This document shows positions 1 through 64,000 of a stretch of DNA of 64,000 bases, in pieces. Position 1 is the first letter of the stretch, and each line of letters begins with the position of its first letter. This stretch comes from Certhia americana (Eukaryota > Chordata > Aves > Passeriformes > Certhiidae): the NCBI GenBank assembly GCA_018697195.1, contig CM031858.1:107079277-107143276 (forward strand), given 5' to 3'. The notes beneath the pieces were generated by a model. The model made no database searches, was not told the DNA's origin, and worked only from the letters and a program-made list of their open reading frames with translations. Made by a program: the position numbers and the translations under genes.

Positions 1-475
1 TATTAATTTAGAATAGTTTTTCATTATAGTCATAAGGGTGAATGGAAAAAAACCCTGTCCTAATGCCAAAAAAAATAGTAAAAAAAAAAAAAAAAAAGGT
101 TGTATTTGCATGTGTGGTGATATTTTTTGGATGCTCTAAAACTTGACTACATGAGAAGTCTGTCCTTCTTCATGTTGGACAGACAGCTTCTGGATGCACA
201 AGCAGCTGCTGTGGCAGTAAAGCTAAACAATATTCATTGGAAGAATAAGCAGCGGTACTTGCTTTATGAGACAGCCTATTCAAGCCTCCAACCATGAGCA
301 GTCCAGATGCTGAGCTTGAAATCTCCTCCCATCCTTCAAAGGACTATAACCAGGAGCATGCAAACATACAGAAATTACCTTAAAGATCATCTTTTGCAAC
401 CCTTCACCACAAGGGCTTGGACAGTTTCCACACCCTCTGGAGGCAAAGACCCAACTCAAGAGACCCAATGCCAAA
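1..475. other. Unique non-coding flank with an A-rich run
   Basis: AT-rich unique sequence with a homopolymeric A run at about 80-97. Short open frames here run into the neighbouring simple repeat and show no recognisable protein. No promoter or RNA gene is evident. Confidence 0.6.
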
Positions 476-836
476 CCTTCCCTTCCCTTCCCTTCCCTTC
501 CCTTCCCTTCCCTTCCCTTCCCTTCCCTTCCCTTCCCTTCCCTTCCCTTCCCTTCCCTTCCCTTCCCTTCCCTTCCCTTCCCTGAAACTTCCCTTCCCTG
601 AAACTTCCCTTCCCTGAAACTTCCCTNNNNNNNNNNNNNNNNNNNNNNNNNNNNNNNNNNNNNNNNNNNNNNNNNNNNNNNNNNNNNNNNNNNNNNNNNN
701 NNNNNNNNNNNNNNNNNNNNNNNNNNCTTCCCTGAAACTTCCCTGAAACTTCCCTGAAACTTCCCTGAAACTTCCCTTCCCTGAAACTTCCCTTCCCTGA
801 AACTTCCCTGAAACTTCCCTGAAACTTCCCTTCCCC
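476..836. repeat. Pyrimidine-rich satellite array 1: (CCTTC)n then TGAAACTTCCC units
   Basis: The array has two parts. Positions 476-582 are a perfect CCTTC pentanucleotide run of about 21 copies. From 583 the repeat switches to an 11-base unit, TGAAACTTCCC, or a 16-base form with one extra TTCCC. A 100-N gap at 627-726 interrupts it. Eight TTCCCTGAA junctions can be counted after the gap and three before it. One strand is almost pure pyrimidine in the pentanucleotide part, which gives mirror symmetry. The array ends in a short degenerate CCCCTACCC edge. True length is unknown because of the gap. The same design recurs at 40.5 kb. I know no named satellite family to assign it to. Confidence 0.95.
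627..726. other. Assembly gap, 100 N
   Basis: Exactly 100 N within the satellite. This is a common placeholder length for a gap of unknown size, so the array length here cannot be read from the coordinates. Confidence 0.98.
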
Positions 837-2616
837 CTACCCTGATGGCAGGTCAGAATTAGCAGCTTCACACCACTGAGCTCTCAACAAAACAAAGACA
901 GGGCCACATTTTGAGAAGTTTTGGATCTGCATGGATATGATCCCAAAATAGATGGGCTTCTGGTCCCAAATTTTGGCACAGCCTTTTGCAGTCTTACTGA
1001 ATTTGCAAAGAGGTGGACTAGGAGCCAAATCTCAGAGGCTGGGATTATTTTTTGTTTTTTTCAGGTCCATTTTTAGTGTAAGAGAAATTATATTATATGC
1101 TATGTTAAAATTGTGACATGGCGTTCTTATCAAGTTATAATATAATGCTATTAATTCCTCACACCCTCTGCAAGTTGCTGTGGCCACAACCCTAATTGTT
1201 TTTTCAAGTTCACAGCATTGTGGCCTCTGGCTCATTATAAAATTATATGTATAATCTCATGGGATGCAAAAGGAAAAGAAAAAGAAATGAAAATCTCTCT
1301 GTGGACCTTTTTGAGTTGTACAAGTCATGGCTTTAGACAGGGAGAAACATTCCAACAACAGAGATTGGCAAATATTAGAAAATTTGGCTATAGATTCTTG
1401 GAAGTTTCTCAGAAGCTTTTCCAAACCTCGTCTTTAGATTATCCAAGACACTACACAGATCTCTTGGGTTACAATTTCTGGTCTTTGCTGACTCCAGCAA
1501 GCACAGACTTTTGTGAAAATTGAAATATAAAATAAACAACTACCTACACCAGGAATGCAAATCTCTTCCCTTTCTTAAATTTTGACTGACTAAATCTTTT
1601 GAGCCTCAGAAAAGTGTATGCATATGTTCACTTGGAGAGCCGATTTGGGTCATATCCTAATATTTAGTTGAACCAATTTAAACAGCCATTCTGATCCAGT
1701 AATTTGCTTTTAATGGATATGACAGGAAGAGCCAGGCACCTTATTGCATTTAGCCTTCTCTGAGTAGCCTAGACTTTGTTTTTCCTCCTGTATATCCCTC
1801 CAGCAGAACTCCCAGTAGCAAAGTACCACTTTGGTCCATGCCAGGTGACAATGGCTCTTGGGCTGGCAGTGCTGAACCATGTTGCACCCTAGTTTCAAAT
1901 GTTTCCATGCCACTGCCCTGGTAGCGGATGACCCATGTAGTGCTTGTTGGCAGATTTACCCACCTGCCAGAATGGGTCTCCATGCTGTCACTGCTCCCTT
2001 CCCATGCCTGCCCTGGTGTTTCCACCATCATGTTATCCAGTGAAAACAGAAGTCATCAGGGTGCCCTTGGGATTGCAGTGTCCCCTAGAGCACGTTTACT
2101 ATGGCTGGAGCAGAAATGTTCCCCATACCCTGTGCTAAACACCCTTGCACAAAATGGTGCTCGTTTCTGGAGAAGAGTTTGGCAGCTAATGGATTCAGTG
2201 TGTGGATTAGAGGCACTAAAAATGGTTTGGAAATTCTCCTAAGCATCTCCAGGTGTTCAATACATTAAAATAGCTGTAAAATAATAAAATGGAGGGAGAA
2301 GCTGTCAGTCATCTTGAACAACATTGTGGACACTTCTGACAGTCAGTGCTATCTCATTCAGAGAGAGCTCCTTTTATTTTGTATTCCCAAGAAAGGTTTT
2401 GTTGGGTCTATTAGTCTTTGGGCAACCCAGAGAAGGGATGTGACATGAATTTAATGTGCTCCTTCTTAAATCCTCACTGTTCTGATAATCACAAAGAGTT
2501 AAAGTAACGCAGCAGAAGGTTTCTCTGGGCCTCTAGGAGGTTCAGCAGATTACTAATACACTACAGGCAGTTTTAATGACAGAGCTTCCAGCTCAAATCT
2601 GGCCTTTTTATTATGA
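837..2616. other. Unique non-coding sequence, nothing recognised
   Basis: Ordinary AT-rich unique sequence. Short open frames of up to about 100 codons occur on both strands, none with a recognisable domain or convincing splice context. No repeat family was recognised. Confidence 0.55.
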
Positions 2617-2700
2617 TGAAGGGCCTGGCCCCAAGTGGTACAGAACACCTGCAGCTCTCATTGAATACAATGGGATCTGATGCTGATGAAAGGGACCATT
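2617..2700. repeat. Eroded palindromic amniote repeat fragment
   Basis: The stretch contains a GGGCCTGGCCCCAAG segment followed by CCTGCAGCTCTCATTGAATA and CAATGGGATCTGATG. This resembles the old interspersed repeats of birds, turtles and crocodilians built around a near-palindromic CCCATTGAAGTCAATGGG core. The match is by eye and strongly diverged, so boundaries and family name are uncertain. Confidence 0.45.
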
Positions 2701-5700
2701 TTCAAACTTCCTTAGAAGTAGGCGCTCCCCAGATGTTATGCAAAAAGCCCTGCAGAACAGGCATCAAGTGCTGTGATACTAGGCAGGCCAGCCACTCTTT
2801 TCCTCAGCTGGATAAACCCAGGAGTTTGTGTGAGTGGTTTATGTGATCAGATCTCCTATCCAGGAGCAAGCAAATTAAGGTCAGTGCTGACTGAATTAAT
2901 GGAAGTATTAGACATTCCTTGAGAAGAACTGGACATTCGAACAAAGAGGATTTTCTCTCAGTGGGAAGGTGCCTGATGACATCTGAGTTTTGTCACTGAC
3001 AATAGTCATAGCAGGACTTTGAATATAATCCAGAAGAAAACTTGTGAGAAACTGGGAAGCATGTGTATGAGGAAAGACAAAGGGATGTGCACAACTTCTT
3101 ATGTGTAATTTCAAAGCAGAGCTTCTACAGAGACTTATTTTATCTGAACTAGTTCATGTCTCTAAATTCCACTGTACACCCACGGTCAAGAGGAAACAAT
3201 GCTTTCCACACCGTGCTATAACACTTTTGAAATTCCCCTTCTTTGCAACTCCCCATGAATCCTTTGGTTAATGCAGATGGAGATCCTGAGCCCTGTGTGG
3301 TACTGGTGCCTCTGGGACAGACCACTGCTGTAGGCATGGGTGGGATTGGTGCTGGCAATTATGGGTGAAATTCTGTAAAACAGTTGATGAAGTGCAAGGC
3401 TGCACCATTTATTTGGGTTCTTTATTGAATTTTATTTAGTCATATTTTCTATGCCTTTTAGCCATTTCTCCCTCCCTTCCTCATTTAATATATCTACTTA
3501 TTATATAGAGAGCTGGTTCTAATTAAAGTCAATCAAAAATAAAACAATACACATAAATTCAAATATATTGTATACTTGATTAGCCATGGCTGGGCAATAA
3601 TATACAAGGGAAAATCTACATTCCTACTCCTCTCAGCTGGGGATAAGATCCAGAATCATATTACCAATATAAACAGCATAAAGCAGTCTGCTTTATTAAT
3701 ACCTAATATATCAGATATCACACATTCATTGCAAAAGGCAAAAGAATAAAAGCATGCCTGCATTCTGACATTGGCACAGATATTAAATAACATGTGTCCT
3801 GTTCTGGATTTTCCTTTCTTTGTTCAGGGTTACAGGAGAAGAAAGGCATAAATACAATAATAGTAAAAAAAAAAAAAAACAACCAAAAAAACCAAAAAAC
3901 CCCAAAAAAGTTCTGTGGCAGTTATGTGGTGGTGGCAACATTGGCCCATTGTATGTAGTGGGCAAACATAAAAATGCAACAAACCTCTCAAATAATATCC
4001 ATGTATCGGGCCAATTCCCAGCCACCACCAGCTGTCCAAGCACTGTGGATTTGCTGTGGCAGTGCAGCATAGCTGGAGGAGGGAAGCAGTATACAAGGAC
4101 TTGGGCAAGTGATTTGTACAGCTCAGGAATGTCACAGAAGTGCTGGGTGTTGTCGGTTTATTTTTCTGCTCTTGGGTCCTCGTAGGACTGGTTTATTCTT
4201 TTCACAGGGCTGTTGTAGCTCACATCCCCAGTGCTGAGGGACTACTGTCAGGAAGAGAAAAGCTGAAGACTTAGTATTCCCTAGTGATGTTTCCTTTCTG
4301 GTATTCTCCCTCTATTCCCTAATCCCTTCCTTCACCATCATCCTGAGGGTGGAGGAGGAGGCAAGGTCCTGAAAAGGGAATGCAGAGGCAGTGCTAGATA
4401 AATGCTGCCAGATAAACCCCTCTCTGTCAAAGTTATTTCCCTGGACAGTTTCTTTGTGTCTGTGTAGCTGGCATAAAGTGGCCAAAGCATACAACTGCCT
4501 CTCATCAGAGTGATTGTGTGTACAGTGTGGGTATGTGAGTATAGAAATTAATAAGGTTGGACTCTCTCTCTCTTACTGCGATTTAGGTTTTCTCCAAATA
4601 TGAAACCCAGTAGCTGGGATTCACTGTATGGAAATAAAACTGTGCACTTTAAAAAACAGTGAAGTGAAACTTCCACAGTAGCTTTGATATGGCTGGTTCT
4701 TTTTTAAGCCACTTGGACTTGGCATTGCTTCCTGACAGTCTGCCAGCCTTGGATGCTGTTGTTTTTATCCATGCTGGAGAATGAGACAGCTTGCTGATGG
4801 CTTTCTGAGTATGGTGTTTGTATGGGTTACCCAGCATCATCCTGAACTCAACCTTTCACATGTGTGCGGGCAGCAGCAGTACAAGGCTGAGCCATGCACA
4901 AGCATGTAAAAGCCTCTATTTCCTTTCTGCTGAAAGTAACAGTCCCTCAGATGGGGGTTATGATATTACTGCCTTCATTCCCTTCTCACCACCACTCTCT
5001 GAAGCCAGTGACCTAGAGCAATATTGTACCCGTTTCTCTCTCCTCACAGCCAATCTGACTCTATACCTCAGCCATCTACCCCTGCCCCTTGTGCACCTGC
5101 CTTGACACTTCAGCCATCCGCCCCTGACACACAGCAAGGCTCTAGGAGCTGACGAAGTTACCACCAGACAACTGATTACCTGCTAATCTGCTGCTTGGCA
5201 GCAGCTGGTTGTGTGAAAGCTCTTATCCTGCAGCTCAACTTTTTCACAGAGGGAGGTACGGCTGAACACGAACTCCTGTACAGAGGCAATTACACAAGCT
5301 ACAGGGTTACTGCCTTGATATAGGCAGTTGAAGACTGCTGCCTCCAAGTATCATTTGAAGTATTTCACACACCAGCAGTGGTGCACATATCTCAGCCTGG
5401 TTTGGTGGACTGGGCATTCATGAACCTGTCAGGTTCACTGAGGTCTGCTCTGCGCTGATGTGTGTGTGTGTGTCTGTGTACAGTCAGATTGTTTTGCTTC
5501 CCATTTGTAAGCTTGTTGAAGAAGATTGCTTTCTGCGGCATTTATTGGGATCTTGCATAATGGGCTGCTTGCCTTGGTGGAGCTGTGAGGTACCAACAAT
5601 ACTGGGGATCCATTGCATGCATCCAAAGAAAATCAAGACATTTCCTTGATTGCATTTGCTTGACTGATGTTTTGGAGTGTGGCACATGGCATTGGGTTTG

Positions 5701-7908
5701 TTGATTAAGTATTATGGTAAGCCAGAAAGTGATTTGCTGTGACATAATAAGATGTGACTGGTGTGTCCTGATGTGTTACAAACTGAGCTGTTGCAGAGGG
5801 ATTCACAGTCAGACCCACATGAAGGTAAAACCTAAAGCACTTTTTCTAACACCCAGTTCTCAGATATTTGACTTGGACAATTACAGATTTGCCACCAACG
5901 CTCTGCTGTCCTCAGTCACCACACTAAATCTTCCTAATTGGCAAATACATTAGTGAGAACTGACATCACCATGTTAGTCACTGCGCAAACATGGAGGTTG
6001 GCGGAGAGGTACAATCGTTCAGGGTTGTCCATAATTAATCACAGGCAGGTAATTCAGAAAGGCTATGGGAACAGTCTCCACATTCACTTACTAACGCTTT
6101 ATGATCCAAAACAGAATCCAGAAGTTATTCCAAGACAGGTGGTCATAAAATCTTGAAAACTGGTACTGAGTGTTGCTTTTGTTGTGCCCTACATAAATCT
6201 GTCATATTTTGGCTAAATTATATGCTGTTTAAAGTCAGAATGTATAGTAAAAACAACCTGTGTTGCGTTTGGAAGAACCTTGGCTGCTGAAACCTCTGAG
6301 TGTTTGCAGGATGCTCTGTGCTGCAGAAGATGAAGCCTCGAAGGAGCTGAGCTTCCCCCACAAGGCAGTCCAGATGGGGCACTGCAGAAGACCTTATGGC
6401 TATATGCAGCCATCTGTGATCAAACAACAAGCAACACAAGAGCTTTATGAACAAGGGCATGTCCACCCTGTACTTGAGCTGAAGGGAAAGCACTGAGACA
6501 GCTCAGCTCTTTGTAACCCACCCTTGGTCTCATGTAGTGCCTGTTCCACAGCTGATTGTGTGGCATGGGCAGACCCAGAGAGGCCAATCAATGCCATATG
6601 GCACCAGGAGTCAAAGGCAACAACAAAAATAGCTTCCATGCAAAAAGGAAAAAAAAAAAAAAAAAGGCAGTGCAAGTCCTGTAAGCATTAAAGTGCTTTG
6701 GGAATATAGAATACAATTGGAGAAGGTTTAAAGAGTGTGTCTCTCTGTTTCTGCAAGTGGTGGGGGCAATAACAAGGCAGCCTTTTTTTCTAACAGTAAC
6801 TGCTGTGTGTGCCAGAGCAAGGGCTGTTCATGAAGCTGTATTTTAGAAATTTGAGGAGTTTCTGTACTTCATCTAAGAATGAAACACAGGAGAGGAATGT
6901 TATTAAACAAAATGAAAAGGAAGGAAAAAAAAATCACAGGGGTTTTTGTGGCTGGTCTCAGGATGAAGACTAGGTTTTACAGTTCTGGAGGCTACCTGAG
7001 ATCTGATAATACTGTGACTGTGATCAAAACAAACTGGAGGTGATTACTGGCAGATTTCAAATTAATCCTTTAAGAAAACATTAGAATGCATCACAGCATA
7101 GCTTAGAGTGGTTGGACTCTCCTATGGCTAGCTAGATATGATACAAAGAAACTCAATATTACTATAAAACTGTAACTGGAGGCCAGAAAAGTCCAGAAAA
7201 GAGTCACAGGATGTTGCCCTTGCTGGGCTAATAGCACACACTCATCTAAGGACCATCAGGTGGGAGAAGGTGCAAGAAATCCCTTGAAATTATGTCAGTT
7301 TGCCAGCTTTTCAGGCAGCAGGACATTATTTCCTTCAGAGGAGGAAGCAGACAGTGACTTAGTCAAATTAACACTTTGTAGGAGCAGGAGATAGTGTTGC
7401 ATTAGATCATTGGACTATAGTTTAGAAAGAAAATGTGTCCTTAACTCCACATGAGTTGAAGAGCATTAAGTCCAAGTTACCACAAAGGGATTTCTTCACA
7501 CTGCAGAAAGAGCTGAGGCACTAGAGAAAAGACAGCTAAGACCCCAAAATCCTCATGGTGAACATATCCCATGGTATTTGTGGAAAAGATTCCACTTTCA
7601 TTGCTGCCAGAGAAAAGGCAATTCTAGAACACAAAAGTGTTCTAGAACCTCTCAGTGGCTGAGAGAAACCTGCTCCTCCTTGACTTTCAAGCTCCTTTGA
7701 TGTGAGCATTTTGTGCCTATCCAACATTCTGGGTACATTTTGCTTCTAAACTTCCCCTGAGTCTTTACTTCTCAGACACTTGTTTAAGTCGAATAGGCAG
7801 ACGTATTTCCTGTAGGTATCTGTTTCCTTTTCTCCTTCTCCTTCCATCTCATTCAGTGTTGGATCATTTGTTCCAGTGTTTCAGGTACTATTCTCCATGA
7901 GAAAATCA
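2701..7908. other. Unique non-coding sequence with simple repeats
   Basis: Mostly unique sequence. A-rich stretches lie at 3865-3908 (A run followed by CCAAAAAA-type motifs) and 6649-6665, and a short GT run lies at about 5458-5478. Open frames up to about 120 codons are present but low complexity or unrecognisable. No gene can be supported. Confidence 0.55.
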
Positions 7909-8932
7909 GTCACAGAATGCGTGAGGCTGGAAAGGACTGCAATAGGTCATCTCATCCAACTGCCTTCTCAAGCAGGGTCATCCTAAAGCACATTGCACAG
8001 AATTGCATCCAGGTGGTTCTTGAATATCTCCAGTGAGAGAGACTCCACAAGTGTCTGTGAAATCTGTTCCAGTGCAGGGTCAACCACATAGTAAGGATGT
8101 TCTTCTTGCGTTCAGGTGGAATTTTCTGTGCACTAGTTGCCACTAGTCGCCTCTAGTCCTATTGCTTGTCACCACTGAGGACAGCCTGGCTCCATCCTCT
8201 TGACACCCTCCCTTTAGATATTTGATGTACACATTTGATGAAGCCCCCTCTCAGTGATCTCTTCTCAATGCTGAACAGGTCCAAGTCTCAGCCAATGTCA
8301 TAAGAGAGATGCTGCTGTCCCTTAATTGTCTTTGTTTCCCTGTGCTGGACCCACTCTGGGTCTCTCCTATACTGGGGATCCCAGAACTGGACACAGAAAT
8401 TGTGATGTGACCTTATTAGGGCTGAGGGGCAGGGTCACCTCCCTTGACCTGATGGCAGTACTGTTCCTAATGTACCCCAGGATACAACTGACCTTCATGG
8501 CCACTAGGGCACTTCTGGCTCATGGATGACTTGTTGTTCAGCAGGACCCCCCAGGTCATTTTCCACAGAGCTGCTTTCCAGCACCTCAGTCCCCAGCCTG
8601 TGCTGCTGCATGAGGTTGTTCTTCCCCAGGTATTTGCCTTTGCTGAACTTTACAAGGTTTGTCTCTGTCCTTCTCTCCAGCCTGTTGAGGTCCTTCTGAG
8701 GGTCTGCACAGCCTGCTGGGCTATCTGCCACTCCTTCCAGTTTTGTGTCACCAGGGAACTTGCTGAGGAAACATCTGTGCCTTCATCTAAGTCATTGATG
8801 GTTAAGTTGAACAATACTGGACCCAGTATTGAACTCTGGGGATACCACCAATGCCAGGTCCCCAACTAGACCCTGTGCCACTGATTATGACCCTCTGGGA
8901 TCTGCAGTTCAGCCAGTTCTCATTGTGACATC
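7909..8932 (-). mobile_element. CR1 LINE, 5'-truncated, with decayed ORF2 reverse transcriptase
   Basis: A non-LTR retrotransposon of the Chicken Repeat 1 family, inserted so that its 3' end is at the left. The left edge has the CR1 terminus (CACAGAATG, GAGGCTGGAAAGGAC). Minus-strand translation gives reverse-transcriptase pieces in order: NWLNCRSQRVIISG near 8900, then SILGPVLFNLTINDLDEG near 8800-8850, then GCADPQKDLNRLE and LLESSS-like blocks near 8550-8720, then the C-terminal HLNMRK-like segment near 8100. The pieces lie in different frames, so several frameshifts have occurred. The conserved FADD catalytic box reads FPGD in its local frame, so one catalytic aspartate is lost. The 5' part of the element is absent. 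It cannot be active. Confidence 0.93.
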
Positions 8933-11274
8933 CCTCTGAATGGTTTTCCACAGTAGGGCAGTAAGTCAGTGTTAGGTCCCCATTCTCACCCTTCCACCCC
9001 AAAGCCATCTTTGCATACACCTCCAGCTCTGGCTCTGCTTATCCACTCCCCTGAGGTTTCTTTGCTTGGAAATTCAGACCTCTCAGTGGCTTGATTCCCA
9101 CTGAGAAGAGCATCATAGCTGTTTCTACCACTAGAAACATAGCTGTTTCTGCTATTTTCTGTTGCTCACTATCCCCAGATTGCAGCAGGGTTTACTTGAG
9201 CAGACACTGCAGCAGGTATCCAGAAGCACTTCCCAGGCAGTAACAGCCAGGGATCCTGTGCCTATGTGCTTTCACTTGTATTTTACTATTTACGAGAAAG
9301 AAAACTAAGGAAGAGAGTGGTTTCTGAAGAAAGACAGGGTAAGGGAGGAAACACAAACTGGTGGAAAAAGAGAAACTGCTTTTTACTTGCATTGTGGGTA
9401 ACAAGAAATATGTGGATGGAGCTGGATGGAAGGAATCTAAGTTGGTGTGGTTTCCCAGTTTTAAAGTTGAAACCAATGCCTGGCTGCTTGAAGGTGGGAG
9501 GCAACAGATGGGGCAGGAGAATTGTTTTGTGGCTGTCACTATGACTGGGGACAAAATCAGTAAGACTACAATATTCTTGGAACTGTTAAAAAAGATCAAA
9601 TACAAAATAAAGAGTTCTTCCTTTTTCATTCTCTTACATTCCTTGATTTACTTCATACTGCAAATTCTCACAGAACACTAGATGAAGAAAACACTCTTTT
9701 CTCCACACATTGTCCACTAGTTCATCACCCTGGGCCACATGAAATGGCTTCAAACAACTCTTCAAAAAAAGTCAAGGTGAAATACCTACATCTTGGTCTT
9801 TTGCATGTGTTTGTATGTGTAAAATGCAGTAGCAACCAGCTTTGAGAACAAAGGGAGTAAGACACTAGGGTGGACTCAGTGGGGGAAGTTGGAGGGGAGG
9901 GCAGAGCAGCGCAGGGCCAGGGAAGAGCTCCCACAAATCAGGACGTGGTATTTCCTCCACTGTTATATAATATTTATATTGCAGTAGTGCCAAGAGGCTG
10001 CAGTCAGGATCAGAGCTATCTGACTATATGAACTCCAGAGAAATGTACCAGGACACAAGCCTTGCCCCAAGGAGAAGATAATCTAAAAGGAAAAAAACCA
10101 CAAACCACACTAATATGAGGAGGGGTGCATGCGTGGGTGGAGCTGATGAGAGGGAGGGACAGAGACAGCCATCTTAGAGTGGGAGCTGCATCTCTCTCCC
10201 AGTTATAAGGGGCTGGCTACCCACAGAGTATCCAAGGTGAGGTTCCTTCTGCAGGCAGAATGATTAGCCCCACAGGGAATTCCCACAATAAGTGGTTATT
10301 CATGAAGAAAGGTGCTTGAAGAGAAGGGTTGAATGCTTAAGAGTTTCGAGAAAAAGGTCTTCGGTAAAAACTAGTGGATTTGAAGACTGACTATGGATTT
10401 TGATGGTAAAGAAGGGAGACTTTTTCCATTTGTTTTCTCCTGGATAATATCTGGGCTGTACTAGTCCAGACCCTGGTTAAATCTGTAATAAAAATATACG
10501 CTTTATGCTGAGGAGTTATAAGTAAGAGTTTCAAGCCCCAGCTGGCCTTCAAGAAAAGCTCCGTAGAGCATAAGCTCTGAATATACTTTTGCTTTTTCGG
10601 TATCAAATGGAGCCACAATGCTCTTGATGTGTGCTGTGCAGCAATGCAAGGTCTGCCTGTCAGGGTTTGTAGAGGAATGTGACACAGTACACAATGCTCA
10701 CATGAGGGCTTTAGTCCTCTGAGCCCTCCAAAAACAAGTGAAAATCTCCCACTGAAAGCAACGTGGTGAAACAAAAGCAGAGAGAAGCCAGCAGCATGGG
10801 GGCATTAGGCTGAACTGACAGCACTTACCAGCTTAATTTATCCATAATACCTGTTGATGAAATGAGTAATTGCACAGGCAAGTGTTTCCATAGCTATGGA
10901 AATGAAAGACTGACCAGAGGAATTTGGTTGGAGTTGGGCTGGAAAACTTGTAGCTGCCCTTGGCTAATTTTGAAAAGATCTCCAAAATACCATGTGCTCT
11001 AGGGTGGGAACTAGTGAAGAAATGGGCTTGAGGAGGCTTGATTTTGATGAAGCCAGTGTACTTCTCCAGTTGGTGGCATTTAGGGGCCATGGCTGCAATT
11101 GCAACTTGTGTTGACAGGGATGATACACTGCAGGGACTAAAAGGAAACCTTTTGAACCTCAGTTGGTGGCTATTTGCCACACACTTCATCTGTAATTGTC
11201 TCTAATCCCAGGCACTTTACCTGTCTGTTGGTGAAACATGGTCACATCCATTCTAAACAAGTAGAAATGCGAAA
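8933..11274. other. Unique non-coding sequence, nothing recognised
   Basis: No repeat family or gene recognised. A minor feature is a short inverted repeat, GTTTCTACCACTAGAAAC, at 9121-9138. The open frames on both strands at 9192-9681 (up to 145 codons) overlap each other and have no known motif. They are likely chance. Confidence 0.5.
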
Positions 11275-11560
11275 GCAGATTTGGTGTTGCAAGCATTAAA
11301 TGCACAAATAAAGAACATAAATTGCAAAAAACAATAACAAAACATCATAAAGTCTATGCGTTGATTACTTTTGAAATAAAGAATTACAAAATAAATCAAT
11401 TCAAGGGAGAAGTAATCGCAATTAATAAGTTGCAAATTAATGTAATGAATGCATCAGAACAAAAGGGTTATTTCTATAATCACAGCTGTGACCCCGATGT
11501 CCTTAGGGCACAATGGATCAGAAAGATTATTTTCCTGCAAATGTTATAACCATGCAGAAA
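11275..11560. promoter_or_regulatory. Candidate conserved non-coding element (AT-rich, homeobox/SOX-like sites)
   Basis: A very AT-rich, non-repetitive block with dense TAAT/ATTA cores, paired TTGCAAATTAATG-like motifs and an AACAAT SOX-type core, without simple-repeat structure. This composition is typical of developmental enhancers in vertebrate gene deserts. Conservation cannot be seen here, so the call is inference from composition only. Confidence 0.3.
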
Positions 11561-12229
11561 TAAAGGTATGGTCAGAATGTACAATTTTACAGTACTGCAA
11601 GACCATATAACTGATTATAAATACCAAGGTAGGATAACATTTTGTTCCTAAAGCTATTTTATAAATGCATGGTGTCTCTTATTTTATGGCATAACCACAG
11701 TGTATAATAGCTAGCTCTGATTCAGTACTTTAATTGCTTGATCATACAAAGCTCTTGGTTTCATGAAGCAATCACAGGTCAAATTTCCTTGTGTCTCTCA
11801 CTCTCATCTGAGTAATCTAATGCTAGGTATGTCAGGGCTAGAGACTGAAAGGTATCCAAACAGCAATCTCCTTGGAAAAAGGAAGAATATTTTTGAGGTA
11901 AAGGGCACCTATTCTATGAGGCTGGGCTCCAGAGTGTGTTTATGCTGCATGATGTGCTGGTGTAGACAGTAACATGCACTACATCTCACAGCATATCAGA
12001 GGCACCAAGCAGTAACAATTTCTGTGACCTTTCCTGAAGGAGAGGGACAAGCTGTCTCACTGTAATTGTGCTTCAAAGTCAACATATCTGTTACCATCCT
12101 GACCCTTCGTCCCTCTCCTCTTCAAACATCCAGCATGTGTATGTATAATGTGATCTTAATGAAAGGCAAAAGAAAATTATGAAAGAAGACTATGCTTTTT
12201 CCCCTCTCAGTTTCTAAATAGCATTGAAC

Positions 12230-12400
12230 ATCCCAATTATATCAGCTCCATAAAAACTATGTCATTATAAATGTGACAAATATTGCACATAGTTGCACCT
12301 ACTAAATCATTAAATAAATTGCTGTTAAGTGCATAAATACATGCCTGACCAAAGTAAATAAATAATCACAATAAGGACTTATAACTGAATTCTCTAAAAC
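12230..12400. promoter_or_regulatory. Candidate conserved non-coding element
   Basis: AT-rich unique block with repeated AAATCATTAAATAAATTG-like and GCATAAATACATG motifs and no simple-repeat periodicity. It resembles the block about 1 kb upstream. Functional status is inferred only. Confidence 0.22.
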
Positions 12401-13432
12401 TCATGAGAGAAATCATACTATACCAAGTTAAATCCCAAGAAAGGTTTAAAGGTCAGGTTTTTCTTCACTAAGTAACTCAGTAAATGTCTATAAAGCAATG
12501 TAAGGGAGAATATAGAGAAAATCAAGAGCCTGTATCCTCCACGTAGAGCAGAGTGGCAGATAGCTCTACACTGGGTAAACTTTTGCTTTGGTGACAGTGG
12601 AACCACTTATTTCTAAAGAACCATCTTGGACATGTTTCCACAGCCTGTTGTCGCCATCCTGTGCTAATGGACAGCTTCAGTAGAAGCTAGATGTGTGCAA
12701 CCTTCACCAAAATGGAACAAACCAATTTCCTTAGTTGTTTTGGGACTACTCACAGTGAAAATTCAAAACTAAATGCTAAAAATCAACTTGCAGAGTAAAA
12801 TGTAGCAAAAAAAGTAGAATTACAGTGGAGTATGTGCTTAGCAGCTCCAAGCAGTAGCCAAAGGTGTCTCAGTCCTAGAGGTCTTTGTTTATGTTTTTGT
12901 CCTGGCAGTGATTAGTTTGGTCTATTACCTCATACATTGGGAAAAGAAAAATACATCAGCTTTGTTTGAGGTCCTAGAAAACTCATTTTTGTCTGCTGCC
13001 TTTCCAGGGCAGAGCCAATGTACTGGTAGGCTTGATTTTATGTGAAAGAAACTTGGAATATTCTCTATTTCTTGAGTTCCTTTGTCTCTTTTCTTCTTTA
13101 AATAAGTCATAGAAAGTTATCAAGAAGCATTATAAGTTGGTATAGTTAATAGGACTCATCTCTGGTATTAACAGAGAGGACACATTCTCTGGTATTTACA
13201 AAGATGAAGCTTGCATCAAGTAACCTCCCACTGTCAAAGCACACCTGTGAAAGAAACCAGCAGAAAGAAACATCAATTTGTGACACAAATGAGATATCTT
13301 TACAATCAAAATGCATGTGAAAGAAAAAAAAATTCTGCAAGGAGCTCCTCTCTGATTTATCTGTGTTGCAGTCTGTTTCATCTGATGTCTCACCTAGTGT
13401 CGGCACTTTGCTCCCTGAGCAGCAGCACTTAC
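12401..13432. other. Unique non-coding sequence, nothing recognised
   Basis: No repeat or gene recognised. The right end adjoins a splice-flanked candidate exon and may be its intron on the minus strand. Confidence 0.45.
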
Positions 13433-13553
13433 CTGTGTGCCAGTCTGTCGGGTATTCCGGCTCTCCAGGGGCACAAATGGATTTCTGCTCAGCGTTGTCA
13501 GTCACCTGAATTTCTCTGTTCCCAGGCTCGCCAGCTTGTGACTCCTGACATCA
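13433..13553 (-). other. Candidate exon, 121 bp, gene unknown
   Basis: On the minus strand this block is preceded by a run of T ending in TTTTTTTTCTAG, a good acceptor with a polypyrimidine tract, and followed by ACACAG then GTAAGTGC, a near-consensus donor. One frame is open after an initial TGA and reads through CAPGEPEYPTDWHT near the donor. Using the internal AG about nine bases into the block (exon start near 13,544) would remove that stop. At least four CpG dinucleotides survive in 121 bases, unusual for this AT-rich window. I do not recognise the protein. The plus strand is also open here from about 13,321 to 13,507, with a good acceptor (ATCTGTGTTGCAG) at about 13,370, so strand and coding status are uncertain. 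A lncRNA exon or conserved element are alternatives. Confidence 0.3.
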
Positions 13554-14142
13554 CTAGAAAAAAAACACCACTAGAGAAAAACACAGCTGATGCTCATCAC
13601 TTGCATTAAGGTTCTGAATCTCTCCAGAGGTTAAGTATCATTAGGATTAATGCCAATGGTGCTATGTGTTTGCAAAACATGTGAGAAAAGAGAGTCATGG
13701 ACTCTAAATTTAATCCCCTCCTTTGCTGCCCCAAAATGAACCAGGTGAAAGAAAGCCTGGTTCAGAACAAAACATGAATGGTCTCGTGAAGGCAAAACAA
13801 AGCCCATTCCAGCTGGGGGGAGCTGATGGTTGCCAAAGGCTTGGTGAGTGTGAGACAGACAGACAGACCTGCAATGAAGAATATTATGATTCCTCTTTTT
13901 GTGTGCCAGATTGATGGAACTACAACAATAGAAACAAAAGATGGCTTGGACAGGCAGTGAGGTAGCAGAGACAGGCTGACACACCTTGATACCAGACTTG
14001 CACAGCTGCACATATGCCACTGCTGATCCATCAGCCCAGCATGCTGCCCACAATGACTGATCAATCTACACTTGCCATTGCTTGATGTTAGCAGCAGCAG
14101 ATAGTAAAGGAGGGAAATATTCATAATCTACTGGAGGATATG
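13554..14142. other. Unique sequence with a short GACA run
   Basis: A short GACA tetranucleotide run lies at about 13,853-13,867. Overlapping open frames on both strands (up to 140 codons) show no recognisable domain. Nothing else was seen. Confidence 0.5.
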
Positions 14143-14290
14143 TTTTTGTTTCTCTTTTTGTATGTGGTTTGTTTTTGGTGTTTTTTGGTTTGGATTTTAT
14201 TTTGGTTGAGTTTTGTGTGTGTGTGTTTTTGTTTGTTTGTTTTTTATTTTGGCTTTTTATTTGTTTGTTTGTGGGGTTTTTTTCCCCTGA
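14143..14290. repeat. T/G-rich low-complexity tract
   Basis: An imperfect TTTTG/TTTG-rich tract with a short GT run in the middle, about 150 bases. It produces spurious valine/phenylalanine-rich and lysine/asparagine-rich open frames on the two strands. Confidence 0.85.
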
Positions 14291-16890
14291 CAGAAGAGCC
14301 CTGTGGTTTATAATAGTGAAAATATACCAGTGCAAGTATAACTTCTGCTGACTTCAGGGACCATGTCTTTTATTTCAGTAAGATTCTCATGAGGACTTCT
14401 GTCCTCTCCACTCTGCCAAATGCAATGCTTTTCTGTAGAAGGCTGGTGGGTCTAACAAGAAAGGAAAGGCAAAGTGATACCTGGATCAGATGATGACTGT
14501 TATGATCCGGAGTTGCTTCGAATGAAAAGGAGGACTGGCCAAAGGCTGATACAGAGGAACTGCTGAAAAGGGATAAGGCAGATGGATCTGCCTTCTTTCC
14601 AATAAGAGTTTTGAGCAAATGGTTTGTATTGAAAAGATATTCTTCCAACTAATATCTAGAGTCTAGACAATAACTGTCACATGAGAGAGACTGAAATTTT
14701 CAAATCAATAGATGAGTTTGCAGCACCCTTTCTTCTTATTGTCTGTATTATTTACTGCTTGAGTTCACAGACTCAGCATTCATTCAGTAAAGACCTTCCT
14801 CAAATCATTACTGTGCTCTTGGCCCACTTTTTCTCTACTCTAGATACTCTATTGGTAGCAAGAAAAGCAAATTTCTGTAAGACCTAGCAATCAAAGCAGA
14901 GCTTGAAAACTCTGTATTGTGGTTAGTGCTTGCTGATTATTTGGATGCATCTTGGTACTGAGAACCCAGTAATATTCTGAATAATCAAATATCTTAGAAG
15001 AATAGATTGAAATTTGACACAAAGGAAAAATAAGGAAAAAACTGACATTCTAAATTGAACCAAAGCCCTGTTCATATATGGGAAATTTGTGCTGACTGCA
15101 AGGATAACCTATGCCTATTATAAATCTGCAAGTTTTATTTCATTTTGCACATGTATTTAATCCATTTGTAAATTGTTCATTGGATAGCACAGGACGATGG
15201 TCTCCTGGGAGCTGTAAGGTATGTGTATTCAACAGTGGAGAATAAACACAAGATTTTATTACGAAATGCCACTGCTGCTCCTGGCATGAGTAATTTGTGC
15301 ACCTGCATTTTTAAAATGTTTCAAAGTTTTTCTCCTTTGTGAATTCAGCGGCAACACACATTATCTTTCAGGCTGCCACAACACAGTATTTGCAGACTGG
15401 GTCACGTCAGCCCTTGTTATCCAGAAGCCACTGTTTTCTGAGCAAATAGCAACTGAAAATGACAATGGTTTGCTCCAGACAGAGGAGAATAAGACAGTTT
15501 TTCCTTATAGCCTAGTAATGCATGTCTTCAAGATGAGCAGGAGACATATGTAGGGCTTAAATCCAAATTTGGAGTGGGTTTTTGGAGAGGACATAGGCCC
15601 AAGGAAATGTGGAAGGAATGGAATGTATCTTGACAGCGCTTCCTCCAGAAGTTTGTCCCACATTCAAGCACATTTTGCCTTGCAACATGCCCGGATTTGC
15701 AAGTGTGGGGAATGAGAGACCGGGTCTGGAGATTGAAATACACTCTCTGGTGCAGCTCTGCACAGCCAGAGTGCTGGGCCAGCCATAGATATCATTAAAT
15801 GTAGAGTCCTGAATAATTACTACTGTGCTTTAAATACACTGTCACCTTCTGGAAGGCTGAATCCCCGTGGGAGCTTGACTGGCTGATCAAGGTTTGGCGC
15901 AGGTAGGGGAATTAGGACATTTTAGTTAGTTTAGGCTTAGTAATTTAATTTTTAATAGTTATTCTGCAGGTGTCTAAAGTCTGCTCTATATGTACAATTT
16001 TTAAGTAAAAATTTCCCTTGTGTTCCCTGTAATCTCTCTGAAATGTTCCTTGATTCTCTCAGAACTTTCTCATTCAAATATGCAAAGTGTATAATTCCAA
16101 GAAATCTTATGTATTTGTACATCTTAAAGTCATATTATCGTCTTAAGGTCCTATATCATGCAATTCCCCCATTTGCCATGGATCTTTTGCAAAAAAGTCC
16201 TGAGTTCTTGTGTTGCACCAGTTTGATCACCAGGGACTATCTCTAAGAGCAGTCACAATCAGGTGAGTTTGCAGTGTGTTTCTTTAACTGATACAGGAAA
16301 TGCTGATGGAGAGATGGAGCTAAGGAAATTGCCTTGGATGAAATTTTATTTTCTTAATTTCTTGAAGGGTTGGAGTGGCAAAATAGCACAACCAGCTTGT
16401 GGTTTCCAAGGTCTCCATGGCACATACAGATTTTGAGAGTAAGATTTGAATAGTTGTGTGCAAGAGACTCCAGCTCCCTGGAGATGCACTTGACATTTCA
16501 AATGGTACAAATCTGTAGCGCTGGAAACACCCAATTCTATCTGAAAGGGGATAAACATGGAAGAAATCAGATGACTTTGCCATCAGGGCCAAGTGTTTGC
16601 CACCCATCCTCACCTGTATCTATATACAAGGCATGTTCAGGTCTATATTTATCTTCAGTCCTCATAAAACCTTGGTAGGCTCCTTCTCTTTCATGCTTTA
16701 TTGCAGATAAGAGTAATAAATATGGAGCCTTGTTTTTTTCCTCTTTTGTCACTAAAAGCTGTAATGAACACTATCAAGACATGAGAATGGAGTGGAATCA
16801 GAGAAATTGGGAAATCACTGAGCAGAGTCTCAATACCTGGCTTCTGTTTCCTCTAAACTCACTTGCAAAGCTCTTGCTGTTTGAGTTTAT
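14291..16890. other. Unique non-coding sequence, nothing recognised
   Basis: No repeat family, RNA gene or convincing exon was seen. Open frames are short and unrecognisable. Confidence 0.5.
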
Positions 16891-17195
16891 AGAATGAATC
16901 AGAGAATGGCTTGGATTGGAAGTGACCTTAAAGATGATCTAGTGCCAGCCCCTCTGCCTTGGGCCAGAACACCTTGCTCTAGAGAATTGCCTTTACAATT
17001 TCAACCTAGCCTTGAACATTTAGAGGGACTGGGCATCCACAGCTTCTCTGGGCAGTCTATTCTAGTGCCTCACAACCCTGACAGTAAAGAATTCCTTCCC
17101 TTTTATCTAATTGAAGGCTTTTCTCCTTCAGTTTGAGCCTATTGCCCCTTGTCCTGTCACTACATGCCTTCGCACATGGCCTCTCTTCATCAGGG
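16891..17195 (-). mobile_element. CR1 LINE 3' fragment
   Basis: The left edge reads AGAATGGCTTGGATTGGAAG then TGACCTTAAAGATGATCTAG, the reverse complement of a typical avian CR1 3' end. Downstream are the familiar blocks CCACAGCTTCTCTGGGCAG, TTCCTTCCC and TTGCCCCTTGTCCTGTCACT, in CR1 order. Only the last roughly 300 bases of the element are present, so it is severely 5'-truncated. The right boundary is approximate. Confidence 0.92.
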
Positions 17196-18660
17196 TCATT
17201 TAAGTGCTGGTTGCCATTGAAAAGGTTGAGGCAGAAGAAGCTACTGGGAACTGTAAATAGGTGCCACCTCTTTACTGGAAACCCCTCCTAGAATCAGGGC
17301 AAACACAGCTGCCCTGCTGGTGCCAGCTACCAGCCCAAAGCCATTCAACAGCCCTATAAGCAGGCTACATTTTCTGCAGTGTTCATACGACAGTCCCAGA
17401 TGGTGGGGCAGCAACATTTTCCAGCACATTCCAAGACACAAAGGTCATGCAGGATGTGTCAAACTAATTGGGCCGTGAAAGACCACCCCCCACTGCTTTG
17501 CTCCCAGCCACCCTGATTCTTGCTAAGGAATGGTTATAAGCAGAAACACGAGGTTGTAGAAAGATTTGGACACTATGGAAAAAGAAGTCAAAAACAGGGA
17601 AATGGTTGAAAATGGAAATAGCTGGATAAATAAACCGGGTTGTAGAAGATGTTTACAAACTAAGTAATGCAAATAAAGATTTCCCTCATCCTTCCACAGC
17701 GCTGATGGCTGAGAAAATATCACTTTGGGCAATGAGAGGGAAGTGGCCAACCCTGCTATGCATTTTCTTGGTTAGTGCAAAGAAGACAACATAATAAATA
17801 TGTGACAAGGAGTAACTGGTGATAAAACAGAAGTACATTGAGTAAAAGTAATTTTCATGTCTGTAAAGTAAGGAAAGTGGAAAACAGAGAGAGAGAGAAA
17901 GAAAAGCAATGAAAAAAATTTAGAGTCCCTCCAAACAGGAGTAAAGCCTTACTTCAGTCTCTAAACATCTGACTGGAAAGTTTGACTTTCCTTCACTTTG
18001 AAGTCCAGAAACACAAATATAACTTTATTTTCTGCAAAATTTCTGAAAATACAGCCAACCAAAAAAGCCAACAAGTTGCACTTTGCCTGACTGAGCATAA
18101 TTTGCACAGGACTGTGATTGCTGTCCTACCTGAATAGCACTTCACATTTCTAACACCTCCATTCGTGGTGGGCTACTCTTGTAGCACTTGTGTGAAACAA
18201 AGACTGCAAGGATGCTGCTCAGTACCAACACTCCCAGAGAATCAGTCTTGACAAATTCACAGTCTAAGGAAGTGTTTTAAGTATTTTCAAATATATTTGA
18301 AGACAGAGTAATCTGCCCTCAGATATTACGCAGGCAGAAAAGTAGGCTAAATTCATCAGATTAATTATTCATTGCAAATTCTCTCAGCTCTATCATTGAG
18401 GTCAACAGCAAAAGTGCCACCGAGTACAATAGGATGCGGTTTCCAAAAGAGGATAGCACTCCTTTACTCCACAAATATGAGAAGCTTTACTAGTTTTGGA
18501 GAAACAGGCAGAAGAACCCAAACAAGCAGAGGTGTGCAAATAAACAGTTTTATTGCATGAAGATTGACTTCTGTTTTAAACCATGTGGGACTGTATGTCC
18601 CATATTCTGCTCAGAGCTTTGTGCTCAAATGAACCTAAATTCTCCACTCTCAGTTGAGTT
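17196..18660. other. Unique non-coding sequence, nothing recognised
   Basis: Unique sequence with a short GA-rich run near 17,886-17,905. No gene or repeat family recognised. Confidence 0.5.
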
Positions 18661-18727
18661 AAAATATATACATATATATGCATATATACACACATACAAA
18701 TATATGTATTTGTATATATTTGCACAC
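18661..18727. repeat. AT/ATAC-rich microsatellite
   Basis: Alternating purine-pyrimidine tract of ATAT, ACAT and GTAT motifs, interrupted and therefore old. It yields spurious isoleucine/tyrosine-rich open frames. Confidence 0.8.
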
Positions 18728-21639
18728 ATTTATGATGTGGTTTTGCATCAGAACTCTCCAAAATCATAATTTTGTTGCAAAACCATAACTTCACTGACAC
18801 TTTATCAAAGGCTTGTGACCTATTTGGTAAGGAAGTTCTGAACTTTTTGAATTTATAGTGAAACCCCAAAGTTAGTCAGTTTGGAAGTGGGAGGAGGACT
18901 GGTTGCATTGCAAAGCCTTTACACAGCTGTTCAAATGAAAACACAGAACACTTGAGCCCTCAATCTCAAGAATCACCATGCTCTTTGTACTCCACAGAGG
19001 TCTTTCAGTCAGTACTGTGCACCTGTATTTTTAGACCCATTAATTATGTGCCTGAGCAGTGTAATTATAACCTAAGCCATACTTTCTGATTAAATGCATC
19101 AGCCTAAATTCATGTTTATTTTAACTGTGTCCAGTTATCCAGCCCAGTCCAACCTCAAGAACACATGAAAAACTTAGTAGAAAAGTTCCTTCTTCCACTC
19201 CCCTCCCTGTAAAATTGGAGTGAATATTTTCACTGGGGTAGGAAGGACAAGAAAAATAAACAGGGGAGGAAATGTAATTGAAGATGGCGTGAAGAACATG
19301 GCCCCTCTCTTCTCTCTACTGTTAAAGCCCGTGGGGGATTTAGGGGCCACGAATGATCTAGGTCTTCTTCTTGAACCACTGTGAGCTTACCTGCTTGGGT
19401 TTAGTATCACTAAATGTGTATTAATGCCAAAGATTGTTTGCGTGGATTATTTATAAGGCATTCACTTCAAATTAGTGCTGCTTAAAGCATGTGAGTTCAT
19501 AACTTGCCAACAGCAGATGCAGTCTGCAGCTACTGGAACAGCAAGCAGCTCCATAGATGCACACACAACAGCTGGGTGCAGATCAATAATAGAAACATTA
19601 ACAATGGTACTGTTTTAGAGGCAATCCTTCACTTCGGAGATATATTTTATTCCACATTAATGGTATCTTAAGTAAAATGGTAGAAGACATGTAAGAATGA
19701 ATCTCCAAGTGGTCCACTGGGATTTGCCCGCTCCTGCCTGCTTGTTACTAACACAGCTTCTTGTTGTGCTGTAATTCTGCACATCTCCCCTCCATCCCCT
19801 GCCCCACCACAGTGAGCACCTTGCTGTCAGCATGCCTGCTCTGCCAGACCACCTCCCCTACCACCAGTAGCCACCTTATTGTGTTTCAAACTTTAGTACA
19901 GAGCCCAGGGCAGTTTATCCTGTGTGCAAGGGAATCTGGTGTTTCTGCACCAGAAGAAAGAGTGAGCTGAACATTGTGTGTTAGTGGGAACAATGCTGTC
20001 TCATAACACTGACCATGAGCAAAGCTGGGGCCCTGATGTGAGTCTCCTTAATGACCTGAGTCATCAAGCTCTTTGAGCATCTGGAAAAGTGAATTTTCAA
20101 TCACCTTTAACTCACCTGACCATCCTCTTGAATGGGTCAGGGAGGTGTCCATTTGACTCCCTGTAAGTCAATCAAGTAAAAGTCAGTTCCTCAGGGAAGT
20201 TATTATAGATACTAAAGGCTCAGGCTTTTCAATAAACATTAAATATGCCTTGACACTGCCAAGGGTACATATACAGATTTGGTGTATATATGAATATACA
20301 GAAGCCAAAATATGCCTCTCACTTTCTCAGGTTCTGAGAAACAATCTGAGCCTTGTTTGATCAAGTGGTCCACTCAAGTCAGTGTTGTGAGAGTTCTAGA
20401 CTGTTTTGGCCATGGCTTTGGGGAACATGCCAAGACCAAGATGGGAGAACTAAGTCTTCCTGGTCTCCACACTGTGGCTGTTTCCCTGTGTGCAGCCCAA
20501 AACCAGTGAATAACTAAAACTTTATTTTTGTTCAGACAGATCATTAATTTTGGGGTCCCAACGTAAACTTGGCTTTCTAGTGAGCCAAATGGATGGGTCT
20601 TGGCAATGAGGCCCATGATACTGTAAGATTTGCATTGTCTATGACATCTGTTTAAGGAATATCTTTCCAGTTGTCACCAAATTAATCTAGCAGAAATAGT
20701 TATATTTAGCCGTATAGCGATTTTTTTTGTTATAGTCAGGCTGGCTTTGCATAGCCAGATGTGCTCATCAGCACAAGGTCCTCCACTGACCACTGACTGA
20801 CAGAGCCCTGAGAAAACATTAAGGAACCTTTCAAGCACTAATTCATCAGTGATAGGCAATTAAATTGTCTTTGGAAGTGTTTGGTACTTCCCAGCAAAGC
20901 TACTTTAAAAGAATCTATTGAAAACCAGCATTGGTGCCCCTTTTTATCCTGGAAGGGCATTTCAGTCGTATCTTTGAGTTTACTTCTGAAGAGAGAACAT
21001 TTTCACCATCTTGTTCCTACTTTCTCTCCCTCATTTGCTCTTTGCTGCCTCCCAGTCTTGTTGTCTCCTACTGTTTCTTAGCCTTGTTCTTCTCCTTCCT
21101 GTGGTGTCTCTGACACCTCACATCCTGCTGAGTCTTTCTTGGGCCGCTTGCTGGGGTATCTGAGTGTTCTCCTCCTCTACCTTTTAGTTACTTTTGCTTT
21201 TCTCCACTCTTTCATATGTCCTTTATTTTTTTCTCCAAGCTATATGTCTCTTTCCCTTTCACTGCATCTTTATTTTGATCTTGAGAATAACATGGGCTTT
21301 CACTGAGAGTACAAACCAGGCCTGAATATTTTCCACAAGTATTTGGAGGTGCCAGGTGCGTGCTTGTTTATTCCAGGACTCATATTCTCTGTTGGGGATT
21401 TGTGGATTTTCTGTGACAAGCACCTCCTTCGTTTTTAGGTGCAGACCTTCCAGCATATGCATCCACACTTGTTGTGAGCTCTCTTTTATTTAGAGTGCTA
21501 ATGGCCTGAGCTGGCAGAATTCAGAGTTGTCCCTCAAAGATCCTGAGTGTCTGTCCTCACATGTGATTTCTTGGGGAAATGTGGACGCTTTGCACCTCTG
21601 AGGAGTTAATCAGGACCTTGCAGGATGGCACTTCCTGCA
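18728..21639. other. Unique non-coding sequence, pyrimidine-rich near 21.0-21.25 kb
   Basis: No gene or interspersed repeat was recognised. The stretch at about 20,995-21,260 is T/C-rich but not periodic. A good minus-strand donor-like motif near 19,390 lacks an open upstream exon. Confidence 0.5.
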
Positions 21640-21870
21640 GTAGGCATTGCTACATTAAGCAATTAATAAAGATGATTACAGCTCAGGGCTAAATATGGTA
21701 TATTATGGTGTTGTACTTCACTTATATTACCCTCATGGCAAATGAGTCAGAGAGACACTGCCATGTATTTTAGAGGAGTGACTCTTTATACTAATTAATG
21801 GTATCAATATGCAGATGGTGATGCTGGTATAATTAGCACAGTGGATAGCACCATTATAAAAGCAGAGAAA
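21640..21870. promoter_or_regulatory. Candidate conserved non-coding element with AP-1/MAF-like site
   Basis: Non-repetitive AT-rich block with several TAAT/ATTA cores (for example CTAATTAATGG and GGTATAATTAGC) and a consensus AP-1 site TGAGTCA at 21,743-21,749, with a near match near 21,777-21,783. It looks like a compact enhancer, but this is inferred from motif density alone. Confidence 0.3.
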
Positions 21871-22287
21871 GAATGAGACTTAGAGAAACCAATACAGTGG
21901 ATACATACTTAAAGCTACATGAAAATCCTTTAGCGAAAACAAAGGAGCTTCAGTTATCATCTCTTCAACTTGAGAAGTCTTCTAGGCATCAAGACAAGCT
22001 CATCCAAGGCTTACAGATGTATGGACAGCAAATGAAACTTGGAGTTACAAAATGAGCTGATCTGGAAGGAGCTGGATTGGGGTTTGCATTGGTTTGGGGC
22101 TACATCTCAGAACAGGCTTCAGATGTTTCCAAGCACAAGACAAACAAAACTGAAGGAATAAACTGTGGGAGCCCTGCAGTCAGCCCGAGGTGTTTCATAC
22201 ATTGTACTAAATCTGGGAAGGAAGGTCAGCATACAGGCTATTGGCTGTCAGCTGACACTCTCTCTAGGAAACCATACACAGGTTTTA

Positions 22288-22345
22288 TGGGCTGGGCCCA
22301 TTTGCCGACGAAAATGGATGTGACCCCGCTGAAGTCACTGGGGAT
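22288..22345. repeat. Possible eroded palindromic amniote repeat
   Basis: GGGCTGGGCCCATTTGCCG followed by TGACCCCGCTGAAGTCACTG resembles the old repeat core in which a CCATTGAAGTCAATGG palindrome follows a GGCCC-type lead. Divergence is high and the call is tentative. Confidence 0.3.
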
Positions 22346-22658
22346 CAGCCAGCTTCCATCAGCTACATCTGCATCCCCTCACCATTTACACTTCTATAGT
22401 TCCAGTAACTTCCAAAAAGAGCAAAGCCGAAGTGGAGAGCTTATGGGGCCATTGGGGGCCCTCCTTGAGTTAACCAATGTGGATGATTTTAAAATATTTT
22501 CTTTGATTTAACCTCCCACAGTTCATTGCACCTAGGCAGGCCCCAGTACATGCTTACAATTCTCTCAGCGGTGGTCTTTTCCTAAAAAACACATTTCAAA
22601 AATCAGTGGTCTGTTATAGAAACAGCTATTTCATCTCAGAGTGCCTAAATGTGGGGGG

Positions 22659-22690
22659 TTTTTTTTTTGGTTTTTTTTTTTTTTTTTTTT
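22659..22690. repeat. Poly(T) tract
   Basis: T homopolymer broken once by GG. No retroposed gene was recognised beside it on either side. Confidence 0.9.
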
Positions 22691-22794
22691 GCAAGGGATC
22701 AAGGTCTTTACATCTGGATATACACACACTGTGAAATATCAGCTGTTAACCTGGAGTTTTCTCTAGAACCCTGAGTTTTGTAGAATCTTCAGTT

Positions 22795-23335
22795 ATATTT
22801 TAAATACTTTAGGTTAATCACTTAAACATTTGTACAATGAAACTGCAACGATTTTGTACAGAGATCATCTGCAGTATGTAACGATACCTAGAGCTGAGAG
22901 ACAATTTAACAGAGGTCTCTACCTGCTGCAACACCTTAGCACAAGGGTGTGATTTAAAGGTAATGTGGCAGGTTTAATGCAGAATTTCCTTGCTTTCCTA
23001 GGTTTAAGTTTCAACCTTAATGGTATAACTTGCATTGACATTGTTTCAGTTTGTTTTGACATCATAATTGAGCCTAATCTCCACAGACTTGCACTGCAGT
23101 CTTATTTCTTATTGTAGTCTCACAATGTGATTTTACCATAAGAGCACTGTAGTGAGGCCTTCTCCAAGTCATGCTTTGAAATCATGTTGTGTGTGTAATA
23201 CTGCCTTGTAATGGCTATGTGAGAGTGTCTCTAAAGATCTTCTCTGCGACAATTTGGCCATCTTAATCTCAAACTGTAATGACCTCACAATGCCATAAAG
23301 CAATTATCATTACAAATTTAAATGGTCTTATGTAG
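22795..23335. promoter_or_regulatory. Candidate conserved non-coding block
   Basis: About 540 bases of unique AT-rich sequence without repeats, with motifs such as AAGCAATTATCATTACAAAT, TGACATCATAATTG and TTAACAGAGG, and few open frames. The texture resembles a long vertebrate conserved non-coding element. Conservation is not tested. Confidence 0.25.
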
Positions 23336-23465
23336 GAACTTCTGTGCTGCCTCATTAGGTGACACATTTTGCTGTGTCCAACCTCTTATTTAAATACAGA
23401 ACATCTACTGGATAACCACTGCTCCTTTAAATTCCAAAATTGGACTACATCATGCATTTTATTAC

Positions 23466-23484
23466 TTTTTTTTTTTTTTTTTTT
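23466..23484. repeat. Poly(T) tract
   Basis: Uninterrupted run of 19 T, flanked by unique sequence. No retroposed gene recognised. Confidence 0.9.
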
Positions 23485-26029
23485 GTAAACTGCAGATGGG
23501 CTGATGAGACTCTGCCCTAGCACCACATTTTATTAGAATTGGGCTGGGTTAGTGGCATCTGGATGCCACCACTGTTGGAATTTCATTCACTTGCTGACCA
23601 TAAGCCAAATCACAGCTAGGAATTTGCTTTGAAACCAAAAGAACAGAAATCTGCTATGGTCTATTGTCACCTTATACAGCTTTCCTTCCTCACTGCTTTG
23701 TTCCTGAAAGAACTTGCAGCCGGGGCATTGATTTCTATTTTAGCGATTCTTTGGGGAAGTGAAGGCCAGCACAATTCCTGCCCCTTTGTTAGACACCCAA
23801 AACAGTAGGAGTTGGTGATATATGTTGGGAGGTAAAATAGACCGCTCCATCTTTTATACTTAGAAATCTCAGAACTCTTTGTTTCCCAGGAAAATCATAG
23901 GATTATCTAGGACACCTGTAAGACCTGCTATGGAGGACCTCAGGGTGCTTTTCCAGCCTGACTGGGAAGTTAGATCAATTCCATTAGACAGAGGAGGTTG
24001 TCCTAGTTTCTATGTAGCTCTAGGAAATGTGAAACTGTTCTATTCTTACTCCTCTAACTCACTTTTTGTTTCATTTCTGACCCTCTACAGGTGTATTTAA
24101 GATGGTTTTATGGCTCATGCTACATCAAAAAACACGTGGCATGGCGTGAGGATGAAGGGCCCACTGCCACCACTTACAGCCAAATTCCAAGAAGCAGCTG
24201 AGACTTATAACTTCTTCAGTTTAGAGGCAGACTCCTGAGAACACGTTCATCATTTTAATTCAAGTCTTCGTTGCTGGCTGACTGCCAAGTGGCCTACCAG
24301 ATGTCTCTCTCTTTACTATGGTTGAAGCAGATTATGATGTTCCAGTTCATTTTTCCTTCACTGACAGCCTGGTTCTAAAAATGTGCCAGACTTTAAGGGC
24401 AATATTTTCAAAAGCCAGGTCAACTCACAACAGTACACCAATGACAGTGCATGCAGATACTACAAAACCGTATGATAGGCAATTAACTCAATGTTATTTC
24501 TGCTAGTCAAATAACTTTGATTTTGTTAAGTCTTTAACGCTAAGAAGGAGGATTCTTAAAGTGCCAGTTCCTAAAGTGAGCATGGCAGAAGTCGAATTTT
24601 CACTTTCAATTTTCACAAAATATCAAATTTTGGCACCTGTAGTTAAAAGGGAGAACCTAAATCTGGCAGCTTTCAAAAAGAGAGAGGGGGAAAAAAAGAG
24701 CAACCTCCAAACTAATTTGATTTGAGTTGCATTTTTTTTCAGAGCCATTAATTGCATCACGGGCATGGATGTACTTTTAGTGTTTTTGCGCCCAGATCCC
24801 AAGGTCCTGTTCATGAAGGATCTCTATTACATCTATTGTCTCTCTCTCATTCCCTCCACCCAGAAGTGAAAAAGTTTCACAGAACAAAGGTGTACTGTTT
24901 ATCAGGTCGAAAGTCTTTGAGACATTTGCAGTACTTGGTTTCAAAGAAGGTCCCAAAGTCTTAGCACTTAGCCAAAATTTTGAAGGTTTCTAATGCTTCA
25001 TAAGAAATGTTTCTTATGGAGTTCTCTCTCTCACTATAGGAACCTGCAGCCATGTGCCAAGTCTTCTCTTTCCAGTCTTCAAACACTTGATATTTTTTTA
25101 CTCTTTTTCACCTACTCAGATAGTCTCAACTGCTTTTCAACTAACTCTTCATCCATCGAATGTTCTGTGGATGTCTGATCATGAATGAATACACATTTCA
25201 TACTGTGGCTGTGCATCCTGCAGAACATTGTATGTGCCAAAACAGGTAACTAGAACACAGTAGGAAGACTTTTTCCACAGTCTCTTTCAATTGCCTTTGG
25301 TGTCTGCTGTCATCTTCAACACAGTCCCCTGTATCTAACTTAAAGATTATTTTTCAATGTGCATATGAGGTGAACTGCCTCACTCTTTTGGTTTCATATG
25401 AAGGACTTCACGCAGTTTTCTTTTTATGAATTGCAATTCTATGGAAATTAGAAATCAAAATTACATTAGATGGTAATTCTGTCTCGAAACTTTTAATAAA
25501 CCACATGGCTGTTGTGACTCTTTGTCTGTGTGCGTCCGTGCAGTTCCATTTCCTAGTTGTGATCTATCTACTAGGAAAATATTACTATTATGTTATCTTT
25601 ATGCTACTTTTGCATTGCCCTGGGTCATGACATTGATCCAATACTTCTTATCAGAACTTTAAAGATCCAGCACCATAACCCATAGACAACCCCCTGATAT
25701 GAAGCAGCAAGTTCACGGTGTTAAACAAGGGGCTTGACTAGAAGGAGGGAGTGCTTTGCTAATGAACTGCATTGTCTGAACAGTTTTACTAGTATGAAGA
25801 CCCTTGTACTGATGATTTATTTGGAAGTTCTGGGTATATTAACTTTTGCTAAGAGCTGAGACTAAAAACTTTATGGGGAATGCTGCATACACTCCAAAGA
25901 CCGACAAGAGAATTTAAGTTAGATGTGATTAGTATGAAGAAAGTTACATTTATTATACTCTTATGTATAATTGATCATATGAAAGGCCTTTTGTAACTAT
26001 AAAAGAGACAGCACATTAAATTGTTTTAC
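23485..26029. other. Unique non-coding sequence, nothing recognised
   Basis: Short open frames only, no repeat family recognised and no RNA gene. Overall AT-rich. Confidence 0.5.
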
Positions 26030-26290
26030 CCTGAGGATTACACAAATTTGTAGAAATCGAATTGGAATATCAGCCTATTGGTTTCATTGCTATGGTAAAT
26101 CATTAAGATGTTCCATGTTAATCATAAATCTTTGTATATATTTATTATTAATCAAATAGCTCCTCCCAGCTGCTGCTTTGCTTCATCCATCTGAGCCAAT
26201 CAAACGAAGCCCTGGAAGCATTTGCTGTGATGAGGGGTGGCTGCACGAACATAATATGCATGACACATAGCACAGATTATACAGTGCTAG
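26030..26290. promoter_or_regulatory. Candidate conserved enhancer with CCAAT and homeodomain-like sites
   Basis: A sharply structured unique block. Its left half is AT-rich with ATTAATCAAAT (26,147-26,157) and GTTAATCATAAATC. Its right half carries AGCCAATCA (about 26,194-26,202, a CCAAT-box core) and ATATGCATGAC, an octamer-like site. No simple repeat is present and open frames are short. This is the best-looking enhancer-type block in the window. The evidence is motif content only. Confidence 0.35.
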
Positions 26291-28720
26291 ACATGGGGTA
26301 TGAGAGCTGATGGGGTGTTAGCTCTCCACAGCAGGGGGGCCTGGTTGCGGGATTTGTGAGTAGGCATGCCTCATTAGTAAGATGATTCATGGTGAAAGGG
26401 AGTTTAGCTGGGAATAATTTAGTGGCTGCTGTGGGGGAGCAGAAATATAGTTTTGGATAGCAAGGTTATGAACCTGTATTTATTTGATAAAGTCTTGAAT
26501 ACTAACTGATGTCACCCTGCACTAGTCTTACAATTTGAGTTCAGAAAACAATGTTGCAAAACTCTCTCAACTCACAAGTAAGTAAATGGAAGAGACGATC
26601 TGAATACAGCCTAACTGAATGTTCTTGTATTACTTGTGGATTATCCTAGCTTTCATGTAAAACTAATTGGCTTTCTGAGCATTTCTGAGCTGGTATGTCT
26701 ACACAGACTAATGCTTCGTTGCCAAGAAGAAGTCAACTCCAACTCAATGATATAGCATATTGATTACTGCCTATTTCCTTCGACTGTATCCTGTGAGTGT
26801 AATGATATCTGACGTATCATTTTCCCGAAACTGCTGAAGTTGACATACTATTTAGATTTGGCCCACATTTCTTCAATTAGCAAGAGTATTATAAATGATG
26901 TACTGCTCCGAGCCTTAGACACTTCTTGCTCATGCCATACAAAATTAGGTAAGTGTGGAAACTCATTTTAAGAGGAGACAAAAATATTACTGGAAGAACT
27001 AGATATTTGCAGTAGTGCCATAAGAAGATGAGAATCAAGAACAGTGGCAAAAATACAGCCCATTCAAAACTGAACATTGGACCCCTTTACTGTGACAGAT
27101 TTTCCTTAAGTAGCTGAATGTTTAAAAACAAAACATCCCTACAAATTACTTATGAATGAAACCATTACTTTAAGTGGGTCTGTCCACAAATGTAAATACA
27201 CGTCTTTCAAATGGTGACCAGTTCCCATTCAGCTTTACACTCCATGTGAAAGTAACTATTTGCTGGGAAAACAGGCACAGAACATACATTTTTCTCTGAT
27301 TTGGTGCAAAATGAAAAAGGAAAATTCTTGCTGGTATTAGTGATGAGGTTTTTTTACTGATAGGAAATATAGCAGCAGTGTGTAGTTGTTCTACACTTTT
27401 GTATGACTTTCCTTCTCCTCTGGTGTGTTCAGTAAGCTCCTGTGTAAGGTCAGTAGCTGGTCTGGGCTGACACTTGCACACATTGGTTCATGTGTCCATA
27501 CATACCAGGAATAGGAAAAAGTAACAGATCAGCTAAAAGTGGTTAAAACTTCCTATGCCATGAAAGTCTGCTTCTTTTCTATCACTGCCTGTCCAAGTTC
27601 TCCCTTTTGCTTTTATTTCCAAAGATGAATTTTTCTGTAACTGAAACACCAAGTCGAGAGCTCTGAAAACTAATGGATTTTGAAATATATACATTAGTCT
27701 GTGTAGTTTTATGAGGTATAGGAGCATGAGCTTGAACTGCATAGGTTGTCAGATCATGTCTTCTTTATTTTTCTTCATCTTTTAATTCTTTTTTTCTTTC
27801 TATTTCCCTGCCTTTAAACACTGAATATGTTCAATGTGCAAAATTTCAAAGGGTATCCTTTCAAGTATCTGGCATTGTATTTTAAGTCACAGAAAGGAGA
27901 CAGCTTTGCAGCCTGCCAAGTACATAGTGTTATATACAGGGCTGAAGGAACAATGAACAGATTAATCTTCTGCTCCCTGTCCTGATCTATCAGTATTATT
28001 TATTTATTCTAAAATAATTCAGTTCACATCAGACCCACCACTTCTCTGAGCTTGAGCTTGCAGATTAGACTTCCCACGCCAGCTGGTATAAGAAATAAAG
28101 AAAAAGTGTCCCTGGACTAATGGATGCCATGCCCATCAGAAACATTCTGCTCCTGTCTTTGCAGATACAAGGGGAACATTCCCCAGCAGAATGGGTCTGC
28201 TCCTGCAAGGGGAAAGGTGTCACATGCTGGAAGATGCTCTGTGATGTAAAAGATACTCTTTTCTTTCTGTCTCAGGGGACTGGCGATAATTAAGTGGTTG
28301 TTTAGGACCTCTGCTTTTGTCCTGTACTGAAGGTGTTTAGCAGCAGCCAGTTCTGAACTGCCATTGAGCTGAAGAACTTATTCAGTGGTCACACACCATA
28401 AGGTGTAAACCTTTGCTCCAAGCCCCACCCTGTCTCACTTATTAGGTGAAGTTGGCTTGAGGTTGTGTTCAAGTACTGCATGACAATTCTTCATCAGGCA
28501 TTATCTGTGTCTTCATTTTCCCTTCTCCCAGACAGTGTCTGCATGTGTTCTGGTAGTTTGAGAGGCAAAATGGAGGGATGTTTTCTCTATTTTCTCTTTC
28601 TCTTTTTGTGGCATCGTATTCTGAAATGAACATTTTCTCCTATACCTTTAGTCTTTGCCACAGCTTTGGTGTTGCCTTAGCTTTGTTCCAGTTTTTATGA
28701 TTTAAAGAGAGAATATTTTT
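26291..28720. other. Unique non-coding sequence, nothing recognised
   Basis: Unique AT-rich sequence with short, unrecognisable open frames. No interspersed repeat recognised. Confidence 0.5.
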
Positions 28721-28776
28721 CTGTAATCTACTTCTGAAACTAGTGCCACTGTAATCTACTTCTGAAACTAGTGCCA
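28721..28776. repeat. Perfect 28-bp tandem duplication
   Basis: A 28-base unit beginning CTGTAATCTACTTCTGAAAC occurs twice back to back with no mismatch, at 28,721-28,748 and 28,749-28,776. Identity suggests a recent event or an assembly error. It lies in unique sequence. Confidence 0.95.
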
Positions 28777-30399
28777 ATGGAATAAAGAATGAGATACAAA
28801 GACTGATACATCCAAAATTGCAATTGCCTTGGGTGTGGTTTTGGTTATCAAAATACAGAATCTGTGGATCCCAGAGATCTGGGAAGAGATCCTCTAAACC
28901 AAATCCTGTCACAAATATAAACTGGTGAATAACTAGTTGTGAGTAAATGTATAAGAAAAAAAAGATACCAACTGCTTGAATGCAGGTTCATCAGTCTAAC
29001 AGGGTTCATACCAGCAGGAAAAGATAACCAGATTCTTATCCCATTTATACCTCTGAAAGGTCAGAATAAATCAGAACAACTCTGGTATACCTCCAGAGGG
29101 CCTGAGATCAGAGCTGTGTGCTCAATGACCAAACATTTTAGCACAGCTCAGGTAGAATGTGTAATCATTTTGACTCCTTAAAGACCAAAGACCAAATTTT
29201 ATTGAACCCACCAGGAGGAGAAGCAGCCCAAGAATTGCACAAGTACCATTGCAGCTCTACCAGAGCTTGAAAGAGCATATAGTTATCAATGGTGCTGTCA
29301 GCAAGCACATTTGAAACCCGCCTGGCTGACAACAACTGTGCCTGGAACTGACTCTGGATGCTTCATTCTGCATTTTCCTTCAGAGACGGGAAACATGTGG
29401 GTAGGCTGCACATTAGCCAACTCTGGGATTTGGGCATACTCCTGATGAATAAAGAGGATGGCATGACGCCTCTGGAGGACTGGAATGCAGGGCAACAAGT
29501 TTGCTCCAAAACAAACGTCATGTACAATATATGTGTAAGGTTAGTTTGGTTTAGCTGTGTTGTCAGGGTGTTGCCTGGCAAAGACACTGAAACATTTAGA
29601 GCCTTAAAGCTAAATGGTTTTGTTTGAAAGTCCCCAGGCAGCATCTCCCCGACCCCACATGAGGTAACCAGAAGTAACCGTAGGAGCTGGAACTGCGCAG
29701 CCTCAACAGCGTGAGGAGCAGAGCACATAGGCATTGATTGCACTGGTGGCAGCAGCATGCTGAGACTGAGAAATTCACCTCTGGGACCAGCCCCAGATTT
29801 CAAGCACGCAAGTGGGTTAGGGAGTTCATGGGGATTTGATTTGGCCAAACATAAGTAGGCTTTCTGCTGAATTCAAAGCCAATTCAAGGTCCACATCCCA
29901 GAAAATGCTGAACTTCCAGGAAACCTGCATTTATGAATTTTCACTAATTCCTAGTAAAAGATAAATGTAGGGGTTTTCCACTTAAACACCTCATTTAATG
30001 TATTGCAGAGGCTAAAACACTTTACAAACCAACAGTAAAAGTAAGAAACCCTGAGATGCACCCTTCTTTTTTGCAGTAACATAAAAGCCCCATCAGCCCT
30101 GCAGGGGAGCTGAGACCCAAGGTGAAGGAGGACTTGACCTGCTCCCATTGACTTTTGCATCAATGGATACAAACACCTACAGCTGGACAGGGAGAGGCAA
30201 ACCCAGCTAAGGACAAACAGTGTTTCACAAGCATTCTCCCCTTGCCTTTTATTGAATAGCTGGAGTGTTTCTAGTTAATAATTTTCAGATGAAAATATAC
30301 TTTACAGGCATATCAGGATAGGAAGATGCTAAGAAGCTCAAGAGATGTGATCACTTGCCAAACTCTGAGGTATAGAAGTTGTTAAATTAGGCCATGTGA
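28777..30399. other. Unique non-coding sequence, nothing recognised
   Basis: A minus-strand open frame of 161 codons at 29,363-29,848 overlaps smaller frames on both strands and shows no known motif. It is treated as chance. Nothing else recognised. Confidence 0.5.
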
Positions 30400-30640
30400 T
30401 GGGTCCAAAACGGGCTAATTTATGCTACTTTGAACATCATTCTAGCCCTTTTAGAACGTTTCCCCCAATTAAGCTGTTCAGGCCACAGATCTAAATAGCT
30501 GTCTGTGCAGGCTGCCAATTGATTAATTCCCTAATGATGGATTGAAGCTACAGCTTTTGTTTCTTAATCTCTCCTTTCTCCATTAATGGCAAATCATTCA
30601 TAAAACAAATCTTATAAATATAAGTAAACACACAAGAGTA
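30400..30640. promoter_or_regulatory. Candidate conserved non-coding element with PBX-HOX-like site
   Basis: Unique block with TGATTAAT at 30,520-30,527, which fits the composite PBX-HOX consensus, plus CCCTAATGATGG, CAATTAAGC and CCATTAATGG cores within 150 bases. No repeats. Enhancer-like by composition only. Confidence 0.32.
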
Positions 30641-33132
30641 CAGGGGACAGATTGCATATAGATTTATTGCGGAACTAATTCTTGATTGCCCTTAACAATT
30701 TATTAGTGTTTTTGTTTTGTCTTTTCTCAAAGAGCCATAGGAGTCTGGTAGGGAATTTTCTGAACTTGAGCTTACAGTTTTCAGGCTGCAGCCTACAAAG
30801 AGCTCAGATGGCTACCCGTGCAGGAGACGCACCGAGGATGCTCTTCAGGGGGCACTTTATAGGATCAAAGCTTCTGAGGACAAAAAGTGGAAGATCAGAC
30901 TGTAAGGAGATGACTACCTGGTCCCTCTGACAAGCTCTGTGATCGCATTGCACTTGCAACAGCAGAATCTGTGTCAATGCAGGAAGATGTATGAGGTCCA
31001 TGCAAGCAATAGGAAATGCCAAAGAGAATAAGTGTGTCTTTTCCCTTAAGTAGTTGTAGGAAGGTTTTAATCTGCTTTAGAAGAGCAGTCTTGGAGGAAA
31101 ACTTCCAATTCAATAGGCCACCAAAGTGAATCTAGATAGCGGTCTTTAAGGAAGATGTGGAAGAGGTCTGAATAAGCAAAGGAAGAGCAAAGTGAAGAAG
31201 ATTCAGCAAGGAGTGTCTCTGAGTCCTGTTGCTGCAGAGACCAAAGCTCTGTTGAAACCTCTTTCACACAGCGCAAGAAGAATCGCTGCTCTGAAGTGCA
31301 TCACTCAGCCTGTCACCTCTGTGTCTCGAGCTGCTTAGAAAAAGGGAAACAAAATAATGGGTATGAGAACTTAATTAATTCAAGAATTAGAAGAGTTGAG
31401 AAATGGAGCCCTTCAAAAGTGTGACCCAGATAAGATTCACTGTATGCTATAAATCATCCATTATTGTTTAGAGTTTCCTTTCTCCACACTTGACCTTCAT
31501 CATAATTCTCTTGACTGAGTCTGGATGTCATCACAGAAGTCCTGAGTATGCAGATGGAAGTACAGGAGACACGTTTGAAAGTATTTCCCTGACTGCTTGC
31601 ATTTTTATGGAATTGAAATGAAACAATGAAAACTGAACTGATTTTGCTGTCTATTATTTCTCTGAGCACCATGTGAGGTAGACAGCTCTTCAAAGAGAAT
31701 AAAGTTTGGTTCGTGACATTCCCAATTAAGCCCTTCATCTTGGAGATAATTAACCAGTGTTAGAGGCTTCCCAGTCCTGGACAGCAAAGGATACATCCTC
31801 CAACAATATATGCCTGTTAAAAATGCAGTGTTTTTCCCTACTTGTAATTGTCCTGGGAGAGTTAGCATAGGCTAATGGTGAATGTATTTGCAGACACGTA
31901 GTTACTTCTCTACATAGCAGGTTTTGATGCAGGTAACACTTGGGAAAAATTGTGGAGTCTTTTCTGGATTAGGTTTTGGTAGCTGAGAGACAGAACATGG
32001 ATGGTCTCTTCTTCTGGGCAAAGGAGGGCTATAGGACCCGGCTTTACTTCCTGCTACAGTACTATAAATCCAGACTGGCTCTATTGAGTTTGCTCTCAGA
32101 TGCTCTTGAGTATCAGTCAATTTACCACAGAGTGGGGAGATAGTGGCCTGTGCCACACTGTGTGTACACCCCCAATCCTGGGGCTGGCTGGAGGCAGGTT
32201 TAACCCCTGGTGCAATTCAGAACAGCCTCAGGGCTGCTCTGGGTTGTGCTGTTTTTTGACAGTCCCTCTGGGATTGCCCTATCTTGGCATGCGACTGACA
32301 TGCCACATCGTAAGAGAAGCAAGAGGGATGGGTGAGAGAAATCATTGCATAGAGCTACCCACTGACATACACACACTAAAATCCAGCTGGAAGTTGTTCC
32401 ATTTCAGGCATCTCCTTGAAAAAGCATCTACTGACAATGGTGAAAGAATGTGTTATGGAGAAGGCTCTATGGTTGGTCCTATATTGGGTTTTTTTAAAAG
32501 TAGTGTTTTAGGAGGTATAAAACAATTTGGTTTTTCCTTGGTTTTAATGTTTCACATAGATTCTGGGTGCGAGCTCTCCTGTTGATTTATTACCCTATAG
32601 ACAGCCACACAGATACTGTAGACAGTCCATTCATTCTGTTAATCAATTTTAATCTTGTATTTGAATATTTTGGAGTGCAAGTAGTATAGTCTTGATGTCC
32701 CAAAAACTGTCTATGCTATAGGTATGTCTCCTAGTTATTATCCCTTGGGTATCAGTCCCAGAGTGTAAAATACCCTGACTCCAAACCTGAACTTCAGCAA
32801 TTCTAATTGGCCTCCATGTCCACAGAAAAGAAGTGGAAGTTCTTGTGAGCGGGGATTAGGCATGCTTTTGTGTTTGTAGAGCACTGAGTGTAATGGGACC
32901 CTCACAGGATCTCTGGTAGCTACTATAGAATGAATGTTAAATACTGTTCTTCCCAGTGCTAGACAGGTTTCGGGTAATTAGAAACACAGGGAATGCAGGC
33001 TATTTGGATGAGCAGAGAATGAAGCATTTTAAGCACACTCCCGAATTCTTGCTTGTCTTTTCACCACATATTATGTTGTTAGTCTCTATAACAGGTGATT
33101 TGCAGGTTAAATCCCATTTTCTTTCTCTATAG
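30641..33132. other. Unique non-coding sequence, nothing recognised
   Basis: A plus-strand open frame of 161 codons at 32,100-32,585 has no recognisable domain, no convincing splice context and ordinary composition. No repeat family recognised. Confidence 0.5.
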
Positions 33133-33222
33133 ACTAAATTCATCTTTGATATAAGCGGGCACAAGTCCATTAACTTCAATAGAGTTGCGTTCACTCACTC
33201 CAACATTGAATCTGTCCCAGTG
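33133..33222. repeat. Eroded palindromic amniote repeat
   Basis: AAATTCATCTTTGATATAAG, then CCATTAACTTCAATAGAG, then CATTGAATCTGTCCCAG follows the order of the old amniote repeat with a CTCCATTGACTTCAATGGAG core flanked by AATTCATC and GAATTTGGCCC-type arms. Palindromic structure suggests an old non-autonomous element. Subfamily not assigned. Confidence 0.55.
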
Positions 33223-35224
33223 GGTTTATGCTGTAAATCTATCCCAGAATCAGTGGTTACAGAGGCATTGGTTCTGCTCTGAAATTCATTCAGTCTTTTC
33301 AAATAAGCCTTTTAGAGGAGCCTGGGAATGTTTTCAGCCTCTGCACCAACACATAAGCCTTACTCCAGAACCAATTCTTAGTTTCACCTGCTTCTTTTCT
33401 CCCCTGCCTTAACTCTTCTTTGACTCTGCTCCTCTCACATGTTACTATTTGCAGCTTCTCCCCTCCTGTCTGGGCAAGACTGGTAAGCAACGGTCGCTGT
33501 AGCCACAGCATCCATCCTGAGGTGGCCTTGTCAAATCTCATCAGTTAAGTAAGGTTGGGTCTGGTTAGTATTAGGACAGAATCCCTTGAAGAAGAGCCCT
33601 AGGTGCTGTACATGTGAGCACTGGGTTATCAGTAGGTGCCATTCTTCCTTTCCAAGCCAGTGCCCTAAGTAACCTTAACTAATGCTCTAAAATACTGTCC
33701 CATGGCACTGCTCTGCTCTGCTGATATGGTCATCACCAGATGACAAGAAAATTTAAGGTGAATCCTACCCAAACCATAGAAAATTGTTTCCAGCTGTAAT
33801 TTGTCTGTCAGCCCAACTAAACAGAGTATGGAACATGTGGGAGGGTTTAACATGGCTTCGCCTCGGTTGTGTTTAATATTACTGCTTCTGCAATACATTT
33901 GTTCACAGAACAATATGGAAGCCCTCTGGTGTCCAATTTAACACCTATACATTTGTCTGTCTAGTCTCTAACCAACTGGATGGATTAAATGTTTGTCTTT
34001 TATTCCAGTATTTTTGTGTTCTTTTTTGAAATACAGCTCTTTGATTAATTTATTTTTTCCCACTGGTGAGTCCCAGTGTTTGGACTCTAAGTCCTGTGGG
34101 TATTTGGAAAGGAGACGACCCTCTCCAACCTAGTCAAGCCCTGGGCTATATCACAGCTGTTACCAGGTCTGTCCTGGGGTACAGAGGTCTCTGTTCTCCA
34201 TCATGGTAGGTCTGGATTCATCTGGAAGAGCCAGTGAATTACTTCAGCTGGTGAATCTGTTCCGGTGCAGTCTTTGTGCTCTCCTTTGGACCCTGCCAGT
34301 GCCCCAACCTTCTCTGCACACGGAGTTGGTCACCCAAACCCAGATTCCCTAAGACAGGGAACAAGTACATACCTTCCTCTGTACCTTCCTCTGCCTCAAA
34401 GGGAAATGGGGGAAAGGAAGAGGACTTTGTTTCTTTCTTGTGATACTATTTTGGCACATTGTTTCCTTTATGTTTCACTACTTTTCTCTCACCAGGACAA
34501 ATGGGAATCTCACCATTGTTCGCATGGAAAGCATCCAACCACCTATCCCTCTCTTCTGTCTGCTTATTCCCAGGAGAAAGCTTAGGAGTGATTAAATAAC
34601 CAAGCAGCATTACAAAGATCTCTGCTCTGCAAAGGTGGAATAATCTGTCCAGAGGTTGAAATGCTGCTCCAAGGTTTTCAGGAGCAGCCTAAGCTTCTCA
34701 GGTTGGTACCACTACTCCTTAGAGGGGAGCAGCTTAGAGTGGGTCACACTGTGCTGGGACTGGACAGGATGGAGTTCATCAGACCCAAATATCTCTTTTT
34801 GCATATAGTATCTTTATGTAGTTCACTGAACACCGCTAAAAAGAGAGTTCCCTTCACTTCTGTCCATCTGGGCTAATAAAGGGCAGATGAAAGGGAAGGA
34901 TTTGCTCAGAAATCATGGTATGGTCTTTGCAAAACAATAAGGAGATTGAAGACCATTTCAAGGCAGAGCATAGCAAACATCCAGTTAATAAGGGCCCCAG
35001 AGGATCCAAAGGATTTGAGTTCAGGGATGAAGATTATGTAGGCAGTGGTAGCCCTTTAAGGGATCTAGGAAAATTGAGGGTGAGGAGGGGGATGCATTTA
35101 ATCCCTTCACTGAGTACACGGGAGAATTATACAGCATACAGCCATTGCTGATGCTCAGCATCACATCTTAGGATTGAATATAACTTAGTTCCCAGTCTAG
35201 AATTTACCCACCAAACAGAGAGGT
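33223..35224. other. Unique non-coding sequence, nothing recognised
   Basis: No repeat family recognised. A purine-rich plus-strand open frame at 34,915-35,151 gives a charged, protein-like sequence but has no splice signals or known domain. Confidence 0.5.
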
Positions 35225-35600
35225 TGAAAGGCAACATTAATTACACATGTGTCCAGCACGTAGTGAAATTCAGATGTCGGGTGTCATATAAATGTAAAAT
35301 GTTTCTATTCTACAGGGTGGTTTCTATACATGTTTAGATTAAACAATGGCTTTGCACAGGACTAAAACCTGCAGTGCTGCTGCTGAAAGGAGTTAATTGT
35401 ATGGCTGCAATATTATGGACACTGTGATTTTACTGAGCTAAAAGAGGAGGACAGTGATTCATGGCTGCACCCATGCTCTTCGTCATGAAATATAAATTAA
35501 AAATAGTTGTATTATAGTAGGCTACCTGTATTGTTACATTCATAATGGATATCACACATCCGTCCTTGCTCGGTGTTGCAGGCAAAGCATGTTAGAGAAA
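35225..35600. promoter_or_regulatory. Candidate conserved non-coding block
   Basis: Unique block with GGAGTTAATTGTATGG, ATAAATTAAAAATAG and AAACAATGGC (SOX-like) motifs and several retained CpGs near 35,475-35,575 in an AT-rich setting. Regulatory role inferred only. Confidence 0.25.
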
Positions 35601-36419
35601 CTACGGCAGTATTTTTCTTTTAGGTGTAACAATCTGTCAGTATCAAATTCTCTTAGTCAGTAGGGAGCATATAGTGTTGATTTACTGAAAATCTGGGATT
35701 ATGTCTGCTCTGTGGTGAGCATAGATTTAAGAGGGGAGAGATAAGGGGTCTCCAAAAGGTGAAGAAAAACACAAATGAAACCTAGCAAGGAAAAAATAGC
35801 TTGACAGCTAAGATGCAGTACAGTCACCGTCAAGTCGTCTTGAAGGAAAACCCTTGCTCACAGGAATGCTCTGAGCACTGCATACTGTACCTTAAACAGC
35901 CCACTCCATTACCCACTTCACGCCAAGGAACTGTAAATGTACAAATTAAGCTGTGGGTAAGCAAAAGCCTTAATATTTCTGTGTTCCAATGTACAAGTGT
36001 TTTCAGTGATGGACCTGAAACTTGGGTGCGCCAATTTGGGGGCAAAAAGCAACAAGAGAGGATTTCCTTTATCTTTTTATCCCTTTCATGGCCAACCCCA
36101 TTAAACAAAGAGTGGGTGACCGGCAGGTTCAGTGAGATGGGCTCTGTGGATGCCATGGAGGCAGCAGCAACTTGACCTCAACCCTGTGTCCCTCTCTGTG
36201 CTGTGGGTTTGCAGAGACCCTCCTCCTCATGGCCCCACACAGAAGGGGCACTGCAGCTCACCTGAGGCTTTGCACCATGCTGCATCAGGTCACAGAGATT
36301 GCAGGGGCTAAGTCAGGCCATTTTGTTAAGGGCTGAAAGTTGCAGCCAGCTGAGGAGTAAATGTGCCACAGTTACAGTCCTGTCCTAGTGGAACGGTGCC
36401 TCCTCCATCACAAAATACA
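35601..36419. other. Unique non-coding sequence, nothing recognised
   Basis: Opposed open frames of 124 codons (plus, 35,801-36,175) and 108 codons (minus, 35,830-36,156) overlap, so at most one could be real. Neither has a recognisable domain. Confidence 0.45.
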
Positions 36420-36740
36420 GTTTGGCACTAATTGGTATCTTTAATGGCAGTCGCAGCAGAGAGCCTGGGAAGGCTTTCCTTCATCCTTGTTCTGGGCCTT
36501 CCACGCCGGCTGGGGACGCTTTCATTGCTGCTGCCTGCATTGTAATTGTTCTGGGGATAAGTAAAGGATTTCCAACTCTGGCCTGCCAATCTGTCACCCT
36601 TCAATAGCCACAAATTCACAGAGAAATTAATTTAAAAAAGCCAAATACCACATTAGTAGCCACTGCACAAGCAAAATACAAGCAATTAAAAACCACCCTG
36701 CAAATGTATTGAGCATCCAGCGTGCACATTTTGCTTGATT
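36420..36740. promoter_or_regulatory. Candidate conserved non-coding element
   Basis: Contains GCACTAATTGGTATC, GAAATTAATTTAAAA, AAGCAATTAAAAACC and TGTAATTGTTC around a GC-richer core with CpGs (CCACGCCGGCTGG). Homeodomain-type cores flank the GC-rich core. Motif-based inference only. Confidence 0.3.
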
Positions 36741-36848
36741 TTATCCCACAAAGAGGGGTGATTCATTTGTGGGGAAGAGAAGAAAAGTAACCCCAAACCC
36801 TCTAACTCTTCTCTGGTATCAAACACTAGAAAACTTCATGAGATCTAT

Positions 36849-36854
<6 letters not shown>

Positions 36855-36884
<30 letters not shown>

Positions 36885-36899
36885 AAAGAAAGAAAAAAA
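36855..36899. repeat. Poly(A)/GAAA tract
   Basis: Run of 28 A followed by GGAAAGAAAGAAAAAAAGG. No retroposed gene body was recognised upstream. Confidence 0.9.
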
Positions 36900-38451
36900 G
36901 GCTCCTTTCCCTTTAAAAAGAGAGGAGCTACTTGGTCTGATGCTGCTGCCTTTATCAGCCATGAAGTTCCCAGCAAGGTGCTGTTAGTGCCTGATTAAAC
37001 CTCATACCAATCTCTGTCCCCCATGGTAACCCAGAAGACATCCACTGAGAGTAGCAGCTCTTATTCATTTTAATTGCCAAGGATCTCTCTGTGATGGCCA
37101 GTTTTCTTGTCTCTCAAGGACTGGAATGGAAATCCATCTGATTACATGAACAATCCGGGTGCACTGACAGATCTGAAATATGAATATGGAGATGGCATTG
37201 TGGTCTGCACTGACTCCTGAAACCCCAATAGTAAATTATGATCTGCCACTAAAACAATTTCAGGCACAGTACAATTCACATAAAAGCCCATTTTCTGTAA
37301 TGGAACACAAATTATTAATAAATCAGTCCAGAGGGGGGGAAAAAGTGAAAAAGAGATTTTGTCACTGGTGTTCTCATGGAACATCACAAACACAAATGTA
37401 CATACACATACAGCCATGCTTCCCTTTCTCTTATACACCTTTTTCTACAGCTTCAATGATGAGATGATATGCAGAATATAAACAAATCCCCTGGGGTTAC
37501 CACAGTGTTCCTGGAATTAGCCCCATGTCTTCTTGCTGTAAGCTTAACCTTGTCCCATCCCTTGGGTGAACTGACCTCCAGCTTATGCAGCTTAACGTGG
37601 AGGGACACATTTATTGTCCAAATAAAACTTGCAATCCTCGTACTCATGCAGGGAATAGCTCATCTTCCTCTTCAATCCCTCTGACATGTGCTGTTTGGTG
37701 TCAGGAGACCCTCTCAAGTAGAATAGCCTTTTAGGATTTGGCCCAGAGCACCCACTATGTTGAAAGTGAGACCAACTGCCTTTATAAAGTCCTAATAAAA
37801 GAGGGCCTAGTCCAAAACAATGAGCTTTACTGCCATATCCAGAAGAACAGTGTTTGTCTGAAAGTCAGGCATGGGTTGAGAGAACACATAAAACAAAAAA
37901 AGGCAAAACCCAAAATGGCATCAGAGGTTAGGAAGGAAGTCTGCTCAAGTAAGCCGTAACAGCCTAGGGCATCTCCTAAACACTCCAGCACCCTACAACA
38001 GCCTGTACAAACACCCAGCCACTAGGGATGGATTGAAATCAGCACAGACAGTTCATCAACAACATGCCACTGATCTCAGCCCAGCCTGGTCTCACTGCTC
38101 TGCAATGTGCTGACACGAGAGGGGAGGATGTGGCTGCACAGGCACCTGGACATGGCAAACATCCGCTGGCAGAAAGGGAGGCCAGCCAGGGTACTTTGAC
38201 TGGGGCTTGCCAGCAGCTCCAGGCAGCTGACAAAGCAGTGTGGTGACAGTATTAACATGCGCAAGGCAGGCGGGCACATTATTATTGCCACATATTTCTA
38301 CTGAAACAGTGCCTGAGGCTTCAGGGGATCCTCGACTCAGCCAGCTGAACATACACTGAGGAAACCATGTCCACAGGGCTTTAGGTCCTCTTGAGAGCCA
38401 TGGAAAGAGCAGAGGAAATATAATGCTTATAAAGAAGGACAAGGGGGTTTA
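36900..38451. other. Unique non-coding sequence, nothing recognised
   Basis: Short open frames on both strands overlap one another at 38,040-38,440, with no recognisable protein. No repeat family identified. Confidence 0.5.
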
Positions 38452-38567
38452 GTGGGTTTAGAACTGCCTCAGAGGTCAGGAAATGTGGGTTGTAACCCTG
38501 GCTTTAGCCCCAGTCTGGTGGATGACCTTTGGTCCCCTGAGTGTTTCCTGTCTGCAAAATGTGAAAC
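38452..38567 (+). mobile_element. MIR-like SINE (tRNA-derived)
   Basis: Diverged match to the mammalian-wide interspersed repeat family, which also occurs in birds. Visible blocks in order are GTGGGTTGTAACCCTGGC (the degenerate tRNA B-box region), TGATGACC-like GGATGACCTTTGG, then TTTCCTGTCTGCAAAATG, the counterpart of the conserved TTTCCTCATCTGTAAAATG core. The A-box end is poorly preserved. The element is old and inert. Confidence 0.65.
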
Positions 38568-40520
38568 TTCCATATGTTTGGCTTTCCCTGGCTATGGCAT
38601 CAGTTTCCAACTGGAAAATTTGCCTGGGCAGGGAAAAAAATAGAAAAAGAAAAAAGACACTGGAGTTTTGTCAAAAAACTTTGGACATCTGGAAATCAGG
38701 CCTTCACAGTGAGGACATGACCACTGGACATACATGAAAAACACAGCAGTAAAAATTCTCTCCCAAAAATATCCATCTCCCTATACTTTCCCTCAGTGGT
38801 GCACAACCACCTTCTTTTGTTTTGAAAGTCTCAGAGCCTGAGTAAAATCAGCATAACAAAGCAGATTTTGTGAAACATTTGGAGATCTGATGATGCTAAG
38901 TGGTAGACAACAGATCAGCATTTATTCAACAGGCATGCATTTGAAACACTGTAATTAAAGTATAAGAATAAAAAATAACCCCACTGCTTTAGCCTTAACT
39001 TTCTGTCCTCTTATCTCTCACCTTCTCTCTCCTGGGGGTATTAGCCTAGGCAGGGGTTTCCAAGTGGGATCTGAGGAAGGCTGTTCACCTCAGTAAATCA
39101 GGTTAGGAATGGTGTTCCCTTATAAGTGCTCAGAGGCAGCATTGCAGCCCAGAGGGTTCAAACATTGGGCTGCCATGTTTGCCAACAGCAAAGCTATCTA
39201 ACACTTCATATTTAGGCTGGCTTTTTGCATTTATTAGCAGCATGTGGTACAATCAGTAATTAATTTGGTGATCCTTGGAGCCAGTGCCTGTTATCAGAGT
39301 TTCCTTTTATGCAACAGAGATAAGCATGCAGTAGTTTTTGAGACATATTGATGTGCATTTACCCTTCTGTGTTCCTCTCCTCCGCACAGGAAGGATTCCC
39401 CACCAAAGGAAGAACCTTTGGGAGTGAGGTTTCAATGCAGCCAGAAGATAAAGGCTAGGGCAGAAAGAGAGATGCAAAAATACCTTCTGCTCCAAACAGC
39501 TTTGGCATTTCATTCTGCTAAGGAAGCAGCAGGTTTGGGCATGAGGCCTGCAGAGGCAACTACCTGTTGCCTCTAGTAGATAATGCTGGTAATAACCGAG
39601 AAGAAAGCTTTCTGAGCCCCTATCACATTTGTGGCCCTAAAGGGAAGAAGTAATCTGATTGGTTACTTGTAATTTATTCTTTAAACGTAAAAGAACTAGA
39701 AAGGGAGGAAACATAAATACTTTTAATAATCAAAGAAAAGACTGAAGTAAGTAGAGTTCACAACCTCAATAACTCATTTAAGATGCATAAATGCCTCAAA
39801 TTTTCATTAATTAGTGAATATGTGTTGTTTTCTTGGAGTACAAGAAAGAGATTTTTGAACACCAGTGAACCAGACAAATGAAAACTAAAACATACATATT
39901 AGGAATCATGCTCCAAAGGACTCTTTCAGAGATTATGGCAGGAAGCACCTTATTTCAGTTTTTCCATTATTTCACGCTTAGAAATGACTACTTTGAGTGT
40001 TTGCAACTGATTGAAATGTTTATCAAAGGCTGAAGGGTAACCACAGAGAATAAAACCCCCTTCTCTGCAGTGCTGTTTTCTGACCTGCATGGAGCATGCT
40101 GGTAGTTTTGGACATTTCAGATTTGACAGGTGACCAAAGCACAAAAACTGAATTCAGCCAAGTCTTAAAACTAAGTATTTGCCTTTTTGTGTTACTGAAT
40201 AGGAAACAAAGTGTTCACCATAGCTGTCATGGTACTTAGCCGAGCACTACCTGTTGAGGTTAAAGATTGCATGAGACACAAAAAAAGAATAACTTTGGTA
40301 TATGCGTTGTCTCTAAAGGACAGTTACACGGTTTTAGTGGGATGGAAAGAAGCCTCTATTATTGCTGCAAATGATGTGCCTGTTTCATAGGAAATAAGGA
40401 ACATCAAGTGACAATGTATCAAAGAAGCAGTCTGGAGAAATCAAATTTCTCTTTTACTGAAGACCTTTAGGAACATTTCTCTGTTTCCATGATGACAAAG
40501 ATACAATGGGCATGCACACC
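38568..40520. other. Unique non-coding sequence with a short hairpin
   Basis: A perfect inverted repeat, AGAGGCAAC/GTTGCCTCT with a 5-base loop, lies at 39,552-39,574. No gene or interspersed repeat recognised. Confidence 0.5.
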
Positions 40521-42494
40521 CCTTCCCTTCCCTTCCCTTCCCTTCCCTTCCCTTCCCTTCCCTTCCCTTCCCTTCCCTTCCCTTCCCTTCCCTTCCCTTC
40601 CCTTCCCTTCCTTACCTTCATTCCTTCCCTTCCTTCCCCCCTTCCCTTCCCTTCCTTCCCTCCTTCTTCCCTTACCTTCCCTTCCCTTTCCCTTCCCTTG
40701 CCTCCTTCCTTCACTTCCCTTCCCTTCCCTTCCCTTCCTTCCTTCCGTTCCTCCCTCCCTCCCTTCCTTCCCTTCCCTTCCCTTCCTTCCCTTCCCTTCC
40801 TTCCTCTCCCTGAAACTTCACCTTCTGAAACTTCCACCTTTCCTGAAATTCCTTCCTTCCCTTCCTTCCTGAAAACTTCGATCTTCCATGAAACTTACCT
40901 TCCCTGAAACTTCCCTCCTGAAACTCCCTTCCTGTGCAACTTCCCTGAAACTACCTGAACACTCCTTCCCTTCCCTTCCCTGAAACTTCCCTTCCCTTCC
41001 ATTCCCTGAAAACTCCCTTCCATTCATTCCTGAAACTCCCTTCCCTGTGAAATACTTCTTCCCTTCTTCCTTCCCTGTCCCTCACCTTCCCTTCCATCCC
41101 TCCTGCCTTCCCTCCCTTACCTTCCCTTCCCTTCCTCCATTCTCTTCCCTTCACTTCCCTTCCTTCCCTTCCATTCCCTTCCTTCCCTTCCCTTCCCTCC
41201 CTTCCCTCCCTTCTTCCCTTCCCTTCTTCCTTCCTCCTTCCCTTCCTTCCCGCCCCTCCCTTCCCTTCCCTTCCCTTCACTTCCATTCCCTTCCCTTCCT
41301 GAAACTCCCTTCCTGAAAAATTCCCTGAAACACTTCCCTGAAACTTCCTGAAATAACTTCCCTGAAACTTCCCGGAAACTTCCCTGAAACTTCCCTGAAA
41401 CTTCCTGAAAATTTCCCTTCCACGAAGTCCATTCCCTGAAATCTTCCCTTCCCTGAAACTTCCCTCCCTGAAACATTCCTGAAAACTTCCCTGAATCCGC
41501 TGAAATTCCCTGAAAATCCTGAAACTTCCTGAAACTCCTCGAAACTTCCTGAAACTTCCCTGAAACTTCCCTGAAACTCCCTGATAACTCCCTTCCCTGA
41601 AACTTCCTTCCCGGAAACTTCCTGAAAAAACTCGCCTGAACTCCTGAAACTTCCCTGATTCCCTGAAAACTCCCTTCCCTGAAACTTCCCTTCCTGAACT
41701 TCCCTCCCCTGAAACTGCCTGAAACTTCCTGAAAACTTCCCTGAAACTTCCCTTCCCTGAAACTTCCCTTCACCTTGAAAGTCCCTTCTGAAACTTCCGG
41801 AAACACTTCCTGAAATTCCATTCCTGAAATTCCTCCTGAAACCTTCCCGAAACTCACCGAAACTTCCCTTCCCGTTGGAAACTTCCCTTCCCTTCCCTGA
41901 AACTTCCTGAAAACTTTACCTTCCCTGAAATCCCTGCAAACTGCCCTGAAACTTCCCTGAAACTTCCGGAAACTTCCTTCCCTGAAACTTCCTCCTGAAA
42001 TTCCCTGAAAACTCCTGAAAGCTTCCTCCCTGAAACTTCCCCTCCCTGAATATTCCTTCCTTCCCTTCCGGAAACTTTAACTTCTGAAACTTCCCTGAAA
42101 CTTCCCGAAACTGCCCTGAAACTTACTGAAAGTCCTTCCCTGAAACTTCCTTCCTGAAACTTCCTGAAAACTTCCGTGAAAACTTCCGTTTCCCTTACCT
42201 CCCTCCTCTTCCCTGAAACTTCCCTGAAACTTCCCTGAACTTTCACCCTCGAAACTCCTGAAATCCCCTCATCCTGAACCTTCCTGAACTCCCTGAAACT
42301 TCCTTCCCTGAAATTCCCTGAAAACTCCTGAAACTTCCTTCTGGAAACTCCCTTCCCTGACAATTCCTGAAACTCCCTGAAACTCCCTTCCCCCTTCCCT
42401 CTCCGTTCCCTTCTCCCCCCCCGGCCCCCCCCCCCCATTCTCTTCTCTTTCCTGTCCTTCCTTCTCCCTTCTCGTCTTCTCTTTCCTTCTTTCC
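40521..42494. repeat. Pyrimidine-rich satellite array 2, mostly low-accuracy sequence
   Basis: Begins with 90 bases of perfect CCTTC repeats (40,521-40,610), then becomes irregular TTCCC/CCTTC sequence with scattered single-base changes, and from about 41,300 changes to TGAAACTTCCC-type units. This is the same order and orientation as array 1. After 40,611 the periodicity is broken by very frequent one-base insertions and deletions, unlike the clean units at 45,613-45,770. This suggests unpolished long-read sequence. Long open frames here, rich in G/E/K/R/F/S or P/S/L/F, are repeat artefacts. Confidence 0.93.
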
Positions 42495-44782
42495 TTTATA
42501 AAAGACGTAAGTGAAATCTGTCCAGGGAAAGGCACAGCAGGAGATTTAGTATGAGACCATTCTACCTCAGTAACATGAGTCCCTGGAGCAATGGGAAAAT
42601 CTTGAGAAAAGGGAGAGTATTAGTTACTATCAGGAAAAGTGGATTCCTAAGGCTTGGACTGCCTCCAGCAGTTGGAATGTGTCTTCGAGGCAAGGATGGG
42701 AACACCAAACATTGAGCTCACTTGAATTGGACGGGGACAGTGTGTTGGCAAGTGTACTGGGGGAAGAGATCCTGCTCTGAAGGGGCGAATGGTCTCTGGA
42801 CACCGGATATCTATGACTTCGTTAAAATCCAGTTGTGAAGAATGTGAGGAATAGAAAATACTTAGGAATCACCCAGGGACAAGCGAATCTCAAGACATAA
42901 CACTTGCACCAACTGCCGCAGAAGTATTCACATGTGAGGGAGCCAGGTTGGGCCTACAAGTTGGGATGATGGACTTCCGCATCCCAGGAGGAGGATGCAG
43001 TAAAGGCCTGCGCTCAGTCCCACATGCAGGGCAGGCAGGGCACTGGGGGGGGGGAACAGGGGAGAAGGGAACAAAGCTCCTGGACTTCTGCTGGCAGGGA
43101 ACAGGAAACGATAAGCCCGTTGAAACAGTTCAGAAATAAAAGAAACCTGAGCCTGCTGTGTCTGCCTCTCTTCTTTACATCCATGATCAGGTGTCCTTCT
43201 CCCTCTATTCCTGCACCAAAGCACTTGCATGTCCTGTGTCTGCTTTATGCTGCTTTCTGATCCCCTCACAGTGCAGAGATGTCAAGAAAATGCATATTGA
43301 AACTCGCCAATGTCACTGCACCAAACAAAACCCACTGGTGTTTACCAGGGAGAGGGCTGCCACAAGATGCCCCTATATTCTTCAGCTGGGGCTTGTCTGG
43401 TGTTTGTGGTGGGGCAAACCCAGAGCTGCTGAGGGCAGAATGGGGAACTCACGTGCTGGTTAAACATAGCCCTTGATTCCTTTTTTTGTCCCTCCGCCAT
43501 ATGGATGTAATTATATTCACAAGCGTTTTTTTTTTTTTTTTTTTTCCTCCAGTTATAATATGTTTTTATCATTTGTCCAGTCATGGAGCTTTCATGGACA
43601 AAACAATTATGATCAAATGTCTGAGAACGTCTCCAATGGGCCTTTTCCTGAAACATGTACAGACAAAGGAAATTATTCCTTATTGAAAGAAATCACTTCA
43701 AAGTGCCCAGACAGAATCGCTCCAGCTCAGGTTCCTTTCTGGTCACATGCTTGACAAGAGCTCTCACGAAAACCATGCTCCTTGAGCCGGTTTGAATTTC
43801 CAGCAACACGGGGCACAGGGCAATGGGAACTAACAGGCCCACGCACCTCTTTCTCCGTACCTATACCTTCCCGCACTCAGAGTCATTCCTCCGCACAGTG
43901 TTGTTGCCTCTCCAGTTCAGTAAAATTCTCTGTGATGTTGTCTCTAACTTTCGTGTGCTTGGGCAGCTCGGTTATCAGCCGTTCTGGACACAGCTATGTC
44001 ATCCTTTCCTAATAACTCATGCTTCAGTCAAAAACTCTCCAGTTTAGTCATGATCTTTCCTATCACCATCTCTCGTGAAGGTGAGGGGAGGGCAGACAGT
44101 TCTCAGTGAGGATGAAAGGATTGAGGAATGATTTGCATGACAAACTGCTGGGGACCATATATTTCTGTGGTGTTGCACTTACAGAAAAAAAAATGCTGAA
44201 ACCATCCAATACCTGTGTGTTGGCCAGATCTTCAACACATGCCAAATTCTTCGCTTGTGGCAGCCTGGGCACAGTCCACATATATTTTAGTTGTGATCTC
44301 CTAGGTCAACTGTGATCTAGTTTTGCAGTCTCCTGAGATAGTGCCTCTTCCACATCCTGAATGTCATCTCAAACTATAAGGAGGCTGACTGATCCAGGAA
44401 AGGTCAGGTGGCAGTTCCTTATTGGATCTTTCTTTGTCCAAGAGAGTGTGGGTTATGGGCCCTCACACCAGGACCTCCTTTTGAGATGTTGGGGAGGATG
44501 TGTGAGGTTAATTATTCAGCAGAAGTAGGTAGAACCACAGGCAGGACTCTATTACTGGGTGAGAAGAGACCTGTGCCAAAGGAGGAAGTTATGCCGGTTA
44601 CACAATCTGATCTTCACAAGATAATCATGTGATGAGTTTTCTCCTTATGTGGATTTGCATTGGCATAACAAACTCCCATCTCCTTTCATTCAGAGCAGTA
44701 TTGACAACACAGCTGTGAATGCTGAATCTGCAGTTGACTTGTCCTGCTGACCAGATACCTGCTCTCAGCAAAGTCCATGTAC
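42495..44782. repeat. Copy A of a ~2.3-kb duplicated unique segment (probable assembly artefact)
   Basis: Starts TTTATAAAAGACGTAAGTG and can be followed in order and orientation against 45,842-48,139 to its last base, which abuts the N gap. Differences are mainly short insertions or deletions, often at homopolymers (for example GACGGGGACAGTG here against GACTGGACAGTG in copy B). Copy B is closer to the CR1 consensus in the CR1 segment. Copy A is therefore the less accurate version and probably a gap-fill overhang. No gene recognised in it. Confidence 0.9.
42605..42840 (+). mobile_element. CR1 3' fragment, copy A (error-containing duplicate)
   Basis: Same CR1 fragment as at 45,950-46,165, with extra bases such as CAGCAGTTGGAATGTGTCTTC in place of GCAGTGGAATTGTCTTCC. 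If copy A is an assembly artefact this is not a second insertion. Confidence 0.75.
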
Positions 44783-45612
44783 NNNNNNNNNNNNNNNNNN
44801 NNNNNNNNNNNNNNNNNNNNNNNNNNNNNNNNNNNNNNNNNNNNNNNNNNNNNNNNNNNNNNNNNNNNNNNNNNNNNNNNNNNNNNNNNNNNNNNNNNNN
44901 NNNNNNNNNNNNNNNNNNNNNNNNNNNNNNNNNNNNNNNNNNNNNNNNNNNNNNNNNNNNNNNNNNNNNNNNNNNNNNNNNNNNNNNNNNNNNNNNNNNN
45001 NNNNNNNNNNNNNNNNNNNNNNNNNNNNNNNNNNNNNNNNNNNNNNNNNNNNNNNNNNNNNNNNNNNNNNNNNNNNNNNNNNNNNNNNNNNNNNNNNNNN
45101 NNNNNNNNNNNNNNNNNNNNNNNNNNNNNNNNNNNNNNNNNNNNNNNNNNNNNNNNNNNNNNNNNNNNNNNNNNNNNNNNNNNNNNNNNNNNNNNNNNNN
45201 NNNNNNNNNNNNNNNNNNNNNNNNNNNNNNNNNNNNNNNNNNNNNNNNNNNNNNNNNNNNNNNNNNNNNNNNNNNNNNNNNNNNNNNNNNNNNNNNNNNN
45301 NNNNNNNNNNNNNNNNNNNNNNNNNNNNNNNNNNNNNNNNNNNNNNNNNNNNNNNNNNNNNNNNNNNNNNNNNNNNNNNNNNNNNNNNNNNNNNNNNNNN
45401 NNNNNNNNNNNNNNNNNNNNNNNNNNNNNNNNNNNNNNNNNNNNNNNNNNNNNNNNNNNNNNNNNNNNNNNNNNNNNNNNNNNNNNNNNNNNNNNNNNNN
45501 NNNNNNNNNNNNNNNNNNNNNNNNNNNNNNNNNNNNNNNNNNNNNNNNNNNNNNNNNNNNNNNNNNNNNNNNNNNNNNNNNNNNNNNNNNNNNNNNNNNN
45601 NNNNNNNNNNNN
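44783..45612. other. Assembly gap, 830 N
   Basis: 830 N between the end of copy A and clean satellite sequence. Frames drawn through it are meaningless. If the duplication is false, the gap does not correspond to a real interval. Confidence 0.98.
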
Positions 45613-45841
45613 CCTTCCCTGAACCTTCCCTGAACCTTCCCTGAAAATTCCCTTCCCTGAAACTTCCCTTCCCTGAAACTTCCCTGAAACTTCCCTTCCC
45701 TGAAACTTCCCTTCCCTGAAACTTCCCTGAAACTTCCCTGAAACTTCCCTTCCCCCTTCCCTTCTCCCTTCCCTTCTCCCTTCCCTTCTTCTCTTTCCTT
45801 TCCCTTCCCTTCTCCCTTCTCGTCTTCTCTTTCCTCTTTCC
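45613..45841. repeat. Right end of satellite array 2, clean sequence
   Basis: Regular TGAAACTTCCC and TGAAACTTCCCTTCCC units with ten TTCCCTGAA junctions, including variants TGAACC and TGAAAA, followed by a TTCCCTTCTCC-type edge that decays into the unique flank. The same edge occurs in noisy form at about 42,385-42,494, which ties the two copies together. Confidence 0.93.
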
Positions 45842-48139
45842 TTTATAAAAGACGTAAGTGAATCTGTCCAGGGAAAGGCACAGCAGGAGATTTAAGTATG
45901 AGACCATCTCCTCAGTAACATGAGTCCCTGGAGCAATGGGATAAATTTGAGAAAGAGAGTATTTAGGCTTAATATCAGGAAAATATTCCTAATGGCTTGG
46001 ACTGCCTCAGCAGTGGAATTGTCTTCCAGGCAAGGATGGAAACACCAACATTTGACTCACTTGAAATTGGACTGGACAGTGTGTTGGCAAGTGTACTGGG
46101 GGGAGAGATCCTGCTCTGAAGGGCGAATGGTCTCTTGGACACCGGATCTCTATGACTCTGTTAAATATTCCAGTGTGAAGAATGTGAGGAAAGAAAATAT
46201 TAGGAATCACCCAGGGACACAGCTAATCTCACAGACATAACACTTGCACCAACTGCAGCAGAAGTTATTCACATGTGAGGGAGCCAGGTTGGGCCCCAAG
46301 TGGGATGAGGGCTTCAGCATCCCAGAGGAGGATGCAGTAAAGGCCTGCTGCTCCATGTCCCACATGCAGGCAGCAGGGCACTGGGACACAGGGGAGAGGG
46401 AACAAATGCTCCTGGACTTCTGCTGGCAGGGAACAGGAACGATAAGCCCGTTGAAACAGTCAGAAAGAAAAGAAACCTGAGCCCTGGCTGTGTCTGCTAT
46501 CTCTTTACATCCATGATCAGGTGTCCCTTCTCCTCTCTGTCCTGACAAAGCACTTGCATGTCCTGTGTCTGTCTTTATTGCTGCTTTCTGATCCCCTCAC
46601 AGTGCAGAGATGTCAAGAAAATGCATATTTTGAAACTCCAAATGTCACTGCACCAAACAAAACCCACTGGTGTTTACCAGGGAGAGGGCTGCCTACAGAT
46701 GCCCCCATATTCTTTCAGCTGGGGCTTGTCTTGGTGTTTGTGGTGGGGCAAACCCAGAGCTGCTGAGGGCAGAATGGGACCCTCACTGTGGTTTCAACAT
46801 AGCCTTGATTCCTTTTTTTGTCCCTCCGCATATGGATGTAATATATATTCACAAGGCTTTTTTTTTTTTTTTTCCCTACCATTTATAATATTTTTTTATT
46901 CATTTCCAGTCATGGAGCTTTTCTGGACAAAACAATTATGATCCAAATGTCCTGAGAACCGTCTCCAATGAGGCCTTTTTCCTGAACATGTACAGACAAA
47001 GGAAATTATTTCCTTATTGAAAGAAATCACTTCAAAGTGCCCAGACCAGACCCCGCTCCAGCTCAGGTTTCCTTTCTGTGTCACAGCTTGGACAAGAGCT
47101 CTCACGGAAAACCATGCTCCTTGAGCCTGGTTTGAATTTAAGCAACACTGGGCACAGGGCAATGGGAACTCACAACAGCCCACTCACCTCTTTTCTCCGT
47201 ACCTCTACCTTCCCCCTCAGTATGTCCTTCCTCCTGCACAGTGTTTGTTGCCTCTCCAGTGTCAGTAAAATTCTCTGTGATGTGCCTCTTAACTTTCTGT
47301 GCTCTGGGCAGCTCTGTTTATCAGCCGTTCTGACACAGCTATGTCAATCCTTTCCTAAAACTCAGCTTCAGTCAAAAACTCTCCCCAGTTAGTCATGATC
47401 TTCCTATCACCATCTCTTGTGAAGGTGAGGTGGAGGGCAACAGTTCTCGTGAGGATGAAATGGATTGAGAATGATTTTGCATGACAACTGCTGGGGATCC
47501 AATATCTTTCTGTTGGTGTTGCTTACAGAAACAATAATGCCTGGAAACCATCCAATACCTGTGTGTTGGCCCATCTTCAACACATGCCAAATTCTTCTCT
47601 TGTGGGACAGCCTGGGCACAGTCCACATATATTTATGTGTGATCTCCTAGTCAAACTGTGATCTATTTTTGCCAGTCTCCTGAGCATAGTGCCTCTTTCC
47701 ACATCCTGAATGTCACCTCAAACTATAAGGAGGCTGACTGCTCCAGGAAAGGTCAGGTGGCAGTGCCTTTATGCATCTTTCTTTCTGTCCACGCAGAGTG
47801 TGGGTCATGGCCCTCACACCAGGACCTCCCTTTTTGAGATGTTGGGAGGAGTGTGAGGTTCATTATTTCAGCAGAAGTAGGTAAGAACCACAGCATGGAT
47901 CTCTTACTTGTGGGAGAAGAGACCTTGTGTCCAAAGAGACATTTTATGCCTGTTACACATCTGTTCTTCACCAAGATAATCATTGATGAGGTTTCTTCCT
48001 TCTGTGGATTTGGCATTGCATAACAACTCCCATCTCCTTTCCATTCAGAGCAGTATTGACAACACAGCTGTGACTGCTGAACTCTGCAGTTGACTTGTCC
48101 TGCTGCCAGATACCCTGCTCTCAGCAATGTCCAAGGTAC
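45842..48139. repeat. Copy B of the ~2.3-kb duplicated segment (probable true locus)
   Basis: The more regular version of the segment. It holds a CR1 fragment at its left, a poly(T) run near 46,858-46,875, and otherwise unique sequence. It continues without a break into unique sequence after 48,139, as expected of the genuine flank. Short frames such as those at 46,521-46,941 are open in both copies but contain no recognised domain. Confidence 0.88.
45950..46165 (+). mobile_element. CR1 LINE 3' fragment
   Basis: AATATCAGGAAAATATTCCT, GCAGTGGAATTGTCTTCC, ATGGAAACACCAACATTTGA, GACTGGACAGTG and GATCCTGCTCTGAAGGGCGA follow the order of the CR1 3' region in sense orientation, ending near a CTCTATGACTCTG block. 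It is an older, more diverged CR1 lineage than the one at 16.9 kb. Confidence 0.8.
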
Positions 48140-48582
48140 ATTGAAAGAGGACAATAAAATTTCCCCTGTCTCTCAAATGGCCTCTACTTACTGGTAAAAT
48201 ATGGTTTTCAGTATTCAAACAAAGAATTTGGGACACTCCTGAGCTCCATCATTAGCCTAATTTTGTTTTTGCTACTAAAACTTCTCCAACCTGGTCCCAT
48301 GGCTACCTCCTCTGACCTAGTTAAACACACCTGACTAGGATCTGTCATTGCTTTACAACTCAGAGTAGAGCAGAGATACCAGGTTTCAACCTTCAGACCA
48401 CACCTGGAGCTAATGGTCAACACAATGTCCTACCTGTCCATGCTGAGGAGCTGTGTGCCACCTCATGGCACCCAGCACTGTGTCAACAATCTCCAGAGAT
48501 CAGCACCTACACACAGACTGGAAGGTCACTGAGACCCGTCTCTCCTTCCCTGCATATCAGACCCAGAGTAACATGACCCCTT
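48140..48582. other. Unique non-coding sequence, nothing recognised
   Basis: Continues copy B into single-copy sequence. No repeat or gene recognised. Confidence 0.5.
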
Positions 48583-48630
48583 CCAGCTCCAGCTCCAGCT
48601 CCAGCTCCAGCTCCTGCTCCAGCTCCAGCT
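48583..48630. repeat. CCAGCT hexanucleotide repeat
   Basis: About eight tandem CCAGCT/CAGCTC units with one CTGCTC variant. It encodes a poly-serine run within the plus-strand frame 48,453-48,896 and a Gly-Ala run on the minus strand. A six-base period keeps frames open, so these frames are not evidence of a gene. Confidence 0.93.
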
Positions 48631-51600
48631 CTGGCCCTGCCTCTGTTCCCAAAGCCCTGCTTTATGCTTCTAAGGCAATGCAAAGAACATGCTCCTACTT
48701 TGGTGTAAATGCCCTGTTTAAAGGAAGACTTCCAGTTCTTCTGAGGATCCCCAACAGAACAGCTGGCACTCCAGCACTTACTCCTGGTTATAATACTTTT
48801 CGATATTATGTCCATCAAATCCCTCAAAAACCCCTGGAAAAACACCCAGAGGAGCTGCCCCAGCCTGATATTTTGCCAGTGCTCTGCTCTTTGTGAAGTA
48901 GACAGGCAGGTGAAATTCAAGGTTATGGTCACTACAGCCAAAGGCCAGGACATTTCAGAACAGCCTCGCTACATCCAATCTGCTGTATGAACTATTCTTA
49001 GCTGGAAGCTGGAGCCGAATGCTCACTGGGCACTCCAGGTTCACACCTCTGGAATACGCCCCTGACAGAAATATGCTTCAGCGTGAACTTGGCCGCATTT
49101 AGAAGAAACTGCAAGATACACCTCTTTCCCAGACCTTTCCATCTGTTTAAACTGTGAAATCCTGGGTTCCTTGCTGTCTGGTCAGATTAAAAGCTGCTGG
49201 CAGTGGGGGAGCATGACAGTTCATTTCTCTTACTTGGAATGATAATTACTCAATGTAATCCCCATAAAACAAACTCATAATCTTCAACGATGAGTGTGTG
49301 TTAAGTGCTCATAGTAACTGAAATAAATAAGAAGAGGTCATTAATAATAAACCATGGTCTGGATTACAGCAGTCAACAGTGCACAGAACAGCAGAGCTGG
49401 AGTTGATAAAGGAAAGTGGATCATAGCTCTCCACACTCGGCAGGCTTGATGTTGTAAGGTTGGAGATACTGTCTGCGTGTCAGCTGGGGATCACCAGAAT
49501 TCAGCTGTGATTTAATCATAACCTGTACATTGCCTGAGAAGAAAGAGGTGAAATAAAGACTGGTTATGGTAGATGCAGAATGCTCTGAATTCTCCTGCAC
49601 AAGCCAACTAAATCTTGCTGGCTGCTTCACAGTCCACTTGAATCCACTAGGATTACTACCAGGTGTACTGCTGGGAGAGGTCTTTCTTTATCTATGCAGC
49701 ACAATTTCAGATTCCTCCTTCTTAGGAGATGCCAAATGGATCTAGCTGTTCTGCTCTAGACATTTCTCTGTCTCCTCTGGTTCACTTGGGCCATTATCTG
49801 GACTTTCAGGAAAATATTTTGGTCCTCCAGGTTAGTGTGTCTTCCTAGACACCAAAGTAAATTTTGTGCATGCACAGGATGAACTCAATGCTCCTCATTG
49901 TGCAAAAACTCTAACTAGGTTTGTGAGCTCTTCCCTAACTCAATTCTCAGTGGCCATTTCCTCACATCATGCCAAGATAACACGAGGGTGAAGACCAAGA
50001 AGACACAGGAATGGACACCTCTGTGCGAAGCTGACATAGTTTTGCTATACAGCTGGCTGGGAGCTGGATTGATGTTCCTGGTGTACTGAATAGAACTGAA
50101 ATTTGGAGTTCTTGCTGAAATTAAAAATAAGTGGCTACATTTGTATAACTTATATGTGAGGGATTGGAATACATAGCAAAGTTCAACTATTACTTTCCTG
50201 TTTATATTCATGGATTGCTGTTTTTCTAGGCTCAGCTCTGGTTTTGCTGATGAGCTAAAATATAACCTCCTTAAACCCCAGTGGAGCAACATTTAGTAAG
50301 TTCTTTCTTTAAATAATATTTCAGCCAGGGGATTAACTCCTATTTGCACATACAGCTAACCTGGAGGGAAGGCTCGGTGAGCAAAAAACCCTGGAGGGAG
50401 AGGACATATTTGCAGCAGCAATGACTGTTTCCACTCCTGCTGAGGTGGAGGAAAATCCTTGCCAGCTGCAATGGGAGGCAGAACAGGCCCATCTCTAAAT
50501 CATGTAAAAAATTATCTGAGAGCATTTTCAATAAATTACTGCTGATAGGAGGAGGAATGTTCAAAATGACTGTGTCTGTAAGGGTACTGCCCCCACAGAG
50601 GACTGCTCTGCAGCTCCCCAAGTTATGCTCCAAGCATGTCCATGCCTCAGGCACACCCTCCCTGCCTTCAGAATCACGGAAAGTGTGATGAGAGCATGAT
50701 GCTTTGATGTCCCCTGGAATAATGTCCCCTGCTTGCCCACTCACGTGCTGGCAGGTTTTTTGCAGACCTGCAGTGGGCTACTATTCTTCCCTCACCAGTA
50801 GTCTGGATTGTGTACCCCAGAGAAGGCATTGCTCATACAAAGAAGCTGAAAACTAGACCTGTGACTTGTCAGTCTGCAGGGTCCCAAGGGAACTTAGGGG
50901 ACCTGGGGTGCAAGTAGTCCTGCTCTTGCACTTGGGAAACCTCACAGGACTGGACTCTGTCTAGCCCAAACAAGGATTTCAGCTCTTCCCCTGAAAAGAG
51001 CAGTATCATAAGCATATGGTTAATGACTCATCCCAAGTGGAAAAACAGTGTTTGTTATATTTTATGAAAATTTTATACATCTAAGGTACTGTACATCTGT
51101 TGCTATTTAGGCTGACATGTATGTAGAGATTGGCAGAACAAGTTCTCTGTAGGGATGACTGAACTCCAAACCAAACCACAGAACTTTCAAACACTCAGTC
51201 TGCTTCTTGAAGGGGAATGAAGGGAAAAAAAAAAGAAGAGAGAATGTTTTTCTGCTCTGTTGAAATGCTGCCTGACTGAGCAATATGCAAGGAAGACACT
51301 CTTTGGTTCTGTCTAATCCACAATAGAAGAGGGGCTTATTTATGGAGAAGAGCCTTTCTTCACAACACTGCAAATCGCAAGCAAACTTGTCTCTGTGCCA
51401 AAACTTTCCCCAGGTTACTCATGGAAGGGTCAGAAAGTTCAACTCCTTGTCTGACTCCTGCTCCTCCTCCCTGTTTCCTTTCTTGCAAAACCCTCTCTTA
51501 GACCTGCTCCTGTCTCCCTCCTCTCTGGCAGCAAGCCTTTCTCATGGTGAGGCTAAGGGTTCTTCTGGATTTGTTCATACATTTTTCTTGCAGCAGCAGC

Positions 51601-52104
51601 ATCTGGGTGGCAAGAAAGCAGGGAGCCTTACTGGTTAGCCTGGAAGTCTTCTGGGGTTTCTTGGGGAGGCACTAAATGACTGGACTTCCATGGAAAGTCA
51701 TGTTTTCCACTCTGCATCTGTAAGTGTTTCTAAGTCCTCTGGTGCAAAATCCCCCGGGGCGGAGGACTAAGTGGTGAAAACAACTGAGGACATGCCTGTA
51801 CGGTCCAACTCACTCCTCTGCAGAGAGGAAGATGGAGCAAGCTGTAAAGAACTGCTTGCTCAAACATCTCTTATTTATTAGCCATGTCAGCCCAGCTCTG
51901 CCAGGATAATTACTCTGGGCACAACAGCTATCCTGTGCCCGGCTCCCAAACTGGCACAGTCTGTGTCTGCTCAGGGATCCTTCAGCTGTAATCTGTTTCT
52001 AATCTAATCCCCAGAGTACAGGGCTTGGAAAATAAAGTTCTCTGCCTCCAGCCATTCTGTGAGGCTCCCTGCTGTCTTGCTACATGTGTCTGGGACAAAT
52101 TAAC
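48631..52104. other. Unique non-coding sequence, nothing recognised
   Basis: Short open frames only. The longest, on the minus strand at 49,915-50,292 and 50,340-50,744, have no recognisable domain. No interspersed repeat was identified by eye. Confidence 0.5.
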
Positions 52105-52325
52105 ATGAGAACCTAAGAAAGGCCATACTGGATTAGACCAAAAGTCTGTACAACCCAGTGTCATGTTTCTGCCAGTAGCCAAAAGTAGAAGCTCACAAAA
52201 GCACATAAAATGATACCTCCACCAAGTGCTTTCCCAAACTCCAGCCATTAGTGGCACAGAACTTCCTGTATACCTGTGGTGTACTTTTCACAGATTTATT
52301 GATCCTCAATGCATTTGTCTGCCAT
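52105..52325. repeat. Old amniote interspersed repeat (GGCCATACTGG-type)
   Basis: GAACCTAAGAAAGGCCATAC, then TGGATTAGACCAAAAGTCTG, CAACCCAGTGTCATGTTTCT, GCCAGTAGCC, later GGCACAGAACTTCCTGTA and CCTCAATGCATTTGTCT, follow the block order of a repeat common in turtle, crocodilian and bird DNA (CATACTGGGTCAGACCAAAGGTCC in its consensus). It is strongly diverged. I could not name the subfamily or its coding strand. Confidence 0.7.
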
Positions 52326-55300
52326 GAAAGAGCACAGTCTCCCCAGGAAACCATATGGACATTTCAAATTTGCCACATTTTTGAGCAAGAAGTCCTATAG
52401 CTCTTCCTGTGGCTTGTTTTGAATGTGCTTCCTGCTAGTTTCCTTTGATACTTCCCACTTCATGCTTCTGAGAAGGATCACTTTGTGCTCAGAAATCAAG
52501 CTGTGCCCAGAAAACATATATGACAACAAGGTAACTGGTCAAGAGACTGCATTTCCAGTTCAAAGTGACGTTTAAGACTGGCTATTTGTTGATGATAAAT
52601 TTCCAAATATGACAGTGGTTTGGTTTGGTGCAGTTTGGATGGCAGACTCAGTAGGAGAGCTTTGGTGGTTAATTCAGTCACAGTGCATTTGAGTGGGAAA
52701 GATAGGACAGTATGAGCTTGGCAAGACTGAGAATACTGGCCGGAGCAGGAAGGTCCCATGAGGGAGAAGGATATGGGAGCATGGTGGATTTCCTGGCAGG
52801 AGTGGGAGCACAAAGGTATGAGTGCTCTACAGGAGCAGCTGAGGTGGCTTAGTTTCTATCCATAAGGAGCAAGGATGCCATCAGGGTGAATGGCACTTTG
52901 GAAACTCTTGGTGAATGAGAAAAAACATGCTAGGAGCTTTCTTGGGAACAAAGGCAGATGCCAAATGAGTCTGTGGTTTGTTAGAGTGTTGGATCTTACC
53001 CTCCACACAGTGCCTTGTTTTTTCCTGATTCATATGGAAGCAGGGTCTGAAAATCTCGGAGCTGGTGGAGCCCTATCCAGGCAGGTGAGGACTGGGTCAG
53101 GAGACCAGAGAAGGTGAGACAGCAGTGATGATGTTAGAATTCACAAGTCCTTCCTTCAAGGGTAATTTGAGCCAGTGCTATGAAACCCAGCTTTTTCTTC
53201 TTGAATAGAAAGGGTTTTATAATTACTGAACAGAAAGGTAATGGGGGAAAGGTGGGAAATAAGCTGGGGGTGTTTTTTCCTGCCAATCTGCAGTGCCAAG
53301 CCCTGTAATCAGATGAATGGCACACTTCCCTGTGTAGGGTGAACCCAAAAGTCTGGCAATCACTCACAATGTCCTCTCCCCCTGTTCTTTAGTTTTAAAT
53401 GATGTGTAGTGGGATTGTGTGTCCCTACCATGAGTTTTCTTTATGGAACTGACCAGAACCTAATAACATAAAGGCTAGCCATATATTTTGGCTGCCCTTA
53501 GGGCTCATTCTGGCCATCAGCTTGCCTCAGAAACAGTGTGGGGTGTCTCTTGGACGTGGCAGGTATGATTTGGTTTTGTCAGAAATGGTCAGAGAAAAAG
53601 CATCAAAATGGTGATAGCCACTCTCAGTGCTGTCTGATGGAAGTGCAGGTATTGCAGCAGCCCAGGAATGCTCTTATTTCTGACCTGTGTCAGTTCTGGG
53701 TTTGTACTGGCTTCTAGCTTGAAAGTGTTGCACACTTTCTTGGCTTCAACCCAAAAGAATGGCATCTTACAGGCATTTATCTTTTCCAAAATTGACTCCT
53801 TCAATTTTATCAAAAACGAATTTATTTTCCCAGATTACTTCTTTAACAAATGCTTTGGTTCTCTTTTGTCAGCATATATCCACTATGATAACAACCTAGC
53901 TTCTATACGGAATTAGCTTTGGCTGAAGCTTTTTGGCTAACAAAACAAGCAGGATAACTTTGTTGTCTCCACCCAGCACATAGTAGACATACAACAGTGT
54001 TATGCAATTTGACATGGCTGGCTGCTCCACCAGTGAAAGCAAAAGCCAGAAAGATCTATTTGCTGCTGTTGCTGGAGATTATACCACTGTAGGATGTAGG
54101 AATGCCAACAATGTTGTATGAAGGCAGATTTCTGCTTAAGTGGTCTGTGGACATACTTCTCTGTTAAAGGCTGTCTGGTATCTCTCATAAAAGCCCCTCA
54201 TTTATACTTCACCTTCAGAAAGAATCTCTCCCAAATGTCAGTTTGGAATGATATCTGAAATGAAGAACACTTGTCCCTGAAGACCAGTGTTTTATAGGTT
54301 TGAATTCACTTTAAGATATAACAAATTATCTTTCTTCTTAGGCTTAACAGCAGGCATAGTCTACCAAATCCTTTCAAGCAATGAGTTGTGCCTCAGAATT
54401 TGAGAAGTATTTGGGAAGCAAGTTTTTAGTTATTAACCCTTTGAATAGATTCAAGTCTGCTTGCTGCCTCCTAAAGTGGCTTGTAGGAAATCAAAGAACA
54501 GTATGAGAAGAATGAACACAGAACCCACCAATCAGTGTCAGCTGTATTGCTTTTGCTAACTTTGGAGATGGCTCCACTGTATAGAATTATTAGACAACTC
54601 AAATTACTACTGAAATATTTTAACACTATGCGTTTGCATCTGAATATGATAAAAATCTTGAGTGGAGTGGTTCAAGAATGCATTCACATGAACAAAATGA
54701 TGGAAAATATATTTAGCAGTCACATGAAAAATATAACTCCCTTCTTGGAAGGATTATAAAACTGTAATTTCTGCATTTCTTTGACTAAAATTTGGCTTTA
54801 GTGACGCTAATGGCGAATATCAGTCTTGGCCTTCTTCAACAGTATGAAAAAAGAGAACAATTCCTGCTTTTCAATATTAAAATAAAAAGCTGAAAGCTAT
54901 TTGCTGTGGACAAAAAGCTGCCAATACAGTGTCTAATTTATTATCTAAAAATTAAGAAGTGTAGCTATAGATTATCAGAACAGTGAGATATGTCATGAAG
55001 GGCAAGCATATAAGTAAACTAACCTGCTCAGTCAAGTCTAAAAGAAATTTCAGTCAGCTAGGATATGGAGAAGTTATTATACCTTAAAAGGAAAATTAAT
55101 TATCTTCTTAAAAGGGAAATGATCTTTCCTGTAGTGTTGGGATAGATTATTAGTATAATCCACTGTAGCACATAAACGTCCCTGTTTACACTAGGTTTGA
55201 GGTAAAAGCTTTGCTCTTTGTAGCCTTGCCCTTTTCTAGCAAGCAATCTCCATGGAATTGTTTCTGATACCAGGAATGCTGCCTAAACCTTCCTCACTTG

Positions 55301-55363
55301 ATGTGTCAATGGAAACATTCCTAAAATTATATTTTCTCCTCTTAGCTATGTTTTGCTTTTCAT
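52326..55363. other. Unique non-coding sequence, nothing recognised
   Basis: AT-rich unique sequence with short frames. The 74-codon plus frame at 54,535-54,759 has no recognised domain. Confidence 0.5.
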
Positions 55364-56631
55364 TTGTCTCTAAGGGTAAATGAGGTTATTGAGATACGTG
55401 AATTTGCCAAAACAGTGTGGAATACTGAGTGGCATTATGTCCCACAATTAAATCTGATGCTGACCTGTTTGCCTCAGATTAGCTCAATTTTCACTTCATC
55501 AGGTCCAAGTTATGGCTTTATCTTTGTCCTGCAGGTTCCTAACTCACAGGCAACAAAACTGATAAAAAAATACACTATTATCCCGTGTTTCCACAAGACT
55601 GTGATAGCCAGTTCCACTGAAAACTTACTTCCTGGTTTAACTAGGTACCTTTTCCTTTTCAAAATAACCTAGAAATTCTAGAATTTCAGTCCTCAGCTCC
55701 TTCCTCATTGTCCACAGATACTATGTATTTCCTCCTTCTGCTTCTCTCAAAGTGCTGGTTACCACTGCAGTTGAAGTCCCGCTTGACGCATCCTCAGTCT
55801 CTTTTTCTTTTTTTTTTTTTGCTGTTCTTCCCTCATTTGAACTCTAAACTGGGACAGCTTTTTATGTTGTAGTTGTGTGGAAGCTACTACATGGTAATAC
55901 CATCAGAGAAGCCTCCTTCTTTTTTTATACCTGTATCTTTTCTCCTAAAACTGTGATAGCTCTCGCTTTTGAAACCTCTTCTGTCTTTCCAGATGCAGTT
56001 CCAAAAGTAATGGGGACATTTTTTAACTTCATTTGTTCCATTCTTTTTCACATCTCAATACTTTTGCTCCCGTTTGTAAAACAGCTTCAGATCTTTGCTA
56101 TTTTAGATTGTAGTTCCACAGTCATGACGTATTTATCCTTCCAACTCTTGCCAAGATTACCAAAACCACTCATGTTCAACCAGTGGGCTCTTTCTTCCTT
56201 GGCAATACATGGTCTGAATCACTCATCAAGGGAAAGAGTACTGTTACCACTGGAGAGCACTCTTATACAGCTACAAATACTGATTTATGTCCATCAGCTC
56301 CCTACTTCATCCCATTTTCTTCATTGTCTAAAACATCTGGCAGGTATTTTAAGTGGTTGACCACCATTGGTCATTAGAAGAACTGGAGGAAGTTTTTTGG
56401 ATGTTGTTCAGAAGACTGGATCCTGTTACGTTATCTTCTATGTTCACTTCCTTTGTGTTCTTGTTGGATAACAGCACTGAGTTTGCCATTGGAGGTGGTC
56501 TGAAAGCTGAGGGAAACCTTGAAAGCTTTGCTTCCTGCCTCCTTAACTCATACTATAAAGGGACCTGTGCTTTGTGGAGTCGAAGAAGTCATTTTACCAA
56601 CTGCAGTCATTGCAAAAATTCATTTCCATAA
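55364..56631. other. Run of consecutive open frames of unknown nature
   Basis: Three plus-strand frames follow one another (55,364-55,672, 102 codons; 55,875-56,360, 161 codons; 56,353-56,631, 92 codons). The minus strand also has stretches with few stops, such as one reading ITFGTASGKTEEVSKARAIT near 55,940-56,010. I recognise no protein family. It may be an old, frameshifted pseudogene or chance. No splice pattern or poly(A) end decides between them. Confidence 0.2.
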
Positions 56632-56869
56632 TATTCTCCATCTGTTGATACTTTTTAATGAGAGAAGAGCAGTTCTGTGGTTAAGCGGTCTACCAGCAAC
56701 CAGAGATGGCTTTCCTGAAATTTTCCCAATGAATAGTTGGGTGGGTGAGTCCAGGCTGGGATTTCAGGGGCATTTATAATGCAATTGCAGCTGATAATGC
56801 TCTTGACTATCATGATCATTGCAGTTGCTCAAGGCATTAGCAGGCAGCTATCACATGCTCCCAAAACTA

Positions 56870-57065
56870 TCTCATCTCCAGGCTGAACCAGCCTCACTTC
56901 TAGAGGAAGTTCTCCAACCCTGGCCATCCTGGTGGCATCCATTGATCTCACTCCAGTTCAACATCTTTCTTGAACTAGGAGGACAAAATTGAGCACAGTA
57001 TTTCATTTGTAGTCCAACAAGTGCCAAGTAAAGAGGAGTCAATTCCACTGACACCCTACCTCTGC
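56870..57065 (-). mobile_element. CR1 ORF2 C-terminal fragment, eroded
   Basis: The minus strand reads PLYLALVGLQMKYCAQFCPP, which matches the CR1 reverse-transcriptase block usually written LYSALVRPHLEYCVQFWAP. The DNA has CTCCAGGCTGAACCAGCC at the left and CACAGTATTTCATTTGTAG at the right, as in minus-oriented CR1. The element's 3' end and most of its body are missing, so it is an internal fragment. Confidence 0.75.
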
Positions 57066-57755
57066 TCATGTGGGCAGAGCCAAGGCCTGCCTGTCTTGTT
57101 GTCAGTGGAATCCACAGTGGATTGTGGATTAATGCTTAGGCAAAAGTCCCCCAGGCCCTATGTAACAGAACCCCAGGCAGTCAGTACCCAGACTCCTTTA
57201 CTATCTTGAATATGTCTGTGGTGGTCTGGAAGATTATTTTAGTAACTCACTTGAACTAGCTTGGTTTGGGATTCTCTGGACTTGATGTAACATCCTGCAA
57301 AATGCCCAAAGAAAATTTAGACTACTCTAATGGACTATTTTGTACCATCAGTCAAAAACAGGAACCATCCAGGATGGGGATCAAGTCTTGTGAAGATATA
57401 TTTCTAATGGCAGAACCCTTTATCACTCTGGACATTTTCTGAAAATTATTGCAATCTGGCTTGACTATGAATCAGCAGTCATTAAATCTTACATCGTGAG
57501 TACAAGAGGCCAGATAATACATTTTGCCAAGGTCTCTCCAGTACTTGCTGGAATGTGATGGCTCTTTAGGCTCTTCTGAGTGATGCATGTCACATACTGC
57601 ACATAAAAAAATGTATGAGAACTCCATGTGATCATACCAAGCCTCTGAAGATTTCTTTGGCTCTTCAGTTGCTTAGCTCAGATTCACAAGTGGGACACAG
57701 AGCTTCGTTCTTCAGCTTGCATGGAAATGCTGACTTGTTTAATTTAAGAATTATT
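57066..57755. other. Unique non-coding sequence, nothing recognised
   Basis: No repeat, gene or regulatory signature recognised. Confidence 0.5.
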
Positions 57756-57815
57756 AGTGGGATTTTTAGAAGGGCCTTAAGTGACTTATGAACATAAGCC
57801 CCATTGAAAGTCGAA
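57756..57815. repeat. Half of an old palindromic amniote repeat
   Basis: AGTGGGATTTTTAGAAGGGC, CTTAAGTGACTTATGAACAT, AAGCCCCATTGAAAGTC matches one arm of the palindromic repeat whose core joins CCCATTGAAAGTC to its own reverse complement and whose ends read GGGATTTTCAAAAG. Only one arm survives here. This is an inert non-autonomous element. Confidence 0.65.
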
Positions 57816-57934
57816 TCCTACTTTCCATAAATATCGACCATATTTCTTCTGGTAAAATGTTTCTGGCTCAAGGGCCTCCTGCCAAAAACAACCTGTCTCC
57901 ATTTCTAGACAACTTTCACCCTGCATTTTTGATA

Positions 57935-58125
57935 TGTTCAACGTCCCCACGGAGCACAGCGTTGCAGGTCAGGAAATGAGCGTGGAACAAAAGAAGCGTA
58001 GGAAGCACTGTCGACTGTGTATCTGACCTGGGAGACAAGACATGGTGTGCCTGCGGCTGGGCTGTGAGAACCGCAGCCTCCCTGGGACTCCAGCCAGGAA
58101 ATTGCACAAAGCCCAGAGCGAGAGA
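57935..58125. other. Small CpG-rich patch, possible exon or regulatory site
   Basis: Nine or so CpG dinucleotides in about 190 bases, far denser than the surroundings. The minus strand has a TCTTGTCTCCCAG acceptor-like motif near 58,030-58,042, followed by an open stretch. Two overlapping minus frames (63 and 65 codons) cover it. No protein recognised. Confidence 0.3.
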
Positions 58126-61100
58126 CCCTCACCATTTTTTTTCTTCACACTGACAGATGTCCCTCTCTAGCAGCCTGTCATGCTAGAGAGAAGTTACAGA
58201 GGTGACAAAAAATGTCACTCGGGGATTATGGCTGTTTCTCTGACTGGTTTCCATTGTCTGTTTGCAGACAGAAAATAGGTGAGCTGCTTAGGCACAGGCT
58301 GTAAAAGACTGGGGACAATGAAGCCTGCAGCTGGAAAACACAGGAGGAGACAGGAAGTCCTGTGTGCTCTTCCTTTCCTCTCATCCCTGCCTATACTGGC
58401 TGTTCACTCTAACAGCTGATTGTTCCTGTCCCATATGTGGCTTGTGAAACATCTCACTGACCACGGTAGCTGGAGATTTCCAGAGTGATTTGAATACCCA
58501 AACTACATACCTGATCAATTCAGGTTCTTTACCACAAACAGAAATTCAGGTCAAGGAGATGAGGGGAGTTTTCTAAAGGGAAAATGTTACTGTGACACCA
58601 GATGGAAAACCAAGTATTTTTTAATGTCCTTTCATGTTCAGGGTGTCATCAGCACAGAAATTTTAGCATGGCCATCACTGGGCTACTGAGCCTGAGACAG
58701 GGAAGCATTTGCTGCAGTGTTGCAGTACTTCTTTAAAACAGATGGATGTCACTTCTGAGGCACCTTTAATGTTACTTCAGGTTGGATTCCTCCTATACTG
58801 AGAGACTACAAATACTTTTAAAAATATCAGTCCAGATGTGGAATGCATATAAAAGACAATAAGTCTTTTGACATACAACTATTAACAAAAAAAGAACAAA
58901 ACTTCTATCACAGTGGGTAGAAAAGATGTACAGGAGAACACTGGTTAAAAAGGGGTTGGTTTTGGGGACTGTGTGGGTTATCTAGGGCTGTGAATACAGG
59001 AGATCTACAGAAGAGCTACAGCTACAAGCTCTAGTCTTCTCATCATTCAGCTGAGGTTCTGGCTGAAGGATGCCACATCTCCCTGTCTCCTGGTGATCCA
59101 AGTTCTCTTTCAGCAAAAATAAAGGGTGAGAGAGAGAAAATGAGATAAACCCCGACCATTACCTGAAGACTGGGTTTGGATCTCACAACCTAGAAGCTCA
59201 CCTGTGCCTCTGGTCACATGGTATAGATTGACCCTATGATCTGTTCCCACCTTCTTACATGGAAAGGGTCATTCAACAGACTAGAAAATATTGCTGAATG
59301 ACACATTTTTGGTAACCATAGGCTCATTCTTTATAAAATAAGAAAAGGAAGATTTAAGAAAGAAGTAATGGAGAAAAAACCAAAACACCTTTCTTGGTTT
59401 GTACTTTATTTTTGGAGAAGCAGACTACTACATTTCTGCTGTACTTCCTTAACAGATACCAGGAGACTTTTCAAAGGTTATTTTTGGAGCCATTAGATCT
59501 CATTCTTTCCTGGAGCCCTAGCCAGGTCAACAACACTAAGGAATGACTATTTGTACCCAGTGATCTCTGCCTCTCAACATCTGTGTCCCGTGGAGCAGGC
59601 ACTGCTGCTTGAAAGAAGTCTGACAGGGTTTGTTTAGGGTTCATCTTGTTTCCTTGAGTCCCCTTGGAAAGTGACCATGGCAATTAGAAATATTAATTGA
59701 GCTGCACAGAAACTCAGCCAGAAACTTGTGCTCTCCTTCAGGGAGCAGCCCTGGAGACCTGGATGCCAGCTGAGGTCTGTGAGGTTTAACAGGCTGCTAG
59801 TCTCAAGGACGGGGGCCAGCCCTGTGCTGGGGACACCAGCCATGCTGCTGGCTTATGGCTTGTAATGCCAATGTGACACAACATCCTCACATGTGTACTC
59901 CTTCATGACTGACCTGGGTGCCTAAGTGCTCACATGTGCTGCTTCCAGACTATCTCTGTGCTGATTCCCAGCCTGAGAAGCGTCCAATGTAAGTGAGATG
60001 CACGCTTGCAAGAGCGGAGCTGAAATCCCAGCCCTGCTGGCTAAGCCACCTCTCTAACTTGTGCAGCCACTGGCACAAGAGAGGGCAGGAGGAGCCAAAA
60101 TCTCACCTTTTTCATCTCTAAGAGTTTGGTTTTACACCTTGGGGGAAGAATACGCAAGTTGTTCCCTCTTGTGCTCTATATTTTTAATATATAGTGGGAG
60201 ATTCAGTAAGACATTACTTTCCTTTTCCCCTTCTGTGTGATTAATTTTGCAAAGGAGTCTGCCTGTGACAGAAATAGTGACAAACATAAGCAGCTCTTCA
60301 CCTGCTTTCCAAATGTGCCTTAGGGGCCAGCCTGTGGACCATTCCATCACGCTGATGAAGAGTCACACATGTAGCTTCCACCACCCTTGGAGGGCATGAA
60401 GCCCCTGTCCCACTGTGGTGCACAGAGGTGGAAGCTGGAGAAAAAAAAAATTGTGCACAGGTGACACTGCCTAACTGGCAGCTGAGAAAACATGTTTGGC
60501 TTCTCACATTCAAGGGAGGCCCACTTCCTTGCTGTTAGGAATATCTCCCTATTGGTGGCTGGTAGGATAGTGACACAGGCACAAAAGGCAGTCACCCTCT
60601 GATGTTATTTTGCTTTTCTGTAGTTACATCCTTAAAAGGTCTAGGAAAGACCTTTCCACACTAAATTAATTATGCTTCAGCCTAGATTGACTGTCATGAA
60701 GTAGTCTTCTAGCTGTCCCTGTTCACAAAATCATATTGTGTTTAAAACTGGCAGTGAATATTGGCTGTAATCATTATGTGTAAATGTTTTAGACAAAAGA
60801 AAATTCCACAGATGATTGAATTTTAGCATGCACCAAAACACGCATGCCTTGAAGGATTCAAGGTGCTTAGTAACAGGGACTAGTTAACACCAGTAAGTGA
60901 AGAGATAAAAACAGCACTACAAGCTTAAGGAAAGCAAGCGATCTCACCAAAGGTAATTCTTAATGGTTTTTCAGGCTTCATATCATGCCTCCTGGATATA
61001 AATATCCTGTTCCATATGCTGTTTAGCTAAATGGGGCACAGAAAAAGGAAGTGTACATCTTCTCACTTCAGTGGGCACTTCACACTTAGTGACCTCCATG

Positions 61101-61622
61101 TCTACCTCAGCCTGAAGAGGAATCACTTGTCCACACATGGGCCTTCCAAATTTCCATGAGGGAAGGAGTACTTTTGGTTTGATGCAGCATCTTTTTGCAG
61201 GGTGCCACCTTGCTGTACCTGCTGCACAAGTGACCCTCACTCACCCCAGACCTGGATGCTGCAGAAGAAGAAGCTCTGCTATGTCCAAGACATTAAATGT
61301 GGTATGAACCTGCACATGCATCTGTTTTCCTGATGTCATCATGCTTTAATACAGAACAACAACCATATCTGGAAGCCCTGCCTTATGCATTCATCAACCA
61401 ACCCAGAAAATTCCCCAGGTATTATGGATATTCTGCTACCAAAATCTGAGCATTGCAGAGGATCCTAACCTCATATTTTCTTCTGCCTTCTCTCTGCCCT
61501 GTATTTATCAATGCCACACATTAGAGGGCAGGATGAGGAGTCTCTGTGGTGTTAACACAACAGAAGAACAGTGGTTTTCTTATTTCTATTTCAGCCTTTG
61601 AGGAGAGATAGCCTGAAATGGA
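58126..61622. other. Unique non-coding sequence, nothing recognised
   Basis: Unique sequence with short frames. The 85-codon minus frame at 60,983-61,240 is cysteine-containing but unrecognisable. No repeat family identified. Confidence 0.5.
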
Positions 61623-61682
61623 ATATATTCTGATCCATTGGTGATCAGAATATATAAACATCAGTTTATACAGATGTTTATA
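61623..61682. repeat. Two adjacent, slightly overlapping inverted repeats
   Basis: First hairpin: 13-base perfect arms ATATATTCTGATC (61,623-61,635) and GATCAGAATATAT (61,643-61,655) with a 7-base loop. Second hairpin: 10-base perfect arms TATAAACATC (61,653-61,662) and GATGTTTATA (61,673-61,682) with a 10-base loop. They share three bases, so they could not both form fully at once. Function unknown. Confidence 0.9.
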
Positions 61683-63224
61683 CAGTGTTAGTTAAGTGTA
61701 ATTATTTATTGTTCCAAATTCCAAAGCAGCTTGCAGCATTGCAGAGATGTGCTAAGTGATCAGTGTTCTAGAGAGATGCTCTGAACATTGGTTTCTAAAG
61801 TGTGAGACTCAGCACGAATCTATACCAAAGACATTCTCTGCAAAAAAAGTGAAACATGAAATTGAGTTTGTTCTTAGCAGCCCATTTCAGCCTCCAGTAC
61901 TACTGCAGCATAGGCATCCTTAGTGTGATGTGGTGGGAGAGGAATTTTAGCATGACACATGACACAGAGGGGTCAGAGAAGGGGCAACTTGCACATCTTC
62001 TTTACCTCCAGTCTCCCAACTCATCCAATTCCCTCCTGCCTGTAGCAAATGTTATTTCCTTTAGCTTCATTGTGTGGGTGCTGACAAAATGCAAGCCTAC
62101 AGCCATGTTTTTTCCACTTGAGGAAATAGGGAAGCCTGAATTACATCTTCTCTGTTGATGTTTGCACTGTGATATGTTTCTTTTGGTTTATTTTTATACA
62201 GCTTACAGCTCTGTTAATTCAGTCACCTTTACTTCTCCGGCTCACCTTCAAGTTCACCATTATCAGCTTCTTGCTTGTTTTCCATCCCTGTGTTACCATC
62301 AGGGGTGTGCAGCTCATTCTTTGCTCCTTCACCTTAAAAGTACTTTGGAGGGTTTGCTTTTGCTGTTCAGATCCTTACATATCCGTGTAGTTGCTGCTGC
62401 TGCTGTCCTGCTTTCATATGAGCAACCATATCCTTGATATTATATTTTAAATTTCATCTGATAATTCAATCAACTTTTCCTACTCAAAATCATAGCGATC
62501 AGACTAGAAACTATACTTTCATTTTCCTGGGATCAGGAGGATGTGAGAACGGGGTAGTTTGGCTAGATGAAGGGCTCGTGCATCTCTCTGTCCCCCATGT
62601 GACTGATGGCTTTTGCCAGCTCATGGCCCTCCTTAACAAGTTGATACTCTCATATTTAATACTTAAGCATTTTGTTCTGTGAATTTTCCTAATGATTTTT
62701 TTTTAACCTATATAGCCTTTTAGCTTCCTCTCTGTCATAAGGAGTTGCCCAATGTAGCTATATTTAGGGTGAAGAAGGACCATCTTTTGTTTGTGTTGAA
62801 CCTTTTAGCATGCTGCTGTTTCACCAACATGCTATTAGTGCTGTGCTTTATCACTTGTGCCTCTATAAGCTAAGAAAAAAATCCCATATGTTTTATTGTT
62901 TTGGAACAAAACACGTAGTTTTGCAAGAAAAAATAAAGTGGTCCATAATGAATATAATGTAAAGTGTAAATTGCAAATCAGAGCTGACAATTGAATGCCT
63001 GAAAATCTGATGTTGCAATTTTTCCCCTTTCTTTAAGACTTTTGAACAAATCATTTGGGGCTCACAACATCTGAAAGTGCTTAGGTGAAAGTGGCATGAA
63101 GAGGTGTGATCAAAGCCGTTTTCACAGCAGACATAAAAATCATAGCATATCTGATTTAAAACAGGGTAAGCAAAACCTAACCTGCCTGCTGGAGAAGATT
63201 CCATTGAAACTAGTTTAAGCTATC
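61683..63224. other. Unique non-coding sequence, nothing recognised
   Basis: A short GCT trinucleotide run is present near 62,392-62,407. Overlapping plus frames at 61,856-62,682 have no known domain. Confidence 0.5.
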
Positions 63225-63500
63225 ATGAGGCACAAGTAGAATGTTTGGGACGCTGGAGATTCGGATCTAAAGCGAACCCTCACCAACAGGCATTTAAATA
63301 CGCTAGAGACTTCGAGTCTTGCAATGTTATGATGTTATGTATATGAAGAAAACTCACTTTAAATTATGCGGTCTGATGTTAGGATGAAGTTAAATTGCAT
63401 ACGAAATATAATAATTTTCATTATCAGTTAAAAATATCACCCCGCATTTTAAAAAGCTGTTCGTAGGCATCTCGCAATGTAGGTTAAAAGAGAGGAAAAA
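63225..63500. promoter_or_regulatory. Candidate conserved non-coding element with retained CpGs
   Basis: AT-rich block that nevertheless keeps about ten CpGs (for example GGGACGCTGG, GATTCGGATC, AAGCGAACC, ATACGCTAG, TTCGAGTC, CATCTCGCAATG) together with TATAATAATTTTCATTATC and GTTAAATTGC motifs. CpG retention in AT-rich DNA can mark conserved or unmethylated elements. Inference only. Confidence 0.32.
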
Positions 63501-64000
63501 AACCCTCAACTTTTTAGCAAGGTAAAAAATAATGTGTTTAGCTTCAGGCACTCTTTAAACTGCCTCTTTTCTGAGAAGGGAACACAGATGTGTGAGATTC
63601 TGGATTTAGTTCCAAGCCAATACTCTTAATTAACTTCAAATTGTTTAAATATATAACATCTCAGTGCAGGATGTAGCATCCTGGGGGTGCACTGGGCTGC
63701 ACCCAGGTGTCCGTTGTTCCCAAAGTTCACCTGCAGCACCCCAAACCACTGCAAGGGGCAAACATATCTGCCTTATAATGGCAAATTACTTCAATGTGTG
63801 CCTGTTCTTTGGGCATGAAAATAAGGCCAGAAGGGAGTTCATCCTGAGAAGAATGCTTGGGATAAGAAATAGAAATATTGGTTAAAGCCTGAAAAGCACG
63901 TTTTGCCATTGCTTTCAAATCACCCCAGGAATGACTTGGAGAAAGAAAAGGTACTTAGGAAAGACATAGGGGTTCATGAAGATGGAAACTGGTCCTAGAC
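63501..64000. other. Unique non-coding sequence, nothing recognised
   Basis: No repeat or gene recognised up to the window end. Confidence 0.5.

Follow-up and report, generated by a model that had tools for sequence, protein, structure and literature searches.

Does Certhia americana carry a tandem duplication of about 2.3 kb at this locus, or has one sequence been assembled twice? The window analysed (64,000 nucleotides of contig CM031858.1, assembly GCA_018697195.1) contains two closely matching stretches on either side of a run of Ns, each preceded by a pyrimidine array built as a chain of CCCTT and CCCTGAAACTT. The original prediction attributed this arrangement to a long-read gap fill that was extended from the left contig across the array and never merged.

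Two copies on either side of a gap

The features on which the argument depends are as follows; positions are those of the window.

40520..40611, + strand: clean CCCTT array, 0 edits in 92 bases, read as the end of the original left contig
40612..42494, + strand: array part of the putative inserted long-read sequence, whose start is uncertain and may lie some bases leftward
42273..42494, + strand: noisy repeat of the array edge that the right contig carries, BLAST pairing 42,273 with 45,618
42495..44782, + strand: copy A, 2,288 bases, read as an unpolished, false copy of the right flank
44783..45612, no strand: N run of 830, probably what is left of the original gap
45613..45841, + strand: edge of the array on the original right contig, with 3 edits among the 141 bases scored (45,613-45,753)
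45842..48139, + strand: copy B, 2,298 bases, read as the genuine right flank
476..831, + strand: comparison gap in an array of the same kind, 100 Ns (627-726), both edges clean

Copies A and B open with the same motif, at 42,495 and 45,842 respectively, and could be aligned end to end with 2,142 of 2,390 columns identical (89.6%), so the coordinates first proposed for a repeat in the same order proved exact. BLAST (E cut 1e-10) pairs 42,273-44,777 with 45,618-48,133 at 2,804 bits. This match also covers about 220 bp of satellite to the left of the copies, placing the satellite edge within the duplication as had been claimed, and the alignment likewise finds the poly(T) run and the terminal GTCCA..GTAC in both copies. 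The final base of copy A (44,782) directly adjoins the 830 Ns, which form one of only two N runs in the window (627-726, 100 Ns; 44,783-45,612, 830 Ns); the prediction that copy A stops exactly at the gap is thus correct. Copy B, said to continue into unique DNA, is followed by 1,000 bases for which no second copy was found in the 264 kb compared, made up of 20 nearby 10-kb loci and the remainder of the window, and no third copy of the non-array 2.3 kb was found in the same 264 kb. With arrays masked, the low-complexity filter on and E<=1e-4, A and B are the only repeat pair in the window. A search of the 1.07-Gb assembly with the terminal 483 bp of copy A gave at least two matches, copy A itself and copy B, genome match counts for repeats being lower bounds.

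Both copies had also been described as carrying a CR1 fragment, a label for which we found no support and which we dropped: over the 264 kb compared, copy B had no nucleotide match and copy A a single 18-base match (E 0.04), the six stop-masked frames of copy B had no Pfam match at E<=0.001, and no Rfam family reached its gathering score in the window. A scattered CR1 piece may nevertheless lie elsewhere in the genome, beyond the 264 kb compared. Searching the three stop-masked forward frames of 1-9,602 against Pfam returned nothing at E<=1e-4. To the right of copy B, at a distance of 443 bases, lies a TCCAGC hexamer repeat (48,582-48,631; 8.3 copies, 95% match).

Noise in copy A and in the array

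The alignment of A and B contains 174 indel events, 161 of them of 1 bp (93%), against 54 mismatches (11 transitions and 43 transversions), as expected from the early description of the differences as mainly short indels. Relative to copy B, copy A shows 80 insertion events and 94 deletion events; the longest indel, 7 bp, falls in a G run, the simulated maximum being 5. Identity remained at 89.6% under each of six gap-cost settings, with 54-72 mismatches and 158-178 indel events, and the differences are evenly spread, at 15-32 per 200 columns in full bins. About two thirds of natural mutations are expected to be transitions. The observed 11 of 54 departs strongly from this expectation (binomial p 4e-12) and also lies below the one third of uniform random errors (p 0.044), transversions being somewhat in excess; C>A mismatches numbered 15 vs 5 for G>T (p 0.041). 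We counted these two departures, and the length of the 7-bp indel, against the gap-fill reading.

Natural divergence was simulated in forty runs that assumed 9% substitutions, a transition fraction of 2/3 and indels at about 11%. Mismatches ranged over 151-212, indel events over 34-68 and the share of 1-bp indels over 40-71%; none of the 40 reached the observed mismatches, indel events or 1-bp share. Aligning the copies and classifying their differences, the check proposed along with the original prediction, came out in its favour. Forty read-error runs, with rates set to the observed values, gave 42-72 mismatches, 128-175 indel events and 89-98% 1-bp indels, a range that includes the observed 54, 174 and 93%; since these rates were fitted to the data, agreement in the totals is by construction, and the one informative result is that the natural model fails. 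By their spectrum, the differences between A and B look like the errors of raw single-molecule reads.

Array cleanness was scored as edit distance to the language {CCCTT, CCCTGAAACTT}*. To the right of the clean left edge, 40,612-42,388 required 277 edits in 1,777 bases, at 11 to 23 per 100 bases, and a second alignment begun at 40,520 placed the first edit at 40,609; noise thus sets in at about 40,609-40,612 and continues through copy A to the Ns. The two edges of the comparison gap, by contrast, are free of edits over 151 and 105 bases. Because the A side is noisy whereas the three other gap edges have 0, 0 and 3 edits, the errors within the array are placed on the A side; for the non-array part, which has no third copy, an origin of the errors in copy A is argued from the spectrum together with the array. 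The two array edges are also in register: the noisy array has a single TGAACC variant unit, at 42,275, which lies opposite 45,620, and the second TGAACC of B (45,631) has a counterpart in A with bases missing, while B's third variant (45,642) was not seen at the corresponding place in A.

From these boundaries, we read about 40,612 to 44,782 as probably one insertion, overlapping the right contig from about 45,613 to 48,139. The inserted piece had been equated with copy A; copy A does belong to it, but the noise onset within the array places its start at about 40,612 instead of 42,495.

The comparison gap interrupts an array of the same CCCTT/CCCTGAAACTT kind at 476-843, of which 727-843 is 94% identical to 45,652-45,762 (BLAST), so such arrays recur and break the assembly at least twice in the window. 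Composition shifts along the main array (40,520-42,494; 45,613-45,841), from pure CCCTT at the left edge through a mixture of CCCTT and CCCTGAAACTT to units resembling CCCTTCTCCCTT where the array ends on the right, and at the comparison gap CCCTT also comes first, with mixed units after. The 200 kb of neighbouring DNA contain 14 N runs, most with ordinary flanks, some of which may be masks and not assembly gaps. One is a run of exactly 7,500 Ns (C2:107,232,248-107,239,747), and another begins exactly 10,000 bases after its start, a pattern suggestive of masking or of a tiling artefact. Some of the 830 Ns may likewise be a mask, though that run meets the last base of copy A on one side and the array on the other.

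Origin of the duplicated piece

We consider it very probable (about 0.96), on the strength of the sequence evidence, that a one-sided long-read extension from the left contig ran through the array into the right flank and was left unmerged. A single long read, inserted almost without correction, would have supplied both copy A and the noisy array before it; the read was anchored, on this view, in the left contig, and a gap filler joined it to that contig's end at about 40,611. The inserted piece would span the whole pyrimidine array (about 1.65 kb between clean edges) and 2.29 kb of the right flank. Its far end would not have been joined to the right contig, so that the left side alone was extended and 830 Ns remain; the true order would be left flank, array, copy B. 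The match between the copies, their error spectrum, the noise boundaries and the register can be taken as established from the alignments, and the error spectrum, the noise onset in the left array, the in-register right edge and the stop at the Ns all favour the gap-fill reading first proposed. An extension of this type should run from a former contig end as far as the remaining Ns; the piece does stop at Ns, and the noise onset points to 40,611 as the former contig end.

Fill and remaining Ns (40,612-45,612) together make 5,001 bases, a total that is approximate by the several bases of uncertainty in the fill start. The total is suggestive of a gap that first stood at about 5,000 Ns and that the extension shortened by its own length. 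With only about 1.65 kb of array between the contig edges in the inserted piece, a 5-kb gap estimate would have been too long.

The program would have been PBJelly-like and the reads PacBio continuous long reads or similar. Raw PacBio reads carry more insertions than deletions, and the 80 insertions against 94 deletions run counter to that excess. Nanopore reads have a transition bias, which the 11 transitions against 43 transversions misfit, and we set a nanopore origin aside, although the argument is weak.

Failures closely similar to the proposed unmerged extension are described in the passages of the literature cited here. PMC9635638 describes PBJelly reads that enter a gap but fall short of its far side, along with overfilled gaps, an inflated genome size and more duplicated genes; in a bird assembly, PMC7757076 describes 292 gaps extended at one end only, and long-read extension into an unbridged gap that shortens it. 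The present case is like these in that a long read extends a contig without bridging the gap, and unlike them in that the extension continues beyond the array and duplicates the far flank; a PBJelly-like program is here a deduction. PMC8848313 mentions overfilled gaps, which PMC4580222 attributes to structural variation between individuals; PMC9635638 used error-corrected reads, unlike the nearly uncorrected fill proposed here, and gives misjoined contigs as the cause. As the causes given in PMC9635638 and PMC4580222 differ from the proposed route, we counted them against our preferred explanation.

Homotype false duplications, as defined in the relevant passages of PMC8081667 and PMC9516828, are short, often lie at contig boundaries, carry sequencing-type errors in the second copy and have an assembly gap between false and true copy; PMC9516828 adds that false duplications are most often gap-separated and sometimes connected via incorrect gap filling. 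Here, too, 830 Ns lie between A and B, and one copy bears sequencing-type errors, as judged from the indel-dominated spectrum and the A-side array noise. The difference is that the false piece can here be traced to a start inside a satellite array, and that the case is known from its sequence alone.

Copy A could instead be a poorly polished contig end, with overlapping contigs left unmerged by the scaffolder and no gap filler involved, in keeping with the statement in PMC8081667 that homotype duplications are often at contig boundaries and about as long as a read. We consider this unlikely: a change of quality at about 40,611, inside the array and beside clean sequence, fits attachment to an existing contig, and the 5,001 bases of fill plus Ns come close to a rounded gap length.

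A true tandem duplication of the array edge and 2.3 kb, arising by exchange within the array and since diverged by about 10%, would account for the shared order and orientation and for the array before both copies, as unequal exchange predicts. It appears highly improbable, given a spectrum unlike that of natural mutation (ts/tv 11/43; 174 indels vs 54 mismatches) and mismatches, indel events and 1-bp share outside the range of all 40 natural-divergence runs, an array that is noisy on the A side and nearly clean at the B-side edge, and the exact coincidence of copy A's end with the Ns. Hardly more credible would be a genuine array-bounded tandem duplication covered at copy A by error-prone long reads alone, short reads dropping out there.

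Two haplotypes of one locus set in series would differ by allelic divergence, which is unlike a difference of about 10% made mostly of single-base indels. Such a heterotype false duplication, although PMC9516828 names this type as the chief source of false duplications in the assemblies it examined, also sits badly with the one-sided array noise, and we give it the least credence of all.

Excess length and its consequences

Under the unmerged-extension reading, the true locus would be shorter than assembled, as originally proposed, but the excess is not the 3.1 kb (3,118) of copy A plus the gap. Measured at 42,495/45,842 it is 3,347 bp, because the fill would also repeat the array edge of copy B (45,613-45,841); it is 3,345 at 42,273/45,618 and 3,357 at the right ends, the anchor sites differing because of indels.

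Taken together, the duplication is most likely a known kind of assembly error and not biology. Measuring, on both sides of a gap, how many edits separate the sequence from the repeat language located the start of the fill here and may be reusable as a diagnostic. The importance of the locus is one of quality control only: the 153.5-Mb contig would be too long by about 3.35 kb, and counts of repeats, indels and duplications would be misled by its stretch of about 4.2 kb that is unpolished.
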